DNA of 64,000 bases from Lactobacillus xujianguonis. Lineage in GTDB: Bacteria > Bacillota > Bacilli > Lactobacillales > Lactobacillaceae. A program made the position numbers and the translations under genes. This document shows positions 1 through 64,000 of the stretch, piece by piece. The stretch is taken from NCBI RefSeq assembly GCF_004009905.1, contig NZ_ML136873.1, positions 1-64,000 on the forward strand, given 5' to 3'. The notes under the pieces were generated by a model. The model did no database searches and was not told the DNA's origin. It worked only from the letters and a program-made list of their open reading frames with translations. Within the stretch, counting starts at the first letter, position 1. Each line of letters opens with the position of its first letter.

Positions 1-234
1 GAGGCTTACCCCAATCAGGTTGTGCTTTATCAAAGAAGTTCTGCCAAGCATTGGCCAAGTCCGTAACGGCTAGCTGTAAACATCTAGATGATAACTGATA
101 CTGCCATTCTGCTTTATTGGCAACTAATTCATCTCGCACTCGATATTCGTTTGGACTAGGATTATCTTCCTTGTTTAAACTACGAGCTTCATAGCTTGAT
201 TGGGTTTTAATTCAACTACTTGAGCTTTGATCAC
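1..234 (-). pseudogene. TnpB-type IS protein, 5' remnant
   Basis: Read on the minus strand, a GTG at 234 preceded by GGAGGTG opens a reading frame with the typical TnpB beginning (VIKAQVVELKPNQ). It stops after 19 codons. The next frame continues with RVRDELVANKAEWQYQ and later LANAWQNFFDKAQPDWGKP, which matches the part of IS200/IS605 and IS607 TnpB proteins just before the 'fKsk' motif. The distance between the two parts is shorter than in intact TnpB, so both a deletion and a frameshift are likely. The gene runs off the left edge, so its catalytic region cannot be judged. No left-end or right-end hairpin of an IS was identified. Confidence 0.7.
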
Positions 235-521
235 TTGTTCCACCTCCAATGCAAACATTAGTTTAACAACTTAAGCAGTTAAGACAAGCGAACAAATTCT
301 TAAATTTTTAGCTTTCGAAAACTGATATACCTCTATGTTTTTTACTTTCTGAGTAGATCAGTTTCCATAATTAACCATGTTTTTCTATGTTTTAGTTAAT
401 CATTGCAGCCTCCCTTTTCTTACTTTTTCATAGTCGCTTTTCTATTATAGGTAACTATCGTGAAAATGTACAATGATAAGTTTCTATAGGAAATGATAGT
501 TTTTATGTATTTCAAACTACT
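235..521. other. intergenic stretch, no gene seen
   Basis: AT-rich DNA between the TnpB remnant and the ABC cassette. I see no reading frame with a ribosome-binding site, no tRNA and no strong promoter. It may include degraded insertion-sequence DNA. Confidence 0.5.
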
Positions 522-553
522 AAAAAAGCAATGGCTTAACACCATTGCTTTTT
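522..553 (-). terminator. terminator of ABC cassette (copy 1 of a repeat)
   Basis: The hairpin AAGCAATGG / CCATTG(C)TT is flanked by A and T runs, so it works in both directions. It lies at the 3' end of the minus-strand ABC gene and overlaps its stop. A base-for-base identical 32-bp copy lies at 3352..3383. Confidence 0.85.
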
Positions 554-2129
554 ACTCATTAATTAAATGAATTTCTTTATCAAATAAATTATTCATATCC
601 TCATTAAAATTATGGGCAATAAAAATTATAGTATATGGACTCTTCATCAACTGTTTTAAAATTTTCATGGTTGCTCTTTGATCAACAGCACTTGTGCCTT
701 CATCAATCAAAAGAAAATTATCATCGTGAATAGCGGCTCGGGCTAAGACAATCTTTTGCCTTTGACCTCCAGAAACATTTAATGCTTGTAAACTTATTTT
801 AGTTTGCAATCCTAATGGTAATTTTTCAATATCTTGTTCAAATGAAAATTTATCAACATAATCTTTAACTTTACTTTTAAGATTAGAATTAAACATCGTA
901 ATGTTGTTTTCAATACTGTCAGGAAATAAAACAGGATCTTGTGGAATATATCCTAATTTAATTTCTTTAGGATTAATCTCATTCCCAGTATTATCCTTAA
1001 AAACAACTTTACCCGTATAAGTCTTAATCTTACCAAGAAGCACTTTAAATAAAGTGGTTTTCCCTGCACCAGAGTCTCCAGTTAATAATACCTTTTCACC
1101 TTTATTAATTTTTAAGTTAGGAAAATGAATCTCTTTACCATTAGCAAAACGAACTGAAACATTGTCAGTTGTCAAACTAACTGGTGACTTTAATACAAAG
1201 AAACTATCCACCTTAGTACTATCTTGATTAATTTCTTCGTTTAATTTATCGACTGAATGAATTTGACCCAACTCAGTAATTAACATTTTAAAAGAAGAAT
1301 TTATATAAAGACTAAAACTTTCAACCGTTACTATTACACCAAATAAAACCAAATGCTTAGTAACCAAAATAGCAGTCACAGCTAGTAAAGCAAATTGTAA
1401 TAAAGCGGCCGTTGCTTTGTTTAAGATGGTAAGTGCCTGCACTGTTCCTGTTCTTGTAACATTAGCTTTTTCTAAAGTATTAGAAGCTTGATCCATAACT
1501 TTAAATAGCTGTAAACCAGCAGCAAACTTACGTAACTCAGCTAAACCATCTAACCACTTCTCGACTGCATTTAAATAATTTCTATTTGCCCTAGATAAAC
1601 TTGAAGCGGCTCTTTGCAATGCGGGATGAAGAAATTTAGGTAAGTAAAAGCTTAACATACCCAATAATAAAACAACTACTAACAAGCTCCAATGAAATAG
1701 TAATAACCCGATACATGAAAAGATTATCTGTGCTGCGTAGTAGGGAATATCTGTATATACTGACAGCTTTGATTGTTTAATTAAATTCAAATCATTAGTT
1801 AAACGATTTTGAACTTTAGCTGGATTATGATTTTCTTGATCATAAAAGTAATGTCTTACAATTTTAGTTCTAACTAGATGATTATATTGTTGAATTTGCT
1901 GTTCAATCCAGTACTGACAAACATTCAACCCTATATAACTTATGGCAGAGGCAATTAAAGCCGCAATAATCAGAATAATGAACCGTTGCCATTTTTCTTC
2001 TTTAATAGCAGTAATCTGATAGGTTGTAATATAGCTAACTCCAATTGTTAAAGCTGAAGTCAGAAACTCCAAAATAAGTAAAGCAATCATTCTTGGCTTA
2101 TTAACAGAATACAATCCCTTAAAAGACAT
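552..2129 (-). CDS. ABC exporter, fused membrane and ATPase domains
   Basis: Half-transporter of the multidrug/peptide exporter type (ABC-B fold), expected to pump a small molecule or peptide out of the cell as a dimer. The first ~290 residues hold about six membrane segments. The ATPase half shows Walker A GDSGAGKTT near residue 355, a Q-loop YIPQD, the signature VSGGQ near 455, Walker B FLLIDE near 475 and H-loop FIAHN near 505. I prefer the ATG at 2129 because GAGGTG lies six bases upstream; GTG 2138 and ATG 2135 are alternatives. The stop of the upstream broken ABC gene lies just before it, so the two formed a translationally coupled pair, possibly a heterodimer. The substrate is unknown; the neighbouring insertion-sequence debris suggests an accessory cassette. 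Confidence 0.85.
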   Translation of the reverse strand: MSFKGLYSVNKPRMIALLILEFLTSALTIGVSYITTYQITAIKEEKWQRFIILIIAALIASAISYIGLNVCQYWIEQQIQQYNHLVRTKIVRHYFYDQENHNPAKVQNRLTNDLNLIKQSKLSVYTDIPYYAAQIIFSCIGLLLFHWSLLVVVLLLGMLSFYLPKFLHPALQRAASSLSRANRNYLNAVEKWLDGLAELRKFAAGLQLFKVMDQASNTLEKANVTRTGTVQALTILNKATAALLQFALLAVTAILVTKHLVLFGVIVTVESFSLYINSSFKMLITELGQIHSVDKLNEEINQDSTKVDSFFVLKSPVSLTTDNVSVRFANGKEIHFPNLKINKGEKVLLTGDSGAGKTTLFKVLLGKIKTYTGKVVFKDNTGNEINPKEIKLGYIPQDPVLFPDSIENNITMFNSNLKSKVKDYVDKFSFEQDIEKLPLGLQTKISLQALNVSGGQRQKIVLARAAIHDDNFLLIDEGTSAVDQRATMKILKQLMKSPYTIIFIAHNFNEDMNNLFDKEIHLINE

Positions 2130-2134
2130 TACCA

Positions 2135-3159
2135 TCACCTCTTATTTGCAAGATATATCTTTTTGCTAAATAACTGTTTGGTAGCAGAGTTTAAATTATG
2201 AGCTATCACAATAACTGTTTTATTAGAAGACATCAAATTTTTTAATATGCGATAGCTACTCTTAGCATCAATTGCACTCGTGGCTTCATCAGCCATAATA
2301 ATAGAAAAATCGTAAATTTCATTACGCGCTAAAATAATTTTCTGTTTCTGACCACCTGAAAAAATATTTACGTCAAGATCAACTTCTGTATCAACCCCAT
2401 TTGGCATCCCCGCTATGTCCTTTTCAAAATCATTTTTTCTAATAATTGAGCTTAACATCTTCTTCAAGCGTCCATTAAACATCGTAATATTATTAGCAAT
2501 GGTTGTAGGAAATAAGATTCCATCTTGTGGGATATAACCAATTTGACCATAATCTGGAGAAATTATCTGCCCCTTTTTATCTTTAAAGATAATCTTTCCT
2601 TTAGTAGGATGTAATTTCCCTAAAATCAATTTAAACAACGTGGACTTTCCAACTCCACTATCTCCATAAAGTAAAACTTTTTCGCCTTTTTTAATAGTGA
2701 CATCAGGATAAGTAATTGTTTCGCCATTCTTAAATGAATAGCTCAAATTACAAGTGCTTATAGAGTATATATTCTTGGAATTATTAACCGATTTATCCTT
2801 TCTAACACATTGCAACTTAATTAGTTCTTGATTAATACCTTGAACTGATTGAATTCTAGTTAATGCCGTTGTAGTCGTTAACAAACAACTCAGAATAGCT
2901 GTAGAAAAATTGCCTGCAGCAATAACCACACCAAAAGCAATTTGATGATTAAAAAATAAAATAGCAGCCAAAAGAAGAATAGCAAAATACTACTAACGAT
3001 AAATAATAAAAAGCCCAATAGTATATTTTTTTCTAGTTGATTGTAGGCAAATTGAATAATGTATGAACTAGCTGCTGATCCCACTGCATACAGTATTTCT
3101 AAAATAATTACAATAATGAACAGAGGCTTATCATTTCGAATTAGTTCTCGAAACTTCAT
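2135..3159 (-). pseudogene. second ABC exporter, deleted and frameshifted
   Basis: The gene starts properly at 3159 (AGGTG upstream, MKFRELIRND) but stays in frame for only ~62 meaningful residues with two membrane segments. The frame resuming near 2971 matches residues ~250-525 of the neighbouring exporter: FGVVIAAGNF, Walker A GDSGVGKST, signature FSGGQKQK, Walker B IIMADEATSA, H-loop VIAHN. About 190 residues of the membrane domain are missing and the two pieces are in different frames, so one deletion event near 2970-3000 explains both defects. The ATPase motifs remain intact. A free ATPase half could in principle be made from an internal start, but a working half-transporter could not. 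Confidence 0.85.
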
Positions 3160-3351
3160 TTTAAATCACCTACTCATTGAGATATTTCTCTAATAACTTA
3201 TCATTGCTTGGCATTAAGCTACATATACTTGTTGAATATAACCAATCTGTTTAAAGATTAGTCTTATAATATTGCTGATTTATTAATAAGTCAATGCTTT
3301 ATCTCATTTTTTACTTATTTATTTAAGCTCGTTTTAATAGAAATGGTAATC

Positions 3352-3383
3352 AAAAAAGCAATGGCTTAACACCATTGCTTTTT
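3352..3383 (-). terminator. terminator of amino-acid permease (copy 2 of a repeat)
   Basis: A 32-bp copy identical to 522..553, placed 13 bases past the stop of the minus-strand permease gene. It is a strong hairpin with T runs on both strands. Confidence 0.85.
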
Positions 3384-3395
3384 AAAATCTTATTA

Positions 3396-4769
3396 TTACT
3401 TACGATGTCTGACTACATAAACTAAGGCCGCTCCGATCAGGAACAAAGCCCCAACGGTTACGGAAATCCGCGTATCCGGATTAATAAACATAAAGACCAC
3501 AATCAAGGTCAACATGAATAAGGCAAAGTAATTAGAATACGGATAAAGCGGCAACTTGAACGGATGCTTCTTCATCAAGTCAGGATTCTTTCTTCTGAAG
3601 CGTAATTCAGCTAACAAAATTACGAACCATGCTACCATCCCTGGCAAGACGGATGAACTATAAACAATTACGAAGACATTCTCAAGTGACTTGCTAAAGA
3701 GCTGAATAATTACATTCAGAATAAAACCAATAAAGATCCCTGAAGTAATTCCGATAATGGCATGACTAGGAACAATTCGCTTGGAAACATGCCCAAAAGT
3801 CTTAGGCGCATAACCTTCATGAGCCATCTTATACAGCATTCGGCTTGAGGAATAAATTCCTGAGTTAGCCCCGGACAAGGCTGCCGTCAAAACTACGAAG
3901 TTAATCACAGAAGCTGCAGCGGTAATGCCCACTTTTGCAAAAGTTGTTACAAATGGTGACCCAATATTGCCCAGTTCATTCCATGGATAAATTGTCACAA
4001 TCACGAAGATCGCACCGACATAGAAGATTAAGATGCGCCATAACACTGACTTCACACTCTTCACAATGGCTTCTTGCGGATTAGCAACTTCCCCAGCGGA
4101 AATCCCTATTAATTCAATTCCTTGATATGAACCAACGATAATCGCCATTGAGAATAAGAAGCCTTTGATTCCCCCGGTAAAGAAACCACCATGACTCCAT
4201 AAGTTAGAAAAGCCAATCGGATGGCCCCCATTACCAAAGCCAAAGAGAATTACCATGAAGCCAAGAATAATCATCAAAACAATCGTGACTACCTTGATCA
4301 TCGCGAACCAGAATTCTAGCGTTGCATAAGCCTTAGCACTCGCTAAGTTAGCCAGCAGCAAGAAGGCAATAATGATAATTCCGGCAATCCAATCAGAAGT
4401 ATTATTCCACCAGAAGCGTAAATATTCAGTTGTCGCTACTACTTCTGAAATCCCAACGACAACGTATTGGAAAACGTTCGCCCATTCAGCTAAATAGCCT
4501 GCAATAGGATGAACATGTTCCGTTGCATAGTCTGCAAACGAACCAGTACCTGGATCAACATAGAGCATTTCTCCTAAAGCCCGCATCACAATATACAAAA
4601 TTAAGCCGACAAACATATAAGCCAGTAAAACTGACGGCCCGGTCCACTTAATTGTTGAAGCTGACCCCATAAAGAGCCCAACCCCGATTGCGCCTCCGAG
4701 CGAAATCATTTCCATCTGCCCAGCAGTCATCGAGCGTTTTAATTCTGGCGCTTTCTTCTGCTTTCTCAT
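3396..4769 (-). CDS. APC-family amino-acid permease
   Basis: 457-residue transporter with about 12 membrane segments, of the amino-acid transporter (AAT) branch of the APC superfamily, like the D-serine/D-alanine/glycine and GABA permeases. The first segment carries the family's helix-breaking motif in SLGGAIGVGLFMGS. VGSYQGIELIGISAGEVANPQ is the conserved substrate-site region of segment 6 and the following loop. It should import one or a few amino acids with protons; the sequence does not fix which. It is a single-gene unit with its own promoter (4883..4911) and terminator (3352..3383). GGGAGAG precedes the ATG. Confidence 0.85.
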   Translation of the reverse strand: MRKQKKAPELKRSMTAGQMEMISLGGAIGVGLFMGSASTIKWTGPSVLLAYMFVGLILYIVMRALGEMLYVDPGTGSFADYATEHVHPIAGYLAEWANVFQYVVVGISEVVATTEYLRFWWNNTSDWIAGIIIIAFLLLANLASAKAYATLEFWFAMIKVVTIVLMIILGFMVILFGFGNGGHPIGFSNLWSHGGFFTGGIKGFLFSMAIIVGSYQGIELIGISAGEVANPQEAIVKSVKSVLWRILIFYVGAIFVIVTIYPWNELGNIGSPFVTTFAKVGITAAASVINFVVLTAALSGANSGIYSSSRMLYKMAHEGYAPKTFGHVSKRIVPSHAIIGITSGIFIGFILNVIIQLFSKSLENVFVIVYSSSVLPGMVAWFVILLAELRFRRKNPDLMKKHPFKLPLYPYSNYFALFMLTLIVVFMFINPDTRISVTVGALFLIGAALVYVVRHRK

Positions 4770-4795
4770 CTAAACTCTCCCTAATTTAGTTATCA

Positions 4796-4832
4796 AAGCA
4801 GATTATTTCCTCGGAAATAGTCTGCTTTTTTT
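4796..4832. other. strong hairpin in permease leader
   Basis: A 15-bp stem (AAGCAGAT.. / ..GTCTGCTT) with a two-base loop and a run of seven T on the plus strand. It sits between the permease promoter and start codon, so on the transcribed minus strand it lies in the 5' leader without a following U run. It could act as a leader fold, an RNA stabiliser, or a terminator for transcripts from the opposite strand. Confidence 0.6.
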
Positions 4833-4861
4833 AAAATCATCTATCTTAAAAAGCTAATTTC

Positions 4862-4878
4862 AACAATTTTCAATTGTT
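4862..4878. promoter_or_regulatory. palindrome at permease start of transcription
   Basis: The perfect palindrome AACAATT-TTC-AATTGTT lies just downstream of the -10 box, where transcription should start. This is a typical repressor position. No regulator is assigned. Confidence 0.4.
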
Positions 4879-4882
4879 TTTA

Positions 4883-4911
4883 ATTATAAGAAGCATCTAG
4901 ATAATTGTCAA
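4883..4911 (-). promoter_or_regulatory. consensus promoter of the permease gene
   Basis: On the minus strand, -35 TTGACA (4906..4911) and -10 TATAAT (4883..4888) are both perfect and separated by 17 bp. This is the strongest promoter seen in the window and should drive the permease at 4769. Confidence 0.8.
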
Positions 4912-4918
4912 TTGCACC

Positions 4919-4950
4919 AAAAAAGCCATCCGCTAAGCGGATAGCTTCTT
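4919..4950 (-). terminator. terminator of clpE-like gene
   Basis: Stem GCTATCCGC / GCGGATGGC with loop TTA, followed by a run of T on the minus strand, 19 bases after the stop of the Clp gene. Confidence 0.85.
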
Positions 4951-4968
4951 CATTTATTTTTAACTAAA

Positions 4969-7083
4969 TTAGTCTTCTTTCTTGTCTTCTTTGGCGTCAT
5001 CCTTAACTTCGCCATCAGCTACTTCAGCTGGCTTAACTAAGTCTAAGATTGACTTACCGTTCATGTACAAGTGCTTGTCATCAGCAGTAAATTCAACCTT
5101 CTTAGTGTCAGGGTAAGCCATGATTAACTTAGCAATTGGAGTTTCAAGGTCTTGTTCAACCACTCTTCTAAGTGGACGAGCACCGAATTTCTTGTCGTAG
5201 CCTTTTTCAGCAATCACTTTCTTAGCTTCGTCAGAAACTGTTACTGCAACACCCTTCTTCGTCAAGATGTGTTCCATCTTCTTCAAGTAGATGTCGATGA
5301 TCTTGCCCATGTCCTTTTCAGTCAATGAGTTGAATGGTACGATTGCGTCCAAACGGTTCAAGAATTCAGGTCTGAAGTAGTTTTCAAGAGCGTGAATTAA
5401 CTTGTCTTGGTCAACCTTGCCGTCTTCAAGTAACTTGTCTGAGAAGCCAGCATTAGAAGTCATGATCAAGATGGTGTCCTTGAAGGAAACAGTTCTACCT
5501 TGAGCGTCAGTTAAACGACCATCATCCATAATTTGAAGTAGTGCGTTGAAGACTTGTGGGTTAGCTTTTTCAATTTCGTCAAACAAAATCAAGCTGTATG
5601 GTTGGTGACGAACCTTTTCAGTTAATTGACCACCTTCACCATAGCCAACGTAACCTGGAGCAGAACCGATTAACTTGTTAACGGCCATTTCATCTTGGTA
5701 TTCAGACATGTCCAAACGAATGAAGTGGTCTTTGTTACCAAAGAGGTTAATTGCTAATTGTTTAGCAAGTTCAGTCTTACCAACACCAGTAGGACCAGTA
5801 AGTAAGAATGAACCAGTAGGACGGTCGCTGTCTTTGAAGACTTGCTTACGAGCAATTGCGTCAGTAATTACATCAATTGCCTTGTCTTGGTCAATAACGA
5901 CTTCCTTCAACTTCTTAGCTAAGTCTAAGTTCTTCTTAGCTTCATCAGCATGAAGTTCACTCATTGGGATATTAGTCTTTTGTTCAATTAAAGCGTAAAT
6001 ATCCTTTTCAGTAACAACTGGAGTTTCAGCCTTATTAGCCTTCTTCAAGTCTTTTTCTAATTCTTCAATCTTAGTCTTGATTTCGCCAGCTTTGTCATAG
6101 TCTTCAGCCTTAGCTGCTTCTGCTTTCTTAGCTTCTAAAGCATGAATCCGAGTCTTAAGACTAGCTTCGTCAGCTGGTTCAACAAGTAATGCCTTCTTAG
6201 CACCAGCTTCATCCATCAAGTCAATAGCCTTGTCTGGTAAGTAGCGACCTTGAATGTATCTTTCAGATAATTCAACCGCTAACTTCAAAGCATCATCATC
6301 GTATTTTACGTGGTGGAACTTTTCGTACTTCTTCTTAAGGCCTTCCAAGATCTTTACAGCAACCTTAGTTGAAGGTTCTGGAACTTGAACTGGTTGGAAC
6401 CGACGAGCAAGAGCAGGATCTTTTTCAATTCTTTGGTATTCACTAGTAGTAGTAGCACCAATTAATTTCAATTCACCGCTTGCAAGAGCTGGCTTCAAAA
6501 TGTTAGCAGCATCCCCATTGTTAGTTTCTGAATCAGTAGAACCAGCACCAACAATGTTGTGTAATTCGTCAATGAAGAGCACGATGTTAGGATTCTTCTT
6601 AGCTTGGTCAATTACTTCCTTCAACTTCTCTTCAAAGCTACCACGAAGGCTAGAACCAGCAACCATGTCATTAATATTAATAGAAATAATGTGCATGTCT
6701 TTCATCTTAGCTGGAACATTACCTTCAGCAATTCTTTGAGCTAAGCCTTCCACAATTGAAGTCTTACCAACACCAGCAGGTCCGATCAAAACTGGATTAT
6801 TCTTCTTACGTCTTGACAAAATTTCAATTACTTCGTCAATTTGTTTGTCACGACCAATCACTGGGTCGTATTTATTATTTTTAGCTTGTTCAACTAAATC
6901 GATCCCAATTGCTTTTTGCTTTGGTTGTTGTGGATTTTGTTGAATGGTTTGTGGATTTGCCATGTTACTTGAGTAGTGAACTGGAATTGAACCATTAGAT
7001 GAACTTCTAGTAAAGTCATCATTAAAGAATGAGCTGTTTAATTCGTTAAATAAGTTATCAAAATCATTGTTAAAGTATGCCAT
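4969..7083 (-). CDS. clpE: Clp ATPase, ClpE-like, CIRCE-controlled
   Basis: Two-domain AAA+ unfoldase that threads damaged proteins into ClpP or disaggregates them. AAA1 has GPAGVGKT and LFIDELH; a short coiled UVR-type motif (KAEDYDKAGEIKTKIEELEK) lies between the domains; AAA2 has GPTGVGKTE and ILFDEIEKA; the C-terminal D2 domain follows. From ATG 7083 it is 704 residues. The longer frame from 7128 would begin inside the CIRCE element, and AGGGAG lies before 7083, so 7083 is right. The N-terminus has no CxxC zinc finger, unlike B. subtilis ClpE; it starts MAYFNNDFDNLFNEL, which recalls ClpL. The UVR motif favours ClpE. It is a monocistron with its own terminator. Confidence 0.8.
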   Translation of the reverse strand: MAYFNNDFDNLFNELNSSFFNDDFTRSSSNGSIPVHYSSNMANPQTIQQNPQQPKQKAIGIDLVEQAKNNKYDPVIGRDKQIDEVIEILSRRKKNNPVLIGPAGVGKTSIVEGLAQRIAEGNVPAKMKDMHIISININDMVAGSSLRGSFEEKLKEVIDQAKKNPNIVLFIDELHNIVGAGSTDSETNNGDAANILKPALASGELKLIGATTTSEYQRIEKDPALARRFQPVQVPEPSTKVAVKILEGLKKKYEKFHHVKYDDDALKLAVELSERYIQGRYLPDKAIDLMDEAGAKKALLVEPADEASLKTRIHALEAKKAEAAKAEDYDKAGEIKTKIEELEKDLKKANKAETPVVTEKDIYALIEQKTNIPMSELHADEAKKNLDLAKKLKEVVIDQDKAIDVITDAIARKQVFKDSDRPTGSFLLTGPTGVGKTELAKQLAINLFGNKDHFIRLDMSEYQDEMAVNKLIGSAPGYVGYGEGGQLTEKVRHQPYSLILFDEIEKANPQVFNALLQIMDDGRLTDAQGRTVSFKDTILIMTSNAGFSDKLLEDGKVDQDKLIHALENYFRPEFLNRLDAIVPFNSLTEKDMGKIIDIYLKKMEHILTKKGVAVTVSDEAKKVIAEKGYDKKFGARPLRRVVEQDLETPIAKLIMAYPDTKKVEFTADDKHLYMNGKSILDLVKPAEVADGEVKDDAKEDKKED

Positions 7084-7115
7084 ATTCGCAACACTCCCTG
7101 TATTCAAATTGGTAA

Positions 7116-7142
7116 TTAGCACTCTCAACTTTCAAGTGCTAA
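7116..7142. promoter_or_regulatory. CIRCE element (HrcA operator)
   Basis: TTAGCACTC, nine bases, then AAGTGCTAA. This is the consensus TTAGCACTC-N9-GAGTGCTAA with one mismatch. It lies between the -10 box and the start codon of the Clp gene, so HrcA should repress the gene until heat shock. Confidence 0.9.
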
Positions 7143-7157
7143 TTCTTTATATTTATA

Positions 7158-7163
7158 AGTATA
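7158..7163 (-). promoter_or_regulatory. -10 box of clpE-like gene
   Basis: TATACT on the minus strand, with TTGCTT 16 bp upstream as a weak -35. The predicted start of transcription falls a few bases before the CIRCE element, as expected for HrcA control. Confidence 0.55.
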
Positions 7164-7168
7164 GCAGG

Positions 7169-7418
7169 TTATCCACAAAAAGCAAACAAAAATATAAAAG
7201 TTTTCCACAAATATTTCAATTTTTGTGAAATGGTAGTTTTTATCGGCTGAAATTATCGGTATAAAGCTATTTTGCTCACTTCACAAATTCTAAAGAATTT
7301 CTTAAGAAAGCGATTAGCTAGTTTATCAATTCAATAAGTTTTCCACAGAAGCTAAAAAATAAGAACCTGAGTAGGATTTGCTCAGGTTCTTATATTGACT
7401 CAATTAAATTGTGGATAA
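7169..7418. other. cluster of DnaA-box-like 9-mers
   Basis: TTATCCACA at 7169..7177, TTTTCCACA at 7201..7209 and 7339..7347, and TGTGGATAA (TTATCCACA on the minus strand) at 7410..7418. Two are exact DnaA boxes and two differ at one position, all within 250 bp that is otherwise non-coding. No dnaA or dnaN gene is nearby, so this is not an obvious oriC. Confidence 0.5.
7353..7393 (-). terminator. terminator of DUF915 gene
   Basis: Stem AAGAACCTGAG / CTCAGGTTCTT followed on the minus strand by TTATTTTTT, 27 bases after the stop at 7420. Confidence 0.8.
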
Positions 7419-7419
7419 A

Positions 7420-8334
7420 TTACTTAATTTTCTTCTTTTCGCGTTGCTTTCCTTTTTTATTATCTTTTGGTATTGGCGCATTTTGCTTATTCTTACTTAA
7501 TAAGTATTGCTTCATTACCTGCACTACCTGCTCATTTTGCGGTAAATCCGAGTGGTTAGCTTGCTTACCGGTCACCGTAATTTCCATAAAACTCTTTACT
7601 TGGTTTTGGAAAATATACTTGGCGGCAGCTACACTATTTTCAGGTACAATCCCATCTGACTCATAAGTTTGACCACCCGTTAATGAATAGACCTTGAGAC
7701 TCTTAGGGAGCTGCTTCTTATATTTAATAAAGTCGGCCAACATTTGCGTCCGGTGATTTAAATTGTCTTCGTCAAAGTTAAACGGCGAGGCCAAGGTCAT
7801 CAAGCGTTTAATTTTGATTTCTGACTCATACTCTGAATAACAGTGCTCTAACCAATAGGTCCAGACTAAACCACCATTTGAGTGGCCAAAGGCCTTAAAG
7901 TTGTTAAACTTATAAGTCTGCGAGATCTCATAAAAGGCCGTATCTAACCAACCTGCTTGCTTTTTGATATTGCTGTAGCCATCTTTATTATTTTCGAAGC
8001 CAATCACAATAAAGGGTTCATTATCGCCACGATTGATGCTTCCTTTATATTTCAGACTACCATCTTTCATCACCTTAATTTTTAAAACACTGTGCGGGTG
8101 AGGCGAATCTTCATTCAGCATCGCAATTAGTGAATTGAAGCGCTCGATTGTTGCACTTGATCCTGGCACCATCACTACTGGTGACAAGAGTGATTTTCGC
8201 CGCTGGGCCCGATCATGGTTGGTCTTTTTCATCCAAAAAAAAGCTGGAATTGATAAAGCTAGTAAAACTATGAACAGTACCACTAAACACTTTAAGTTAC
8301 GTTGATTGAACTCAATTTTCCATTTCTTGTTCAT
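7420..8334 (-). CDS. membrane-anchored alpha/beta hydrolase (DUF915)
   Basis: 304 residues from ATG 8334. One N-terminal membrane helix (residues ~12-34) would hold the enzyme on the outer face. The hydrolase core shows VVMVPGSSA, the nucleophile elbow GHSNGG, an acid in YESDGIVP and a histidine in QANHSDL, which is the full Ser-Asp-His triad of the DUF915 family. The tail is very basic (KKGKQREKKKIK). The substrate is unknown. It overlaps the end of the upstream EIIC gene by 23 bases, so both are one transcript and the hydrolase is probably translationally coupled. The longer frame from 8367 lies inside EIIC and is less likely. Confidence 0.8.
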   Translation of the reverse strand: MNKKWKIEFNQRNLKCLVVLFIVLLALSIPAFFWMKKTNHDRAQRRKSLLSPVVMVPGSSATIERFNSLIAMLNEDSPHPHSVLKIKVMKDGSLKYKGSINRGDNEPFIVIGFENNKDGYSNIKKQAGWLDTAFYEISQTYKFNNFKAFGHSNGGLVWTYWLEHCYSEYESEIKIKRLMTLASPFNFDEDNLNHRTQMLADFIKYKKQLPKSLKVYSLTGGQTYESDGIVPENSVAAAKYIFQNQVKSFMEITVTGKQANHSDLPQNEQVVQVMKQYLLSKNKQNAPIPKDNKKGKQREKKKIK

Positions 8335-9619
8335 ATTGCGCCAGCCTTTCACTGATTCTTTGACCAATTAAAACTACTGGGATCAGTATCAAAATGTCCA
8401 AAATAAACAACAAGACGGTAAAGATAAAAGTCGGCCAGTTACCGTTTGAACCAAAGAAAGAAATCAAAATTCCAGGAGTTCCACCAAGAACCGGATAAAC
8501 GCTGGGCCAAATTAAATTAAGCGTAATTGCACCAGCAGCAATCAGTTCATTAATTGCCGGAATCACGATAATCGGTAACAAATAAAGTGGATTAAGTATC
8601 ATAGGTAAGCCAATTGCTAAGCCATTAGAAGCACCAAAGGCAACTGGCAACAGGTTTATCTTCGCAATCGATTCTAATTGCTTATTATGCGTGTACAGTA
8701 AAATTACCACGGTTAAGGACAAAGCCACACAGGCATCCCCCATCAAACCATAACCCTGAATCAAGGAAGAACCCAAATATTTATAAGGAACATTGGCACC
8801 ACCATGCCGCAAGGCGTAATTTAAATTGGCGATTGCAGCTCCACTATTAGAGGCTGAAACCATACTAGCCAACGGATAACCAATCCCGCACCACCATAAA
8901 AAGGTAGCAAGCATGGTTAACGGAATGATTAAGGCTAAGTTATTCGAAGCCTTCATTCCACTGATTAAGCTGCGGAAGTAAACATCATCGAGTAGTTTTA
9001 CCTTAAAAAGATAAATAATAATGCCAAAGACAATTCCTACTAATAAGGATACTGCCGTTGGAATTAAGGCGCTCCAAGCCCGTGCTTGAATGTGAGCAGC
9101 GTGTTCATGGCGAATGTGGTGATAGTCTTGCCCTAGCCAATGGAAGACTTGACCAACCAGATACCCACAAAGTAAGGCAAACAAGATCCCGTTGATATTG
9201 AGAATTCGGGAATAAAAAGTAATTCTCGTTCCGCTCACCCGGCCGACCCCACTTAAAAAGGCTGTAAAAGTAATCACGATAACTGAAGTAATTCCGGCCA
9301 TCGTAGCGTCTTTATGATAGATGCGGGCCGTATAGAGCGCAGAAAAGTAAGCCGCAAAAATCCCAAAGATTCCGAAGGTAACTTGCACCATGCCGGCGCT
9401 AACTAAATTACCCACATCCCATAGGCGATCTGACATAATATAGTCAAAATTGAAAATATTATAAATTAAACTATCTGGTGAAAAAATGCAGTCACGTAAT
9501 AATTGAAAGTATGAGCCAATTACCGCTACCGGCATCAGCATCATAAAGGTGCGTTGCACTACCCTAAAAAATGACCGCCGCCTCAACCAGAAGAGCAATT
9601 GGACAACTCGATCGGACAT
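8312..9619 (-). CDS. PTS EIIC, lactose/cellobiose family
   Basis: Membrane permease subunit of a sugar phosphotransferase system, 435 residues with about ten membrane segments. Family features are the RRSFFRVVQRTF start, the loop with FGASNGLAIGLPMILNP and the late GGTPGILISFFGSNGNWP. EIIC carries the sugar across and needs EIIA and EIIB partners; none is encoded nearby, so it must borrow them. ATG 9619 is preceded by AAAGGA at good spacing; the ATG at 9628 overlaps that site and is unlikely. The overlapping hydrolase gene downstream is an uncommon partner for an EIIC. Confidence 0.8.
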   Translation of the reverse strand: MSDRVVQLLFWLRRRSFFRVVQRTFMMLMPVAVIGSYFQLLRDCIFSPDSLIYNIFNFDYIMSDRLWDVGNLVSAGMVQVTFGIFGIFAAYFSALYTARIYHKDATMAGITSVIVITFTAFLSGVGRVSGTRITFYSRILNINGILFALLCGYLVGQVFHWLGQDYHHIRHEHAAHIQARAWSALIPTAVSLLVGIVFGIIIYLFKVKLLDDVYFRSLISGMKASNNLALIIPLTMLATFLWWCGIGYPLASMVSASNSGAAIANLNYALRHGGANVPYKYLGSSLIQGYGLMGDACVALSLTVVILLYTHNKQLESIAKINLLPVAFGASNGLAIGLPMILNPLYLLPIIVIPAINELIAAGAITLNLIWPSVYPVLGGTPGILISFFGSNGNWPTFIFTVLLFILDILILIPVVLIGQRISERLAQYEQEMEN

Positions 9620-9735
9620 AATTCTCATTCCTTTATTCGTTCTTGTTTTTTACATTATACACGCCTACAAACGCATAAGTTAGGCAAATTTTTGAAAAAT
9701 GATATAATTATTAACAAAGGTAAAAGGTGAAAAAT

Positions 9736-9969
9736 ATGGCAAAAAGAAAAGTTGAATTAGACAGTCAAGCCGATAAGTTAGCAGAAAAGTATATGGAAAT
9801 AACTGAATCAGACTTTAACGAACTAACTAACGCCGCTCTTAAGTACTATATTTCAAAGCGGTTAAGTTCTAAAGAAATTAGACAAATTATGAAAGAAAAA
9901 GATTCTGAAGATTCAAAGTATCTTGATGAATACTTGCAACATACTTTGAATAGTAATTGGAATATTTAA
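9736..9969 (+). CDS. small protein, antitoxin-like, orphan
   Basis: 77 residues from ATG 9736 (GGTG upstream): basic start MAKRKVELD, then helices rich in charged residues (FNELTNAALKYYISKRL). It resembles short ribbon-helix-helix or antitoxin-type proteins in size and character but no motif is decisive. No toxin gene adjoins it. A two-way terminator follows directly. Confidence 0.55.
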   Translation: MAKRKVELDSQADKLAEKYMEITESDFNELTNAALKYYISKRLSSKEIRQIMKEKDSEDSKYLDEYLQHTLNSNWNI

Positions 9970-10004
9970 AAAAGCCTGGGAAAATAAATTTCCCAGGTCT
10001 TTTT
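9967..10004. terminator. two-way terminator
   Basis: Stem CCTGGGAAA / TTTCCCAGG with A and T runs on both sides, between the converging small gene (plus) and flippase (minus). Confidence 0.9.
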
Positions 10005-11616
10005 ACTTAAAGTGCTTATATCTAAAGTACTTATAACCAATCTTTTTGCCTAAAATCTGCTTAGAAATCTGCGTCTTATTGGTTAGCCAAATATAAAGGG
10101 CTAAGCCTAATAAACCATAGATCACTAAGTAAACAAAACTCCAAGTTCGACTAGTAATACCATCGAAATGTTGGCCAATAATAAAGTAATAAAATGCAAC
10201 GGCGATAAAGAAAATAAAATTGTCTTTGAGTAGCGGCAATAAGTTACCTAACTTGACAGCATAAGTTTTATCAAGGGCAGCATAACTAACTAGCACTACG
10301 ACAATCATCGCTACATTAGTTGAGGCAATCGCACCGTTGGTTTGAAACAGCTGCACTAATGGAAATTGCAGGGCCAGTTTTAATACTAAACCTAAAAGCA
10401 TGTAATAAACGGCGAGCCGGTTCATATTCAAAGCTAAAAGCAAAGTCAGTGAGTTCATAACTAAGCCTAAGAAGAGACTTTGAATAATGTTTTGCATCAA
10501 ATAATAAGTCCCCACATTATCATGGGAGAACAAGATGGTGTAAATAGCGGAACTAGCAAAGGCCGCCATCGTAACGATTGGCAACAAGACAAACAAGAGC
10601 AAGCGGTAGTTTTCAATTAATAACTTACGGATCTTAGCAGTTTGCCCATTGGCTCTTAGCCCTGAGAGTAGTGGCAAACTGGTTTCAGAAACAGCCGTAG
10701 CAAGAGAAATAATTACCGTGGTAATCTTGCTAGGATTAGCTGAGAAAACTGTGTAGAGGTAACTAATGTAGTTATTACTCCAGTGGGTGGTTTGCGCTAA
10801 AATCTGCTTGAAGAAAACTTGATCTACAAACTGCGTCAGCGTAATAAAAGAACCGAGCAAAACAAAGGGAATGGACCGATACCAAAGAGTAATTAAGTTA
10901 GACGTTACGTTATCAAGCGTCCGCGGCTCACTGCGAGTTAGATTTTCCCGGTAAGTTGCCATTTGCTTTTGTCCATAAAAGAAAAGATAAAGATATGAAG
11001 CAATTGCACCAACCCCGGCCCCAAAAACGCTTAAGTAAACCGCAAAAACATAATTCTGGTGGAGCACTTCGATGACAACGAAGGTGGCAGCTAAAATAAA
11101 GAGCACACGTGAAAATTGTTCCCAAAGCTGTGAAATGCCGTATGGTTTCATGTCATTGTTCCCTTGGAACCAACCTCTAACCATACTCATCGATGGCAAA
11201 ATAATGACGGCAGGAACTAACACTCGAATGGAAAAAGTACCTTGCGCAACTGAGGCAACTGGACTATTTTTCGCAATCATTGGTGCGGCTATATAAAGGG
11301 CAACTCCGCACAAAACACCCATAATTAACATGACTAACCAACCGAGCTTAGTCAGATAAACCGCGTCCTTGTAACGCTTTTTTGAATTAAGCGCTGCTAC
11401 TTCCCGCGCGATTACTGAAGGCAAGCCCGCCGTTCCTACTGACAGAAACAAAGCATATGGCGTATAAGAAGAATTAAAAATTGCTTGAGCATTCAACTGA
11501 TGATGATAACTGCCCAGCATGATCAGCCATGGAATTAGGTAGATAACTCCTAATACTCTGGAGAAAATGCTGCCGAAAGACAGCCAAAATGAACCTGATA
11601 GCATTTTCTTATTCAA
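10003..11616 (-). CDS. MOP-superfamily lipid flippase (polysaccharide type)
   Basis: 537 residues, about 14 membrane segments, of the SpoVB/MurJ-like polysaccharide transport family. The start MLSGSFWLSFGSIFSRVLGVIY is the classic family signature. Such proteins flip lipid-linked sugars (lipid II or polysaccharide units) across the membrane. It stands alone, without polysaccharide genes, as is common for the MurJ/YtgP-like branch in Lactobacillus. The start is TTG at 11616, seven bases after GAGGG. The terminator is shared with the small gene on the other strand. Confidence 0.85.
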   Translation of the reverse strand: MNKKMLSGSFWLSFGSIFSRVLGVIYLIPWLIMLGSYHHQLNAQAIFNSSYTPYALFLSVGTAGLPSVIAREVAALNSKKRYKDAVYLTKLGWLVMLIMGVLCGVALYIAAPMIAKNSPVASVAQGTFSIRVLVPAVIILPSMSMVRGWFQGNNDMKPYGISQLWEQFSRVLFILAATFVVIEVLHQNYVFAVYLSVFGAGVGAIASYLYLFFYGQKQMATYRENLTRSEPRTLDNVTSNLITLWYRSIPFVLLGSFITLTQFVDQVFFKQILAQTTHWSNNYISYLYTVFSANPSKITTVIISLATAVSETSLPLLSGLRANGQTAKIRKLLIENYRLLLFVLLPIVTMAAFASSAIYTILFSHDNVGTYYLMQNIIQSLFLGLVMNSLTLLLALNMNRLAVYYMLLGLVLKLALQFPLVQLFQTNGAIASTNVAMIVVVLVSYAALDKTYAVKLGNLLPLLKDNFIFFIAVAFYYFIIGQHFDGITSRTWSFVYLVIYGLLGLALYIWLTNKTQISKQILGKKIGYKYFRYKHFK

Positions 11617-11678
11617 AACAATCCCTCATTTAACTTTTGCGTCAACTTTCAATCCTTCATTATAGGCAAATTTACGTA

Positions 11679-11720
11679 AAAAAACAGGTAAGAAAGCCCA
11701 TTTTAAGGGTTTCTTACCTT
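11679..11720 (-). terminator. terminator of kinase-regulator-CPBP unit
   Basis: Stem GGTAAGAAA / TTTCTTACC with an inner CCC/GGG pairing, followed on the minus strand by TGTTTTTTT. Confidence 0.85.
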
Positions 11721-11729
11721 AATTTGACA

Positions 11730-12545
11730 TTAAGCCATTACTTTCACATAATGCCGATTATACAAATACAAGCAAATAATTGCAGCAATTGCGAGTGGGA
11801 GAAATACTCCTGCCACTACTCCTAATGGAAGAGTTCCTGTACCAACGTCTTTTGCTACAAGGATTGGCTTAAAATCGATCCAAAAATGCAGCAGTATTCC
11901 CCAGGAAATATTGTTAGTTGCTAATCGCAAGAAGGCCAGAATTAGCCCCAATGTAGCAGCAACTATCACCTGTCCTAAAGTTGATTGTAATGGTTGATGT
12001 GACAAGTTGACCAAGTGCATAAGGCCGAATAAAACTGCAGTAATGATACTTGTCCAGAAGAAGCGATATTTTTGCTTGGCTAACAGCAATATGACGGCAT
12101 TAAACAGTAACCCGCGGAAGAGTAATTCTTCAACAAAGGCAACTAATACAGCCGTAATGAAGACTTGAATCAACTTTTGTCCTGGTAAACGCAGTGCTGT
12201 GATTGTTTGACCAAAATTGCCAATGATGAACGGCAAGCACACCACTACTAGCACAATCCCCCAGATAATTTGCACTTTATTTTGCGGCAAGCGCGTAATT
12301 AAAAGTTTAGTCGTCCGGCAAAACTTCCAAGCACAGAAAGCAATGAGTGCAAGTACGACTATTAAGACTAGTTGATGGAGCCAAAACTCTTTGATATGAG
12401 CAAGTCTAATAATTCTTTGTCCGAAAACGTAAGCGATATTTAAGATAATGGTAGCTAAAAGCATAGTTAGAACATTGTGTCTTCTGCTATTTTCATTATC
12501 TATTTCAATAAAATCACTCAGTGCTAACTCATAATTATTTTGCAT
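11730..12545 (-). CDS. CPBP-family membrane protease, possible bacteriocin immunity
   Basis: 271 residues with about eight membrane segments and the CPBP (Abi) motifs: EELLFRG (glutamate pair and arginine), FGLMH and HFWID. Related proteins act as intramembrane metalloproteases; in plantaricin and sakacin loci (PlnI, SkkI) they give self-immunity to bacteriocins. It lies 19 bases after the LytTR regulator gene in the same direction, which supports an immunity or peptide-processing role within that quorum-sensing unit. No bacteriocin gene is present in the window. ATG 12545 is supported by GAGG upstream. Confidence 0.8.
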   Translation of the reverse strand: MQNNYELALSDFIEIDNENSRRHNVLTMLLATIILNIAYVFGQRIIRLAHIKEFWLHQLVLIVVLALIAFCAWKFCRTTKLLITRLPQNKVQIIWGIVLVVVCLPFIIGNFGQTITALRLPGQKLIQVFITAVLVAFVEELLFRGLLFNAVILLLAKQKYRFFWTSIITAVLFGLMHLVNLSHQPLQSTLGQVIVAATLGLILAFLRLATNNISWGILLHFWIDFKPILVAKDVGTGTLPLGVVAGVFLPLAIAAIICLYLYNRHYVKVMA

Positions 12546-12564
12546 AATTGTCCTCGCTTTCTTC

Positions 12565-13361
12565 CTATTTGGTCAATTCTTGTTGCGCTAAGTTATAATC
12601 CTTAATCAAAGCCTTCATAACCCGGCCAAAACGCCGTGAGAAAGTAATTACTTCCCCACTTGGAAAAGTAATCGTGTGCTTTTTCAAATCGATCTGACGG
12701 ACGTTTTTCGGGTTAATTAAGTAAGACTGCGAAACTTTTCTCAAAAATTCATGCTGTTCATCAACACTTTTAATATCACCAACAAATTCAGCCTCACCAT
12801 CCTTCCGCACTAACCGCAATTTGTGCGGGCTTTAGTGGTTGAAATGTAATAAATATCATCAATATTGACGTTTTTGATAATCCGCCCTAAGCGGTAGGAG
12901 AAAGTCATTTGCTTAGTAAAGTTTTCGGTATCTAAGTTATGAACAGCATCCCGCAAGGTTTCGTTTAACCGTCTTTGCAAATCGGGATTATTCTTGTTGA
13001 TGTAGTCCACCGAGCCGATGCGACGTTCATAGGTCAGCTCCATGTATTCGTTATAGGCCGTGACAAAAACGATCTGCGCTCTCTGGTCCAGCTTTTTGAT
13101 CTGTTCGGCTAAATCCACGCCGTTTGGCGCATCTTTACCCTGACCTAGTTCAATATCAAGGAGGTAAATTCCGCCGTCTAAGGGATGCTGGTCTAAATAT
13201 TCCAACACTTGCCCATAACTACTAGCAATTGTGCCGATCTCTAATTCAATTCGGGTCTCAGGCGTTTCACCCGACTCCATCATAGCGGCTGTCCTTAACT
13301 TTAAAGCTAAATTCGATGCTTGTTTGACGTCATCATCACAAATTATTACGGTATATTTCAT
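12565..13361 (-). pseudogene. LytTR response regulator, one-base frameshift
   Basis: AgrA/PlnC-type regulator. The receiver domain (CDDD phospho-acceptor pocket, LLDIEL, FVTAYNEY) is complete, and the LytTR DNA-binding domain begins at YYISTTKA. Here the frame shifts: the first part ends TTKARTNCG and stops, while the next frame continues LRLVRKDGEAEF to the end. Adding one G to the GGG run at 12827..12829 (plus strand) restores TTKAPHKLRLVRKDG, exactly the family pattern. Either a real one-base loss or a sequencing error. As read, only a truncated receiver is made and DNA binding is lost. ATG 13361 follows AGGAG. Confidence 0.85.
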
Positions 13362-13369
13362 TTTCACTC

Positions 13370-14734
13370 CTACGCAATCACTAAACTAAAGCTGAACCAG
13401 TTGTTCTTGCTGCCGTACTCGATAAACATATTGTCATATTGATCATTAATCTCTTGAATATTAGCTAGTCCTAAGCCTTGATGATGCTCCTTAGTCGTGT
13501 AGCCCTTTTCTTTAATTTGGGTCAAATTTACCTGCTGCAAGCGACTCTTATTCTTAAGCTCAAATTCCAATTCACCGGGCTCTTCTTGATAAAACATCGC
13601 CTTCACCTCGGCTTGCTCAGTGCCCACTTTTTGACTCTCTTCGATGGCATTATCAAAAACGATGCCAATAATGCGCACCAGATCGAAAAGTTTGACGTTT
13701 TTTGGCACAGTGGTGATTTCTTGCTCACACTCAAAAGAATACTTGATGCCAAGCTCATTTAAGCGATTCAGCTTCTCGACTAGCAAGCTCTTCAATGCAT
13801 CATTATGCAAGTGATTCAGGTTCTTGTACTTCCAGAGATTCTGCTGGTTCAGCTGGCTTTCAGTATATCGGTCTAGTTCCGCCACTAGCTCCTGGTTAGC
13901 ACCACTTTCAGCACTAGTCCGTAAACTCGCTAAGAGATTGGGGTAATCGTGCTTGAAGCGGCGCAATTGGTCCTCACTCTGTTCTAAGTCATGCAGATAT
14001 TCTTGTAAATTTTGTTGTTCTTGTTCATCAAGTAACCGCGTTTGAATTTTCGTATTGATAAAGTACATGTAAAAAGCAAACCCGATCTGCGTTAACAGCA
14101 AGAAAATATAAAGTAAGAGTACCTGCGATGACTCACCGTAAAGCATATTTAAAATGACAATCACTCCTGCAGAAAAATAGGAATAGCCAACTGCTACCAA
14201 AAATGAGCGGGCATTCTTTCCAGTAATTTGGTGATAAAACCAACTTGCCTTTTTCTTTACGAAAATAATTGCGAAAAGGTAGAAAATGATAAAGATTAAC
14301 ACTGCTAACCAAGGTCTAACAGCACTACCTTTAGTAACTAACCTTGCTTTAAGTAAAATATTAAAAATAATAGATTGCAAAATCCAAATTACTAAGTAAA
14401 AAGTAGTCCCAGAAATGACGGCGTTTACGATCGCTAGGTGGTCGTAACGCCGATAGCGTAAATAAAACAAGAGCATACTGGCTAAAGTGGTAATTAAAAT
14501 CCCATATGAACCAAAGATTGCTGGAATATATAGCAAGACTGAGATTATTCCGAGAAAGAATTTGTTTTTAAATCCCGCTTTAGGCAGACGAGTAACTTTG
14601 AAAAAATACCAAATCAGGAAACTAGTTGAAGTAATCGATTCAACTAGCATTAAAACTAAATAGCCTAAAATAAAATCAGCATGGGGGCCAAAGCCGGAAA
14701 TGAAACCTTGGATAAAATCGTGAACTGCCTGCAT
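13370..14734 (-). CDS. HPK10-type histidine kinase (peptide quorum sensing)
   Basis: 454 residues: six to seven membrane segments (to ~residue 215) forming a peptide sensor, a coiled linker, the phospho-acceptor FKHDYPNLL (HxD form typical of HPK10), then N-box NAIEES and G-box GLGLANI. This is the AgrC/PlnB type that senses a secreted peptide and phosphorylates an AgrA/PlnC-type regulator, encoded next door. I start at ATG 14734 because AGGTG lies eight bases before it. Its promoter carries a direct repeat shared with the immunity gene (14756..14821). No inducer-peptide gene is visible in the window. Confidence 0.88.
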   Translation of the reverse strand: MQAVHDFIQGFISGFGPHADFILGYLVLMLVESITSTSFLIWYFFKVTRLPKAGFKNKFFLGIISVLLYIPAIFGSYGILITTLASMLLFYLRYRRYDHLAIVNAVISGTTFYLVIWILQSIIFNILLKARLVTKGSAVRPWLAVLIFIIFYLFAIIFVKKKASWFYHQITGKNARSFLVAVGYSYFSAGVIVILNMLYGESSQVLLLYIFLLLTQIGFAFYMYFINTKIQTRLLDEQEQQNLQEYLHDLEQSEDQLRRFKHDYPNLLASLRTSAESGANQELVAELDRYTESQLNQQNLWKYKNLNHLHNDALKSLLVEKLNRLNELGIKYSFECEQEITTVPKNVKLFDLVRIIGIVFDNAIEESQKVGTEQAEVKAMFYQEEPGELEFELKNKSRLQQVNLTQIKEKGYTTKEHHQGLGLANIQEINDQYDNMFIEYGSKNNWFSFSLVIA

Positions 14735-14755
14735 CCCTCTCACCTCGTTAGTTAG

Positions 14756-14821
14756 ATTTTACCCTGCTTTGCCTTTTTCTCATACAAAAATTCAAATTCG
14801 GTTGTTTTAGTGCAAATTTGG
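14756..14821 (-). promoter_or_regulatory. LytTR-type direct-repeat promoter of the kinase operon
   Basis: On the minus strand, CCAAATTTG (14813..14821) and CCGAATTTG (14793..14801) lie 20 bp apart start to start, then 31 bp to the -10 box TAAAAT (14756..14761). The layout equals that at 15188..15254. Paired 9-mers about 21 bp apart upstream of a -10 box are the known form of binding sites for PlnC/AgrA-like regulators. Confidence 0.75.
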
Positions 14822-14826
14822 ACAAG

Positions 14827-14860
14827 AAAAAAGGATAGCCACTACCGGCTATCCCATTTT
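14827..14860 (-). terminator. terminator of immunity gene
   Basis: Stem GGATAGCC / GGCTATCC followed by TTTTTT on the minus strand, directly past the stop at 14861. Confidence 0.85.
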
Positions 14861-15157
14861 TTACATTAAATTACCAAAGCAAAGCCCGCGCCATTTCAAC
14901 TCAGATCCACTTTGACTAACCATCGCCAAATACAGCTCTCTCACCTTATCCGACATTTTTCCTTGCAAAGCAAGTGGCTGCAATCCATCTTCAAGGTCGC
15001 GTAAAACTCGCGGTAAGTACTCGTTCTTTTCCAAACCAGCCTTAGCTACTTGCAAAATTTGCCGTTCTTGCGGACTAATTGATCCATCTTCAATCAAATC
15101 ATTAAGATTAGTAAGTAATTGTTGTTCTGCTTTTTTAGTTTTCTTAATCCCAAACAT
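14861..15157 (-). CDS. enterocin A-type bacteriocin immunity protein
   Basis: 98 residues from ATG 15157, cytoplasmic and all-helical in character. It matches the enterocin A immunity family in length and pattern: AEQQLLTNLNDLI near the start, ISPQERQILQVAKAGLEKNEYLPRVL in the middle and a four-helix layout. Such proteins protect the producer from pediocin-like class IIa bacteriocins. No such bacteriocin lies beside it, so it may be an orphan immunity gene, as is common in lactobacilli. Its promoter has the same regulator repeats as the kinase operon, so it was or is under quorum-sensing control. Confidence 0.75.
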   Translation of the reverse strand: MFGIKKTKKAEQQLLTNLNDLIEDGSISPQERQILQVAKAGLEKNEYLPRVLRDLEDGLQPLALQGKMSDKVRELYLAMVSQSGSELKWRGLCFGNLM

Positions 15158-15187
15158 ATTCTTATCTTCTTTCAATTTACATCAAAA

Positions 15188-15254
15188 ATTATAACGCAAT
15201 TGATTTTGGTGAGACATTAGGATTCAAATTCGGTTGATTTTTAAGCGGATTTGG
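15188..15254 (-). promoter_or_regulatory. LytTR-type direct-repeat promoter of the immunity gene
   Basis: On the minus strand, CCAAATCCG (15246..15254) and CCGAATTTG (15225..15233) are 21 bp apart start to start, followed after exactly 31 bp by the -10 box TATAAT (15188..15193). The right-hand repeat and its flank are identical to those of the kinase promoter. Confidence 0.78.
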
Positions 15255-15278
15255 TAAAAATCAGGACCATCCCTAAAT

Positions 15279-15312
15279 AATCGGTATCATTTTACCCGAT
15301 TTGATACCGATT
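15279..15312. other. inverted repeat of unknown role
   Basis: Perfect 11-bp arms AATCGGTATCA / TGATACCGATT around a 12-base loop, followed by a T run on the plus strand. It lies between the immunity promoter and the terminator of the next minus-strand gene. It could be an operator or a plus-strand terminator. Confidence 0.5.
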
Positions 15313-15340
15313 TTTCAACTATGATCCTAATTACTGATCT

Positions 15341-15370
15341 AAAAAAGCAGCCCGTGGGGCTGCTTTTTCT
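15341..15370 (-). terminator. terminator of small gene pair
   Basis: Stem AGCAGCCC / GGGGCTGCT with A and T runs on both sides, overlapping the end of the gene at 15370. Confidence 0.85.
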
Positions 15371-15639
15371 CAATTATTCCAATCTAACATCCGCTGCTGC
15401 GCTTCAGGATACTGATCCCGATTAAACTCAGCTACGGTGCCGATTTTTAAGACCGTTACTGTTTGCCCTTCCAGAGCAAACTTAATTTCCATTCCTAATT
15501 CTTCATTGACCAAGTACTCAGCGCCCGTTAAATCATCTTGTTTTAAATGTTCCAAGCCTTGATCAATATACGTCCGTTGCGCACCGGTTAATTCTTCGTA
15601 CTTTTCTTTAGCAGCTAATGAAAATCTAAGCTTTTTCAT
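15370..15639 (-). CDS. small protein, RelE-like toxin candidate
   Basis: 89 residues with a basic start (MKKLRFSLAAKEKYEEL), a helix-rich first half and a strand-rich second half (GMEIKFALEGQTVTVLKIGTV). This order, two helices then an antiparallel sheet, is what short RelE/ParE-type toxins show, but no catalytic set of residues is convincing. It is preceded by a 38-residue gene whose stop overlaps its ATG as ATGA, so the two are translationally coupled like toxin-antitoxin pairs. I do not recognise the family. Confidence 0.6.
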   Translation of the reverse strand: MKKLRFSLAAKEKYEELTGAQRTYIDQGLEHLKQDDLTGAEYLVNEELGMEIKFALEGQTVTVLKIGTVAEFNRDQYPEAQQRMLDWNN

Positions 15640-15752
15640 TTCTTAACCCATTGATCTTCTTTACTAATTGGTACAGAACTACGGCTGCGCTCGCCACGTA
15701 CTTCAGAATCAGGAAAAGTCTTTTGATTTTTGCTTTTTTCGGCAACATACAT
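15636..15752 (-). CDS. 38-residue protein coupled to the next gene
   Basis: A short gene: GGAAGGTGG lies six bases before ATG 15752, and the stop TGA overlaps the ATG of the 89-residue gene. The product is polar and charged (MYVAEKSKNQK... ending KEDQWVKK), with no membrane segment. The strong ribosome-binding site and ATGA overlap make it a real gene. It could be an antitoxin or a leader peptide for its partner. Confidence 0.65.
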   Translation of the reverse strand: MYVAEKSKNQKTFPDSEVRGERSRSSVPISKEDQWVKK

Positions 15753-15830
15753 AAATACCACCTTCCGTATCTCTAACTATACAGAGGGTGGCATTTAAAA
15801 GATATTTTACTGCCTGCTTAGCAGCATTAT

Positions 15831-16544
15831 TTATTTTTCCTTAAGAAATTGATCGCCAGCTAAATTCCGGTAGAAGTTAGCCATCGTTTGCCGGTAGTAT
15901 GGCGTGATCCAAAGAAAACCAATTCCACAAGTAATGGTTCCAAGAATTGCCCAGCCAATGAAGCTCAGCCATAAAACAAATAAGTCAGTCTTGTGACCAT
16001 CCATCAACTTCCGGCTAGCAGTAATGGCTTCTGTAGCTGCAGGTTTCTTACCTGCATCGTACATGTCTTTCATAATATAAGGCGTCATGGCATATGAAAA
16101 GCCTTTGATAATTCCAGGAATAATAAGTAGACAAGTCCACAAAGCTAAAAAGATAACTTCAACTAAGTAAGTCACAAAAGCTGTAGTAAAGCGACCGTTG
16201 GTATAAGCACTAAAGATTCCTTTGATAATGTCATCTTTTTTACCAGTATCTCTAAATTTAAGAATGGTAAAAGCAACACCCCAAAGAATTAAACCAATAA
16301 TTACAGTGGCAATTAATTGGACAATTTCTCCGGCTGCACTCTCTTGGCTCGCAACAACATAATCTACGCCATTAACAATATTAGAAACTTGCTTATAAAC
16401 AATGTCTTGCCCATTAAAGATCAAGCTAATAATGTCATTGATTAAATAAGTAATTAACCCAGCAATAAAGGAGACCAAAACGGCCCAAGTCCAATTACCG
16501 CGAAGTTGATCTTTAGCAGCTTGTTTTAATTCTTTTCTACTCAT
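15831..16544 (-). CDS. DUF975-family membrane protein
   Basis: 237 residues from ATG 16544 (GGAG upstream). It begins SRKELKQAAKDQLRGNW, the standard opening of DUF975 proteins, and has about five membrane segments, including the conserved RFTTAFVTYLVEVIFLALW and IPGIIKGFSYAMTPYIM. The function of the family is not established. A folded RNA with its own promoter and terminator lies just upstream (16607..16730), so readthrough of that terminator could set its expression. Confidence 0.75.
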   Translation of the reverse strand: MSRKELKQAAKDQLRGNWTWAVLVSFIAGLITYLINDIISLIFNGQDIVYKQVSNIVNGVDYVVASQESAAGEIVQLIATVIIGLILWGVAFTILKFRDTGKKDDIIKGIFSAYTNGRFTTAFVTYLVEVIFLALWTCLLIIPGIIKGFSYAMTPYIMKDMYDAGKKPAATEAITASRKLMDGHKTDLFVLWLSFIGWAILGTITCGIGFLWITPYYRQTMANFYRNLAGDQFLKEK

Positions 16545-16606
16545 CTTACTTCTCCGATCTATCCACAAAATCTATATCTATGTACACATTGTAACACTAT
16601 TAGAGC

Positions 16607-16730
16607 ATCAAAAAAGCCTAATTCCAACAACGGAACTAGGCTCACACAGTGTGTACCACCATCTCTGACCACATATAGAAGATAACATTTTCGCTACCGG
16701 AGAAAATGACTACTTTCTAGTGGCGGTACA
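16607..16730 (-). ncRNA. unassigned structured RNA with promoter and terminator
   Basis: On the minus strand a promoter (-35 TTGTAT, 17 bp, -10 TACAAT at 16737..16742) is followed by about 125 bases. They fold as an outer stem TGTACCGCCA / TGGTGGTACA around two or three hairpins (ACTA/TAGT; CATTTTC/GAAAATG), then end in a terminator stem GCCTAGTTCC / GGAATTAGGC with TTTTTT. No reading frame fits. It could be a free small RNA or a leader element controlling the DUF975 gene 62 bases further on. It does not match the riboswitch cores I can recall; part of it (GGTGGTAC) resembles a T-box motif but the rest is too short. Confidence 0.6.
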
Positions 16731-16796
16731 ATCTTGATTGTAGCATTGACAACTGCAAAATACAATTTTTTATACTTGTATAAAAAACTTTTCTTA

Positions 16797-16836
16797 AGAA
16801 AAAAGGGTTAGAAATTAATATTTCCAGCCCTTTTTG
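16797..16836 (-). terminator. terminator of dlt operon
   Basis: Stem GGGCTGGAAAT / ATTTCTAACCC with T runs, overlapping the last codons of the serine hydrolase gene. Confidence 0.8.
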
Positions 16837-17783
16837 TTAAATCGTAAGATTAACGACATGATATTATTAACTTTTTTTCTTAAATGAACAAAGCGGCCCT
16901 TCTTAGTATGATTAGATTGAATAATCAACATATTCTGACCATCATCACTTGCTCTAAAGAAGGTATAATACCCTGAACCAGCACCATTAGCGGCTCTAAA
17001 ACGTGGTAAGTTGTAAAAACCACCATTATAGTAAGTTGGTGCTTGACCCTTAAACAAGATGGCCTGACTCTTCTCACTTAATAACTTGCCATGCAGAATT
17101 GCCGTCATCGTTTTGGCTAAATCATGATTCGACATCACAATTGAGCCGGCTCCTAATTCATCATGCGCATCCTTGACAGCTTTAGCATGCGGGAAGCGCC
17201 GATAACGCTGGAGTTCAGAGCGGTATTCATAGCCAGGTAGCCAATGACTAGCCTTTAGTTCGGCTTTACTTGACCACAAAAATTCCGTCTGTTTCAACTT
17301 CAATGGTTGAATATAAGTCTTTCTGAATAATTGCTCATAGGACTTATGCTCCAATTTTGAAATTATCCCGCATAACAAGATATAGTTGATGGCCGTGTAG
17401 TGCCACTTACCGAGCTGTTTTTCATCAAAAACCGTATTAGCAATGTCACTAGCTAAATTCATCTTATCGGAAATAAATGGATCGGTCCCCAATTCTTTTC
17501 CTTTGGCAAGATTCAAGCCAGAAGTCATGTTAAGTAAGTTCTTAACCTTCACTTCTTTAGCACCTGGAACATCAGCAAAGTACTCACTCAAGGGATCATT
17601 CAATTTCATGTGATGCTTTTCAACTTCGCGCATCACCATCGTTGCCGTCATTGATTTTTGAACGGAATTAATCAAATAACTAGTGTCAGCCTTATTGCCC
17701 GTTGCATAATTGAGCCAAGGTTTGCCATGTTTAATCACAAGAACTGATCCCTTAACGTTCAAACGGTCAATAGCATGTCGCAC
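16815..17783 (-). CDS. beta-lactamase-fold serine hydrolase, last gene of dlt operon
   Basis: 322 residues of the class C beta-lactamase/penicillin-binding fold. The nucleophile motif SVQK (SxxK) follows LINSVQKSMTA. The second motif, usually YxN, reads YTA within HYTAINY, so its asparagine is lost. The start GTG 17783 overlaps the dltD stop (TAGTG), the same junction as dltA/dltB; an upstream stop excludes a longer frame. There is no signal peptide. By position it may act on D-alanylated teichoic acid, like the staphylococcal esterase FmtA, which also has a variant second motif, but an extracellular role would need export. Confidence 0.75.
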   Translation of the reverse strand: MRHAIDRLNVKGSVLVIKHGKPWLNYATGNKADTSYLINSVQKSMTATMVMREVEKHHMKLNDPLSEYFADVPGAKEVKVKNLLNMTSGLNLAKGKELGTDPFISDKMNLASDIANTVFDEKQLGKWHYTAINYILLCGIISKLEHKSYEQLFRKTYIQPLKLKQTEFLWSSKAELKASHWLPGYEYRSELQRYRRFPHAKAVKDAHDELGAGSIVMSNHDLAKTMTAILHGKLLSEKSQAILFKGQAPTYYNGGFYNLPRFRAANGAGSGYYTFFRASDDGQNMLIIQSNHTKKGRFVHLRKKVNNIMSLILRFNKKGWKY

Positions 17784-19075
17784 TACTTGTCTTTTAAAGC
17801 TTCTTTGTTACTCAAATTTAATGGCTTAACATTTTTCTTGTTTTGCCATTTCTTTGAGAAGTAGTAGTTACTCAAATCATAATTACAACGACGATTTGGC
17901 GTTGCCATAAATGGCTTAACAGCATCATCCACAGCTAACCAACCATTCCACCCAAGGTGAATCGTATCTTCCATGAAGTACTTCTTACCACCATCTTTCG
18001 ATAAGTCGGCAATGTTTTCAAAGCCTTGGTTAGTCAATTGATTTTCAATCTTAGCCACTGATTCTTGATACATCTTTTGTGATAAACCAGTGTACTTCGC
18101 CCATTTAGCATTAATTGGTGGAATGATAAACAAGACATTCGTGTGTTGCTTCGCAAACTGCGTTAACAATAATTGGAAATCGGCATATTCAGGTGACTTA
18201 ACGTAATCAAAGTGCTTTTGACTACCCTTCAGCTTCTTCAAGACCTTCTTAGGTAACCGTGTCCGGTAGAAGGTATTATCGATCCCCAAATTATTAGAGT
18301 TAGTATGCATTGCTGCTTGTTCATCCGCTACTTTTCTCAAAGCAGACTTGGAATAAGTATTCGGCAACAACTTAGCTTTTTGGCAAATCTTATTTACCCG
18401 GTTACGCAATTGGAAGGTGCTGAAAAAGTTATCTTCATTAACTAGCATCCGTTGCCGCTGCTCTAACAAGAAGCGGTCCCAATCACTTAACTTTTGACCG
18501 CGAGCCACCTTCTTCAAGCAACTCTTAATAATCCCGTTCTTAACGGTTGGCATTGCAGCGATTCTTTGAGCCGCATAACGGTCAGCTTTGCTTTTAGCGT
18601 TAGCCTTCAATAAGAACATTGCTGTTTGCAATGGTGAGTAGTATAAATCAAAAGCTTGTGGATTTTGACCTTGTTTGGTGAACCATTGTGGTGAAATAAT
18701 GACCACAGCTTTTTTATCTCTCAGTTGTTTACTTGTTCCTTGCATCCCTACAAACTGAGCCAAACTCTGACTACCGGCACCACCCAATAAGAATGGGCGG
18801 TAATTACGGTGATACTTTTCGGCAAGAATACTTGGGTGCAGCGGATCAAACCGTGACAATTCACTTGAACCGTAGAAAGGCACGTAATTGCGCTTAAAGG
18901 CTTCCTGCTTCATCTTCACACCCTTAAAGACAGTGGTGTTTTGCGAATTGGCAGCTTCATAAATTGCCTTATTAGAGAAAGTCCGCTCCCAAGGAATCAA
19001 GAAAACAACGATCAACAAAATAACAGCGCAAATAACTGGGCCAAAGATTTGCCACAGCCGGCGTTTATTATTCAT
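17783..19075 (-). CDS. dltD: DltD, teichoic acid D-alanylation protein
   Basis: 430 residues. One N-terminal membrane helix (residues ~8-27) then an extracellular SGNH-like domain: [12 protein letters not shown] contains the conserved serine block, [14 protein letters not shown] follows, and [11 protein letters not shown] and [12 protein letters not shown] contain the later conserved Asp/His region. DltD transfers D-alanine to lipoteichoic acid at the outer face with DltB. It overlaps dltC by eight bases. Confidence 0.93.
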
Positions 19076-19307
19076 TTTCTAAGCTTTCCACCTTTGCAAC
19101 AATCTTGTTAGGAGTATCCCATTCATCACGGTTGAATTCTGAAACTGGCACATCAATGCCGAACTTTTCTTGTAAACTTAACAACATTTGTACACTAGCC
19201 ATGGAGTCAAGTAAACCATCTTCAAAAAGGTTGCTGTCCATGTTTTCTGATAAATCTTCACCAGTTAAATTGTTTAAAATGTCTAAAACTTCTGTCTTTG
19301 TATCCAT
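19068..19307 (-). CDS. dltC: DltC, D-alanyl carrier protein
   Basis: 79-residue acyl-carrier-type protein. The phosphopantetheine attachment serine is in [10 protein letters not shown]. DltA loads D-alanine on this arm and DltB uses it at the membrane. The length and the D-S-M motif fit the family exactly. It starts 43 bases after the dltB stop and overlaps dltD. Confidence 0.95.
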
Positions 19308-19350
19308 AATAAAAACCTCACTAAAATAAAACTAACTATCCCCTCTTGGC

Positions 19351-20595
19351 TTATTTCCAGCCAAACCAAAGTTGGCTAAGGAAACCTGAGAAGATCAAGA
19401 AACTGAAGCAAACTACATTGAAAGTTAAGAAAATAGCAAACCATTCCGTAAACTTATTACGTGGAATTTGCTTTTTATGTTTACGCTTGAAGCGCAGCCA
19501 TGCATCGTTGATACAAATGGCGGTCGCATGGAAAATACCATAGACAATGTAGTACCAGGTTAAACCATGCCAAAAGCCCATGATCAAGAAGAGCAAGAAG
19601 TAAGAAACTTGCGATAATCTAATCCGACTCTTAAATAATTTCTTCTTCATTGCAAAGAAAGTGAACCGCATGTAGATGTAGTCCCGGAACCAGAAGGACA
19701 AAGTCATGTGCCAACGATTCCAGAAGTCCTTGATATTCTTAGAAATAAATGGCTTGTTGAAGTTCATTGGGGTGTGAATTCCCATGAAGTAGGAAATTGA
19801 CACAGCAAATAATGAATAACCAGCAAAGTCAAAGAACAAATACATACTGTAACAGTACATATAAGCTAAGACCCACCAAGATAACTTCAAACCACCAACA
19901 GAATTACCAACTAATAAGGCTGCCTTAGCAATCTTAGGTAAACAATACGTTCCAAAGAACCAACCGATAATGAACTTGTACAAGAAGCCTTGGAACAAGT
20001 ATCTCACGGCATATTGCATATCTGTAATATAGTCTTCTCGGCTTGGTGCTTTATCAAAGTCTTTCTTAAAACGCCGGTAACGGTCAATTGGTCCTGAAGA
20101 AATGGTTGGGAAGAAGAGTAAGAATCGAGCATAAGTGCCGGGTTCAATCTCCTTAATTGCGCCATCGCGGGTTTCCATAATTACCTGCACATTCTTGAAG
20201 GTAATGTAAGAAAGACCCAAGAACCCCACAACAAATGGGACTGTTCCGACCGGCATTGCCGTTAAGATTTTAACTGCCGTTAATGGCAAGATTGCTAAAA
20301 TCACCGCTAAGTAAAAGACCCAAGTCTTATTCGGGCTCTTCTTTTTCGTCCGGTATTTCAAATATGCAAAAGTAATCACAAATTCATAAATCAAATACAG
20401 GATGATGTTAATTCCTTGTTGCCAGTGATCACCATCAAAAATTAAGAAGATAAAAACTAATGAAAAGATTGCTTCATATGTTTTAAATCTCTTACCATTG
20501 TAAAGACCAATGATCATTGGAATTAAGGCAATTAACAAGTAAATAAAGTACTGCGGATTGGAGTAAGGTTGTAAGTTAATGAAATTAAAATTCAC
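19351..20595 (-). CDS. dltB: DltB, MBOAT D-alanyl transferase
   Basis: 414-residue membrane O-acyltransferase with about eleven segments. MBOAT signatures are FWNRWHMTLSFWFRDY and the catalytic-histidine region GFWHGLTWYYIVYG. It moves D-alanine from DltC across the membrane toward teichoic acid. The start is GTG 20595, overlapping the dltA stop as TAGTG. Confidence 0.95.
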   Translation of the reverse strand: MNFNFINLQPYSNPQYFIYLLIALIPMIIGLYNGKRFKTYEAIFSLVFIFLIFDGDHWQQGINIILYLIYEFVITFAYLKYRTKKKSPNKTWVFYLAVILAILPLTAVKILTAMPVGTVPFVVGFLGLSYITFKNVQVIMETRDGAIKEIEPGTYARFLLFFPTISSGPIDRYRRFKKDFDKAPSREDYITDMQYAVRYLFQGFLYKFIIGWFFGTYCLPKIAKAALLVGNSVGGLKLSWWVLAYMYCYSMYLFFDFAGYSLFAVSISYFMGIHTPMNFNKPFISKNIKDFWNRWHMTLSFWFRDYIYMRFTFFAMKKKLFKSRIRLSQVSYFLLFLIMGFWHGLTWYYIVYGIFHATAICINDAWLRFKRKHKKQIPRNKFTEWFAIFLTFNVVCFSFLIFSGFLSQLWFGWK

Positions 20596-22112
20596 TACTT
20601 ATTAACCTCCTTAATCACGGCCTTGATATCTACCTTGCCGTTTTGTGAAATTGGCAATTTATCTTGATAGATAAACCGTTGTGGGATCATGTATGGCATT
20701 ACGTTCTTCGCCAAATCTGCCCGAATCATTTTGGTTAAAGCAGCATCAGAATACTTCCGGCGGACGCCGTCTTTTAATTCAATTTCAGCTACAATCTGTT
20801 GCACAGCATGATCCTTGTTGTATTTAGGAGCTGCAACCCCGTAACGCACTAAGTCATTCTTAGTTAAGTAGAAGTTAATTTCTTCTAGTTCGATCCGGTA
20901 ACCGTTGAACTTAATTTGGAAGTCAATGCGGCCACGGTAGAAGAGCATGCCGTTATCATCAAAGAAGCCAGCATCCCCAGAACGGTAACTTGCATATTCA
21001 TCGCCATCGTTCTTAAAGAAAGCAGCTTCTGTTTTTTCAGGATTATTCAAGTAACCCTTAGAAACGCTTGGACCACTGATGATAATTTCACCTTCGCCAG
21101 GGTTATCGCCTTTGGTAGTATCGATACTAATCTTCGTATCTTCTTTGGTGCGACCAATTGGCAAACGATCATACTTGGCTAAAATTTCATCAGTAATTTC
21201 AACTTGCGTTACGGCCACAGTGGTTTCAGTTGGACCATAAGTGTTGAAAATGTGAGCTTCTGGGAACTTCTTCTTAAGCATCGCAGCTTCAGTATGAGGT
21301 AATTCTTCCCCGCAGAAGAGGAAGTGCGTCATCTCTGGATGATGCTCACCATCGAAGGTCTTATCCAAAAAGCACATTTGTGCAAATGAAGGAGTTGAAA
21401 CCCAAACGTTAAAGTGCATCTTTGGCAAAGTTTGGAACAATTGCGCAAAGTTTTGGGTCGTTTCGTGTGGCAAAACCACTAACTTACCCGCAGCAGTTAA
21501 AGCTGGATACAAGCTCATAACTGACAAGTCAAAGGAATATGGTGCTTGCGCCAAAAAACTTGGATGTTCTGGCAAGTTAAAATCAGTCAATTCCCAGTTA
21601 ACAAAACTGAGTAAGTTGTCATGACTAATTTGCACACCCTTAGGTTTACCAGTCGTACCGGAAGTGAAGATAATGTAAAAGTTATCGTCACCTTCCACAA
21701 ATTGACTTTCATCGATCGTGTAATCGCCGTCAGTAACTTCTTCTGACTTAACTACTACTAAGTTAGACACATCAACATCAGGTAAGTCATCAATTGCCAA
21801 AACAGCTGGTGATTCTGATACTTCTTCAATCATCGTTAATCGTTCAGCATTAGAGTAACTAGCGATCGGAATGTACGCATGTCCTGACTTAACACAGCCT
21901 AAGAAGCTAGCAATCATTTCAAAATTTTGCCCACCCCAGATCATAATTGGTGCATGAGCTGGCAAATCTAAACTAGCTAATTTGTGTGCCCAAGCATCAG
22001 AACGCTGTTTAAGTTCCCCATAAGTATTAGTTTCACCTAAATAGTCATAGGCAACGCGATCAGGATCTTGAAGTGCGATTTCATCAATCTTCTTGATTAC
22101 ATTATTAATCAT
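20595..22112 (-). CDS. dltA: DltA, D-alanine:carrier protein ligase
   Basis: 505-residue adenylating enzyme. The ATP-binding loop FTSGTTGKPKG, the core NTYGPTE and the late SGDAGFF and GRIDFQIKFNGYRIE motifs are all in order. It activates D-alanine with ATP and loads DltC. I choose ATG 22112, six bases after GCAGGTG; GTG 22121 is a poorer alternative. It follows dltX and precedes dltB. Confidence 0.95.
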   Translation of the reverse strand: MINNVIKKIDEIALQDPDRVAYDYLGETNTYGELKQRSDAWAHKLASLDLPAHAPIMIWGGQNFEMIASFLGCVKSGHAYIPIASYSNAERLTMIEEVSESPAVLAIDDLPDVDVSNLVVVKSEEVTDGDYTIDESQFVEGDDNFYIIFTSGTTGKPKGVQISHDNLLSFVNWELTDFNLPEHPSFLAQAPYSFDLSVMSLYPALTAAGKLVVLPHETTQNFAQLFQTLPKMHFNVWVSTPSFAQMCFLDKTFDGEHHPEMTHFLFCGEELPHTEAAMLKKKFPEAHIFNTYGPTETTVAVTQVEITDEILAKYDRLPIGRTKEDTKISIDTTKGDNPGEGEIIISGPSVSKGYLNNPEKTEAAFFKNDGDEYASYRSGDAGFFDDNGMLFYRGRIDFQIKFNGYRIELEEINFYLTKNDLVRYGVAAPKYNKDHAVQQIVAEIELKDGVRRKYSDAALTKMIRADLAKNVMPYMIPQRFIYQDKLPISQNGKVDIKAVIKEVNK

Positions 22113-22128
22113 TATTTGCACCTGCTTC

Positions 22129-22281
22129 CTAAAATTCGTTATAAATAAAGTGAACTGCGTTCAGACCACTATATTCATACAAATATATAAGGGCCATCAG
22201 GATTGCAAAATAAATTACAGTCTTTAAGATAAACATCCCTATTTGTTTACCTCGAGATTCAACTTTTTTTGTTTTTTCCAT
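22129..22281 (-). CDS. dltX: DltX, small membrane protein of the dlt operon
   Basis: 50 residues from ATG 22281 (GGAG upstream): charged N-terminus (MEKTKKVESRGKQ), one membrane helix (residues ~16-36), then the conserved C-terminal end HFIYNEF. This motif and its place directly before dltA define DltX, which is needed for the final D-alanine transfer with DltB/DltD. Confidence 0.9.
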   Translation of the reverse strand: MEKTKKVESRGKQIGMFILKTVIYFAILMALIYLYEYSGLNAVHFIYNEF

Positions 22282-22397
22282 TATTTCTCCCTTAAAAGTA
22301 ACAATAGATTTTCATGGTCCTATCTTACTACAAAAAAGCCTATATTAGTAACATTTGCCATTTTTTTACTAAATTTAAAGATTTGATAAGTTCAAGC

Positions 22398-23534
22398 TTA
22401 ATTACTGAATAAGGCGTTGATATTTAATGAAAGGATTCGATCCATAATTACTAAATCCCGTTTGGCATATTGCTTAGAACCTGATTCAAAAATGCATAGT
22501 AGTTGCCCCTTATAAGCAGTAATTTGTTCCAAGTAAGGCGGCATGATAATCACTTTTTCGGCATTCTTTTCGTCTAAGGCATTTACTGCGGTAGATGGGA
22601 AAATATAGAGCTTAGAATCACCACTGCCGTAGGACTGACTAAGAAAGATCTTATTGTCATAAATGGCAAGCCCTTGAATCTGTTTATCCATTGAAGTTTC
22701 CCCGGTCGGGTCTGACCAAGAAACAGTTCCCGTCACTGACTTAATTTCATTATTAGTAATTGAGCCCTTGTGTTTACCGCTACGAGCAATGGTGTAACCA
22801 GCAACCCGGCCGCGGCCGTACATGTTGAAGAAGCCGACAAATAATTGATTATCATAATAAGTAACCGCTGATGCTCTTTCAATGGAAGGAATTGAAATCC
22901 GGTGGTTATATTCAATCGGCATGCGCTTAGCCGGATGATACTTTTTCAGTGCAGCAAGTGAAAAAGACATTAAGGCTGAGGATTCACCCATTGAGCCCGT
23001 TACCCAGATATTCTTGGCAATCGGATCATAAGCAATCCCGCCTAGGTGCGGCTTACCTGGAACTTGGAGCGTCTTCAAGTATTTGCCGGTTTTCTTATCC
23101 AAAACATAAACCACTGATGCGTGCACGTGATCGCCATCATAAGCCGTCAAGAGTAAGTATTTGCCCGCCACTGTAATTCCTTGCGGCGTCATCGCTTCGG
23201 CAGTGTCCGTCTTTTTCGTCTTGAAGTTATAACTCTTAGTTGTCCGCAGTCCCGGAATAATTGCATCTTTACCATCCCAAGTGCGCGGTGGCACATAAGT
23301 CGAGGCCCGGTTAATAAAGGAATAATGCTGGCGCAACTTCTTTTGATAAGTAGCAAAATTCTGCCAGGCTGCACTGGTGTTAGTGCCGTCTTTTGCTTTA
23401 ACTAATTGGGGGCGATTGTGCCAGAATTGCTGGTCTTGGAACCATTCGTAGCCAAAATAGCCACCAGTCCCCACTGCGGCAATAATTAAAATTGCGCCTA
23501 AGATGTGCAATAATTTCTTACCGATTTTTTTCAC
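22398..23534 (-). CDS. membrane-anchored beta-propeller-like protein
   Basis: 378 residues: one N-terminal membrane helix (residues ~9-31), then repeated strand units with blade-like phrases (GKYLLLTAYDGDHVHASVVYVLD, GGIAYDPIAKNIWVTG, LAIYDNKIFLSQSYG), as in YncE-type propellers. The outer part would face the wall. No catalytic motif is seen. It is 117 bases upstream of dltX in the same direction and may share a transcript, hinting at an envelope role. Other frames over this gene are shadows on both strands. Confidence 0.65.
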   Translation of the reverse strand: MKKIGKKLLHILGAILIIAAVGTGGYFGYEWFQDQQFWHNRPQLVKAKDGTNTSAAWQNFATYQKKLRQHYSFINRASTYVPPRTWDGKDAIIPGLRTTKSYNFKTKKTDTAEAMTPQGITVAGKYLLLTAYDGDHVHASVVYVLDKKTGKYLKTLQVPGKPHLGGIAYDPIAKNIWVTGSMGESSALMSFSLAALKKYHPAKRMPIEYNHRISIPSIERASAVTYYDNQLFVGFFNMYGRGRVAGYTIARSGKHKGSITNNEIKSVTGTVSWSDPTGETSMDKQIQGLAIYDNKIFLSQSYGSGDSKLYIFPSTAVNALDEKNAEKVIIMPPYLEQITAYKGQLLCIFESGSKQYAKRDLVIMDRILSLNINALFSN

Positions 23535-23697
23535 GAAGAACTACCTTTCCGTTAAATTTTTGCAATTATAAATATTATACTTAACTTTCGATGCTTGCCA
23601 AATCAAGGTTTTTAGCCTAAGCAAAAACTTATTGTCCAATTATTACTAACTTTGAAACAATTTCATCACAGAAAGTTCACATTTATAAGTTATTTTT

Positions 23698-23859
23698 TAT
23701 GTGTAACGAAATACGAAAACAAAATAGTTCGTTACACTCAACTTTTTTGTTTTTCATTCATACTCCTCCAAGTAAATAATGAAATAAAAAAGAATTGGCT
23801 TTTGCCAATTTCATATCTATCCCTTTCGGCTCACGTGCGTTGCGTGAGCTTTTCTTTTT
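23698..23859 (+). ncRNA. candidate small RNA 1 with anti-Shine-Dalgarno loop
   Basis: The candidate has a 5' stem GTGTAACGAA / TTCGTTACAC (23701..23737), then a CU-rich stretch. A hairpin TACT-CCTCCA-AGTA (23761..23774) exposes CCTCC, inside an outer TTTCATT / AATGAAA pairing. A stem AATTGGC / GCCAATT and a terminator GCTCACG / CGTGAGC with TTTTCTTTTT (23829..23859) follow. A second copy with the same order lies at 23945..24060. Anti-SD loops plus terminators are the design of streptococcal csRNAs. No convincing protein is encoded; the minus strand has only a short GGAGGAGT-led frame. Confidence 0.6.
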
Positions 23860-23944
23860 GCCCTTAAAAAAATCTCTTACATTTCTTTACTTTTTCATAA
23901 TATTTTAGACACTTTTAGTTCACAATTTCACCGTATTATATAAA

Positions 23945-24060
23945 CCGTAACGAGATGGTAGAACTTGTTACATACTCCCACTTTTTTATTTCATTCATTC
24001 TTACTCCTCCAAAGTAGATGAAACTAATAAGGCTCGCATAACTTGCGAGCCTTTTTCCTT
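23945..24060 (+). ncRNA. candidate small RNA 2 with anti-Shine-Dalgarno loop
   Basis: Paralogue of the RNA at 23698. It has a 5' stem GTAAC / GTTAC (23947..23971), a CU-rich stretch and a TACT-CCTCCAA-AGTA hairpin (24002..24016) inside a TTTCAT / ATGAAA pairing. It ends in a terminator GGCTCGCA / TGCGAGCC with T runs (24031..24060). Upstream, TTCACA lies 28 bp before GTAAC, against 27 bp in copy 1. The -10 region TATTATATAA is good but no -35 is seen, which suggests an activator-dependent promoter. Confidence 0.62.
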
Positions 24061-24110
24061 TTTCGCAGAAGTTTAGTACACTAGAGGGAGAAAGCGAGGA
24101 AGACGATTAC

Positions 24111-24596
24111 ATGTTCTCACCATCAATTAAGCACCTGATCCAAGAAAAATCAGGCTCCTTTTTAATTCCAGCCAGTCGGATTGCCTTTGTGCAAGATGAT
24201 AATCCACTCTATCACGCTTTTTTGATTTTAACTAAAGTTAAATATTCAAAAATTCCTGTCTTAGACAAGGAAAAAAGAGTTGTTGGCTTACTTAGTTTGG
24301 CCATGATTACAGACGAAATGCTTAAGACGGATGAAATTTCAATCGATCCGTTAAACCAGTTAAAAGTGCGCGATGTGATGCAAACCAAGTTCGATAAGAT
24401 TAACTTTGTGCAAACTACCCTAGAAAAACAGCTGCACTTGTTAATTAACAATGCTTTTTTACCTGTCGTTGATGATCACGGCGTGTTTCAAGGTTTGTTA
24501 ACTAGGCGTGAATGGATTAAGGCTTTTAACTATGTGGTCCACACTTATGATAGCCATTATGAAGTAGTCAATATTAAGGAAGAAGTTGAGCAATAA
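24111..24596 (+). CDS. cbpB: CBS-domain protein, CbpB/DarB-like
   Basis: 161-residue soluble protein made of two CBS motifs: IPASRIAFVQDDNPLYHAFLILTKVKYSKIPVLD (first) and VRDVMQTKFDKINFVQTTL...FLPVVDDHGVFQGLLTRREW (second). Length and pattern match CbpB/YkuL (DarB), which binds cyclic di-AMP and reports to the Rel stringent-response enzyme or pyruvate carboxylase. That role is known for the family and inferred here. AGCGAGGAAG precedes the ATG. It has its own terminator. Confidence 0.75.
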   Translation: MFSPSIKHLIQEKSGSFLIPASRIAFVQDDNPLYHAFLILTKVKYSKIPVLDKEKRVVGLLSLAMITDEMLKTDEISIDPLNQLKVRDVMQTKFDKINFVQTTLEKQLHLLINNAFLPVVDDHGVFQGLLTRREWIKAFNYVVHTYDSHYEVVNIKEEVEQ

Positions 24597-24636
24597 CTTT
24601 CCTAGACTTTTTAATATTCTTTACTACAGAATTGTC

Positions 24637-24681
24637 GTGTTCAGAAACTTTCTCAAATAGTTTCTGAACACTTCTTTTTTT
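24637..24681 (+). terminator. terminator of cbpB-like gene
   Basis: Perfect stem GTGTTCAGAAACT / AGTTTCTGAACAC, then TTCTTTTTTT. The T run touches the -35 of the next promoter. Confidence 0.9.
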
Positions 24682-24708
24682 GCTTTTCTAATTTAGAATG
24701 ATTATAAT
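24680..24708 (+). promoter_or_regulatory. promoter with PerR-like box
   Basis: -35 TTGCTT (24680..24685), 17 bp, -10 TATAAT (24703..24708). The 15-bp palindrome TTAGAATGATTATAA (24693..24707) covers the -10 and differs at one base from a PerR box (TTATAATnATTATAA). A Fur-family repressor is likely. The site fits the known PerR control of P1B4 iron-efflux ATPases. Confidence 0.65.
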
Positions 24709-24761
24709 TTAGATATAAAAATACTACAGGATTTATCATTTAATTATTTTTGGAGGGGAAA

Positions 24762-26609
24762 ATGTTAAAGAACCAGTGGAAATTAATCGTTGTATTAATT
24801 CTTGGTGTCATTGGCGTAATTCTTGACTTCCTATGTGGGAAACCCACAGTCGGGAACTGGCCAATCGCTGGAGTTTTAATTGATATTTTTGGGATTTATG
24901 TTGCTATCGGCATGGCCATCGAAATGATCGGCGATATCCGCAAGGGTCGTTGGGGTGTCGATATTTTAGCCATTATTGCTATTATTTCTACCATGGCAAT
25001 TGGTGACTACTGGGCAGCTTGGATGATTTTAGTAATGTTCACCGGTGGTGAATCACTTGAAGATTACGCTACTAGCCAAGCTGACAAGGAACTTCGTTCT
25101 TTGATTAGTAACTCACCACGGAAGGCTAACAAGTTAGTCAACGGTAAGGTAACGCAAGTTGAAGTTGATGACTTGCAAATTGGTGACCATATTATTGTTA
25201 AGCCAGCTGAACAAGTGCCAGTTGACGGTAAGATCGTTAAGGGAACTTCAAGCTTTGACCAATCATCATTGACTGGTGAATCTGTACCAGTTAATAAGAA
25301 GCCAGGCGATGAATTAATGTCTGGTTCAATTAACGGGGATGTTGCGGTTGAAGTTGAAGTTACTAAGTTAGCTAAGGATTCTGAATACCAGACAATTGTT
25401 GCCTTGGTTAAGTCTTCTGAAGCTCAACCTGCTAAGTTCGTTAAGATGGCTGACCGTTACGCCGTGCCATTTACTGTTGTTTCCTTAGTAATCGGAATTA
25501 TCGCTGCTGGTGTCAGTGGCTGGGACTTTACTAGATTTGCGGAAGTAATGGTTGTGGCTTCTCCATGTCCATTGTTGATTGCCGCTCCTGTGGCTTTGGT
25601 TTCAGGGATGAGCTCCATGTCACGCCACCACATTATTGTGAAGTCTGGTCCAACCTTGGAAAAATTATCTCGGGCTAAGACTTTTGCCTTCGATAAGACT
25701 GGGACTTTAACCCAAAACAAGTTAAAGGTTAGCGAAATCGTACCTGAACAAGGTGTTGATAAAGATGAATTACAAGCTTTAGCTGCTAGTGTTGAACAAC
25801 AATCAAGCCACATTATTGCTTCTTCATTGGTTGACAGTACTGCTAAGAGTGCCATCATGCCAGTAACTAATTTGAAAGAAACTACTGGTGAAGGTGTCAC
25901 TGGGACAGTTGATGGTAAAGAAATTAAAGTTGGTAAGTTAAGTTTCGTCGCACCAGATCACGCTAAAATCGATGCTGGTGCTACCGCAGTCTACGTAGCC
26001 ATTAACGGCAAGTTTGCTGGTTACATCACCTTTAAGGATCAAATCCGTCCTGAAACCGCTGAAACCATTGCTCGTTTGCGCCGGCAAGGGGCTAAGCAAA
26101 TTATGATGCTGACGGGTGACCACAAGAACGTTGCTGAACAAATCAGTCAAGCCGCTAAGATTAACGATAGCGAAGTCCACGCTGACTTGTTACCTAAGCA
26201 AAAGATTGAAGCTATCAGAAACGTGCCTAAGGACCTACGTCCAGTAGTCATGACTGGGGACGGGGTTAACGATGCCCCAAGTTTAACGGCTGCTGATGTC
26301 GGAATTGCCATGGGTGCTAAAGGCGCAACGGCTGCGAGTGAAAGTGCTGATGCCGTTATTATGGTTAACGACTTAAGTAAAGTTAACGATGCGGTCGCTA
26401 TTGGTAAGCACACCATGAAGGTTGCTAATATCGACGTTTTGACAGCTATTACGATCGTAATTATCTTGGAAATCATCGCCGCAACTGGTGTGATTCCGGC
26501 CTTTATTGGTGCGATCTTGCAAGAAGTTGTCGACTTGATTACCATTTGCTTGGCCTTGCTTGCTAAGACTGAACCTAAGAATCCTGAACAAACAGGACTA
26601 GAAAAGTAA
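24762..26609 (+). CDS. P1B-type metal-efflux ATPase (PfeT/ZosA-like)
   Basis: 615 residues from ATG 24762 (GGAGGGG upstream). The actuator loop is SLTGES, the membrane metal motif is SPCPLL (SPC type, not CPC), phosphorylation occurs at DKTGTLT and the hinge is TGDGVNDAPS. SPC and absence of an N-terminal metal-binding domain point to the P1B-4 branch, which exports Fe(II) in PfeT and FrvA or Co/Zn elsewhere. The last membrane motif reads LQEVVDLITIC in place of the usual HEGG..N, a divergent metal site. With the PerR-like box upstream, iron or peroxide-linked efflux is the best guess; zinc or cobalt remain possible. Confidence 0.75.
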   Translation: MLKNQWKLIVVLILGVIGVILDFLCGKPTVGNWPIAGVLIDIFGIYVAIGMAIEMIGDIRKGRWGVDILAIIAIISTMAIGDYWAAWMILVMFTGGESLEDYATSQADKELRSLISNSPRKANKLVNGKVTQVEVDDLQIGDHIIVKPAEQVPVDGKIVKGTSSFDQSSLTGESVPVNKKPGDELMSGSINGDVAVEVEVTKLAKDSEYQTIVALVKSSEAQPAKFVKMADRYAVPFTVVSLVIGIIAAGVSGWDFTRFAEVMVVASPCPLLIAAPVALVSGMSSMSRHHIIVKSGPTLEKLSRAKTFAFDKTGTLTQNKLKVSEIVPEQGVDKDELQALAASVEQQSSHIIASSLVDSTAKSAIMPVTNLKETTGEGVTGTVDGKEIKVGKLSFVAPDHAKIDAGATAVYVAINGKFAGYITFKDQIRPETAETIARLRRQGAKQIMMLTGDHKNVAEQISQAAKINDSEVHADLLPKQKIEAIRNVPKDLRPVVMTGDGVNDAPSLTAADVGIAMGAKGATAASESADAVIMVNDLSKVNDAVAIGKHTMKVANIDVLTAITIVIILEIIAATGVIPAFIGAILQEVVDLITICLALLAKTEPKNPEQTGLEK

Positions 26610-26623
26610 ATTAAAAATTATAT

Positions 26624-26662
26624 TTAAAAAAGGACGAAAGCTATTCGCTTTCGCCCTTTTCT
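26624..26662. terminator. two-way terminator
   Basis: Stem GGGCGAAAGC / GCTTTCGCCC-type pairing (with one mismatch) flanked by A and T runs, between the converging ATPase and membrane-protein genes. Confidence 0.85.
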
Positions 26663-26668
26663 TATGCC

Positions 26669-27253
26669 CTATTTCAACATGTTATAGTCACTTTTCACTT
26701 TCATGTGCGTTAAGACATCTTTCAGGATAACTGACAAGATCATAATTCCAATGACGGCCACCCAGAAGACGACATCATTTAAAGCAGCCAAGCCAATTAA
26801 GACCAACATGGTAATGACTGCTACAACTACGTTTAACCACCAAAGTAATTTTTTGTTATTAACTAACTTTCTGATTTTGACCAAGCGATCAAAGTCTATA
26901 ATCGCTACCCGCATCTCTACTAAAACACCGGAACCCAGGGCGAAATAATAAAACTTAATGCGGATCAAAATCACCAATACTGCAATGGCAATAACGATCA
27001 AAATCCCGCAAACAATGTTGACGATTTTGATCAGCTTCGCATTTTCATTAGTAACCACGTGCTTTTCATTGAAGGAGAACTGTTCCGCAAACTCATTAGC
27101 TAGATCGATGCCATAATAAATTGGCGCAATAAAGCCAACTTCAGCCATGGGAACAAGCGCACCGAAGAAGGCAGCTTCAATTGCCATCATGGCGATCGCA
27201 AAAACTACGATCAAAATTAAAATCTTTTGTGCTTGTTCACTTCTTCGATGCAT
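26669..27253 (-). CDS. four-segment membrane protein, unrecognised
   Basis: 194 residues with four membrane segments (about residues 10-30, 75-97, 135-155, 160-180) and a conserved-looking loop YYIDLANEF..LVEMRVAIIDFDRL. Size and layout recall DUF2975 proteins, which usually sit beside a small XRE regulator; none is here. It lies 26 bases after the broken ABC exporter in the same direction and could be cotranscribed. Confidence 0.6.
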   Translation of the reverse strand: MHRRSEQAQKILILIVVFAIAMMAIEAAFFGALVPMAEVGFIAPIYYGIDLANEFAEQFSFNEKHVVTNENAKLIKIVNIVCGILIVIAIAVLVILIRIKFYYFALGSGVLVEMRVAIIDFDRLVKIRKLVNNKKLLWWLNVVVAVITMLVLIGLAALNDVVFWVAVIGIMILSVILKDVLTHMKVKSDYNMLK

Positions 27254-27278
27254 TAAGATTATCCTTCTTTCATTACCC

Positions 27279-28862
27279 TTATTCTACTTGATACTGTTTT
27301 TGATTAAGATCGATTAACTGATTATACTGTGTACTTTGCTCTTTTCCAACAACATGCTCAATTTCTAAGACAGTTCCTGGAAATTCCATTATTAAATCAA
27401 AAATCTTTTTACTACTCTTTTCGTCAAGTCCAGACAAACCTTCATCAACCAAAAGAATTTCTTTTTTAGCTAATAAAGCTCGTGCTAATTCAATCTTTCT
27501 TTGTTCACCCCCTGATAAATTGAGGCCATTTTTACCTAATTTTTGATCTAGTGCTTCTAATTTAGCAAACTTTTCAAGATCTACTTTCTTTAAAACTTCA
27601 AGTAAAGTCGCATCCGCAATTTTTTGACCTAAAGTCAAATTAAAACGTAAAGTATCAGAAAAGATATAGCTTTCTTGGCCTACAACACCAAACTTTTGCC
27701 CAAAATTTGATTCGACATTGATCACACCATTTACTAATGGAATCTCATTTAACAAAGTCTTAAACAAAGTTGATTTACCAATTCCTGAACGCCCCACAAT
27801 AAGAACTTTCTCTGCTGAATTCACCGTGAAATTAACATTTCTTAGCAGAGCTTGATCTTGATAACCTAATTGACAATCTTTAAAAGCTAGAACTTCATTT
27901 TGCTTAGCTACAGTCAAATTATTAATTGATGCTGGCTTAGTATTTAACATACTATTTTCTTTGATTAACGGTGTTGTTGTATTTAATTGATTGAAAATTT
28001 GCGAGATAGTAATGATTGGGCTAGTTAAACGATCAGAAGCTAAGAAAAGTGAAATTAAACCACCAACAGAGACTTGGCCATTAACTACAAATAAAACCCC
28101 AATACTCAAAGCAATAATTGAAGAAATGGAGTAACTAAGTTGAGAGTAAAAGCTAGCGGTACTTGACCGATAAGACATCTTCCAATATTTATTTTCTTCA
28201 TTAGCTAATTTTTGATTAACTCGTCTCTTAAACAGGCTATTAACTCTGAAATGACTAATTACAGGAAAACCACGTAAAGATTAATTCAGCGTTAAATTAT
28301 ATTCCTCATAACTTTTATTCCATTCCTCTGAACCCTTTTCAACCCATTTACCAGTTAATCTTGGTACTAAAGAAGGCAACAACCCACAGATTAAAAATGC
28401 CATTGAAACGATGCCATTAATACTAATCACGTAAATAAGAGAGAATACGGCCTGCTCAATACAGTAAACTAAGTTTACAACTGAATTAACGTACGAGCCT
28501 TCTATTTGTTTAACATCAACATTGACGAAGTTGTTTACCTTTTCAATTCGTTCTGGACTAGGACTATCTAGAAAATGATTAAAAACGTCTTCGCGCATTT
28601 TTAGATTAGCTGCTCTTCTAGCTCTGGCCCACAATAATTGCCAAAGCCAATAGCTAATGGTGATGATTAAAAATAGAACTAAATACAGTATCAAGATTTG
28701 CGGAACTTTATTAAATTTCTTTGCCATTAAAACATTAGTTAAAGTACCAATAATGTATGGTGAAGCAATCCCATCTAATGACGTAAGTCCACTGGCAATG
28801 ATAATTCCTAACCACAATAGTTTTTTATGTGGATATAAGTATTGGAAAAACTTGAATTTCAT
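27279..28862 (-). pseudogene. ABC exporter interrupted by one stop codon
   Basis: A 527-residue fused exporter of the same type as that at 552. The membrane domain runs from MKFKFFQYLYPHKKLLWLG. The ATPase domain has GRSGIGKST, YIFSDTL, LSGGEQRKIELARA, ILLVDEGLSGLD and H-loop EIEHV. The frame is continuous, but codon 194 is TAA (28281..28283) between NLTLN and SLRGFPVISHF. A single base change is enough to explain it. The H-loop histidine is kept. As read, only the first third of the membrane domain is made; the downstream part lacks a good start. Confidence 0.88.
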
Positions 28863-29040
28863 TTGGATTGCCTCTTTTCTAAAATATTTTTATTCTATTT
28901 TTAATCATTTTACTACTATTAGAAAGGCTTTGGGGCAAAATTATCAAATTCGATAATTATCTCTTATTTGCATCTTTTTTTCAAAAATCATAGAATATTA
29001 ATTAACAATTTAATATTATTTGTGGTTGGGTTTTTGCATA

Positions 29041-29097
29041 AAGCTTTCAAGAATTGCTTATTTGGGTCAATAAGCACTAATCCTTGGAAGCTTTTTT
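29041..29097 (+). promoter_or_regulatory. folded leader with terminator-like end, upstream of antiporter
   Basis: An 11-bp stem AAGCTTTCAAG (29041..29051) / CTTGGAAGCTT (29083..29093), one G-U pair, encloses a second hairpin GCTTATT-TGGGTC-AATAAGC (29056..29075) and ends in six T. It lies 22 bases before the antiporter start, so it is part of that gene's leader: an attenuator or a compact ligand-sensing element. No known class is recognised. Confidence 0.55.
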
Positions 29098-29119
29098 CTT
29101 ACCATTAGAAGGGAGTCAC

Positions 29120-30289
29120 ATGCATTTTTTAGGGGAGTTAATTTTAATCTTAATCACTACTGTCCTGCTCGGACAGCTCTTTTCACGGCTGAACATGCCA
29201 GCCGTTATCGGTCAATTATTATCAGGGATCGTCCTAGGACCTGCCATTTTAGGTCTTGTTCATCCTAATAATATTGTTAGTTTATTCTCTGAATTCGGGG
29301 TTATTCTCTTGATGTTCTTAGCGGGATTAGAGAGTGACCTTGATCTATTAAAGAAATACTTCAAGTTAAGTTTTACGGTTGCTACCATTGGTGTCATTTT
29401 ACCAGTAGTTTTCATTGGGATTGCTTCAATGGTCTTCGGCATGAAATTCCTTGAAGCGCTCTTCATCGGGATTGTCTTTGCCGCAACGAGTGTGTCTATT
29501 TCCGTTGTGGTATTACAAGAAGCACACCAATTGCACAGCCGCGCCGGCACAGCGATTCTAGGGGCTGCTGTGGTTGACGATATTTTAGCCGTAATTGTCC
29601 TTAGTTTGTTCACCACTTTCAGCCACGAAGGTGGTAAGAGCGGTTTAACTAATAACTTCTTCTTGAACTTATTAATTGAAGCAGCTTACTTTGTAGTTGT
29701 CTGGTTCATTTACAAGTGGGTGGCACCATACTTTATGAAGCTGGCGGAAAAAGTTGACGTTAACTATGCCGTTGTCATTGCTTCCCTAGTTTTAGCTTTA
29801 GCGATGGCTTGGGCCGCTGACTTCGTTGGTTTATCTGCTGTAGTTGGGGCCTTCTTCGGTGGTTTAGCAATCCGGCAAACGCCCGAATATAAAGAAGTTA
29901 ACTCTTCTGTATCGGTTATTGGTTACGCCATCTTCATTCCGGTCTTCTTTGCCGACATTGGTTTGTCCATGACCTTTGAAAGTTTCTTTAAAGACATCTG
30001 GTTTATCATCGTGATGACAATCTTAGCCTTACTTTCCAAATTCTGGGCTGGTAAATACTCAAGTGAAATGTTCGGCTTCACGAAAGATGAAGGTAATATC
30101 GTTGGGGCAGGGATGATTTCACGTGGTGAGGTGGCCTTGATTGTGGCCCAAATCGGAATTAACCACCACCTCTTCCCTGAAGATATTTACTCAAGTTTAA
30201 TTTTAGTCATCATCGTGACAACGGTACTTTCACCATTCATCTTGAACCACTTTATTAAGAAACATCAAACCGAAATGGCTGAAAAATAA
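29120..30289 (+). CDS. CPA2 monovalent cation/proton antiporter (NapA/KefB-like)
   Basis: 389 residues from ATG 29120 (GAAGGGAG upstream), about 12-13 membrane segments. Family features are GQLLSGIVLGPAILG near the start, GVILLMFLAGLESDL, and the ion-site motif AAVVDDILAVIVLS with the two aspartates found in electrogenic Na+/H+ antiporters such as NapA. There is no C-terminal TrkA-N domain. It should exchange Na+ or K+ for H+ in pH or salt homeostasis. A folded leader precedes it and a small membrane protein follows after 11 bases. Confidence 0.85.
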   Translation: MHFLGELILILITTVLLGQLFSRLNMPAVIGQLLSGIVLGPAILGLVHPNNIVSLFSEFGVILLMFLAGLESDLDLLKKYFKLSFTVATIGVILPVVFIGIASMVFGMKFLEALFIGIVFAATSVSISVVVLQEAHQLHSRAGTAILGAAVVDDILAVIVLSLFTTFSHEGGKSGLTNNFFLNLLIEAAYFVVVWFIYKWVAPYFMKLAEKVDVNYAVVIASLVLALAMAWAADFVGLSAVVGAFFGGLAIRQTPEYKEVNSSVSVIGYAIFIPVFFADIGLSMTFESFFKDIWFIIVMTILALLSKFWAGKYSSEMFGFTKDEGNIVGAGMISRGEVALIVAQIGINHHLFPEDIYSSLILVIIVTTVLSPFILNHFIKKHQTEMAEK

Positions 30290-30300
30290 GGAATTAAATC

Positions 30301-30606
30301 ATGAAAGAATTCGTCTTGACCTTGGTAGTTTTCTTTTGCCTAGGAATACTTATTGAGACATATTATCTTTATCAACTAACTGTCTTAGATGCTAAAAGTC
30401 GCGGCATGAAGCAGCCACACTTGTGGGGCTACTGGGTTTCAGGTGGTAATTTCTTACTTTATTTGTTTAAGCGTAAAAACCACCCACCATTAAGGTCACC
30501 GGCTAAGCAAGCAGCCTATTTAGCACTTAAGAAAAAAGCGACAATTGTTGCTGTAATTTGTGCTATTTTAGTGGTAATAATTTTGTTAACAGCGATATTC
30601 ATCTAA
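30301..30606 (+). CDS. small two-segment membrane protein
   Basis: 101 residues with a membrane helix at each end (about 5-25 and 78-99) and a polar middle (HLWGYWVSGGNFLLYLFKRKNHPP). It starts 11 bases after the antiporter stop, so it is cotranscribed and could be an accessory subunit. The family is not recognised. Confidence 0.65.
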   Translation: MKEFVLTLVVFFCLGILIETYYLYQLTVLDAKSRGMKQPHLWGYWVSGGNFLLYLFKRKNHPPLRSPAKQAAYLALKKKATIVAVICAILVVIILLTAIFI

Positions 30607-30645
30607 GAAAAAAGATCTGAAAATTTCCAGATCTTTTTATTTTTT
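30607..30645. terminator. two-way terminator
   Basis: Stem AAGATCTG / CAGATCTT with A and T runs on both sides. Confidence 0.85.
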
Positions 30646-30647
30646 CT

Positions 30648-31319
30648 CTAAATAAAACCTAAAGCGTTATAACACATATGCGTTAACATCGAGTAACGTA
30701 AATCCTTGGTCGACATGTAGACCCAAGCCAATACGCAACCTAATACCCAGTAAATCAAAATGAACTTGGTGAAATGCGGATCATGCAGATAAGCGAAGAC
30801 AAAACCACTAGCTAAAATTCCGGCCCATTTATTCAAGCGCGTCGCCTTCGTAAAGAAAGTGTTGAAGAACATCCCTCTAAAAATCACTTCTTCACAGGCT
30901 GGCGCAATAAAGACCACCATAATCTTAAACAATTGCCCGCTTTGCTTAGCTAATGAATTAAGCTGCTCCTGATTAGCAGAAACCTTACCTTGCCCCAGAG
31001 CCTGTAACATCACACCACCTAAAACAACAATTAGTAGTAAACCAAAAAACGCGGTTAAAATGCGTTTCAGACTCCAGTGTGGTCGCTGGTTAAAGCCCCA
31101 ATCGTTAACTTCGCGCAATTGCTGCTTATAAAATTTAAAACTCAGCCATAAAACAAGAACCGTAATCAGCGCCGTCAACCAAATCTGCGCCGTCCAATTT
31201 AAATGGAAACGTTCATGCACTTTAACTGGCAAAAAGTATAAATTTTGTAAAAGACCATACAAATAAAAGGCAATAATAATTTCGGCTACATTACCTAAAT
31301 AATGGAAAAATTTTTTCAT
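30648..31319 (-). CDS. CPBP-family membrane protease
   Basis: 223 residues, about six membrane segments, with EEVIFRG, FAYLHD and HMCYNALG, the three motifs of the CPBP (CAAX-like) metalloprotease family. It ends within 3 bases of the antiporter unit's terminator and has its own start at 31319. No substrate is suggested by its neighbours. Confidence 0.82.
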   Translation of the reverse strand: MKKFFHYLGNVAEIIIAFYLYGLLQNLYFLPVKVHERFHLNWTAQIWLTALITVLVLWLSFKFYKQQLREVNDWGFNQRPHWSLKRILTAFFGLLLIVVLGGVMLQALGQGKVSANQEQLNSLAKQSGQLFKIMVVFIAPACEEVIFRGMFFNTFFTKATRLNKWAGILASGFVFAYLHDPHFTKFILIYWVLGCVLAWVYMSTKDLRYSMLTHMCYNALGFI

Positions 31320-31405
31320 TTAACCAACCACCTTGATTTCTAGAGATTTTTCCTAATGTTTCCATTATAATGGATGTGATTCAAAATGACTAAGGGATGA
31401 AATAA

Positions 31406-32506
31406 ATGACGACATTTTTACACTTTTTTGAAAACAATCGTGAATTTACCTACTTCTCAATCCTGTTAACCCTTGCCTTAATCATCTGGCTGGTCTGCTG
31501 GCTAAAAGAACCACGCCGCTTAATTAACGGCATTTTGTTTACCGTTTTTATATTGCTGCTGGCAATTTGGTTCACCATTATGGTCTTTTCAACTCATCTG
31601 AAGACCTTAATGTCCTTTTACGGCTTCCTAGTTTTGGCAATTATGCTTTTAATTTTATTGATTGCGGCCTTTTCTTGGGTCTTTCTCTTCTGGAACGCCT
31701 ATTTTGTCTGGAAGTATGAAAGCCACACCTTGCCTAATTTATTAACTTTAATTCTGGGGATTGGCATCATTATTGCCTGGGTAATAGCCATCTGGGATCC
31801 GAGCCACTACTTACCCGAATGGGTCAAGCTCATTCTAACTTCTGCCCCAGCGATCGCAATTTACCTACTCTTCATCATGTATAATTTCTTGGTAAACCTG
31901 ATTCTTTACCAGTTTGTACCGCGCCGCTACAATCAAGATTATTTGATCGTCCTAGGCGCTGGTTTATTAAAGGGCCGCACAGTTACTCCGCTACTTGCCG
32001 GCCGCATTAACCGCGCCATTCAATTTGCCCACAAGCAAGTGGCTAAGGGACGTAAAATGCCTAAATTCATCATGTCCGGCGGCCAAGGTGGCGATGAAAA
32101 AGTGGCTGAAGCCCAAGCGATGGCCGAATATGCGATGAGTCGCGGGATTGATCCAAAGCAAATTTTGCTTGAAAAAGAATCAAAAAACACTTACCAAAAC
32201 ATGGTCTACTCCAAAAAAATTGCTATTAAGGACTTTGGCAGTGAAAACTTCAAAGCTAAATTCTTTAGTAACAACTACCACATTTTTCGAGCTGGTCTGT
32301 TTGCCAAAATGGCTGGCCTTAACGCGAATGGCGTGGGCTGCTACACCCGCTTTTACTTCTTACCTAATGCTGTCATCCGCGAATTTGCTGGCGTCTTCGT
32401 CATGCACAAGAAGCGCCACTTTATCGTGATGGGCCTCATCATCCTCTTCTTTGTCATCCAGGCCTTCTTACAATTAATTGGCCTAGAGCGGTTTATGCTC
32501 TTTTAA
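31406..32506 (+). CDS. YdcF-like DUF218 membrane protein
   Basis: 366 residues: five to six membrane segments up to ~residue 170, then a DUF218 domain with LIVLGAGLLKGRTVTPLLAGRINRAI, the MSGGQGGDEKVAEAQAMAEYA block and ESKNTYQNM, then a last membrane segment. This domain occurs in SanA, ElyC and YdcF, linked to envelope polymer handling; the reaction is not established. It is a monocistron. Confidence 0.82.
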   Translation: MTTFLHFFENNREFTYFSILLTLALIIWLVCWLKEPRRLINGILFTVFILLLAIWFTIMVFSTHLKTLMSFYGFLVLAIMLLILLIAAFSWVFLFWNAYFVWKYESHTLPNLLTLILGIGIIIAWVIAIWDPSHYLPEWVKLILTSAPAIAIYLLFIMYNFLVNLILYQFVPRRYNQDYLIVLGAGLLKGRTVTPLLAGRINRAIQFAHKQVAKGRKMPKFIMSGGQGGDEKVAEAQAMAEYAMSRGIDPKQILLEKESKNTYQNMVYSKKIAIKDFGSENFKAKFFSNNYHIFRAGLFAKMAGLNANGVGCYTRFYFLPNAVIREFAGVFVMHKKRHFIVMGLIILFFVIQAFLQLIGLERFMLF

Positions 32507-32598
32507 AAAAGGGTTAAGTCTAAAGCACACCTTTTCTGCTTACTTTTAATCAATGTTATACTAATTATTAACATTGTATTTCCAGAAAGAGGTAGAAA

Positions 32599-34935
32599 AT
32601 GCTACAGCTAGAACATTTATTTAAATCCTACCACGTTGGAGATACCGTCACCCATGCCCTAGACGATGTCTCCATTTCTTTTCGTGATAAAGAATTTGTT
32701 GCCATTTTAGGTCCTAGTGGTTCCGGTAAGACCACAATGTTAAACGTCATCGGTGGTCTTGACCGCTATGACAAAGGGGACTTGATCATTAATGGGAAGT
32801 CGACTAAGAATTTTAAAGAAACTGATTGGGATGCCTACCGCAACAATTCCGTTGGTTTTATCTTCCAAAATTACAACCTGATTTCTCACCTCTCCATCAT
32901 GGATAACGTCGAATTAGGGATGAACTTGTCAGGTGTGCCAGCTAAAGAACGCCGTAAGCGAGCTGAAGAAGCCTTAGTTGAAGTGGGCTTAAAAGAGCAC
33001 ATGCACAAGAATCCTAACCAATTATCCGGTGGTCAAATGCAGCGGGTAGCTATTGCCCGGGCAATAGCTAATAATCCCGACATCTTGCTTTGTGACGAAC
33101 CAACTGGAGCCCTAGATACCGAAACTTCAGTCCAAATCATGAAGTTAATTAAAAAGTTGTCGAAAGACCGCTTGGTTATCATGGTGACCCACAACCCCGA
33201 ATTAGCGAAAGAATATGCCACTAGAATTGTTAACTTCCAAGATGGGAAAATTTTAGACGATTCTGCGCCTTATACTGCTGAAACTGAACAGGATACCTTC
33301 AAGCTTAAGCGGACGAAGATGTCCTACTGGAACGCCATTAAGTTGAGTTTTACCAATATTATGACCAAGAAAGGCCGGACGATTTTAACTGCATTTGCTT
33401 CCAGTATCGGAATTATCTCTATCGCTGTCGTTCTGTCTTTATCCAATGGTTTTCAAAAACAAATTGATACCACGATGAGTAAGGCCTTAGCCAAATACCC
33501 TGTTGCGATTGCTCCTACCGCCACGGACATGAACGCGATGAGTGAACGCAAAGATTCAGACAAAAATGTCAAAAATCGCGGTTACTTAATCGCCCAGCAA
33601 GATGAAAGCGAAAAGGCGACTCACGTTAACAAGATCACACAAAAATACGTCGACTATGTAAAAAAGATCAACCCTGACTACGCTAATAATATTTCTTACC
33701 AACGCGCAACCAGTTTGAATTTATTAGCTAAGGACAATGGTAAGATCAAGCGGGTTGAATTTTCTAATAATGATCCTGACCAAAATCAAAATATGAGCGC
33801 AATGCGTTCACAAGCCATGTCTTCAGTCGGTGTTGGTTCTAGTGTCTTCCCAACCACCCTTAACAAAAATAAAGGTAATTTCTTAAAAGAAAACTACCAA
33901 TTGTTAGCTGGTAAATGGCCAGACAAGGCAACAGATTTAGTTTTAGTGACTGATAATAAGAACACTGTTAACATTAATGCTTTGAAGAACTTAGGTCTTA
34001 AGCCAAAAGATAATCAGAAATTTAAGTTCAAATCTTTAGTTGGCAAGCAATTCAGTGTAGTTAACAATAATGACTTTTACCAAGAATTGCCAACTGGGAT
34101 GTTTGTGCCGCAGAAGGCTAACCAAAGCATGTACAATGCTGGGACTAAGCTACACTTAACGGGAATTATTCGGCCAAAGAACGAAGACTCTCTAGCCTTG
34201 CTTTCTACAGGAATTGCTTATAGTGACCGCCTTTCACAAAAGATCATTAAGCAAAATGAAAATTCAGCCATTGTCAAAGCCCAAAAGAAGACTAACCGTA
34301 ACGTCATGACTGGTCAAAATCTTAATCAAGATGCCAAGAAGCAACTTTTACAAACTTTAGGTGGCTCGAGCATCCCAACTGGGATCATGATCTACCCGAA
34401 CAACTTCGATGACAAAGACAAGGTTTTAGATTACTTAGATAAATGGAATAAAGGGAAGTCTAAGAAAAATCAGATTGTCTACACTAACATGTCAAGCATG
34501 GTCACAACGATGACTGGTGGCCTATTAAACGGAATTACCACTGTCTTAGTTGCCTTTGCCGCTATTTCCTTAGTTACTTCCATGATTATGATCGGAATTT
34601 TGACTTACACTTCCGTACTTGAACGAATCAAGGAAATTGGGGTTTTGAAGGCCTTAGGTGCTCGTAAGAAAGATATTACCCGGGTCTTTGATGCCGAAAC
34701 CTTCATCCTCGGAATCTTCTCAGGGGTTCTTGGAGTAGCAATTGCCTACCTGCTTACTTTCCCAATCAACAGCGTGATCTACCACATTACCGAGTTAACT
34801 AATGTAGCTCAATTAAACCCAACGCACGCCTTGATTCTAATTATCATTTCAACTATTCTGACCTTGCTCGGTGGTCACTTGCCAGCCCGCATGGCTGCCA
34901 AGAAAGATGCTGCCATTGCTTTAAGAAGTGAATAA
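32599..34935 (+). CDS. MacB-like ABC transporter (ATPase plus FtsX-type permease)
   Basis: 778 residues. Residues ~1-225 are an ABC ATPase (GPSGSGKTT, LSGGQMQRV, ILLCDEPTGALD, VTHN) of the LolD/MacB type. A permease follows with a first membrane segment near 260, a large extracytoplasmic domain (~290-650) and three segments near the end with the FtsX core (LERIKEIGVLKALGARKKDI). Such fused proteins act mechanically in antimicrobial-peptide resistance or envelope signalling. AGAAAGAGG precedes the ATG. No partner adaptor or two-component system adjoins. Confidence 0.88.
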   Translation: MLQLEHLFKSYHVGDTVTHALDDVSISFRDKEFVAILGPSGSGKTTMLNVIGGLDRYDKGDLIINGKSTKNFKETDWDAYRNNSVGFIFQNYNLISHLSIMDNVELGMNLSGVPAKERRKRAEEALVEVGLKEHMHKNPNQLSGGQMQRVAIARAIANNPDILLCDEPTGALDTETSVQIMKLIKKLSKDRLVIMVTHNPELAKEYATRIVNFQDGKILDDSAPYTAETEQDTFKLKRTKMSYWNAIKLSFTNIMTKKGRTILTAFASSIGIISIAVVLSLSNGFQKQIDTTMSKALAKYPVAIAPTATDMNAMSERKDSDKNVKNRGYLIAQQDESEKATHVNKITQKYVDYVKKINPDYANNISYQRATSLNLLAKDNGKIKRVEFSNNDPDQNQNMSAMRSQAMSSVGVGSSVFPTTLNKNKGNFLKENYQLLAGKWPDKATDLVLVTDNKNTVNINALKNLGLKPKDNQKFKFKSLVGKQFSVVNNNDFYQELPTGMFVPQKANQSMYNAGTKLHLTGIIRPKNEDSLALLSTGIAYSDRLSQKIIKQNENSAIVKAQKKTNRNVMTGQNLNQDAKKQLLQTLGGSSIPTGIMIYPNNFDDKDKVLDYLDKWNKGKSKKNQIVYTNMSSMVTTMTGGLLNGITTVLVAFAAISLVTSMIMIGILTYTSVLERIKEIGVLKALGARKKDITRVFDAETFILGIFSGVLGVAIAYLLTFPINSVIYHITELTNVAQLNPTHALILIIISTILTLLGGHLPARMAAKKDAAIALRSE

Positions 34936-35005
34936 CTATTAGATTTAGCTAATATGCTTTTATTTCATAGTTAATTTAAGGTAGAATAGTAACTGAATAT
35001 CTTTA

Positions 35006-35047
35006 AAAAAGAAATACCGCCCTTTCGAACTGAAAGGACGGTTTTTT
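35006..35047. terminator. two-way terminator
   Basis: Stem ACCGCCCTTTC / GAAAGG(A)CGGT with A and T runs, between the converging ABC and reductase genes. Confidence 0.85.
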
Positions 35048-35055
35048 GTCGTCAA

Positions 35056-35883
35056 TTAAATCATTGCTAATGGTTGTTTACTAGTTGGAACAGGAAAATC
35101 AGCGTTAATCAAACGTAATTCATCATCAGTTAATTTGATTTCTTGGGCCGCAATATTTTCCTTCATATGTTTAACTTGCCCAGCCTTGGGAATGGTTAAA
35201 ACATTTTGATCGCGCATGGTCCAAGCTAACATAATTTGGTGCGGAGTAGCGTGGTGGGCCCGAGCAACTTCTTTTAAGTTGTGCGTAATGCGGATACTGT
35301 CACCGGCATCTGAGTTAAACGGCGAATAACCAATGAAGTTGACCTGCTTTTCTTTTTGCCACGGCAAGAGATCATATTCCACGCCGCGGTTAGCTAAATT
35401 GTATAAGTCTTCGTTGGCAAAGCACTTGTCGCCATCGGGTACGGTGAACAGTTCCTTCATATCCGCCGTATCAAAGTTAGACACGCCCCACTGCCGGATC
35501 AAGCCTTCTTTTTTCAATTCTTCTAAGCCTCTGACCGTATCTGACAAGCGGTGGTTACCCCGCCAATGTAATAAGTAGAGATCCAAATAATCCGTGCCTA
35601 GCCGCTTTAAACTAGCTTCTAAGCTTTGCCGTTCTAATTCTGGCGTCGCGTGATATGGATAAAACTTCGAAATTAAGTAAAGCTGGCTGCGATCATAACC
35701 TTTGATGGCTTCACCGACTAGGCTTTCGCTCTTGCCTTCGCCATACATCTCGGCCGTATCAATCACTTTTACTCCGTTATATAAGCCATAACGCAGGGCC
35801 GCCAATTCATCTTTCCGCTTCTTGGGATCATCACCTAAGTACCAGGTTCCCATTCCTAAACCAACTAAATCCATCTTTTTCAC
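35056..35883 (-). CDS. aldo/keto reductase
   Basis: 275 residues, TIM-barrel NADPH-dependent oxidoreductase. The tetrad is visible: Asp in VIDTAEMYG, Tyr of the same motif, Lys in YLISKFYP and His in LYLLHWRG. KEEGLIRQWGVSNF and IPKAGQVKHMKENI (cofactor site) follow. It reduces an aldehyde or ketone; the substrate is not predictable. It is divergent from nagB with 91 bases between the starts. Confidence 0.88.
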   Translation of the reverse strand: MKKMDLVGLGMGTWYLGDDPKKRKDELAALRYGLYNGVKVIDTAEMYGEGKSESLVGEAIKGYDRSQLYLISKFYPYHATPELERQSLEASLKRLGTDYLDLYLLHWRGNHRLSDTVRGLEELKKEGLIRQWGVSNFDTADMKELFTVPDGDKCFANEDLYNLANRGVEYDLLPWQKEKQVNFIGYSPFNSDAGDSIRITHNLKEVARAHHATPHQIMLAWTMRDQNVLTIPKAGQVKHMKENIAAQEIKLTDDELRLINADFPVPTSKQPLAMI

Positions 35884-35912
35884 CTCACTTTTATTTTACT
35901 ACATTTACCAGT

Positions 35913-35953
35913 TTGACAAAATGGCATAGACCAGTATATAATGGACTAGACCA
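35913..35953 (+). promoter_or_regulatory. nagB promoter with two GntR-type (NagR) operators
   Basis: -35 TTGACA (35913..35918), 18 bp, -10 TATAAT (35937..35942). TGGCATAGACCA (35922..35933) lies in the spacer and TGGACTAGACCA (35942..35953) just after the -10. Both are close to the TGGTCTAGACCA palindrome bound by NagR/YvoA-like repressors that sense glucosamine phosphates. Confidence 0.75.
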
Positions 35954-35974
35954 GTAAGTGAGGAGGATTTTATT

Positions 35975-36697
35975 ATGATGAAGATAATTGTTACTAAAAA
36001 TGATATTCAAGGTGGAGCTAAGGCTTTTGAATTATTCGAAAAAGGCATTAAAAATGGCGCCAAAGTTCTTGGTTTAGCTACTGGCTCTACTCCTGAACCC
36101 CTTTATCAAAATTGGGTTGAAAGCGACTTAAACTGCAACAATTTAATTAGTATCAACCTTGATGAATATGTTGGCTTAAAACCTGACGATCCTCAAAGTT
36201 ACCACTACTTCATGCAAAAGCACTTATTCGATAAGAAGCCATTCAAGAAGACTTATGTTCCTGACGGCACTGCTAGTGATGTAGCACAAGCTTGCAAAGA
36301 TTATGATCAAATTATCAAAGACAACCCAATCGACATCCAATTATTAGGTATCGGCCGCAACGGTCACATTGCCTTCAACGAACCAGGTACCCCATTTGAC
36401 ATCGGGACCCATGAAGTTAAGTTGACTGAAAACACGATTAAGGCAAATTCTCGCTTCTTTGACAGTATTGATGATGTACCAAAGAGTGCGATCTGCATGG
36501 GAACAGCCAACATTATGCAATCTAAGAGCATTGTCTTAATGGCCTTTGGCGAAAAGAAGGCTCACGCTGTTAAGGAAATGATCGAAGGTCCAATTACTGA
36601 AGAAGTTCCAGCTTCTATTTTGCAAAAGCATCCCGACGTAACGGTGATTGTCGACGAAGCTGCTGCTAGTGAATTGGACGATAAGTACAAGAAGTAA
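35975..36697 (+). CDS. nagB: glucosamine-6-phosphate deaminase
   Basis: 240 residues. It turns glucosamine-6-phosphate into fructose-6-phosphate and ammonia, the last step of amino-sugar use. It shows [13 protein letters not shown] (phosphate loop), [11 protein letters not shown] (catalytic Asp), [19 protein letters not shown] (second catalytic region) and the [18 protein letters not shown] block. GAGGAGG precedes the ATG pair; the first ATG is taken. It is a single gene; nagA is elsewhere. Confidence 0.95.
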
Positions 36698-36721
36698 AAC
36701 AAAATTTATTTTAGTTACCAA

Positions 36722-36753
36722 AAGCACCAACGGCTTTTACGCTGGTGCTTTTT
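36722..36753 (+). terminator. terminator of nagB
   Basis: Stem AAGCACCA / TGGTGCTT then TTTTTT. Confidence 0.85.
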
Positions 36754-36846
36754 TAATATTTTAAAGTTCAATGCTATGCGTTTTTTGTGCAAAACAGTCT
36801 TCCGTGACTTGACTTTTTCACTCAGAATAGAATTAAATTTTCCCTT

Positions 36847-36872
36847 GTTTAATACTACATCTCGTATTAAAC
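36847..36872. promoter_or_regulatory. inverted repeat at kinase promoter
   Basis: GTTTAATAC, eight bases, GTATTAAAC: a perfect dyad covering the likely -35 (TTAAAC) of a promoter with -10 TATAGT about 17 bp on. This is a possible operator for the deoxynucleoside kinase operon. Confidence 0.45.
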
Positions 36873-36909
36873 TTATTAATTGTCCCAGATATAGTATTTA
36901 AGAAAGAGC

Positions 36910-37557
36910 GTGATTCAAGTTATTGTCTTAAGTGGGCCCATTGGAGCCGGTAAATCCAGTTTAACCAGTATTTTAGCCGAACATTTAGGTACTCAAGCCT
37001 TCTATGAAGGGGTCGATAATAACCCTGTCTTGCCGCTTTATTATAAGGATATGAAGCGGTATACTTTTTTGCTTAACACCTATTTGCTCAATCATCGCTT
37101 AGCTCAGATTAATCAAGCAATTCAAGAGAAAAACAGCGTCTCTGATCGCTCCATCTACGAAGACGCCTTGTTCTTCAGAATGAATGCTGACAGTAAAGTC
37201 GCTGATCCAACTGAATTTAAGATCTATGATGACTTATTAGAAAACATGATGGAAGACACGCCAGGTAACCCTTCTAAGAAGCCTGACTTGCTAATTTATA
37301 TTCATGTTTCATTAGACACCATGCTGAAGCGAATCAAGCGCCGTGGCCGGTCATATGAACAATTATCTAGCGATCCTGGCTTAAAGGACTACTACGCTAG
37401 ACTCATTAAGTATTATGAACCATGGTACAAACACTATGATGCTTCACCTAAGATGCAAATCGACGGTGATCATTTAGACTTCGTCGATGATGAAGACGCT
37501 AAAAAAGAAGTTTTGAGTGAGATTGATAATAAATTACGCGATATTGGTAATTTATAA
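36910..37557 (+). CDS. deoxynucleoside kinase subunit 1 (dAK/dGK family)
   Basis: 215 residues from a GTG start. P-loop GPIGAGKSS, the substrate-site region [14 protein letters not shown], the catalytic [11 protein letters not shown] (DRS) and the lid [11 protein letters not shown] define the deoxyadenosine/deoxyguanosine kinase family. In L. acidophilus R-26 two tandem genes make heterodimers, one subunit for deoxyadenosine and one for deoxyguanosine. Residue patterns from memory suggest this is the deoxyadenosine-type subunit, but I do not assign it firmly. The next gene follows after 24 bases. Confidence 0.88.
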
Positions 37558-37581
37558 TTTTACGAGATAAAAAGAAGGAAC

Positions 37582-38271
37582 GTGATGACAGTTATTGTAT
37601 TAAGCGGGCCCATTGGAGCCGGTAAATCCAGTTTAACCAGTATTTTATCAGATTATTTAGGTACCAAGCCTTTCTATGAAAGTGTGGACGACAATCCTGT
37701 CTTGCCCCTCTTCTACGCTGATCCTAAAAAATATGCCTTCTTACTGCAGGTTTATTTCTTAAATACGCGTTTTCACAGTATTAAGGCGGCCTTGTCTGAA
37801 GATAATAACGTCCTTGATCGTTCCATCTATGAAGATGCGCTCTTCTTCCAAATGAACGCTGATATTGGCCGAGCTACTAAAGAAGAAGTCGATACTTACT
37901 ATGAACTCTTGCACAATATGATGGCCGAACTGGAGCGGATGCCAAAGAAGAATCCTGACTTGTTAGTTCATATCAATGTCTCCTATGACACGATGATTCG
38001 CCGCATTAAGAAGCGTGGTCGTCCTTATGAACAATTGAGTTATGATGCTACCTTGGAAGACTATTACAAGCGCTTGTTGCGCTACTACAAACCATGGTAT
38101 GAGAAGTATGATTATTCACCAAAGATGGAAATTGATGGTGATAAATACGACTTCATGGCTAGTGAAGAGGATCGACAAATTGTGCTTGATCAAATTGTGG
38201 CCAAGTTAAAAGAAGTTGGCAAATTACCTGAAGATTGGGATAAGTCAACTGACATTCAAATTGAAGCTTAA
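37582..38271 (+). CDS. deoxynucleoside kinase subunit 2 (dAK/dGK family)
   Basis: 229 residues, paralogue of the preceding gene. It has [39 protein letters not shown] and the lid [13 protein letters not shown]. The start is GTG 37582 or the next codon ATG 37585; AAGAAGGA lies just upstream. It should pair with subunit 1 to salvage purine deoxynucleosides into dAMP/dGMP. Both genes share 42 identical bases over the P-loop although the rest is clearly diverged. Confidence 0.88.
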
Positions 38272-38302
38272 AAAGTTTCTAAAATTTAGAAACTTTTTTT
38301 AT
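38271..38302 (+). terminator. terminator of kinase operon
   Basis: Stem AAAGTTTCTAAA / TTTAGAAACTTT followed by T. Confidence 0.8.
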
Positions 38303-38367
38303 TTAGTGTTGTATTAAGAAAGTAAAAATGATATTATTGTTAAAAATTAAGATAGAAGGAAAAGATA

Positions 38368-38718
38368 ATGAAAATAAAATCTAAATTATTTATGTTATCC
38401 TTGGTTGGTTTGCTCAGTATCAGCACATTTTGTGAATTTTCACAAGACGCCTATGCTGCTGATCAAGCATCTAATATCGATGATTCTACCACTACACTTA
38501 AATTAGACAATAGATCATTGTTCTTTAATAAATATAATCTTTCAGAGTCTAAATTTTTTGAAAATCCAGCATACCCATCCTTATCTTGGGGTGCCCCATT
38601 AGGAAATGGAGGACAATGGGGAAAGTTTGAAAATCCTGGTTACAAAAGTCCTGGTCCTGGACCTGGACCTGATCATCATAAAAAAACTAAACATAAAAAA
38701 GGAACTAAAAAGCACTAA
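38368..38718 (+). CDS. small secreted protein with basic Pro-Gly tail
   Basis: 116 residues with a clear signal peptide (basic start, hydrophobic core ~10-22, cleavage after DAYA). The mature part has aromatic-asparagine patches (FENPAYP, FENPGYK), then PGPGPGPDHHKK and a lysine/histidine tail. The charged tail could bind teichoic acid or membranes. I do not recognise a family; the repeated FENPxYxS phrase occurs twice. A short hairpin terminator follows at 38722..38752. Confidence 0.65.
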   Translation: MKIKSKLFMLSLVGLLSISTFCEFSQDAYAADQASNIDDSTTTLKLDNRSLFFNKYNLSESKFFENPAYPSLSWGAPLGNGGQWGKFENPGYKSPGPGPGPDHHKKTKHKKGTKKH

Positions 38719-38779
38719 TAACAAGGTTGAGACGGTTTTCTCAACCTTTTAATATATTATGCTTTGCGAAAAGGTAATT

Positions 38780-40003
38780 ATGAAAAAATATTGGAAAAAC
38801 ATCTACCACTTGCAACTGTTAGTCAATATTGCAATTGGCATTTACTTTATCTTTTGGCTTGATCCTGCAGTCGATGCCGAGCCTGTCACTAAATACACTG
38901 ATATCATTTTCACTGGCATTGTTTTATTGCTTTTTCTTCTTAACTTCATCTGGACGAAAAATAAGTACATCAGCTTTAGTGTAAGATGGGCTAGTATCAT
39001 TACCCTGCCGATGATCTTCCTGTACTTTTTAAGTGGAATTTTCGATACTTGGTCTGATAATTTCAGTCAGCATAATCTGTACGCTGCTATTTATATGTTA
39101 CTAATCTGCGTGCTCTTCATCCCGATTGCAGAGACAGTGTTTAAACAAGTAATTTCACCGCTAGGTAAGATGATTAGTGTCCTTTTTCTCTTCGTTGAAA
39201 CCGTAACTTTGGGTTATTATGACACTTTTTCTAAACTTTCCCCAATTATCAAGGCCATTAATGACTATCATGTCGCAAGTGCCGTTGCTAGTTTTTTAGT
39301 CTTCCAAATTATCCTTGATCAAAAAATGAGCCTAAGAAAACTTAAAAATCCATATTTTAGTTTTCTCATTTTAATCCTGATTATTTTATTCAATATTTGG
39401 TTGGCCTTTTTCGAGCAATTCTTTGGTAATGCACACTCTTACGCTGAAGCATTCTGGGATTGGGGCCATAACTTTGATCCGACTGCTTTTACATTTTTTG
39501 AATTTAATTTTAGTAATGTATTTAGGTCACTTTATGCGGGGATCCTTGAAGAGGGAATGCGTGTCCTTAACATTATTATGTTGCTAGTAATCTTCAAGAA
39601 TACCAAGTATCGCCTCTCACTCTCTGTTTTTATTAGTAGTTTGATCTTCGCACTATTACACTTTAATCTTCTATTTGATCCAAGTCGGGATTTAATTAGT
39701 GTTATTCAGCAAGTCATAGTCGTCTTTGGAGTTGGCTGTCTCTGGGCAGTTACGTACTTATATACTGGCCAACTCTGGCTTAACGTACTGCTCCACACCT
39801 TCTTTGATTACATTGCTTTTAGTACAACTCCGCTTGCTCATGCTGCACTTAGTCCGCTCTCTATCTACTATGATGGTTTCGTTGAGGCGATCTTCCTGGC
39901 CCTAATCCCAATTCTCTTTACCATCTTCATGTTCTTTGGCAAACGTAAGCAAACCATGCTAGACAATGCAGATCAACTAATTCAGCCGCAAATTGAAGAT
40001 TAA
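38780..40003 (+). CDS. CPBP-family membrane protease (large)
   Basis: 407 residues from ATG 38780 (AAAAGG upstream). About ten membrane segments; the CPBP motifs are in the second half: LEEGMRVLN (EExxR), FALLHFNLLFDP and LLHTFFDYIAF. The N-terminal half is extra membrane region not found in short CPBP proteins. It follows the small secreted protein after 61 bases and a weak terminator, so a processing relationship is possible but unproven. Confidence 0.75.
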   Translation: MKKYWKNIYHLQLLVNIAIGIYFIFWLDPAVDAEPVTKYTDIIFTGIVLLLFLLNFIWTKNKYISFSVRWASIITLPMIFLYFLSGIFDTWSDNFSQHNLYAAIYMLLICVLFIPIAETVFKQVISPLGKMISVLFLFVETVTLGYYDTFSKLSPIIKAINDYHVASAVASFLVFQIILDQKMSLRKLKNPYFSFLILILIILFNIWLAFFEQFFGNAHSYAEAFWDWGHNFDPTAFTFFEFNFSNVFRSLYAGILEEGMRVLNIIMLLVIFKNTKYRLSLSVFISSLIFALLHFNLLFDPSRDLISVIQQVIVVFGVGCLWAVTYLYTGQLWLNVLLHTFFDYIAFSTTPLAHAALSPLSIYYDGFVEAIFLALIPILFTIFMFFGKRKQTMLDNADQLIQPQIED

Positions 40004-40034
40004 CAAAAAGCCATCGCGTCGCGATGGCTTTTTT
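40004..40034. terminator. two-way terminator
   Basis: Stem AAAGCCATCGCG / CGCGATGGCTTT with A and T runs, between the converging CPBP and sugar-transporter genes. Confidence 0.9.
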
Positions 40035-40051
40035 CTATATCTAAATTTCTA

Positions 40052-40915
40052 TTAATGCATAATAGTCGTAAGCATTGCTCCAGCTAGGATCAATACCAAA
40101 CCACATAAGGTGAAAATGTAACCCTTCTTGCTTTTTTCTTCATGCAAGAACAACATCCCACCTAAGGTTGAAATCACAACTGATAATTGCGAAACAACAA
40201 AGGCGGTGTTAACTCCATTGTCCTTAACTGACATGATGTAGCCCAAAGCCGCAATGGAGAAAATGAACCCAGCTAACAAACTTTGCCAGCTGCTCTTTTC
40301 CTTCAATTCCTTACCTTGCTTGGTGAAGAGTAAGTAAAGTAAGACTGCAGCGACCATTCCGACTGATTCAGGGAAGAAGATGGCTGCACCTGAAGCAGAT
40401 AAGGCCTTAGGAATGGCGTTATAAACAATAAAACCAAGAGTGGTACAGATCAACATGATGATCGTCCCCATTTGGTTACTTTCACTACCTTCACTAGTTC
40501 CAGTGTCAGAAACTGAGGTTAAAATCGCGCCGATAATCAAAAGCGCAATTCCGATGAAGCCCCAGATTTTCGCACTAGTCGTAGCCCATTCACCAAAGAT
40601 TACTACCCCAACTAAAGAAGTCCCGATCAACTGCAAACCAGTGGAAATCGGCATCGTTTCAGAAACACCGACCTTGGCATAACCGGTGTACTGACCAAGT
40701 TGACCAATAACCCAGAAAGCTCCAGCCAACGCAGCTAACCAGAAAGTCTTAGCATCAACGTTTAACTTAATAAATGGCAAGGCAATAATCGCCACAATTA
40801 AGGTTCCGACGGTGGTTCCGATAATTTGATTAATCGGCTTCCCATTAATCTTTGCGACAGCTAATGGCAAAATTCCCCACGCCAAAGCTGGAATTAACAT
40901 ATAAACAATATTCAT
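40052..40915 (-). CDS. GRP-family sugar transporter (GlcU/RhaT-like)
   Basis: 287 residues, ten membrane segments in two homologous halves. It begins MLIPALAWGILPLAVAKINGKP and carries WVIGQLGQYTGYAKVGVSETMPISTGLQL, the glucose/ribose porter hallmark. GlcU-type members import glucose with protons. A cre-like site lies on its promoter, which fits carbon catabolite control. Monocistron. Confidence 0.85.
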   Translation of the reverse strand: MNIVYMLIPALAWGILPLAVAKINGKPINQIIGTTVGTLIVAIIALPFIKLNVDAKTFWLAALAGAFWVIGQLGQYTGYAKVGVSETMPISTGLQLIGTSLVGVVIFGEWATTSAKIWGFIGIALLIIGAILTSVSDTGTSEGSESNQMGTIIMLICTTLGFIVYNAIPKALSASGAAIFFPESVGMVAAVLLYLLFTKQGKELKEKSSWQSLLAGFIFSIAALGYIMSVKDNGVNTAFVVSQLSVVISTLGGMLFLHEEKSKKGYIFTLCGLVLILAGAMLTTIMH

Positions 40916-40957
40916 TTTTTCTCCCTATTCTTGCATATTTAAAGTAAGTATTTAAAC

Positions 40958-40987
40958 ATTCTAGCGCTTTCATCGCCTTGCGGTCAA
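40958..40987 (-). promoter_or_regulatory. promoter with cre-like CcpA site
   Basis: On the minus strand, -35 TTGACC (40982..40987), 18 bp, -10 TAGAAT (40958..40963). TGAAAGCGCTAGAA (40959..40972) overlaps the -10 and matches the cre consensus TGWAARCGYTWWCA at most positions. CcpA bound there would repress. Confidence 0.6.
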
Positions 40988-41059
40988 CTTTTTTGTCTTT
41001 TTGGTGCTTGCTCTTTTAAAAAAATAAGTACACTTTTAATTGCATATCCAAGTACATAA

Positions 41060-41127
41060 TTCGTGTTTACAAATCTTGTAAAGCATGCTAGAGTTAAATA
41101 GTTGTCTTTGACAAATAAAAACACGAA
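41060..41127. promoter_or_regulatory. inverted PurBox-like pair
   Basis: TTCGTGTTT (41060..41068) and AAACACGAA (41119..41127) are exact reverse complements. The second continues as CACGAACATT, close to the PurBox core CCGAACAWT. A promoter (TTTACA, 17 bp, TAGAGT) lies between them. The site suits PurR control of the purine permease that follows. Confidence 0.45.
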
Positions 41128-41148
41128 CATTTACTTTGGAGAGGAAAA

Positions 41149-42456
41149 ATGAATTTTATTAAGCGTTACTTTCAATTAGAAAAGTACAAGACTAGCGTCA
41201 AGACAGAATTTATTGCTGGTCTCACTACCTTCATTAGTATGTCATATATCTTATTTGTTAACCCTAGCGTTTTGGGAGCTAGTGGCATGAATACCGGTGC
41301 CGTCTTCACCGCAACTGCTCTAGCTGCCGCTCTTGGGACCGCCATTATGGGGATTGTTGCTAACTACCCCATTGGTGAAGCCCCAGCCTTAGGGATTAAC
41401 GCTTTCTTTGCCTACACCGTCTGTGTCGGCATGCATGTGAAGTGGCAAACGGCTTTAGCCAGCGTTTTTGTTGCTTCCATTATCTTTATCTTAATTACCT
41501 TATTTAAGTTAAGAGAAAAGATCATCGACTCAATCCCATCTGACTTGAAGTTTGCTATTTCTTCTGGGATTGGCTTGTTCATCGCCTTCTTAGGTTTACA
41601 AAATGGGAAGTTAATTGTTGCTAACAAGTCAACCTTAGTTGGTTTAGGTTCACTTCATGATCCGCTGGTTTGGATCACTATCTTTGGCTTATTAGTAACT
41701 GTCATCTTAATGATCTTAAAAGTTCCTGGTGCCATCTTCATCGGGATGGTTTTAGCTGCAATCTTCGGCATCTGCACCGGTCAAATTGCTTTACCACATA
41801 AAGTGATTTCTACGGCTCCAAGCTTAGCACCAACCTTTGGTCAAGCTATCTTCCACGTAAAAGATATCAACACTGTTCAAATGTGGATCGTCGTTTTAAC
41901 CTTCTTATTGGTAACCTTCTTCGATACTGCCGGTACTTTAATTGGCTTAGCCCAACAAGCCGGTTTCATGAAGAACAACAAGATGCCCCGGGTTGGGAAA
42001 GCTTTAGCAGCTGACTCTAGCGCCATGGCAGTTGGTTCAGTCCTTGGTACTTCACCAGTTGGGGCCTTCGTTGAATCAAGTGCCGGAATTGCCGTTGGTG
42101 GTCGGACCGGTTTAACTGCAGTCTTTGTTGCCATCTTCTTCTTGATTTCCATGATTTTCAGTCCTTTGCTAGGTGTATTCACGGTCCAAGTGACTGCCCC
42201 TGCCTTGATCATCGTTGGGGTCTTGATGGCACAGAACACTGCTCATATTCACTGGGATAAGTTAGAAATTGCGGTACCTTCATTCTTGATTATTTTAGGA
42301 ATGCCATTAACTTACTCAATTTCTGATGGTTTATCCTGGGGTATGATCACTTACCCAATCTGTATGGTGGCTGCTAAGCGCGGCAAAGAAGTTACACCGA
42401 TGATGTGGGTGTTGTTCTTTGTCTTCCTCATCTTCTTATGGGTATTGAATTTCTAA
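41149..42456 (+). CDS. NCS2/AzgA-type purine permease 1
   Basis: 435 residues with about 13-14 membrane segments. The family motifs are TEFIAGLTTFISMSYILFVNP near the start, GLGINAFFAY-like GEAPALGINAFFAYTV, the segment VTFFDTAGTLIG, and the late SPVGAFVESSAGIAVGGRTGLTA. These identify the AzgA/PbuG/PbuO group of guanine-hypoxanthine-adenine importers. Two close paralogues follow within 5 kb. GGAGAGG precedes the ATG. Confidence 0.88.
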   Translation: MNFIKRYFQLEKYKTSVKTEFIAGLTTFISMSYILFVNPSVLGASGMNTGAVFTATALAAALGTAIMGIVANYPIGEAPALGINAFFAYTVCVGMHVKWQTALASVFVASIIFILITLFKLREKIIDSIPSDLKFAISSGIGLFIAFLGLQNGKLIVANKSTLVGLGSLHDPLVWITIFGLLVTVILMILKVPGAIFIGMVLAAIFGICTGQIALPHKVISTAPSLAPTFGQAIFHVKDINTVQMWIVVLTFLLVTFFDTAGTLIGLAQQAGFMKNNKMPRVGKALAADSSAMAVGSVLGTSPVGAFVESSAGIAVGGRTGLTAVFVAIFFLISMIFSPLLGVFTVQVTAPALIIVGVLMAQNTAHIHWDKLEIAVPSFLIILGMPLTYSISDGLSWGMITYPICMVAAKRGKEVTPMMWVLFFVFLIFLWVLNF

Positions 42457-42469
42457 AGATCATTAATCT

Positions 42470-42515
42470 AAAAAGACTAGCAATCAATGTTCAAGTTGAT
42501 TCGCTAGTCTTTTTT
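42470..42515. terminator. two-way terminator
   Basis: Stem AAAGACTAGC / GCTAGTCTTT with an inner hairpin and T run. Confidence 0.85.
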
Positions 42516-43714
42516 TACTTTTCCAATAAAAAATCAATCAAATTTTGATGAATGATGCCATTACGACTCATATCGAATTTATCCATTGAAAGTACGTATT
42601 TAGGATAGTTATCGACAATTCCAGCATAAGCGCCAAATTCACGCTCAATTGTCTGCTGACCGCCCAGCATATAAGTCACTTGATAATATCGTTTATCATT
42701 GCCTTTTTGCGCGATAAAGTCGATTTCTTTCTTATCGTTAAGACCAACTGAAACCTGATACCTTCTTCTTAATAATTCAACAAAAACGATGTTCTCTAGT
42801 ACCTGATCAATATTCTGTTGATTGCTGCCTAATACTGTTTGCCGCAAGCCATGATCAGTAATGTAGTATTTATCATTTACCTTTAAATTTTGTTTACCTT
42901 GTAAATGAGTCCGTGGCACACGAGTGAATAAGTAAGCATCACAAGTATAAGAAATATAATCAAGAATCGTATCGATCGAGCTACCACGATGTTCATTCTT
43001 AAGGAATTTACCTATTCCTGTCGCTGAAATAGGATGACCGATTTCCCTACTCAAATAACTGATAACTCGGCGCAATAAATCGACAATGCGAATACTATAG
43101 CGATCAACGATATCTTTTAGCACGACAGAGCTATAAATATCTTGCAAATAGGTATCACAAGCTTGTTGGTCTTGATAAATTAATGAAAGAAATGGCATTC
43201 CACCTATTTCTACATAAGTTAAAAAATCATGGTCCAAATTTTGACGATCAGAATTAATCGCTTCTAAGAATTCTTCAAAAGAAAAGGGATAAACCTTGAT
43301 TTCAACATAACGCCCAGCAATTTCAGTAGCTAACTCACCTGATAAGAGCTGAGAATTTGAACCGGTAAGATAGATATCACAAGCGTAACTTGCACGTAAG
43401 GAATTAATTGCCTTTTCCCAGGAAATAACTTTTTGAATTTCATCTAAAAACAAATAAGCTTTACCGTTAATCTGTTTGATACGCTGAACTAATTCTTCAT
43501 TAAGTGCTTGATAGTCCAATAATGATTCATATTGCAGCTCTTCAAAGTTGATGTAAATAAAATTATCTTTACTTTTACCGCGCTTTATCAATTCGGATTG
43601 AATTTGCTGCAATAAAACAGATTTACCACTACGCCGAATACCTGTAATTACTTTGATAATATCCTTATCAATAAATGGACTAATTCGATTTAAATATACA
43701 GTCCGCTTTATCAT
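42515..43714 (-). CDS. AAA ATPase with DUF4143 domain
   Basis: 399 residues. The AAA_14 ATPase domain has ITGIRRSGKSVLL (Walker A), YLFLDEIQKV (Walker B) and IYLTGSNSQLL (sensor); the C-terminal DUF4143 part carries the VELLRRRYQVSVGLNDKKEIDFIAQKG block, which resembles the active-site region of PD-(D/E)XK nucleases. Members are common, often mobile or phage-defence linked, and of unsettled function. Its promoter is covered by a palindrome (43731..43748). Confidence 0.82.
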   Translation of the reverse strand: MIKRTVYLNRISPFIDKDIIKVITGIRRSGKSVLLQQIQSELIKRGKSKDNFIYINFEELQYESLLDYQALNEELVQRIKQINGKAYLFLDEIQKVISWEKAINSLRASYACDIYLTGSNSQLLSGELATEIAGRYVEIKVYPFSFEEFLEAINSDRQNLDHDFLTYVEIGGMPFLSLIYQDQQACDTYLQDIYSSVVLKDIVDRYSIRIVDLLRRVISYLSREIGHPISATGIGKFLKNEHRGSSIDTILDYISYTCDAYLFTRVPRTHLQGKQNLKVNDKYYITDHGLRQTVLGSNQQNIDQVLENIVFVELLRRRYQVSVGLNDKKEIDFIAQKGNDKRYYQVTYMLGGQQTIEREFGAYAGIVDNYPKYVLSMDKFDMSRNGIIHQNLIDFLLEK

Positions 43715-43730
43715 TTAATCACCTCATTTA

Positions 43731-43748
43731 TATCGATTATAATCGATA
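43731..43748 (-). promoter_or_regulatory. palindromic operator over the -10 of the AAA gene
   Basis: TATCGATTATAATCGATA is a perfect palindrome that contains the -10 TATAAT on the minus strand, 17 bases before the start codon. An 18-bp variant differing at one base forms the core of the terminator stem 30 bp away. Confidence 0.6.
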
Positions 43749-43763
43749 AAACCACAAAAAATA

Positions 43764-43797
43764 GAGTATCTTATCGACTATAATCGATAAGATACTC
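43764..43797 (-). terminator. terminator of broken merR, sharing the operator core
   Basis: 14-bp stem GAGTATCTTATCGA / TCGATAAGATACTC with a six-base loop and TATTTTTT on the minus strand. Its centre, 43772..43789, repeats the operator palindrome with one base change. Confidence 0.8.
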
Positions 43798-43813
43798 CAT
43801 TACCAGGGAAATA

Positions 43814-44548
43814 TTAGCGTGCAATTTCTAAGCAATATGACTTTTGATGACAGTTTGGACAAACTAATCTTCTGAATTTAGGTGTATGAGCGGAAAAGAT
43901 AAATGTAGTTAAATTAGGAACAAACTTATTGCCACAATTAGGACAAAGATGTTCAACTTGATCATAGTAGTACTTGGTCAAAGTTGCAGTTAAACCTAAG
44001 ACTAAGACCAACATCATCGCTATACTTAGCCACATTGCAGACAAAAAATTATTCTGTTTAAACTGATATGCACTAACAATTCCCACTACTTCAATCAAAA
44101 GAATTGAAAAGCCAAACAACCACATTTTTCTTCTTAAACTAGTTAGTCTACTTTCTTTGTTCATGATTTTTGCAATGTCAGTTAACTCATCGGCAGCAAT
44201 TCTGTGCGTCGCAATTGTTTTCGTTAGACTTTTTAATTCTTGTTGTTGCTCCTCAAAAGCAGCAATTTGGATTTCATTTTCTGTGAGCTGTTGTTTGAAA
44301 AGTAACAATAATGATTCTGAGCCGTTATGATCATTAAGCAATTGCTTAATTTGTTTAATTGAAAAGCCTAACTGTTTCAAATAATTAATTAACTCTAACT
44401 TTTGAATCTACTGCTCGCCATAATAGCGATAGCCATTTTCACCAACAAATTCTGGCTTGACCAAATCTTTTTGATCATAGAAGCGAATTGCTCGGGTAGT
44501 CATGTTTAATTTCTTCGCGACGTCACCAATCGAATATTTCTGTGACAT
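43814..44548 (-). pseudogene. MerR-family regulator with nonsense codon
   Basis: From ATG 44548 the protein starts SQKYSIGDVAKKLNMTTRAIRFYDQKDLVKPE, a canonical MerR helix-turn-helix. After YRYYGEQ the next codon is TAG (44408..44410), then the frame continues unbroken (IQKLELINYLKQLGFSIKQIKQLL) through a coiled helix, two membrane segments and a zinc-ribbon-like end (CPNCGNK..CPNCHQK). A CAG-to-TAG change would explain the stop. The full length would be 244 residues. An internal start could still give the membrane/zinc part without DNA binding. Confidence 0.85.
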
Positions 44549-44726
44549 TGCCTTCACCTCCTAAATTGAATATACGGTTTTGCCTTAGGTTAAGGTCAAG
44601 ATTTTTCTGAAATAAAATAGATTATCACAGAAAATCGAACAAAAATCTAATTTTATATTGTAATTATTAACTATTTGGGTATAATTCTAAGTGAATGTTC
44701 ATCTTATACAAATTCTGGAGGTTAAA

Positions 44727-46037
44727 ATGAACTCACTTAGCAATTTCTTCCACCTAAAGGAGAACAATACATCCTTTAGAACTGAATTATTAGCCGGATT
44801 AACGACCTTTGTCAGCATGTCTTACATTCTTTTTGTTAATCCGAACGTTCTAGGTGCTAGTGGCATGGATAAGGGTGCCCTCTTCACTGTCACGGCGCTG
44901 TCAGCTGCCTTTACCTGTATCGTCATGGGGCTAGTTGCCAACTATCCGATTGCTTCAGCGCCAACCCTAGGCCTGAACGCCTTCTTTACTTACACCGTAG
45001 TTTTGGGAATGAAGGTTAAATGGCAAACAGCCTTGGCTGCAGTTTTAGTAGCTTCAATTCTCTTTATCATCTTAACAGTTTTTAAAATTCGAGAAATGAT
45101 TATTGATGCCATTCCCGCCGATATTAAATATGCAATTTCAGCTGGGATTGGGCTCTTCATTGCCTTTATCGGTTTGCAAGGCGGGCATTTAATTCAAAAC
45201 AGTGACTCCACCCTTGTAACGATTGGCTCCTTAAATACTCCGGCCGTTTGGATTACTATCTTTGGCTTAATCATTACCATCTTCTTGATGATTGCCCGCG
45301 TACCGGGTGCGATCTTTATTGGGATGATCCTCGCAGCTATTTTTGGCGTCGCAATTGGGCAAATTTCAATGCCAAAGGGGATCATCTCGGCGGTGCCAAG
45401 TATCGCGTCAACCTTTGGTCAAGCGGTCTTCCACTTGAGCGATATCAATACTGTTCAAATGTGGGTTGTCGTCTTTACCTTCCTCTTAGTCACTTTCTTT
45501 GATACCACGGGAACTTTAATCGGCTTAGTCCAGCAAGCTGGCTTAATGAAAAACAATAAGATGCCTCGTGCTGGCCAAGCTTTAGCTGCTGATTCTTCAG
45601 GGATGTTAGTTGGTTCTGTGCTTGGAACCTCTCCTGTTGGCGCCTTTGTTGAATCAAGTGCCGGTATCGCAGTTGGTGGGCGAACTGGCTTAACTGCCGT
45701 CTGGGTCGGGATTTTCTTCATTATTTCAACGATCTTCTCACCAATTTTAAGTGTCTTCACAACTGAAGTTACTGCACCAGCTCTAATCATTGTGGGAGTT
45801 TTGATAGCTGAGAACCTTGCTCATGTGCACTGGACTGATCTTGAAATTGCCATTCCTTGTTTCTTGATTGCATTGGGGATGCCGTTAACTTACTCAATTT
45901 CAGATGGTTTAGGCTGGGGCTTAGTGGTTTACCCAATCTCCATGCTGGCTGCCAAGAAGATTAAGCAAGTCACACCGATGATGTGGATTCTGTTTGTGGT
46001 CTTTGTCATTTACTTCTTTGTTTTGAACTTTAAATAA
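44727..46037 (+). CDS. NCS2/AzgA-type purine permease 2
   Basis: 436 residues from ATG 44727 (GGAGG six bases upstream; the longer frame from 44691 lacks a site). Same motifs as permease 1: TELLAGLTTFVSMSYILFVNP, ASAPTLGLNAFFTY, VTFFDTTGTLIGLVQQAG, SPVGAFVESSAGIAVGGRTG. Substrate-site variation from permease 1 includes ASAPTLGLNAFFTYTV against GEAPALGINAFFAYTV. Its promoter has an extended -10 TGGGTATAAT. Confidence 0.87.
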   Translation: MNSLSNFFHLKENNTSFRTELLAGLTTFVSMSYILFVNPNVLGASGMDKGALFTVTALSAAFTCIVMGLVANYPIASAPTLGLNAFFTYTVVLGMKVKWQTALAAVLVASILFIILTVFKIREMIIDAIPADIKYAISAGIGLFIAFIGLQGGHLIQNSDSTLVTIGSLNTPAVWITIFGLIITIFLMIARVPGAIFIGMILAAIFGVAIGQISMPKGIISAVPSIASTFGQAVFHLSDINTVQMWVVVFTFLLVTFFDTTGTLIGLVQQAGLMKNNKMPRAGQALAADSSGMLVGSVLGTSPVGAFVESSAGIAVGGRTGLTAVWVGIFFIISTIFSPILSVFTTEVTAPALIIVGVLIAENLAHVHWTDLEIAIPCFLIALGMPLTYSISDGLGWGLVVYPISMLAAKKIKQVTPMMWILFVVFVIYFFVLNFK

Positions 46038-46067
46038 ATAATTTTCTCCGTAAAAATCGCTACACAA

Positions 46068-46108
46068 AAAGCTAGTTTAGCCCTCATCGACTAAGCTAGC
46101 TTTTTAAT
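46068..46108 (+). terminator. terminator of permease 2
   Basis: Stem AAAAGCTAGTTTAG / CTAAGCTAGCTTTT and a T run. Confidence 0.85.
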
Positions 46109-46200
46109 ATTTCCCGGGAAATATCTTTACGAGCAAGAAACTTGTGCTAAACTAGATACAATTAGTTTCTTAAAAAGTGAATATACGGAGGTATTTTTAG

Positions 46201-47511
46201 ATGCAGACATTAGATAAAGTCTTTCATTTACAGGATGCTCATACCAGCGTCAAACGTGAGTTAGTCGCCGCATTGACTACGTTTGTCTCTCTCTCCTACA
46301 TCCTATTTGTTAACCCTAACATTTTGCACGCCGCTGGCATCCCTGCCGGCGCTGCCTTCACCGTCACAGCTCTTGCAACTGCAATCGGCTGTTTCATCAT
46401 GGGTTTTGTTGCTAACTATCCTATTGCCTTAGCTCCAACCTTAGGCTCTGGTGCCTTTTTTGCTTACAACGTTTGTGTGGGCATGCACATCAATTGGCAA
46501 ACTGCCTTAGCTGCAGTGTTAGTAGCATCTATTTTATTTGTGTTAATCACAGCCCTTCACTTACGAGAATTAGTCGTTGATGCGATTCCGCAAGATTTGA
46601 AGTTTGCGATTTCAGCCGGAATTGGCTTGTTCATTGCCTTTATCGGTTTACAAAACGGTAAGTTAATCGTAAACAGTGATTCTTCACTGGTAACCTTAGG
46701 TAAGTTCTCATCACCAGCCGTTTGGATTACTCTTTTCGGTTTAGTCTTAACAGTCATCTTGATGGCCATGAACGTACCTGGTTCAATCTTTATCGGAATG
46801 ATCATAACTGCCATCTTTGGTATCTGCATCGGTCAGATTCCATTGCCACATTCCATCATTTCTACTCCACCATCAATTGCTCCAACCTTTGGTCAAGCAG
46901 TCTTCCATGTGACTGACATCAATACACCGCAACTATTCATTGTCGTGTTAACCTTCTTGTTAGTTACCTTCTTTGATACTGCTGGTACTTTGATTGGGAT
47001 GACCCAACAAGCTGGCTTAGTTGATAAAAATGGTAAGATTCCACGGATCGGTCGGGCCTTTGCTGCCGACTCAACTGCCATGATTGAAGGGGCTATTTTA
47101 GGTACTGCTCCTCTTGGAACTTCAGTTGAATCAAGTGCCGGAATTGCCATGGGTGGTCGAACAGGTTTAACTGCGATCTTCATTGGGATCTTCTTCTTGA
47201 TTAGTATGATCTTCAGTCCATTGTTAGCCGTTATTCCAACCACTGTCACCGCTCCCGCTTTGATCATTGTTGGGGTTCTTATGTCCAGCAACTTGAAGTA
47301 CATTAATTGGGAGAAGTTTGAAATTGCCTTCCCTGCTTTCTTAATTGTGGTCGGCATGCCATTGACTTACTCCATCTCTGATGGTTTGTCTCTCGGAATG
47401 ATCGCTTACCCAATCACCATGATTGCCACCAAGCGTTATAAAGAAGTTTCAGTGATGATGTACATTCTGTTCTTCATCTTCATCGGCTTCTTCTTGATTA
47501 CGAATTTATAG
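46201..47511 (+). CDS. NCS2/AzgA-type purine permease 3
   Basis: 436 residues. Motifs are as in the other two, with more substitutions: ALAPTLGSGAFFAYNV replaces the usual G(I/L)NAFF, and APLGTSVESSAGIAMGGRTG replaces SPVGAFVESSAGIAVGG. Loss of the NAFF asparagine in the substrate region suggests a shifted specificity. GGAGG precedes the ATG by eight bases. The deformylase-like gene starts five bases past its stop. Confidence 0.86.
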   Translation: MQTLDKVFHLQDAHTSVKRELVAALTTFVSLSYILFVNPNILHAAGIPAGAAFTVTALATAIGCFIMGFVANYPIALAPTLGSGAFFAYNVCVGMHINWQTALAAVLVASILFVLITALHLRELVVDAIPQDLKFAISAGIGLFIAFIGLQNGKLIVNSDSSLVTLGKFSSPAVWITLFGLVLTVILMAMNVPGSIFIGMIITAIFGICIGQIPLPHSIISTPPSIAPTFGQAVFHVTDINTPQLFIVVLTFLLVTFFDTAGTLIGMTQQAGLVDKNGKIPRIGRAFAADSTAMIEGAILGTAPLGTSVESSAGIAMGGRTGLTAIFIGIFFLISMIFSPLLAVIPTTVTAPALIIVGVLMSSNLKYINWEKFEIAFPAFLIVVGMPLTYSISDGLSLGMIAYPITMIATKRYKEVSVMMYILFFIFIGFFLITNL

Positions 47512-47515
47512 AAAA

Positions 47516-47929
47516 ATGACCGCAAAAAATATTATTCATGACGTGACCTTTTTAAGTAAAAAATCACAAGCAGCAACTAAGGCTGACTTGCCTAACGCAA
47601 CAGACTTGCGTGACACCTTGATGGCTAATCAAGGCCGGGCTGCTGGCCTAGCTGCCAATATGATCGGTGTTGATAAGCAAATTATCGCTTTCTTCGTGGG
47701 ACCATTACCAGTAGTAATGCTTAACCCCATAATTACGAGTAAAAGTGGCTTGTACACCGCCAGCGAAGGTTGCTTATCCTTAACCGGTGAACGCCCTGCC
47801 AAACGCTATCGTGAGATTACCGTTCAATATGATAATTTGAATTTTGAAAAGCAAACACAAACTTTTACTGACTTTACAGCAGAAGTGATTCAACATGAAA
47901 TTGATCACTGTCATGGCATTTTGATCTAG
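47516..47929 (+). CDS. short peptide deformylase-like protein
   Basis: 137 residues. Motif 2 EGCLSL and motif 3 QHEIDH, which bind the metal through one Cys and two His, are intact. Motif 1 reads GLAANMIG, where classical enzymes have GLAAPQIG; the glutamine that assists catalysis is methionine here. The length is short against the usual 150-185 residues. It is probably a second, divergent deformylase beside an essential def elsewhere. The tight spacing suggests cotranscription with purine permease 3. Confidence 0.75.
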   Translation: MTAKNIIHDVTFLSKKSQAATKADLPNATDLRDTLMANQGRAAGLAANMIGVDKQIIAFFVGPLPVVMLNPIITSKSGLYTASEGCLSLTGERPAKRYREITVQYDNLNFEKQTQTFTDFTAEVIQHEIDHCHGILI

Positions 47930-47968
47930 CAAAAAAAGCATTATATTTTAGCTGATCTAATGCTTTTT
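47930..47968 (+). terminator. terminator of permease 3-deformylase unit
   Basis: Stem AAAAGCATTA / TAATGCTTTT with T run. Confidence 0.85.
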
Positions 47969-48098
47969 TCATGCCCAAATAGCCTAAGTTGACAAGATGC
48001 AAATACTAATTGACAAGATTCTGCCAATAATTGCTCGACATTTTTACCGAAAAAAGCCAAGATAAAAATATAAATTTTCAAATGAGGAGTGAAAATGA

Positions 48099-48467
48099 AT
48101 GATCGACGGCCAAAAAGTTGGTCAACGCATCAAAAATTACCGTGAAGATGCCCAACTAACTCAAGATAATCTCGCCCAAAAATTGAATGTTTCGCGTCAA
48201 TCTGTTTCTAAATGGGAAAAAGGCGGCTCACTACCAGACATTGATCGGCTAGTCGCAATGACTGAATTATTCAATATCTCACTAGATAAGTTAATCTTAG
48301 GACAAGATAAAAATGTGCAAAAAGTAGTTTTAGAAAAATCTGCTTCTGCTCATCTGAACTTCTGGGACTTTTTAGCCAAATATTGGTGGTTAATTATTAT
48401 TTTGTTCCCATTACTCATTACTACTTTGAGCGATGCCATTTCTGAAATTATCGAAGCTTTTTCTTAG
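48099..48467 (+). CDS. XRE-family regulator with C-terminal membrane segment
   Basis: 122 residues. An HTH domain (GQRIKNYREDAQLTQDNLAQKLNVSRQSVSKWEKGGSLPD) is joined to one membrane helix near the end (WWLIIILFPLLITTL), so it is a membrane-tethered repressor. Start at 48099 (ATGATC) or ATG 48096 in another frame; the frame with HTH is clear. It is followed after nine bases by a lipoprotein gene, with which it should be coupled. Confidence 0.75.
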   Translation: MIDGQKVGQRIKNYREDAQLTQDNLAQKLNVSRQSVSKWEKGGSLPDIDRLVAMTELFNISLDKLILGQDKNVQKVVLEKSASAHLNFWDFLAKYWWLIIILFPLLITTLSDAISEIIEAFS

Positions 48468-48476
48468 GAGTTAAAA

Positions 48477-49202
48477 ATGAAAAAACGAATTCTCTTAATT
48501 ACCTTATTATTAACACTGACCTTTACTTTAACGGGATGTCGCTTGGGCCTCCATCCCCACACCAATGCCGGACCAACCATTTACCGAACGCTGACGAAAC
48601 AAAACTTCAATGAAATTGATGCCAATGTCAGTCTGCTAGACTTCAAATTGAAGCCAAGTGACACTTCCAAAGTTGTTTTCCACGGTGGTAAAAAATTAAC
48701 ACCGCAAGTTAAAGTCAAAAATGGCAAATTGATCATCCGCGAAAAGCATCATTTTTTGATCACTATCAACGATAATCAAGAAAATTTACTGACGATTTAT
48801 TTACCTAGACAGCAGCTAAAGCGAATTGCGATCGACACTAGCGACGGCGATATTACGAGCAATGGCAAAATCGCTGCCAACAAATTAGACCTCAGCAGTG
48901 ATGATGGGGATATTACAGCTGACTTCTTGCAAGTGAACAAGGGCTCTGTCAGTTCTGATGATGGCGATCTCCAAATTAATCGTCTGCGCTCAACGGCTGG
49001 CTTTAAGGCTGATTCCGATGATGGGGACATTACAATTAATAATAGTAACGCAACCGGCTTTGATTTAAGTAGTGATGATGGCGACGTAACTTGTCGTGGT
49101 CATAATTATGATGACGATGCTGGCGGCTCTTACCAGCACCATCGCCGCAGCAAGAATGTTCTCATTGCACATAGTGACGACGGGGATGTAGAAGTGAATT
49201 AG
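48477..49202 (+). CDS. lipoprotein with repeated SDDGD blades (DUF4097-like)
   Basis: 241 residues. It has a lipobox LTGC (Cys near residue 21), then a strand-rich domain whose second half repeats the phrase S-D-D/G-G-D-[IVL] at least six times (SDGDI, SDDGDI, SDDGDL, SDDGDI, SDDGDV, SDDGDV), spaced 17-25 residues. This is the parallel beta-helix pattern of DUF4097/adhesin-like proteins, here with an acidic edge that could bind Ca2+. GGAG precedes the ATG. The pair with a membrane-bound XRE protein recalls envelope-stress systems. Confidence 0.72.
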   Translation: MKKRILLITLLLTLTFTLTGCRLGLHPHTNAGPTIYRTLTKQNFNEIDANVSLLDFKLKPSDTSKVVFHGGKKLTPQVKVKNGKLIIREKHHFLITINDNQENLLTIYLPRQQLKRIAIDTSDGDITSNGKIAANKLDLSSDDGDITADFLQVNKGSVSSDDGDLQINRLRSTAGFKADSDDGDITINNSNATGFDLSSDDGDVTCRGHNYDDDAGGSYQHHRRSKNVLIAHSDDGDVEVN

Positions 49203-49205
49203 TCA

Positions 49206-49233
49206 AAAAGACGGAAAAATTCCCGTCTTTTTT
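49206..49233 (+). terminator. terminator after the lipoprotein gene
   Basis: Stem AAAGACGG(G) / CCCGTCTTT and a T run. Confidence 0.8.
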
Positions 49234-49313
49234 ATTTTTCTCTAAAAATATAATTTACTTTTTCCCTCAATGGCTTAACATAGGTAAGTGGCAATTCTTT
49301 TGGGGGAATATGA

Positions 49314-50339
49314 ATGAAAAAATATCGCAATTACAGCACATTTCTATTAATTATCATCAGCTTAATGCTGCTAACTACTTGTCCAAGTAGGGCTTTAGCC
49401 AAAAGTCGCAATAATGCTCGTCTGCTTTTCCGCCTGCATAGCCTCTACCCAACAGTAGTGCAAAAGACAACGGTTAAAGGCAAACACATCTATGCCTTAC
49501 AAGAAGTCAACGAAGACACAATTATTAGTGCTGCACGCCGGCCGCATCATCGCCGAACAGCGCACTTTTCTATGCATCATCAATTAGTCTTGCGCAACTT
49601 CGGGCATACCCAGACCTTAGTCGCTACTAGTAAAGATCACTGGCTGGTAGGCGCCCGGCCCGTTCAATTCCGCGGTGAAGAATATAGTTGGGACACTGAA
49701 CTGGCACGGGTCCGTTTTCCTAAAAGAGGACATAAGACTATTGTACATTTAAGCAAGATCCCCCACTTAACTCATTTAAATTACGCAACCGACATGTCAC
49801 AAAAGAAGTTCAGCCGCGTTAAACGTTCTGAAGCAGCGATCTCGCCTGATTATAAATGGCTTTTAATTGCGACGGTTGATACCCATAACAACGGTCACTT
49901 TGCCGTCTACCACTTCAAGACGATCAATCATGCCTTAGACAAGGCGAGTCATCGCAAATATAAGGGCATTAACTTAAAGCACCACAAGCCCGTGTCTGCC
50001 TTTCACATTCGCCATTTCTTTGGCAAGCATTTAAATTCCATCCAGGGATACGCAATTGATAATCACTGCAACATTTATATTTCACGTGAGCACACTCCAA
50101 CAGGACGCAATAGTTCTTATCCCCGCGAGATTGTTAAGATCAAGTGGCATCAGACTAATCATAAGAAGTGGCGTCACTACCACGTTAATACGCGACACTG
50201 GAAGCATGTGGCGACTGAATTAGAGGGCATTGAAATAAATGGCAACAAGCTGCGCGTAACGGTGGCTTACCACGAGCGGAATTACACGCACCGCGTAACT
50301 AAAAATCGCATTTATCAAGTTGCGAATATTGTGAAGTAA
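49314..50339 (+). CDS. helveticin J-family secreted protein (class III bacteriocin type)
   Basis: 341 residues with a signal peptide (core LLIIISLMLL, cleavage after RALA). The mature part follows the helveticin J pattern in order: HTQTLV, GEEYSWDTELARV, EAAISPDYKWLLIATVD, GHFAVYHFKTIN, LNSIQGYAIDNHCNIYISRE and a terminal LRVTVAYHERN. Helveticin-type proteins are heat-labile killing proteins of about 37 kDa. It is very rich in histidine and arginine, unlike the classical protein. GGGGGAAT lies before the ATG. No dedicated immunity gene is recognised beside it. Confidence 0.78.
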   Translation: MKKYRNYSTFLLIIISLMLLTTCPSRALAKSRNNARLLFRLHSLYPTVVQKTTVKGKHIYALQEVNEDTIISAARRPHHRRTAHFSMHHQLVLRNFGHTQTLVATSKDHWLVGARPVQFRGEEYSWDTELARVRFPKRGHKTIVHLSKIPHLTHLNYATDMSQKKFSRVKRSEAAISPDYKWLLIATVDTHNNGHFAVYHFKTINHALDKASHRKYKGINLKHHKPVSAFHIRHFFGKHLNSIQGYAIDNHCNIYISREHTPTGRNSSYPREIVKIKWHQTNHKKWRHYHVNTRHWKHVATELEGIEINGNKLRVTVAYHERNYTHRVTKNRIYQVANIVK

Positions 50340-50388
50340 AAAAACGATCAGGGACTCTTATTTTAAGAGTTCGCTTGATCGTTTTTTA
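50340..50388 (+). terminator. terminator of helveticin-like gene
   Basis: Stem AAAAACGATCA(A).. / TTGATCGTTTTT with an inner ACTCTT/AAGAGT pair and T run. Confidence 0.88.
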
Positions 50389-50415
50389 GTATTTTTAAGT
50401 ACTCGGCAATCTACG

Positions 50416-50622
50416 CTATCCATTTTCAACCCATTCTCTTACATCTTCCGGAACATCGGCAGGTAATACTAATTCACCTTTATCATTTATCGTTGGTGTA
50501 ATTATTGCTTTTTTATCAAAATTTTTATTGTCTTTTGATCTAATTGGAAGACTATTATCTTGTAATAATTGGTCAATTCTTTTCTTCTCATCATCTGAAA
50601 CTGTAATTTGCATTGTTGCCAT
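50416..50622 (-). CDS. small antitoxin-like protein, orphan
   Basis: 68 residues. The start ATMQITVSDDEKKRIDQLLQD resembles the ribbon-helix-helix N-terminus of DinJ/RelB-type antitoxins; the rest (KAIITPTINDKGELVLPADVPEDVREWVENG) is acidic. GAGGGG precedes the ATG. No toxin gene follows, so it may be an orphan or a solitary regulator. Confidence 0.55.
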   Translation of the reverse strand: MATMQITVSDDEKKRIDQLLQDNSLPIRSKDNKNFDKKAIITPTINDKGELVLPADVPEDVREWVENG

Positions 50623-50796
50623 ATGAATTCATCCCCTCTAATTACCACAATAATTATGCCATATTTCCATACTTTTCATGGATGTTTAAATGTTTTCTGC
50701 TTTTATTTAACTTAATATAATTTGTTAAACACCCTTATTCCCACCATTCCATGCTATAGTGAAGATAATACTAGCCAACAAAGGAGGCCTCTCTAC

Positions 50797-51891
50797 ATGG
50801 ACGCACAATTAACAGAAATTCACCTTAAACACGATGACCCTGATAATTATTATCTCGGCTATCAAGTTACAAAATCAGCTAACTTAACGACTTTGATCGC
50901 TCTTGATGAGGATGGTAATGAAGGCGGACTAATTTTAATTAATAATCAAGCAATCGCTACTCAGACAAGCAGTTCAGACAATATTGACTTCTTCCAATTT
51001 ATCATTGATCATGGCATGTCAAAGGATAATTTCAACTTATCACCGCAAAACGCTGCTTTATTGAAAGCAGGTTTTACTAATCTAGAAACTGCCTTAGCTT
51101 ATGCTCTCAAAGAGCAGCTAATTATTTCACTAGATGCCGCTGACGGTTACACCTATACCGGCCTAGTCACCAGCGTCAACAATCAGGAAGTTGCATTAAA
51201 GGAAGAAAATGGTTACGAACTCAACCAATACCCTACAACGATTCCGCTAACTGACATTGATGCTCTTGATCTGAATAGTGCTGACAATCTTCAATTTGCG
51301 GCTTGGCTCCAAGAAAAAGATCATCCCGAAAATGACCTTAACTTAGTGGAAATTTACTTCAATTTCGCTAGTGATGACCGTTATGGCGACTATTTAACTG
51401 CGAAAATTTTAGGTAAAAATCAAAACAACCTGCTGGTCCAAGTCTATAACCAGGTAGGTCAAGTGGCAGCCATTAGCTTGTTAAACTACCAACAAATTTC
51501 TCACATTAGTGAAGCAAGCGACAGTCTGGACTACTACGCCTTTGTGATCAAGCGCAACCAGCAAGCTGGTATCCTTGATCCATATGCCCTGATGCAGCTC
51601 TGGCAACTTGACGCCCATGTCTGCGATTTAGCTAACATCCCTACCATCAAGCAAGTTTTGACCTGGAAGAAGCATTCAACTAACCTGATTGAAATTGACG
51701 ATCGCAATCGCGATGACAGTAGCTTAGGCATGATTACTAAGGTTGATGAGAAGACTGTCACGCAAAAAATTGCGGATGAGTACCAGTTCAACCGTGAAGA
51801 CACCTTCTTCTTTGATGACATTTGCTTAGTAGATCTTTGCAGCAGAGATCTACTTCAGATGCAGCTGTATTTATCAAGTAAGCGAAAATAA
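50797..51891 (+). CDS. 364-residue protein of unknown function
   Basis: The ATG at 50797 follows AAAGGAGG at ideal spacing. The protein is acidic and soluble, with no membrane segment, and is built of strand-rich repeats around DPDNYYLGYQV, ADGYTYTGLVTSVN, DDRYGDYLTAKILG and DDSSLGMITKVD. These look like three to four related small-barrel units, each pairing a residue-level 'Y-G' phrase with a valine-rich strand. I do not recognise it. Its last 479 bases are duplicated at 56150..56628, so the gene marks the left edge of an inserted island. Confidence 0.7.
   Translation: MDAQLTEIHLKHDDPDNYYLGYQVTKSANLTTLIALDEDGNEGGLILINNQAIATQTSSSDNIDFFQFIIDHGMSKDNFNLSPQNAALLKAGFTNLETALAYALKEQLIISLDAADGYTYTGLVTSVNNQEVALKEENGYELNQYPTTIPLTDIDALDLNSADNLQFAAWLQEKDHPENDLNLVEIYFNFASDDRYGDYLTAKILGKNQNNLLVQVYNQVGQVAAISLLNYQQISHISEASDSLDYYAFVIKRNQQAGILDPYALMQLWQLDAHVCDLANIPTIKQVLTWKKHSTNLIEIDDRNRDDSSLGMITKVDEKTVTQKIADEYQFNREDTFFFDDICLVDLCSRDLLQMQLYLSSKRK
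51413..51891 (+). repeat. 479-bp direct repeat, left copy
   Basis: Last part of the 364-residue gene including its stop. The right copy at 56150..56628 has the same length without gaps and about 95% identity by eye, with most changes at third codon positions. Confidence 0.9.
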
Positions 51892-51901
51892 TTGACTATA
51901 T

Positions 51902-51942
51902 AAAAACCTGCTAAATCTTTTAATCAATTTAGCAGGTTTTTT
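51902..51942. terminator. terminator at left edge of the island
   Basis: Stem AAACCTGCTAAAT / ATTTAGCAGGTTT with A and T runs; it can stop transcripts from both sides. Confidence 0.85.
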
Positions 51943-51979
51943 AACGCACTTTAGAATCAAAAAAGTACTTTTGCATCAT

Positions 51980-52126
51980 TTATCCTTCTCGTCCAATATG
52001 ATAATCTGGCATTCTTAATTCAGGATCATTAGCAACTGCCTTTTTAAAGTCATAATCTCCCCATTCTGTTTCATACAAATTAACTTCTTTATGAATTTCT
52101 ACATTTTCAATACTTGATGAAGTCAT
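51980..52126 (-). CDS. 48-residue peptide, precursor-like
   Basis: From ATG 52126, eight bases after GGAGTGG: MTSSSIENVEIHKEVNL, then an aromatic and acidic core with EWGDYDF and a polar end (PDYHIGREG). There is no signal peptide or membrane segment. Its size, strong ribosome-binding site and place at the end of an ABC-transporter operon recall precursor peptides of modified peptides, but no modifying enzyme is nearby. It could also be a small regulatory protein. Confidence 0.5.
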   Translation of the reverse strand: MTSSSIENVEIHKEVNLYETEWGDYDFKKAVANDPELRMPDYHIGREG

Positions 52127-52219
52127 AACTACCACTCCTTTACATTCTAGCGTCACTATATCATGCAAATTATTTTAATTTAGGTTTGGTATCTTTCTCA
52201 TTCTTATTTTTCTGTAAAA

Positions 52220-52678
52220 TTATTCAAAATTAACACGATATTTAATATATTTTCCTACTTTAGGATTTTCAACCAAATATAAGGTATTTTGTTTAGTTGG
52301 AGTCCCTGTGTAAATCACAACTGTATTATTGCCCTTCTTCAATTTCGTAGTCTTTTTGCCATTGATTGTAGGAACATCAATAAATTTACTTGGTTGATTT
52401 TCTTTTCCACGATATAAAACTAACTTATTCAATGGAAACAACGTATTACGTTCAGAGTCAACCTTTAACTTTGCATAATATATCTTACCCTTAACAAAAG
52501 ATTTCTCCGGAGAAATCTTTAAAGTATGATCAACATAGGAATATTGGTTGGAAGATAAATCTTTAGTTTTTACTTGGAAATCCTTATATGTATTATTAAC
52601 TTTCACTTTAGCTACTACCATTAAGATAATCATAATACATAAAACTACTGCAATTAGTATTTTACTTTTATTCTTCAT
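52220..52678 (-). CDS. membrane-anchored accessory protein of the island
   Basis: 152 residues: N-terminal membrane helix (residues ~6-23), then a strand-rich outer domain (SYVDHTLKIS, KGKIYYAKLKVD, TLYLVENPKVGKYIKYRVNF). It overlaps the end of the ABC ATPase gene by 11 bases, so it belongs to the transporter. Possible roles are immunity protein, substrate-binding adaptor or maturation factor. Family not recognised. Confidence 0.65.
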   Translation of the reverse strand: MKNKSKILIAVVLCIMIILMVVAKVKVNNTYKDFQVKTKDLSSNQYSYVDHTLKISPEKSFVKGKIYYAKLKVDSERNTLFPLNKLVLYRGKENQPSKFIDVPTINGKKTTKLKKGNNTVVIYTGTPTKQNTLYLVENPKVGKYIKYRVNFE

Positions 52679-53327
52679 TATCTTCTTCTCTCACAATTTT
52701 TCCATTACTAAAAACAAAAATATGATCTGCAACTTTTTCTAAAAATTCTTTATCATGACTTGAAACCAAGATGGTTTTGCCTTCTTTTTTTAAATCTTGA
52801 ATTAAATCAATTAAAAAAATTTGTCCATCTTCATCTAAAGCATTAGTAGGTTCATCCAAAATCACGATTTTATCATCATTAAGTAAAGCAGAAGCTATTA
52901 ATAAACGCTGTTTCATCCCTAGTGAATACTCTTTCAATTTTTGAGTATTTTTTGGATCTAATCCAACTCTTTCTAGTAAGGACATAAGCTCTTGATGATC
53001 TTTATGATGCTTATTCAAAATGTCTAGCAACTGCAAGTTTTCTATCCCTGTTTTATCCTCTAATAAGCCATACTCTGCAATTGCAAAACTTGTATTAGGA
53101 GCAAACATAACATCTTTTCTGACATATTTTCCATTAACTTTTACGGTCCCACTAGATGGCTTAACAAAACCTAAGATGGTCTTAAAAGTAACAGTTTTTC
53201 CTGAACCATTAGGTCCTTTAAAACCATATATTTTATTACTTTGAACAGAAAAGCTAATGCCATTCAAAACACTTTTTTTCTTAAATTGTTTAGTAACGTT
53301 CTCAACTTCTATAATATTCTTATTCAT
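52668..53327 (-). CDS. ABC transporter ATPase of the island
   Basis: 219 residues from ATG 53327 (AAAGGTG upstream). It has Walker A GPNGSGKT, Q-loop replaced by an NTSFAIAE stretch, signature YSLGMKQR, Walker B IVILDEPTNALD and H-loop VSSHD. This is the BcrA/CcmA class that drives ABC-2 permeases, typical for bacteriocin immunity or peptide export. It is coupled to three membrane proteins upstream and the anchored protein downstream, all in one tightly overlapping operon. Confidence 0.88.
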   Translation of the reverse strand: MNKNIIEVENVTKQFKKKSVLNGISFSVQSNKIYGFKGPNGSGKTVTFKTILGFVKPSSGTVKVNGKYVRKDVMFAPNTSFAIAEYGLLEDKTGIENLQLLDILNKHHKDHQELMSLLERVGLDPKNTQKLKEYSLGMKQRLLIASALLNDDKIVILDEPTNALDEDGQIFLIDLIQDLKKEGKTILVSSHDKEFLEKVADHIFVFSNGKIVREEDNEE

Positions 53328-53341
53328 ACACCTTTTACTCC

Positions 53342-53983
53342 TCAAGCTACAAAGTCTATTTTTTTAATACAAATACTGAGTACAACATCAACAACTACAA
53401 TCACAATAAGCCCAAGAGGCCAACTAATATTGCTGTGCCAACGTGAATACATTAGTAACGATATAAATGGAAAACTATTTATTGAAATTGTAAGTATACA
53501 CAAAACAATGACAAATAGAAGATCAAACAATGGATTAATAAAAAACTGAATATTTATAAATAATGTGGTTAATGTCCCAAGTACCAACCATACCGTTATA
53601 AAGAAAAGGCTATCTCTGTTTTCGGATATTAGATACCAAGTTATAACTATAACTGTATCAACGATAACGGCTAACAACATTATTGAAGAAATATACAGCT
53701 TTAAGCTCACTTCATGTACCATTGGATATTCCTTTAAAAACAGTCTTCTCGGTGCTCCTCCTATTATTAAAAAAGAAGAAATAACTAGAAAAAACCATTC
53801 TAAAGGAAATTGAAAATTCCCTGGAATTTGAACTACTCCATTAAGCATATTTATAACTGAAAGTTGTTGCCACTTGCGTAAAAGAATCAGCATTAACATA
53901 CTTAAATAAATAATCCCAAATCTCCATCTTATATCATGAAAAAACAATGTTGCATTACGCTTTATCAACAATAAATTATTCAT
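53342..53983 (-). CDS. ABC-2-like membrane protein 3 of the island
   Basis: 213 residues, about six membrane segments, starting MNNLLLIKRNATLFFHDIRWRFG. The aromatic charged start before segment 1 is as in ABC-2 permeases. The start overlaps the preceding gene by eight bases. Low GC like its neighbours. It probably forms part of the permease core with the two other membrane proteins. Confidence 0.7.
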   Translation of the reverse strand: MNNLLLIKRNATLFFHDIRWRFGIIYLSMLMLILLRKWQQLSVINMLNGVVQIPGNFQFPLEWFFLVISSFLIIGGAPRRLFLKEYPMVHEVSLKLYISSIMLLAVIVDTVIVITWYLISENRDSLFFITVWLVLGTLTTLFINIQFFINPLFDLLFVIVLCILTISINSFPFISLLMYSRWHSNISWPLGLIVIVVVDVVLSICIKKIDFVA

Positions 53984-54683
53984 ATTTAATTTGATCCTTA
54001 AAGCTAAAAGATGATAAATAGATATCTATAAATATCAGATATGCTAAATATATTAACAAATCAGTTACTACATTGAAGCCGTATTCATTTCCTGGAATAC
54101 TCATACCATTAGTCAAGAAGATTGAAAACCTAAATATATTAAAAATCGAATAATCGATTAAAAGTATTATTTCTATTCCAATCAATGCAATCAATTTATT
54201 AGATAAAAGCGCTATGATATTAACTACACTCAGGTAAATAAAGCTGCCTAAAAGATTACACCCTAGTAAATACACTCCAAAGATTACATTTTTAGGATTA
54301 ATTATTTCCTTCCCAATACTTAGAAAAAATAAGACACAAATAATATAAGAAATTAGCAAAATAAGTACTGGTAATAAGGTAGAGACAGTAACATATTTTT
54401 TAAAATCTTTACCCTTAATCATCCTGAAATATTCAATATTTGTTGGACGATTAAATAGAAGCAAGTCACCAATCGTTAACATTGGAAGGATAAAATATAA
54501 TTGATTGTGCATACTAGTAACTGTTGTAGTCAAATTAACAATTGCATCTTTATTCCTAAAGCTCAAAGAGCTATTTTGATAAAAAAGCAAGCTTATAATT
54601 ATCAAAAAAGAAAAAGCTACAATTATTAATTTAACAACATCTTTAACCGTACATTTAGCTTTTAAATACTTAAATAAATACAT
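53976..54683 (-). CDS. ABC-2-like membrane protein 2 of the island
   Basis: 235 residues, six membrane segments, starting MYLFKYLKAKCTVKDV. A cytoplasmic loop TNIEYFRMIKGKDFKKYV lies after segment 2, the usual coupling position. It overlaps the genes on both sides (14 and 8 bases). Confidence 0.7.
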   Translation of the reverse strand: MYLFKYLKAKCTVKDVVKLIIVAFSFLIIISLLFYQNSSLSFRNKDAIVNLTTTVTSMHNQLYFILPMLTIGDLLLFNRPTNIEYFRMIKGKDFKKYVTVSTLLPVLILLISYIICVLFFLSIGKEIINPKNVIFGVYLLGCNLLGSFIYLSVVNIIALLSNKLIALIGIEIILLIDYSIFNIFRFSIFLTNGMSIPGNEYGFNVVTDLLIYLAYLIFIDIYLSSFSFKDQIKYE

Positions 54684-55464
54684 TTCTCTTAATACCTACA
54701 TATACCAAAATAAGCTCTACTAGCATTAACAAAATTATCCCTATAACTACAAAGCCAAAACTAGGTACTACAACTGGGCTCATAGGTATTATGAATAAGG
54801 TTGGAGCTGCAAAATTAAATGGGAAAGCAGCTGCAATTACATCCATAATTACTGTTAATAAAAACGGCCCTGCAAAATCTGTAAAATAATTTCTAATAAA
54901 GCCCATTAAGGTGACAGATGTTATTGCGCATATGCCACCTATGATTCCAGCAAGAAAGCAATAAAACAGTATTACCGAGACAGGATTCTTGTAATAGATA
55001 TCCAAAAAATATGTCACACTAGGTGAAATAAAATTGTCACTATTTAATATTCTGTCAGGAATTATATTAGGTAAAGTGCAAAAGAATAAAAGAAAATTAA
55101 TTATTAATGGCAAAAATACTGTAAAAAAGCCATTTAAAAAGACGTAGAAATAATTAATAAAAATATATTTCTCAAAGCCTAATTTCTTAACTAAATGAGT
55201 TATAAACCCAGTCTTCAAATCATCATAGATTGCTTGATTAAATCCTAAGCAACTTATAATAGGTATTACTAAATAGAAAAGTATTGTCCATGAATCCGTA
55301 TGATAACCAATCCATTGTGTATATGGAGTAAATAACATTTGATTGCCATTTAAATACTGCTTTATAGTAAAAAATTTAACTCCAAAGTGAAGAATTGCAA
55401 TGATTAGTCCAACCCACAAGCCAATATAATATTTAGGCTGACTCATTCTTTTTAAAAAATACAT
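54670..55464 (-). CDS. ABC-2-like membrane protein 1 of the island
   Basis: 264 residues from ATG 55464 (AAGGG upstream; a longer frame from 55521 is possible). It has six to seven membrane segments, start MYFLKRMSQPKYYIGLW and a coupling-type loop AIYDDLKTGFITHLVKKLGFEKY. First gene of the minus-strand operon; a divergent secreted-protein gene starts about 120 bases away, so both could share a control region. Confidence 0.7.
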   Translation of the reverse strand: MYFLKRMSQPKYYIGLWVGLIIAILHFGVKFFTIKQYLNGNQMLFTPYTQWIGYHTDSWTILFYLVIPIISCLGFNQAIYDDLKTGFITHLVKKLGFEKYIFINYFYVFLNGFFTVFLPLIINFLLFFCTLPNIIPDRILNSDNFISPSVTYFLDIYYKNPVSVILFYCFLAGIIGGICAITSVTLMGFIRNYFTDFAGPFLLTVIMDVIAAAFPFNFAAPTLFIIPMSPVVVPSFGFVVIGIILLMLVELILVYVGIKRNVFI

Positions 55465-55582
55465 TTTTAATCCCTTTTCATAAAATTTTATTTTAGCTAT
55501 TGATTTACTCATCAATCTCATTTATGGTTAATCATTATATCAGAATATTCAACTTTAACAATCATATTTTTGGAGGTATTTT

Positions 55583-55999
55583 ATGAAAAAGAAAATCTTA
55601 TTTGCCACATTACTTTTATTCTTAGGTTTGGGTGGACTTGTTTCTTCTAAAAGCGTAAATGCAGCAGATACAGATCGCGTTCACTTTGGTTTTAGATGGT
55701 ATAATCCAGACGACACTACCTACAGACAACAAAAATGGACAAAGAGTGGTTACTACATGAAATCTAATACAGTTACTGTACCTTGGTATACTGCAGCTGC
55801 ATGGGGTCATTCCTACAAAGCTGGTAGAACAGGAGAAGTAGATGTATCAGAAGGACACAGTGTTCAAGTACATCAAAACACCACTTATAATCTATACAAC
55901 AAATTAGTGGAATGGTACGGTACAGGAAATAACGCCTACATCAAAGCTTGGTCTTACAGCAATGGATCAGCTTGGGGCTATTGGCACGCAGATCATTAA
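55583..55999 (+). CDS. 138-residue secreted protein, bacteriocin-like
   Basis: Signal peptide (residues 1-28, cleavage after VNA-A), then a ~110-residue mature protein with many Tyr, Trp, Asn, Ser and Thr (FGFRWYNPDDT, SYKAGRTGEVDV, YNLYNKLVEWYGTGNN, AWGYWHADH) and no Cys. It should fold as a small beta-sandwich. This resembles small secreted proteins such as DUF2712 or lactococcin 972-type families that are found beside multi-gene ABC transporters; the match is from memory and unproven. GGAGG precedes the ATG. It is the probable cargo or effector of the divergent ABC operon. Confidence 0.65.
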   Translation: MKKKILFATLLLFLGLGGLVSSKSVNAADTDRVHFGFRWYNPDDTTYRQQKWTKSGYYMKSNTVTVPWYTAAAWGHSYKAGRTGEVDVSEGHSVQVHQNTTYNLYNKLVEWYGTGNNAYIKAWSYSNGSAWGYWHADH

Positions 56000-56068
56000 T
56001 TTTGAGTTGAAATTCTGATATAATTTCTTGCAAGAATTAAAAACAATGAAATTGATTTTTTAAGAATT

Positions 56069-56098
56069 GAATCATAACGATTCAATTCTTTTTTTATT
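56069..56098 (+). terminator. terminator of secreted-protein gene
   Basis: Stem AAGAATTGAATC / GATTCAATTCTT followed by TTTTT. Confidence 0.88.
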
Positions 56099-56149
56099 TT
56101 TAGCATAGATATATTTATAACTGTAAATTAAAAACATACAGTTACGTAA

Positions 56150-56628
56150 GTAAAAATCAAAACAACCTACTGGTCCAAGTCTATAACCAGGTAGGTCAAG
56201 TGGCAGCCATTAGCCTGTTAAACTACCAACAGATTTCTCACATTAGTGAAGCAAGCGATAGTCTGGACTACTATGCCTTTATGATTAAGCGCAACCAGCA
56301 AGCTGGCATCCTTGATCCGTATGCTCTGATGCAGCTCTGGCAACTTGATGCCCATGTCTGCGATTTAGCTAACATCCCTACCATCAAGCAAGTTCTGACC
56401 TGGAAGAAGCATTCAACTAACCTGATTGAAATTGACGATCGCAATCGCGATGACAGCAGCTTAGGTGTGATTACTAAGGTTGATGAGAAAACTGTCACAC
56501 AAAAAATTGCGGATGAGTACCAATTTAACCGTGAAGACACCTTCTTCTTTGATGATATTTGCTTAATTGATCTTTGCAGCAGAGACCTACTCCAGATGCA
56601 GCTGTATTTATCGAGTAAGCGAAAATAA
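56150..56628 (+). pseudogene. 5'-truncated copy of the 364-residue gene (right repeat)
   Basis: Matches the last 479 bases of the gene ending at 51891, without gaps and with about 95% identity; most differences are silent. It lacks the first ~205 codons, a start and a promoter. An internal ATG at 56281 or a start at 56200 has no ribosome-binding site. It forms the right edge of the island; normal chromosomal sequence (terminator, copY) follows. Confidence 0.88.
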
Positions 56629-56636
56629 CTCCCCTC

Positions 56637-56669
56637 AAGCATGAATTCAAAAAATTCGTGCTTTTTTTA
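56637..56669 (+). terminator. terminator after the truncated copy
   Basis: Stem AGCATGAATT / AATTCGTGCT then TTTTTT; presumably the original terminator of the duplicated gene. Confidence 0.82.
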
Positions 56670-56679
56670 AGCAATTATG

Positions 56680-56718
56680 TTTACAAATGTAAACTAAGAG
56701 TATATAGTTACAATTGTA
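56680..56718 (+). promoter_or_regulatory. cop promoter with two CopY boxes
   Basis: -35 TTTACA (56680..56685), 17 bp, -10 TATAGT (56703..56708). Cop boxes TACAAATGTA (56682..56691) and TACAATTGTA (56709..56718) both fit TACAnnTGTA; one covers the -35 and one follows the -10. CopY bound to both would block the promoter until copper rises. Confidence 0.9.
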
Positions 56719-56735
56719 AACGAAAGGAGTCAATC

Positions 56736-57182
56736 ATGACTAAAACTCTTGCACCTGAAAAGAACATCTCAGACAGTGAATGGGATGTCATGCGGATTGT
56801 CTGGACTTTAAAACAAACCAGCTCCACTAAAATCATCGAAGAATTGCAAGCTAAACACGCTTGGAGCGAATCAACCATCAAGACTTTGATTCGTCGGCTT
56901 GTACAAAAAGGTTGCCTGCAAACCCACAAAGATGGGCGCCGCTTCCTTTATTCAGCAACAGTCAGTCAAACAGAAATGATGATTGCTGCCGCTCAAGAAT
57001 TGCTGGATCGCATGTGCGACATGCACAAAGGTGAAGTCATTCTTAAGTTATTAGCTGACTCCCCGATCTCCCAAGCGGATCTAAGTAAAATGGCAAAGGT
57101 AATTACCAAGAAGCAAAAAACAGCTCCAGCAATGGTGCCGTGCAACTGTCTTCCTGGTGAAGAAAAAATGTGTATGAGGTGA
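56736..57182 (+). CDS. copY: CopY/BlaI-family copper repressor
   Basis: 148 residues from ATG 56736 (AAAGGAG upstream). A winged-helix domain (SDSEWDVMRIVWTL, SESTIKTLIRRLVQKG) is followed by a helical dimer region and a C-terminal metal hook. The usual hook is CxCxxxxCxC; here it reads CNC, seven residues, then CM, so the last cysteine is methionine and the spacing is longer. It represses its own operon through the two cop boxes. The gene overlaps the next by less than a codon's reach. Confidence 0.88.
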   Translation: MTKTLAPEKNISDSEWDVMRIVWTLKQTSSTKIIEELQAKHAWSESTIKTLIRRLVQKGCLQTHKDGRRFLYSATVSQTEMMIAAAQELLDRMCDMHKGEVILKLLADSPISQADLSKMAKVITKKQKTAPAMVPCNCLPGEEKMCMR

Positions 57183-57187
57183 TGCAG

Positions 57188-57565
57188 ATGAGTATTGGAC
57201 AGATTCTTACTATTATTATTGGCTTAACTTTAATTGCCTTCATCGTTTGGTGGTTCTTCGGTAAGCACACTGAAGAAAGTGGAACTTCCACGATCGTCAA
57301 TGATGAACAAAATGCCACCATTGTTGTTAACGGTGGTTACTCCCCTGCCACGGTTGTCTTGAAGAAAGGAATCCCTGCCCAAGTCAACTTCGACATGCGC
57401 GACTCCACTGCGTGCTTGTCCCACGTGGTCTTTGAGCAATTAGGGGTCAATAAAGATTTAACTAAGCAAAAGATTACTACCATTGATATTCCGACTGACA
57501 AGGCTGGCACTTACAACTTCGCCTGCGGGATGGATATGTTTCATGGAAAGGTTGTTGTTAAATAA
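57188..57565 (+). CDS. membrane-anchored cupredoxin-like protein
   Basis: 125 residues from ATG 57188 (AGGTGA upstream). One membrane helix (residues ~5-24) then a single cupredoxin domain: VVNGGYSPATVVLKKG, TACLSHVVF and [17 protein letters not shown]. The Cys, His and Met residues in the last two motifs are likely copper ligands at the outer face. It would bind Cu(I) beside the pump. Part of the copY-copA operon. Confidence 0.8.
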   Translation: MSIGQILTIIIGLTLIAFIVWWFFGKHTEESGTSTIVNDEQNATIVVNGGYSPATVVLKKGIPAQVNFDMRDSTACLSHVVFEQLGVNKDLTKQKITTIDIPTDKAGTYNFACGMDMFHGKVVVK

Positions 57566-57852
57566 TGAGTATTTTTTCAAAGAAGCAAACTAAAAAAGTT
57601 GTCGTTAACGCTAAGAATCATGGCTATAAGCCCGAAGTTGTAACCTTCAAGCAAGGTAAGGAGGCCCAATTAAAATTTATTCCTTCCGATAGTATGGGCT
57701 GCATGAATGAAGTAGTTTCTAAAGATTTAAACTTTGACCAAAAGTTAGATGGTCAAAAAGAAGTAGTCATTAACATCCCCACTGACAAGCCTGGTACTTA
57801 TACCTACGCTTGCTCAATGGATATGTTCCATGGAAAGGTTGTCGTTGAATAA
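57565..57852 (+). CDS. soluble cupredoxin-like protein
   Basis: 95 residues, paralogue of the preceding domain but without a membrane helix or signal peptide: [29 protein letters not shown] and [17 protein letters not shown]. It should be cytoplasmic, where it could hand copper to the ATPase in place of a CopZ chaperone, which the operon lacks. The start codon overlaps the previous stop by one base and copA starts on its own stop. Confidence 0.8.
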
Positions 57853-59786
57853 TGAAGCTTTCAAATATTAAGCGCTTCTGGATCTCCTTTATCTTGGCGA
57901 TTCCAATGCTCATTCAGATGCTAGCAATGCCCTTCCACTGGATGATGCCTGGCTATAACTGGATTGCCCTAATTACCACAACGATTATTATGGCGATTTC
58001 AGCTTTGCCATATTGGAAGAGTGCCATTGCGGCCTTCAAGAAGCACGGCGCTAACATGAATACTTTAGTAGCAGCTGGGACTTCAGTTGCCTACTTCTAC
58101 AGCATCTTTGCCATGCTCACTGGCCGGCCAGTTTACTTTGAAAGTGCTGCTTTCGTCACCATCTTCGTCTTACTTGGGGATGCGATGGAAGAAAAAATGC
58201 ACAACAATGCTTCTAACGCCTTAGGTAAATTAATGAGTTTGCAAGCTAAAGACGCTGAAGTAATGCGGGACGGTAAGTTTGTCAAAGTTCCTTTAGACCA
58301 AGTTAAAGTCGGCGATTTGATCCGCGTTAAGCCTGGTGAAAAGATCCCAGTTGATGGCGTCATCACTGATGGGACAAGCACTCTGGACGAATCAATGGTT
58401 ACTGGTGAAAGTATGCCCGTAGTTAAGCAAGTCGGCGATACCGTTGTTGGTTCAACGATTAATAGTAACGGAACCATCACCTTTAAGGCCACTAAGGTTG
58501 GCTCTGACACAATGCTGGCTCAGATTGTGGACTTAGTAAAAAAGGCCCAAACCAGTCATGCGCCAATCCAGAATTTAACGGATAAGATTTCTAATATCTT
58601 CGTACCTGCTGTCTTAATCATTGCGATTTTAACCTTCGTAATCTGGTATGCTTTCTTGAACGCTACGCCAGTTGAAGCTATGCTCTTCGCTGTTTCGGTA
58701 GTGGTGATTGCTTGTCCATGTGCCTTAGGTTTAGCTACGCCAACTGCCCTAATGGTAGGAACTGCTCGCAGTGCTAAGATGGGTGTTTTGATTAAGAACG
58801 GTGAAGTCTTACAAGAAGTCAGCAAGATCGACACTGTTGTCTTCGACAAGACTGGTACCATTACCGTTGGTAAGCCTGAAGTGACTGACGTTGTTGGAGA
58901 TAAGCAAACTGTATTAACTGTCGCTGCTAGCCTAGAAGAAGCTTCTGAGCACCCTTTGGCAACAGCGATTATGAAGAAGGCTCAGGACTTAAAACTGGCT
59001 CCAAGTAAGATTAAGAACTTCGCTGCCATTGAAGGTAAAGGTGTCCGCGCTACTTATGAAGGTCAAACAGCCTTTGTCGGTAGTGACAAGTTATTAACTG
59101 ATATTCAGATTGATGATGACTTAGCTAATAAGGCAACTGCTTTACAAAATGAAGCTAAGACCGTGGTTTACGTCGGCTTAGGCGAGCAGATTATCGGGTT
59201 GATCGCTATTCAAGATGTACCAAAGAAGAGCTCCAAGCAAGCTATTTCTGAATTAAAATCCCGCGTCCTGAAGACGGTTGTGCTTACTGGGGATAATGAA
59301 AAAGTGGCTCAAGCTATTGCCCAAGAAGTTGGCATTGACCAAGTAATTGCTGGCGTTTTGCCAACCGAAAAGGCGGAGCAGATTAAGAACTTGCAAGAAC
59401 AAGGCCGCACTGTTGCCTTTGTCGGGGATGGGATTAACGATGCTCCTGCCCTTTCAACCGCTGATGTAGGAATTGCCATGGGTTCAGGAACCGATATTGC
59501 CATTGATTCTGGTGGAATTGTCTTAGTGCAGAATGACTTGCGCGGAGTAGTGAGAGCGCTGGATATTTCGAAGAAGACTTTCAACCGGATTAAGTTGAAC
59601 CTCTTCTGGGCCTTGATCTACAACACAATTGGGATTCCGATTGCCGCTGGCTTATTCATGGGGATGGGCTTGACCCTGAGTCCGGAATTAGCTGGTTTAG
59701 CAATGGCCTTCTCATCTGTGTCTGTGGTAACCAGTTCTCTACTTTTAAATAAGACTAAAATTGCTGGTGATACATCAAAAGCGTAG
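57852..59786 (+). CDS. copA: copper-transporting P1B-type ATPase
   Basis: 644 residues, eight membrane segments. Actuator VTGESMP, metal site [11 protein letters not shown], phosphorylation site [19 protein letters not shown] (HP motif), [10 protein letters not shown], and [12 protein letters not shown] in the last segment, the Cu(I)-type P1B-1 set. There is no N-terminal heavy-metal-associated domain; the two cupredoxin genes before it may fill that role. It exports Cu(I). Its stop lies within the terminator stem. Confidence 0.9.
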
Positions 59787-59803
59787 CTTGAAGCTACGCT
59801 TTT
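59776..59803 (+). terminator. terminator of cop operon
   Basis: Stem AAAGCGTAGC / GCTACGCTTT with T run, overlapping the last codons of copA. Confidence 0.88.
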
Positions 59804-59922
59804 TTTATTAAATCATATAAATAGCCTTGTATCTTCACGTAATCTCCTTATAATTTTAGCTGTACTTATTTTTTAGCACGTTTCACATGAAACAGTGCAA
59901 GAAAAACACGAGGGAGTTAAAA

Positions 59923-61188
59923 ATGGATTTTTCATGGAAACAAGATCTACCTGCCGACCTACAAGCAAAGGTCGACAAGGTTGATCAAAAAATTGCTACA
60001 CGTTTAAACGAAATTGACGAGCAAGTTTTCTACAATCAACAACGCGTCTTAGAATTATTCAGAAAGCACCACGTTGGTGAAGAAGACTTAGTACCATCAA
60101 CTGGTTACGGCTATGATGATATTGGTCGTGACAAGATTGAACAAATCTACGCCGACTACTTCAAAGTTGACGATGCTTTAGTTAGAAACCAATTTTCTTC
60201 TGCTACTCAAGCAATTTCTGTTGGTCTCTTCAGTATGTTGCGCCCTGGCGACACGCTCTACTACTTGACTGGTACGCCTTATGACACCATTCAAGAAGTG
60301 ATCGGCTTAGCTGGCAACAAGCCCGGCAATATGAAGGAATGGGGCATTAACTTCAAAGCTACTGAATTACTTGATAATGGTGAAGTGGATTACGAACAAG
60401 CGCGCAAAGACTTGCAGGACAAGTCCATCAAGGTCGTAACGATTCAACGTTCACTTGGTTACGCCGTACGTGCCAGTTTCACGATGGCCAAGATCAAGAA
60501 GATGCTTAAGTTCATCAAGGAAGTTCGTCCAGACGTGAATATTTTCATCGACAACTGCTACGGTGAATTCTCCGAATGTGAAGAACCAACCTTCTACGGT
60601 GCCGACATGATGGCTGGTTCCCTATTCAAGAATGCTGGGGCCGGAATTGTTAAAGGTGGGGCCTTCTTAGTTGGTCGCAAGGACTTAATTGAAGGTGCTG
60701 GTTCACGCTTGAACGTTCCTGGTGCAGGTAAAGGCGAAGGCCCAACTTGGGGCTTCTTGCGGGACATCTACCAAGGCTTCTTCATGGCTCCTCATACTAC
60801 TGGTGAAGCCTTGAAAGGAATGATCTTCACTGCTGCTTTACTTGAAGAAATGGGCATGCAGGTTGCACCTAAATGGGATGATCCGCGAACTGATATTGTT
60901 CAAACCGTTACCTTCGGCAAGGCTGATCCAATGGTCAAGTTCTGTGCAGCTATCCAGCACTACTCACCAATGAACTCATTCGTTGATCCTATTCCTTATC
61001 ACCAAGATGGTTACGAAGATGACGTGGTCATGGCATCAGGTAGTTTCACCGAAGGCTCAACCATTGAATTATCTTCTGATGGTCCTTTGCGTCCACCATA
61101 CCGGCTTTACATTCAAGGTGGTTTATCATACGCTCATGACAAGATTGCCATCACTCATGCTGTGGAAGAAACTTTTTATCAAAAATAA
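59923..61188 (+). CDS. aluminium-resistance family PLP enzyme (YnbB-like)
   Basis: 421 residues from ATG 59923 (GAGGGAG upstream). It is a fold-type I PLP-dependent enzyme of the cystathionine beta-lyase-like 'aluminium resistance' group (YnbB): SSATQAISVGLFSML, FIDNCYGEFSE (PLP-contacting Asp), and the lysine in AGSLFKNAGAG. The substrate is not established; in firmicutes the gene often lies near glnA and hfq, not so here. Monocistron. Confidence 0.85.
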   Translation: MDFSWKQDLPADLQAKVDKVDQKIATRLNEIDEQVFYNQQRVLELFRKHHVGEEDLVPSTGYGYDDIGRDKIEQIYADYFKVDDALVRNQFSSATQAISVGLFSMLRPGDTLYYLTGTPYDTIQEVIGLAGNKPGNMKEWGINFKATELLDNGEVDYEQARKDLQDKSIKVVTIQRSLGYAVRASFTMAKIKKMLKFIKEVRPDVNIFIDNCYGEFSECEEPTFYGADMMAGSLFKNAGAGIVKGGAFLVGRKDLIEGAGSRLNVPGAGKGEGPTWGFLRDIYQGFFMAPHTTGEALKGMIFTAALLEEMGMQVAPKWDDPRTDIVQTVTFGKADPMVKFCAAIQHYSPMNSFVDPIPYHQDGYEDDVVMASGSFTEGSTIELSSDGPLRPPYRLYIQGGLSYAHDKIAITHAVEETFYQK

Positions 61189-61196
61189 ATTTTAGT

Positions 61197-61238
61197 CAAA
61201 AAAGGCTACAGGGAGTTCATGCTCCTTGCAGCCTTTTT
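61197..61238. terminator. two-way terminator
   Basis: Stem AAAAGGCTAC(A)GGGAG / CTCCTTGCAGCCTTTT with A and T runs, between converging genes. Confidence 0.88.
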
Positions 61239-61240
61239 GC

Positions 61241-63103
61241 TTACTCATCTAACTTCTTCCAAGCCTTTTTCGATCCTCGATTGAGATCTTTCTTTAGCTT
61301 GTAATCTTGCCAATCTTTAATGAATAATAAATCCAAATTATAGCCGGCTGGATAAAGGTCTTTTGCTTGTCGCCGTAGCCTTACCCGCTTAAGCGGTACT
61401 TCCACAAAGTTTTGTTCAACGAAGACCACTACCTTACCGGCAGTTTTTGCTTTTTGATAGAAAATTGCTTCTTTATTTAAACTCTCGACAAAAACAATAT
61501 CACCCTTATGAAGGTGCAGGTCTTGGCTTGCCTGTTTAATAGTCTTTTTAAAAGTAACTGTACTTTCAGCAAGTGGTAATTCACCCGTCTTTAAGATCTT
61601 AGCAGCACTCTTTAAGACGCGGTCTGACATCCCTGACCGTCCCGCAATCCACAGTGCCCGGCTCTCCCCTGCTTGGTTCATGATCAACTTATAAGTCGGT
61701 GTCAGCTTTTTTAAATCAAAGTCCATTGAAGCGGTCATGAAGGCTGGGCTCTTCACGGAATAATCTTTAATGGCGCTATAATGCGTGGTTGCGATGACTA
61801 GACAGCCTCGCAGCTGTAATTCTTGCAAAATCGCAATTGCCAGTGCGGACCCTTCATTTGGATCCGTGCCACTGCCTAACTCATCCAAGACAATCAGACT
61901 ATGCTTCTGCGCTTGGGCCACAATCTGACTAATCTTGACAATTTCACCTGAAAAAGTCGACAAAGAATTATCAATGTCCTGTTGATCGCCAATCAATGAG
62001 AAAACGTGATCACAGACCGGAATCTGACACTTTTCAGCTGGTAAAAACAGTCCTAATTCAGTCATCAAGACACTTAAGGCAATGGTCTTCAAGGTAATCG
62101 TTTTCCCACCAGCATTTGGGCCAGTGATGATGAGACCACGTTGTGGTTGACCAATTTTCACTGATAAAGGAACCGGGTTAGCCAATAAGGGATGGCGCAT
62201 TTCGCGTAAGACTAGTTCATTACTCGTGTTTAAATCTGGCCGGGTGCCACCGATCGCTCTAGCGTATTTCGCCCGCGCCAGAATCACATCAAGTTCAGTA
62301 ATAATTTGTAAATTATGCTCAATTACTGTTAATTGCTCGAAAACTTCAGCAGTCAACATCCCTAAGATTTGCCATTCAATAGCTGAAATTTGAGCAGTGA
62401 TTTGCGTTTTACGTGCAATCAAGTTAGCCGCCTTAGTCGGTTCCATGTAGACTGTTCCACCATGATTAGAGACGTCAACTACTTGTCCTGGAAAGCTTTT
62501 ACGGTAATTGGCTTTTACCGGTACAGTATAATGACCATCCTTTTCTACGACCAACTTCTCTTGCAAAGCTGCTTGATATTTTTTACTCTGCAACAAGTGC
62601 TGCAAACTATTCTTTAAGTCGGCATTGATTTGCTTCACCTGCACGCGTAATCTGGCTAGGTCATGGTCAGCGTGACTAGCTACTTCTCCATGTTCCACCT
62701 TTTGATAAATTTCATCTTCAAGCTGAGTGAGAATTTCAATTTCAGTTCCATAACTAATTAAAATTGGCGCTTGTGCTTGTCGCAGTAAGAAGCGCTTCAA
62801 TAGTCGGTTCACCCGAATGAAGTCGGCTACTTTTTCTAATTCGGCGGCAGACAAAACTAAGCCCTTACTTACCTTTTGCAGTAACGGCTTCAGTGAATCT
62901 GATGATACAAACGGCACATGTAATCCGCGCTGCAAGATTTCAACCATTTCGGCAGTTTCATTCAGCAGCAAAGTAGTCGCGTTTAAGCTTGTCTTCGGCG
63001 CCATTTGTGTAATCAAGCTTTTGGCTTCTGGCGTGGTGGCGTAACTGGCGACTAATTCTCTCACCCGATCAAGGCCGAGTTCATCATTATTTATTTTGTT
63101 CAT
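61241..63103 (-). CDS. MutS2-like ATPase lacking the Smr nuclease end
   Basis: 620 residues. The core domains are of the MutS2 type: a clamp with long helices, the VPVKANYRKSFPGQVVDVSNHGGTVYMEP block, Walker A GPNAGGKT, FSLIGDQQDIDNSLSTFSGE (signature), VLDELGSGTDP (Walker B) and ATTHY. True MutS2 is ~785 residues with a KOW part and a C-terminal Smr endonuclease; this protein ends with only a short basic tail. It may be a second MutS2 paralogue for ribosome rescue or recombination control. GGATACGAATT precedes the ATG. Confidence 0.82.
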   Translation of the reverse strand: MNKINNDELGLDRVRELVASYATTPEAKSLITQMAPKTSLNATTLLLNETAEMVEILQRGLHVPFVSSDSLKPLLQKVSKGLVLSAAELEKVADFIRVNRLLKRFLLRQAQAPILISYGTEIEILTQLEDEIYQKVEHGEVASHADHDLARLRVQVKQINADLKNSLQHLLQSKKYQAALQEKLVVEKDGHYTVPVKANYRKSFPGQVVDVSNHGGTVYMEPTKAANLIARKTQITAQISAIEWQILGMLTAEVFEQLTVIEHNLQIITELDVILARAKYARAIGGTRPDLNTSNELVLREMRHPLLANPVPLSVKIGQPQRGLIITGPNAGGKTITLKTIALSVLMTELGLFLPAEKCQIPVCDHVFSLIGDQQDIDNSLSTFSGEIVKISQIVAQAQKHSLIVLDELGSGTDPNEGSALAIAILQELQLRGCLVIATTHYSAIKDYSVKSPAFMTASMDFDLKKLTPTYKLIMNQAGESRALWIAGRSGMSDRVLKSAAKILKTGELPLAESTVTFKKTIKQASQDLHLHKGDIVFVESLNKEAIFYQKAKTAGKVVVFVEQNFVEVPLKRVRLRRQAKDLYPAGYNLDLLFIKDWQDYKLKKDLNRGSKKAWKKLDE

Positions 63104-63304
63104 TAATTCGTATCCTCAAGAAAATTCAGTGATAGTTTGACACTTTTTCTAGAGGAACAAGTATTTAAGTCCCTCTAGACTAAAATACAATGCTTAGCAT
63201 ATGGCATATTTCCTTTTCTATTTTTTGATTAGGTTAATGATACTATGGAAGTTAAAGATTTGCCAAGATTTTTTAGATGAAGATTAGAAAGATGTCAAAG
63301 ACGA

Positions 63305-64000
63305 TTATGATGGTTCATTATTTTTTACTTTAGCTTCATTTAAATTACTTAAAGCTAAGTTTACTTCTGCAATTGTTGCCTGCTTGTTATTCAAAACACT
63401 CTTAGCTTTTTCAATGTACCAATTATATCTAGATTGATAGAAATCTCTATTATCTCCTAACTTAGCTTGATCTAATGCTTGCTGTAACTTCATTTTATTA
63501 GATAAAGTTTCAACTTGACTTTCTTGCTTAGCCTGTTTGTAAGTATTAGCTACCCTTAATTTTGGTCCAAATGCATATCTAGTTCTGGTAGCTTTAACAA
63601 AGGCATTTTCCCAGGTATCTGTATCTTGGTAATGCCAAAAATCTTCAATTTGATAGAACAATTCCGTTTTTTTCACTAAGAATCCAAATATATATTAATT
63701 TCTTAACAGGAATTACTGTTCCACTAGCAAGTAATGCATTTTTAGTTTTTTCTTTTTGACCATTAATATCGTACACGTTATTAGTTTTGACATACACGTG
63801 AGGTGTTTTATTACATGACTTTAAATTCTGTATAACTTTAGTTTTGAGATCTAAGTTTTTAATATATTCCTCTTTAGTACCTTTAATATGATAGAAGGTT
63901 TCGTATCCTTCTGTAGGATCATCTTCTCTTAGTTCGCCTATCCCATCAATAGTAATTTTGGTCCTTGGAGATAATCTTCTTATTATTACTAAAGGATCCT
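63305..64000 (-). pseudogene. surface-protein gene, frameshifted, cut by window edge
   Basis: Two frames form one protein on the minus strand. From the edge a frame reads TKITIDGIGELREDDPTEGYETF.. to VYVKTNNVYDINGQK..ALLASGTVIPVKK, which resembles an SLAP (S-layer-associated) domain, and stops at 63645. The other frame begins near 63676 (SEKKTELFYQIEDFWHYQ) and ends with a three-helix FIVAR-like stretch (ATIAEVNLALSNLNEAK). Removing one A from the seven-A run there joins them in frame. The protein probably binds the wall through SLAP repeats. Its start lies outside. Confidence 0.65.

Follow-up and report, generated by a model that had tools for sequence, protein, structure and literature searches.

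Conserved tandem units of putative small RNAs with a predicted anti-Shine-Dalgarno surface and a candidate two-component activator box in Lactobacillus

The window analysed here is a stretch of 64,000 nucleotides from Lactobacillus xujianguonis (contig NZ_ML136873.1). Between a minus-strand gene at 22398-23534 and cbpB, the region 23640-24062 holds two consecutive plus-strand units (Table 1). In each unit a promoter is followed by a 5' stem-loop and a CU-rich single strand, then by a small hairpin presenting CCUCC and finally by an intrinsic terminator. Unit 1 also contains a middle hairpin and a second exposed CU-rich stretch. A previous sequence-only reading of this DNA had described two tandem csRNA-like small RNAs at this place, and the sequence elements that it named are all present in both units. 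It had also pointed to a TTCACA before each stem. This motif begins at 23676 in unit 1 and at 23919 in unit 2, 27 and 28 nt ahead of the respective stems as claimed, but it does not stand alone, being in unit 1 the second half of a direct repeat whose first half is degenerate in unit 2.

Table 1. Predicted features of the two small RNA units and their downstream neighbour, in window coordinates
Feature	Position	Strand	Basis
Direct repeat ATCACA-N5-TTCACA, unit 1; proposed response-regulator box over the -35 region	23665-23681	+	pattern match
-10 element TATTTT, unit 1, 9 nt past the box	23691-23696	+	promoter pattern
Predicted transcript and predicted ends of sRNA unit 1 (type A)	23702-23858	+	fold, alignment A2 (39 copies), covariation
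5' stem-loop, unit 1, GUAACGAA/UUCGUUAC; stem 23703-23710 with 23728-23735	23703-23735	+	fold, covariation
Anti-SD/anti-start hairpin, unit 1, UUCAUUCAUACUCCUCCAAGUA..AUGAA; loop CCUCCA 23765-23770	23752-23784	+	fold, near-invariance
Middle hairpin 23793-23810 and unpaired UAUCCCUUUC 23818-23827 (possible second seed), unit 1	23793-23827	+	fold, covariation
Intrinsic terminator, unit 1; stem 23828-23850	23828-23858	+	terminator prediction, covariation
Promoter, unit 2: TTCACA 23919-23924 and TATTAT 23934-23939, 9 nt apart; degenerate half-site upstream (GACACT)	23919-23939	+	
Predicted transcript and predicted ends of sRNA unit 2 (type B)	23945-24060	+	fold, alignment A1 (47 copies), covariation
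5' stem, unit 2	23947-23954 paired with 23964-23971	+	fold
Exposed ACUCCCAC, unit 2, between 5' stem and anti-SD hairpin; possible second seed	23974-23981	+	alignment, unpaired prediction
Anti-SD/anti-start hairpin, unit 2 (UUCAUUCUUACUCCUCCAAAGUAGAUGAA); CCUCC in loop 24006-24012	23994-24022	+	fold, alignment
Intrinsic terminator, unit 2; stem 24029-24053	24029-24058	+	terminator prediction, covariation
cbpB (cyclic-di-AMP-binding CBS protein), downstream neighbour, outside the RNAs	24111-24596	+	NCBIfam NF041630, 183.4 bits (cut-off 125)

Folded whole, the units are far more stable than shuffled sequences, with z = -5.98 for unit 1 (23703-23852) and -4.67 for unit 2, and none of 200 shuffles was as good in either case. 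The anti-SD hairpins are weak when folded alone (z -2.54, with 6 of 200 shuffles as good, in unit 1; z -1.19, with 24 of 200, in unit 2). The CCUCC letters are predicted to be unpaired in both units with a probability of ∼1.0, in support of the anti-SD region proposed before, to which an anti-AUG can be added: in the units of the window, the CAU beside CCUCC sits within the hairpin stem. There are two exposed C-rich sites per window unit. Neither terminator loop in the window is C-rich; some relatives have a C-rich loop there.

Used as a DNA query at E <= 0.01, the pair found a match in 70 of 75 Lactobacillus genomes, a count that takes in short matches (22-24 nt in genomes G061 and G065, ∼50 nt in G032), and these 70 include all 60 genomes that are >= 90% complete and <= 5% contaminated. 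A protein search with cbpB led to 34 Lactobacillus loci, every one of which has at least one unit, the nearest lying 85-181 nt upstream of the gene. Two units are found at 29 of these loci, three at two, four at one and a single unit at two; one single-unit locus (L061) ends at a contig edge, and the contig of the other (L065) carries another copy ∼20 kb away (L073). Copies also occur 2 kb from cbpB in L063 and on two separate contigs in G247. The earlier description of a pair therefore holds as to the tandem arrangement but not as to the number, which varies from one to four per locus in the genus, with relatives in other genera. Across all loci there are 112 distinct units: type A, resembling unit 1 (34, and 5 more that the type rule missed), type B, resembling unit 2 (47), and type C (26), seen for example in L. 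johnsonii, L. hominis and some copies of L. jensenii. Both the sequence and the order of the units are kept across the genus.

Base-pair changes were followed in alignments of 39 type A rows (38 distinct, including the five reassigned units) and 47 type B rows (43 distinct), the 26 type C units being left without a pair count. In type B, 98.1% of the cells pair and 11 of the 27 pairs have two-sided changes; two-sided cells number 56, against a shuffle mean of 9.5, and none of 500 shuffles reaches the covariation score. The corresponding values for type A are 95.9%, 15 of 27 pairs, and 82 cells against 27.6, again with 0 of 500 shuffles reaching the score, and in control alignments that had been slid the pairing falls to 32-50%. 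All six consensus pairs of the type A 5' stem show two-sided changes, the letters varying between species while the pairing is kept. Such changes also affect five of six pairs in the type A middle hairpin, four of nine in its terminator, and seven of nine in the type B terminator. The compensatory changes across species, whose absence the sequence-only reading had named beforehand as an argument against itself, are thus found in both types, and they join folding and genus-wide conservation in supporting its central claim of two tandem sRNA-like units. No two-sided change was seen in the anti-SD hairpin in either the 39 type A or the 47 type B rows. Because this hairpin hardly varies, covariation is neutral on it, and as it is also weak when folded alone, what is supported is its sequence. 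Together with the anti-AUG and the U-rich flanks it is nearly invariant in types A and B, and near-invariant anti-SD letters are what a target-pairing surface would be expected to look like.

The promoters of type A and type C units take the form (G/A/T)TCAYA-N5-TTCAYA-N9-TANNNT, in which the box proper is (G/A/T)TCAYA-N5-TTCACA, 9 nt ahead of the -10; for unit 1, window positions 23666-23696 fit TCAYAN5TTCACAN9TANNNT. By pattern, a box is found in 104 of the 112 distinct units (in type B its second half only), the units without it being five of type B and three of type C, and the gap to the -10 is exactly 9 nt in 99 of these 104. Among the 34 type A units the first half reads GTCACA in 19, GTCATA in 11, ATCACA in 3 and GTAACA in 1, and the -10 is TATACT in 22. 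Upstream of type B units there are further blocks in an 11-bp phase, which fit the repeat poorly, with no clear upstream half-site. The promoters had been proposed to be of the activator-dependent type, and a repeat laid out like a CiaR promoter supports this. The first copies in L063, L064 and L085, of type C, keep the RNA and have no TTCACA box; they are perhaps under other control.

Searched in 17 genomes of the genus, the strict box gave 23 matches against 2 for the reversed pattern, and 16 of the 23 are the promoters of these sRNAs. Of the seven that are not, two lie ahead of similar small peptides. In two species, at L118 (G000:C13:65019) and L117 (G060:C1:569389), a box-like promoter leads into a peptide (∼32-35 residues) that has a single hydrophobic stretch and resembles its counterpart at the basic end; it may be a further member of the regulon. 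When two mismatches were allowed there was no excess in the genome of L. xujianguonis (110 and 111 matches versus 103 and 120). One box-like site, TTCACACTTTCTTCACG (L097:1337-1353, minus strand), has a -10-like TATTCT at a similar distance and lies upstream of a putative spx ORF; spx was set aside, the site having been seen in one genome only. The box also recalls PhoP sites. A Pho regulon was dropped, though not disproved, as the pst operon of the same genome has no adjacent phoPR and only a short gap before it; in the stretch read (L095) this operon directly follows ribosomal-protein genes, and no phoPR is seen there.

A covariance model, one of the checks suggested by the sequence-only reading, was built from type B sequence downstream of the -10 and is therefore blind to the box. 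This model, R1, was run with strict filters on 301 genomes of the family; in the window it matches 23940-24056, unit 2 itself being among the sequences from which it was built. Outside the genus it found 12 places in 11 genomes at E <= 0.01, and a box lies within 35 nt upstream of 10 of the 12, but all scores are weak (35.2-42.5 bits) and the model missed at least seven genomes of its own genus, several of them with type C units (L070, L084, L085). The matches without a box, L137 and L140, look like plain terminators and were set aside.

The pattern TCAYAN5TTCACAN9TANNNT, searched in 201 genomes of the family, gave 231 matches (summed from a table) against 8 for the reversed pattern (counted by eye), distributed over 111 genomes and 29 of 40 genera. 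Thirty of the 231 loci were listed, and these are not a random draw; 24 of the 30 lead, as judged by eye, into C-rich hairpin RNAs, many of them with a hairpin around UUUACUCCUCCAAAGUAAA or with CCCC loops, and a plain count over 170 nt past the -10 of the 30 loci gives 173 CCC and 23 GGG. The C-rich RNA begins some way past the box in L149 and L151. Among the remaining listed loci, ORFs follow the box in L148, L152, L155, L164 and L169, and in L163 an RNA-like start is broken by an insertion; there (∼1500-1620, minus strand) the sRNA of another genus has seemingly, by eye, been cut by an inserted element just past its U-run. L133, again from another genus, has a unit ahead of a cbpB-like gene. 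Three box matches within ∼520 bases at G165:C1:1866437-1866953 suggest a tandem array.

Our best candidate for the regulator of the box belongs to a two-component system at L099:1510-3689, made up of a regulator with receiver and DNA-binding domains (L099:1510-2241) and a HAMP-HisKA kinase. In L. xujianguonis the system follows a gene read as putative manA and one with a sub-threshold match to SdpI. In a comparison of L. xujianguonis with 19 hand-picked genomes, orthologs of the L099 regulator were found in 11 of 11 box-positive genomes (9 genera, L. xujianguonis included) and in one of nine box-negative ones, for which Fisher's test gives 7e-5, the genomes being related and not independent. 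In the 10 other box-positive genomes the orthologs are 63-85% identical, and an L099-like kinase adjoins in all 10. The ortholog is absent from eight box-negative genomes of five genera, and the ninth, G082, has a regulator that is 62% identical. The reading covered every PF00486 gene of G082 (8 genes), of the eight L099-free negatives (36 genes) and of G005, G060, G165, G195, G222 and G264; six of seven were read in G156, and the candidate locus only in G147, G225 and G123.

A looser box pattern was also counted against its reverse. It shows no excess in L. xujianguonis (5 hits versus 4), G005 (2 versus 4) or G156 (3 versus 4); the counts are 10 versus 2 in G165, 6 versus 4 in G195, 6 versus 1 in G082, 4 versus 3 in G120 and 0 versus 2 in G150, and 11 versus 18 in the other eight box-negative genomes together. 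With this pattern TTCATA-type sites appear in G082 and its sister G120, and since the pattern is noisy the variant site of G082 is a candidate. A TTCATA-type site precedes the gene of a zinc-ribbon protein in G120 and, with the strict pattern, in G224. Ahead of the five OmpR-type regulator operons of L. xujianguonis, that of L099 included, no convincing box was found; a weak one lies upstream of the L099-type operon of a relative (L284).

Rfam 15 contains no family that matches either unit at the gathering threshold; weak matches to Phe_leader, MicC and others score far below it and were rejected. The sole match in the window lies elsewhere, a Na+ riboswitch (RF03071) at 29024-29075 (55.4 bits against a threshold of 40.5), just ahead of an ORF at 29084, a putative cation/proton antiporter. 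We found no description of these RNAs in lactobacilli among the titles and abstract beginnings of the full-text matches listed. A study of L. casei sRNAs gives, in the accessible part of its text, 86 intergenic candidates (PMC8220740), among which there may be a homolog.

The csRNAs of Streptococcus, controlled by CiaRH, had been named as similar in design. As far as the accessible part of the csRNA report goes (PMC3091779), the resemblance lies in the presence of several similar sRNAs per genome, in an unpaired anti-SD with an anti-AUG (CAU), in the terminator at the end, and in a 6-N5-6 direct-repeat activator box, placed ten nt before the -10 there and nine here. The letters of the box differ, however, being NTTAAG-N5-TTTAAG in csRNAs and (G/A/T)TCAYA-N5-TTCACA here, and the anti-TIR, which in csRNAs is unpaired between stems (PMC3091779, same part), is here found inside a weak hairpin. 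The CiaR box is absent ahead of the -10 of our units, whose promoters carry the TTCACA repeat or its second half, and the same portion of that source reports homologues of CiaRH (CiaH) to be absent from Lactobacillus. The likeness thus stands for the anti-SD/anti-AUG surface and the promoter layout, but not for membership in the csRNA family.

Listeria LhrC1-5 are likewise multicopy and, by the spacing of the RF00616 matches, tandem. They are controlled by a two-component system, LisRK, and several CUCCC motifs of LhrC pair with the SD region of a cell-wall-protein mRNA, according to the part of the report that is accessible (PMC4132741). Homology to LhrC was rejected both by a model search and by the LhrC promoters. 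Even at E 5 the RF00616 model finds nothing in the region. Run with strict filters on 395 genomes of the order, it matches 34, all of them in family f8, presumably the Listeriaceae, and none from the window's own family; TTCACA-N5-TTCACA before the -10 is seen in none of the 12 readable loci out of 20 LhrC loci. A further resemblance is to YclJ of Bacillus subtilis, also a two-component regulator, whose TTCATA-N5-TTCATA-like box is close to the one described here. The targets named for the YclJ regulon in the accessible part of its report are envelope-glycosylation operons, unlike the sRNAs found behind the present box (PMC7961091). We are therefore probably dealing, as judged from sequence comparison, with a csRNA/LhrC-like system assembled from other parts, with an RNA family and a box of its own and a probable regulator.

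Possible targets were sought as start regions complementary to the core TTGGAGGAGTAWGAATGA, with up to three mismatches, in 10 genomes. The search that the sequence-only reading had suggested does return an excess, 106 matches (20 of which are the RNA genes themselves) versus 26 for the reversed pattern, but this is not specific because the pattern itself contains SD and AUG. In L. xujianguonis the best non-self match (17 of 18 letters) lies before the gene of a secreted NlpC/P60 protein that also has a peptidoglycan-binding domain. A crude SD rule placed 49 ORF starts in the window, and the strongest duplex predicted for any of them is that of an exported helveticin-J-like protein (49314-50336; PF17312, 127.1 bits). 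Eight of the 86 non-self matches were inspected; judged by eye, seven of them read as exported or membrane proteins and one, L341, as cytosolic. The flank UUUUUCAU pairs with AUGAAAAA, and mRNAs of signal-peptide proteins (MKK..) would therefore be natural partners.

Taking these observations together, we favour, with a probability of about 0.72, the explanation that the units are separate plus-strand, trans-acting sRNAs, that an OmpR-type activator, best represented by L099, acts at the repeat, and that pairing with start regions blocks ribosomes. What the analysis shows directly is the sequence and its copies, their conservation, the covariation of the stems other than the anti-SD hairpin, the box with its spacing and the co-occurrence with the regulator; we infer that the units are transcribed, that the regulator binds, that the RNAs pair, which mRNAs they target and in which direction they exert control. 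According to this model, the sensor kinase would activate the L099-type regulator, which would bind (G/A/T)TCAYA-N5-TTCACA in place of a -35 element and so activate the promoter of each unit. Two sRNAs, of ∼155 and ∼115 nt, would then accumulate from separate genes. Their invariant stretch, which is largely unpaired and complements a Shine-Dalgarno sequence, a start codon and A-rich first codons, would pair with translation-initiation regions, probably those of exported and envelope proteins among others, and would block ribosome binding, with two or more copies providing a higher dose and a wider set of targets. In this way the sRNAs would probably switch off groups of genes when the sensor is triggered.

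The same sRNAs may instead be under another regulator, for example L100, read as LisR/CsrR-like, or the VanR-like L101, with the co-occurrence of L099 being a by-product of lineage. The box resembles the sites of several OmpR-type regulators and the compared genomes are related; moreover, the L099 operon itself is without a box in L. xujianguonis, and G082 has L099 without a strict box. Yet the eight box-negative genomes that lack L099 all possess WalR and the L101 type, and six of the eight possess L100, which thus fails to separate the two sets; among the OmpR-type regulators compared only L099 does so, nine genera standing against five. We therefore regard a different regulator as unlikely, though worth keeping in sight. 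It is also conceivable that the RNAs act mainly by binding a protein and not mRNA, as their repeated exposed C-rich motifs resemble those of titration RNAs, and a protein site might be as invariant as the anti-SD hairpin. This appears improbable to us, given that the invariance reaches past CCUCC to the anti-AUG and the U-rich flanks, as it would for start regions.

Two further alternatives deny that the units are free plus-strand sRNAs. All 34 cbpB loci have a unit upstream on the same strand, and in L133 one precedes a cbpB-like gene. This could point to leader (attenuator) RNAs of cbpB, and some of the weak Rfam matches are to leader families, albeit with scores far below gathering. But most loci contain at least two complete units that each have a promoter and a terminator of their own, and copies also occur away from the gene, at 2 kb in L063, at ∼20 kb (L073 versus L074) and on the two contigs of G247, which makes a leader function very improbable. 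Lastly, the sequence-only reading had itself raised the possibility that the conserved element is a tiny peptide encoded on the minus strand behind GGAGGAGUAUG, and an SD and an ATG are indeed present on the minus strand of both units, where they give perfect matches in the target search. Such a peptide is not conserved, however: in 34 type A copies (five units being unscored) the longest frame ranges from 7 to 47 residues and is broken at the covarying stem, the U-run that it crosses varies from 4 to 6 in type A and from 5 to 7 in type B, and the box, the -10 and the covarying terminators fit the plus strand. We find it hardly credible.

Starting from trans-acting sRNAs under an OmpR-type activator, one may speculate that RNA is the chief means by which one two-component system of the Lactobacillaceae acts, with its box across the family standing mostly before C-rich sRNAs. 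These would silence exported and envelope proteins by covering the SD, the start codon and the AAA codons that signal-peptide sequences typically contain. We put this forward tentatively and at somewhat less than even odds. If true, such an RNA-centred circuit would stand beside CiaR-csRNA and LisR-LhrC as an independent counterpart made of different parts. In the literature that we searched, little is said about regulatory sRNAs in lactobacilli. The present analysis adds a covarying RNA family in a group of probiotic and food bacteria, together with a DNA box, a sensor candidate and targets that can be tested. Should the model be right, another Gram-positive lineage would possess anti-SD sRNAs controlled by a two-component system, assembled from parts of a different kind, and the question of why such circuits recur would become testable.
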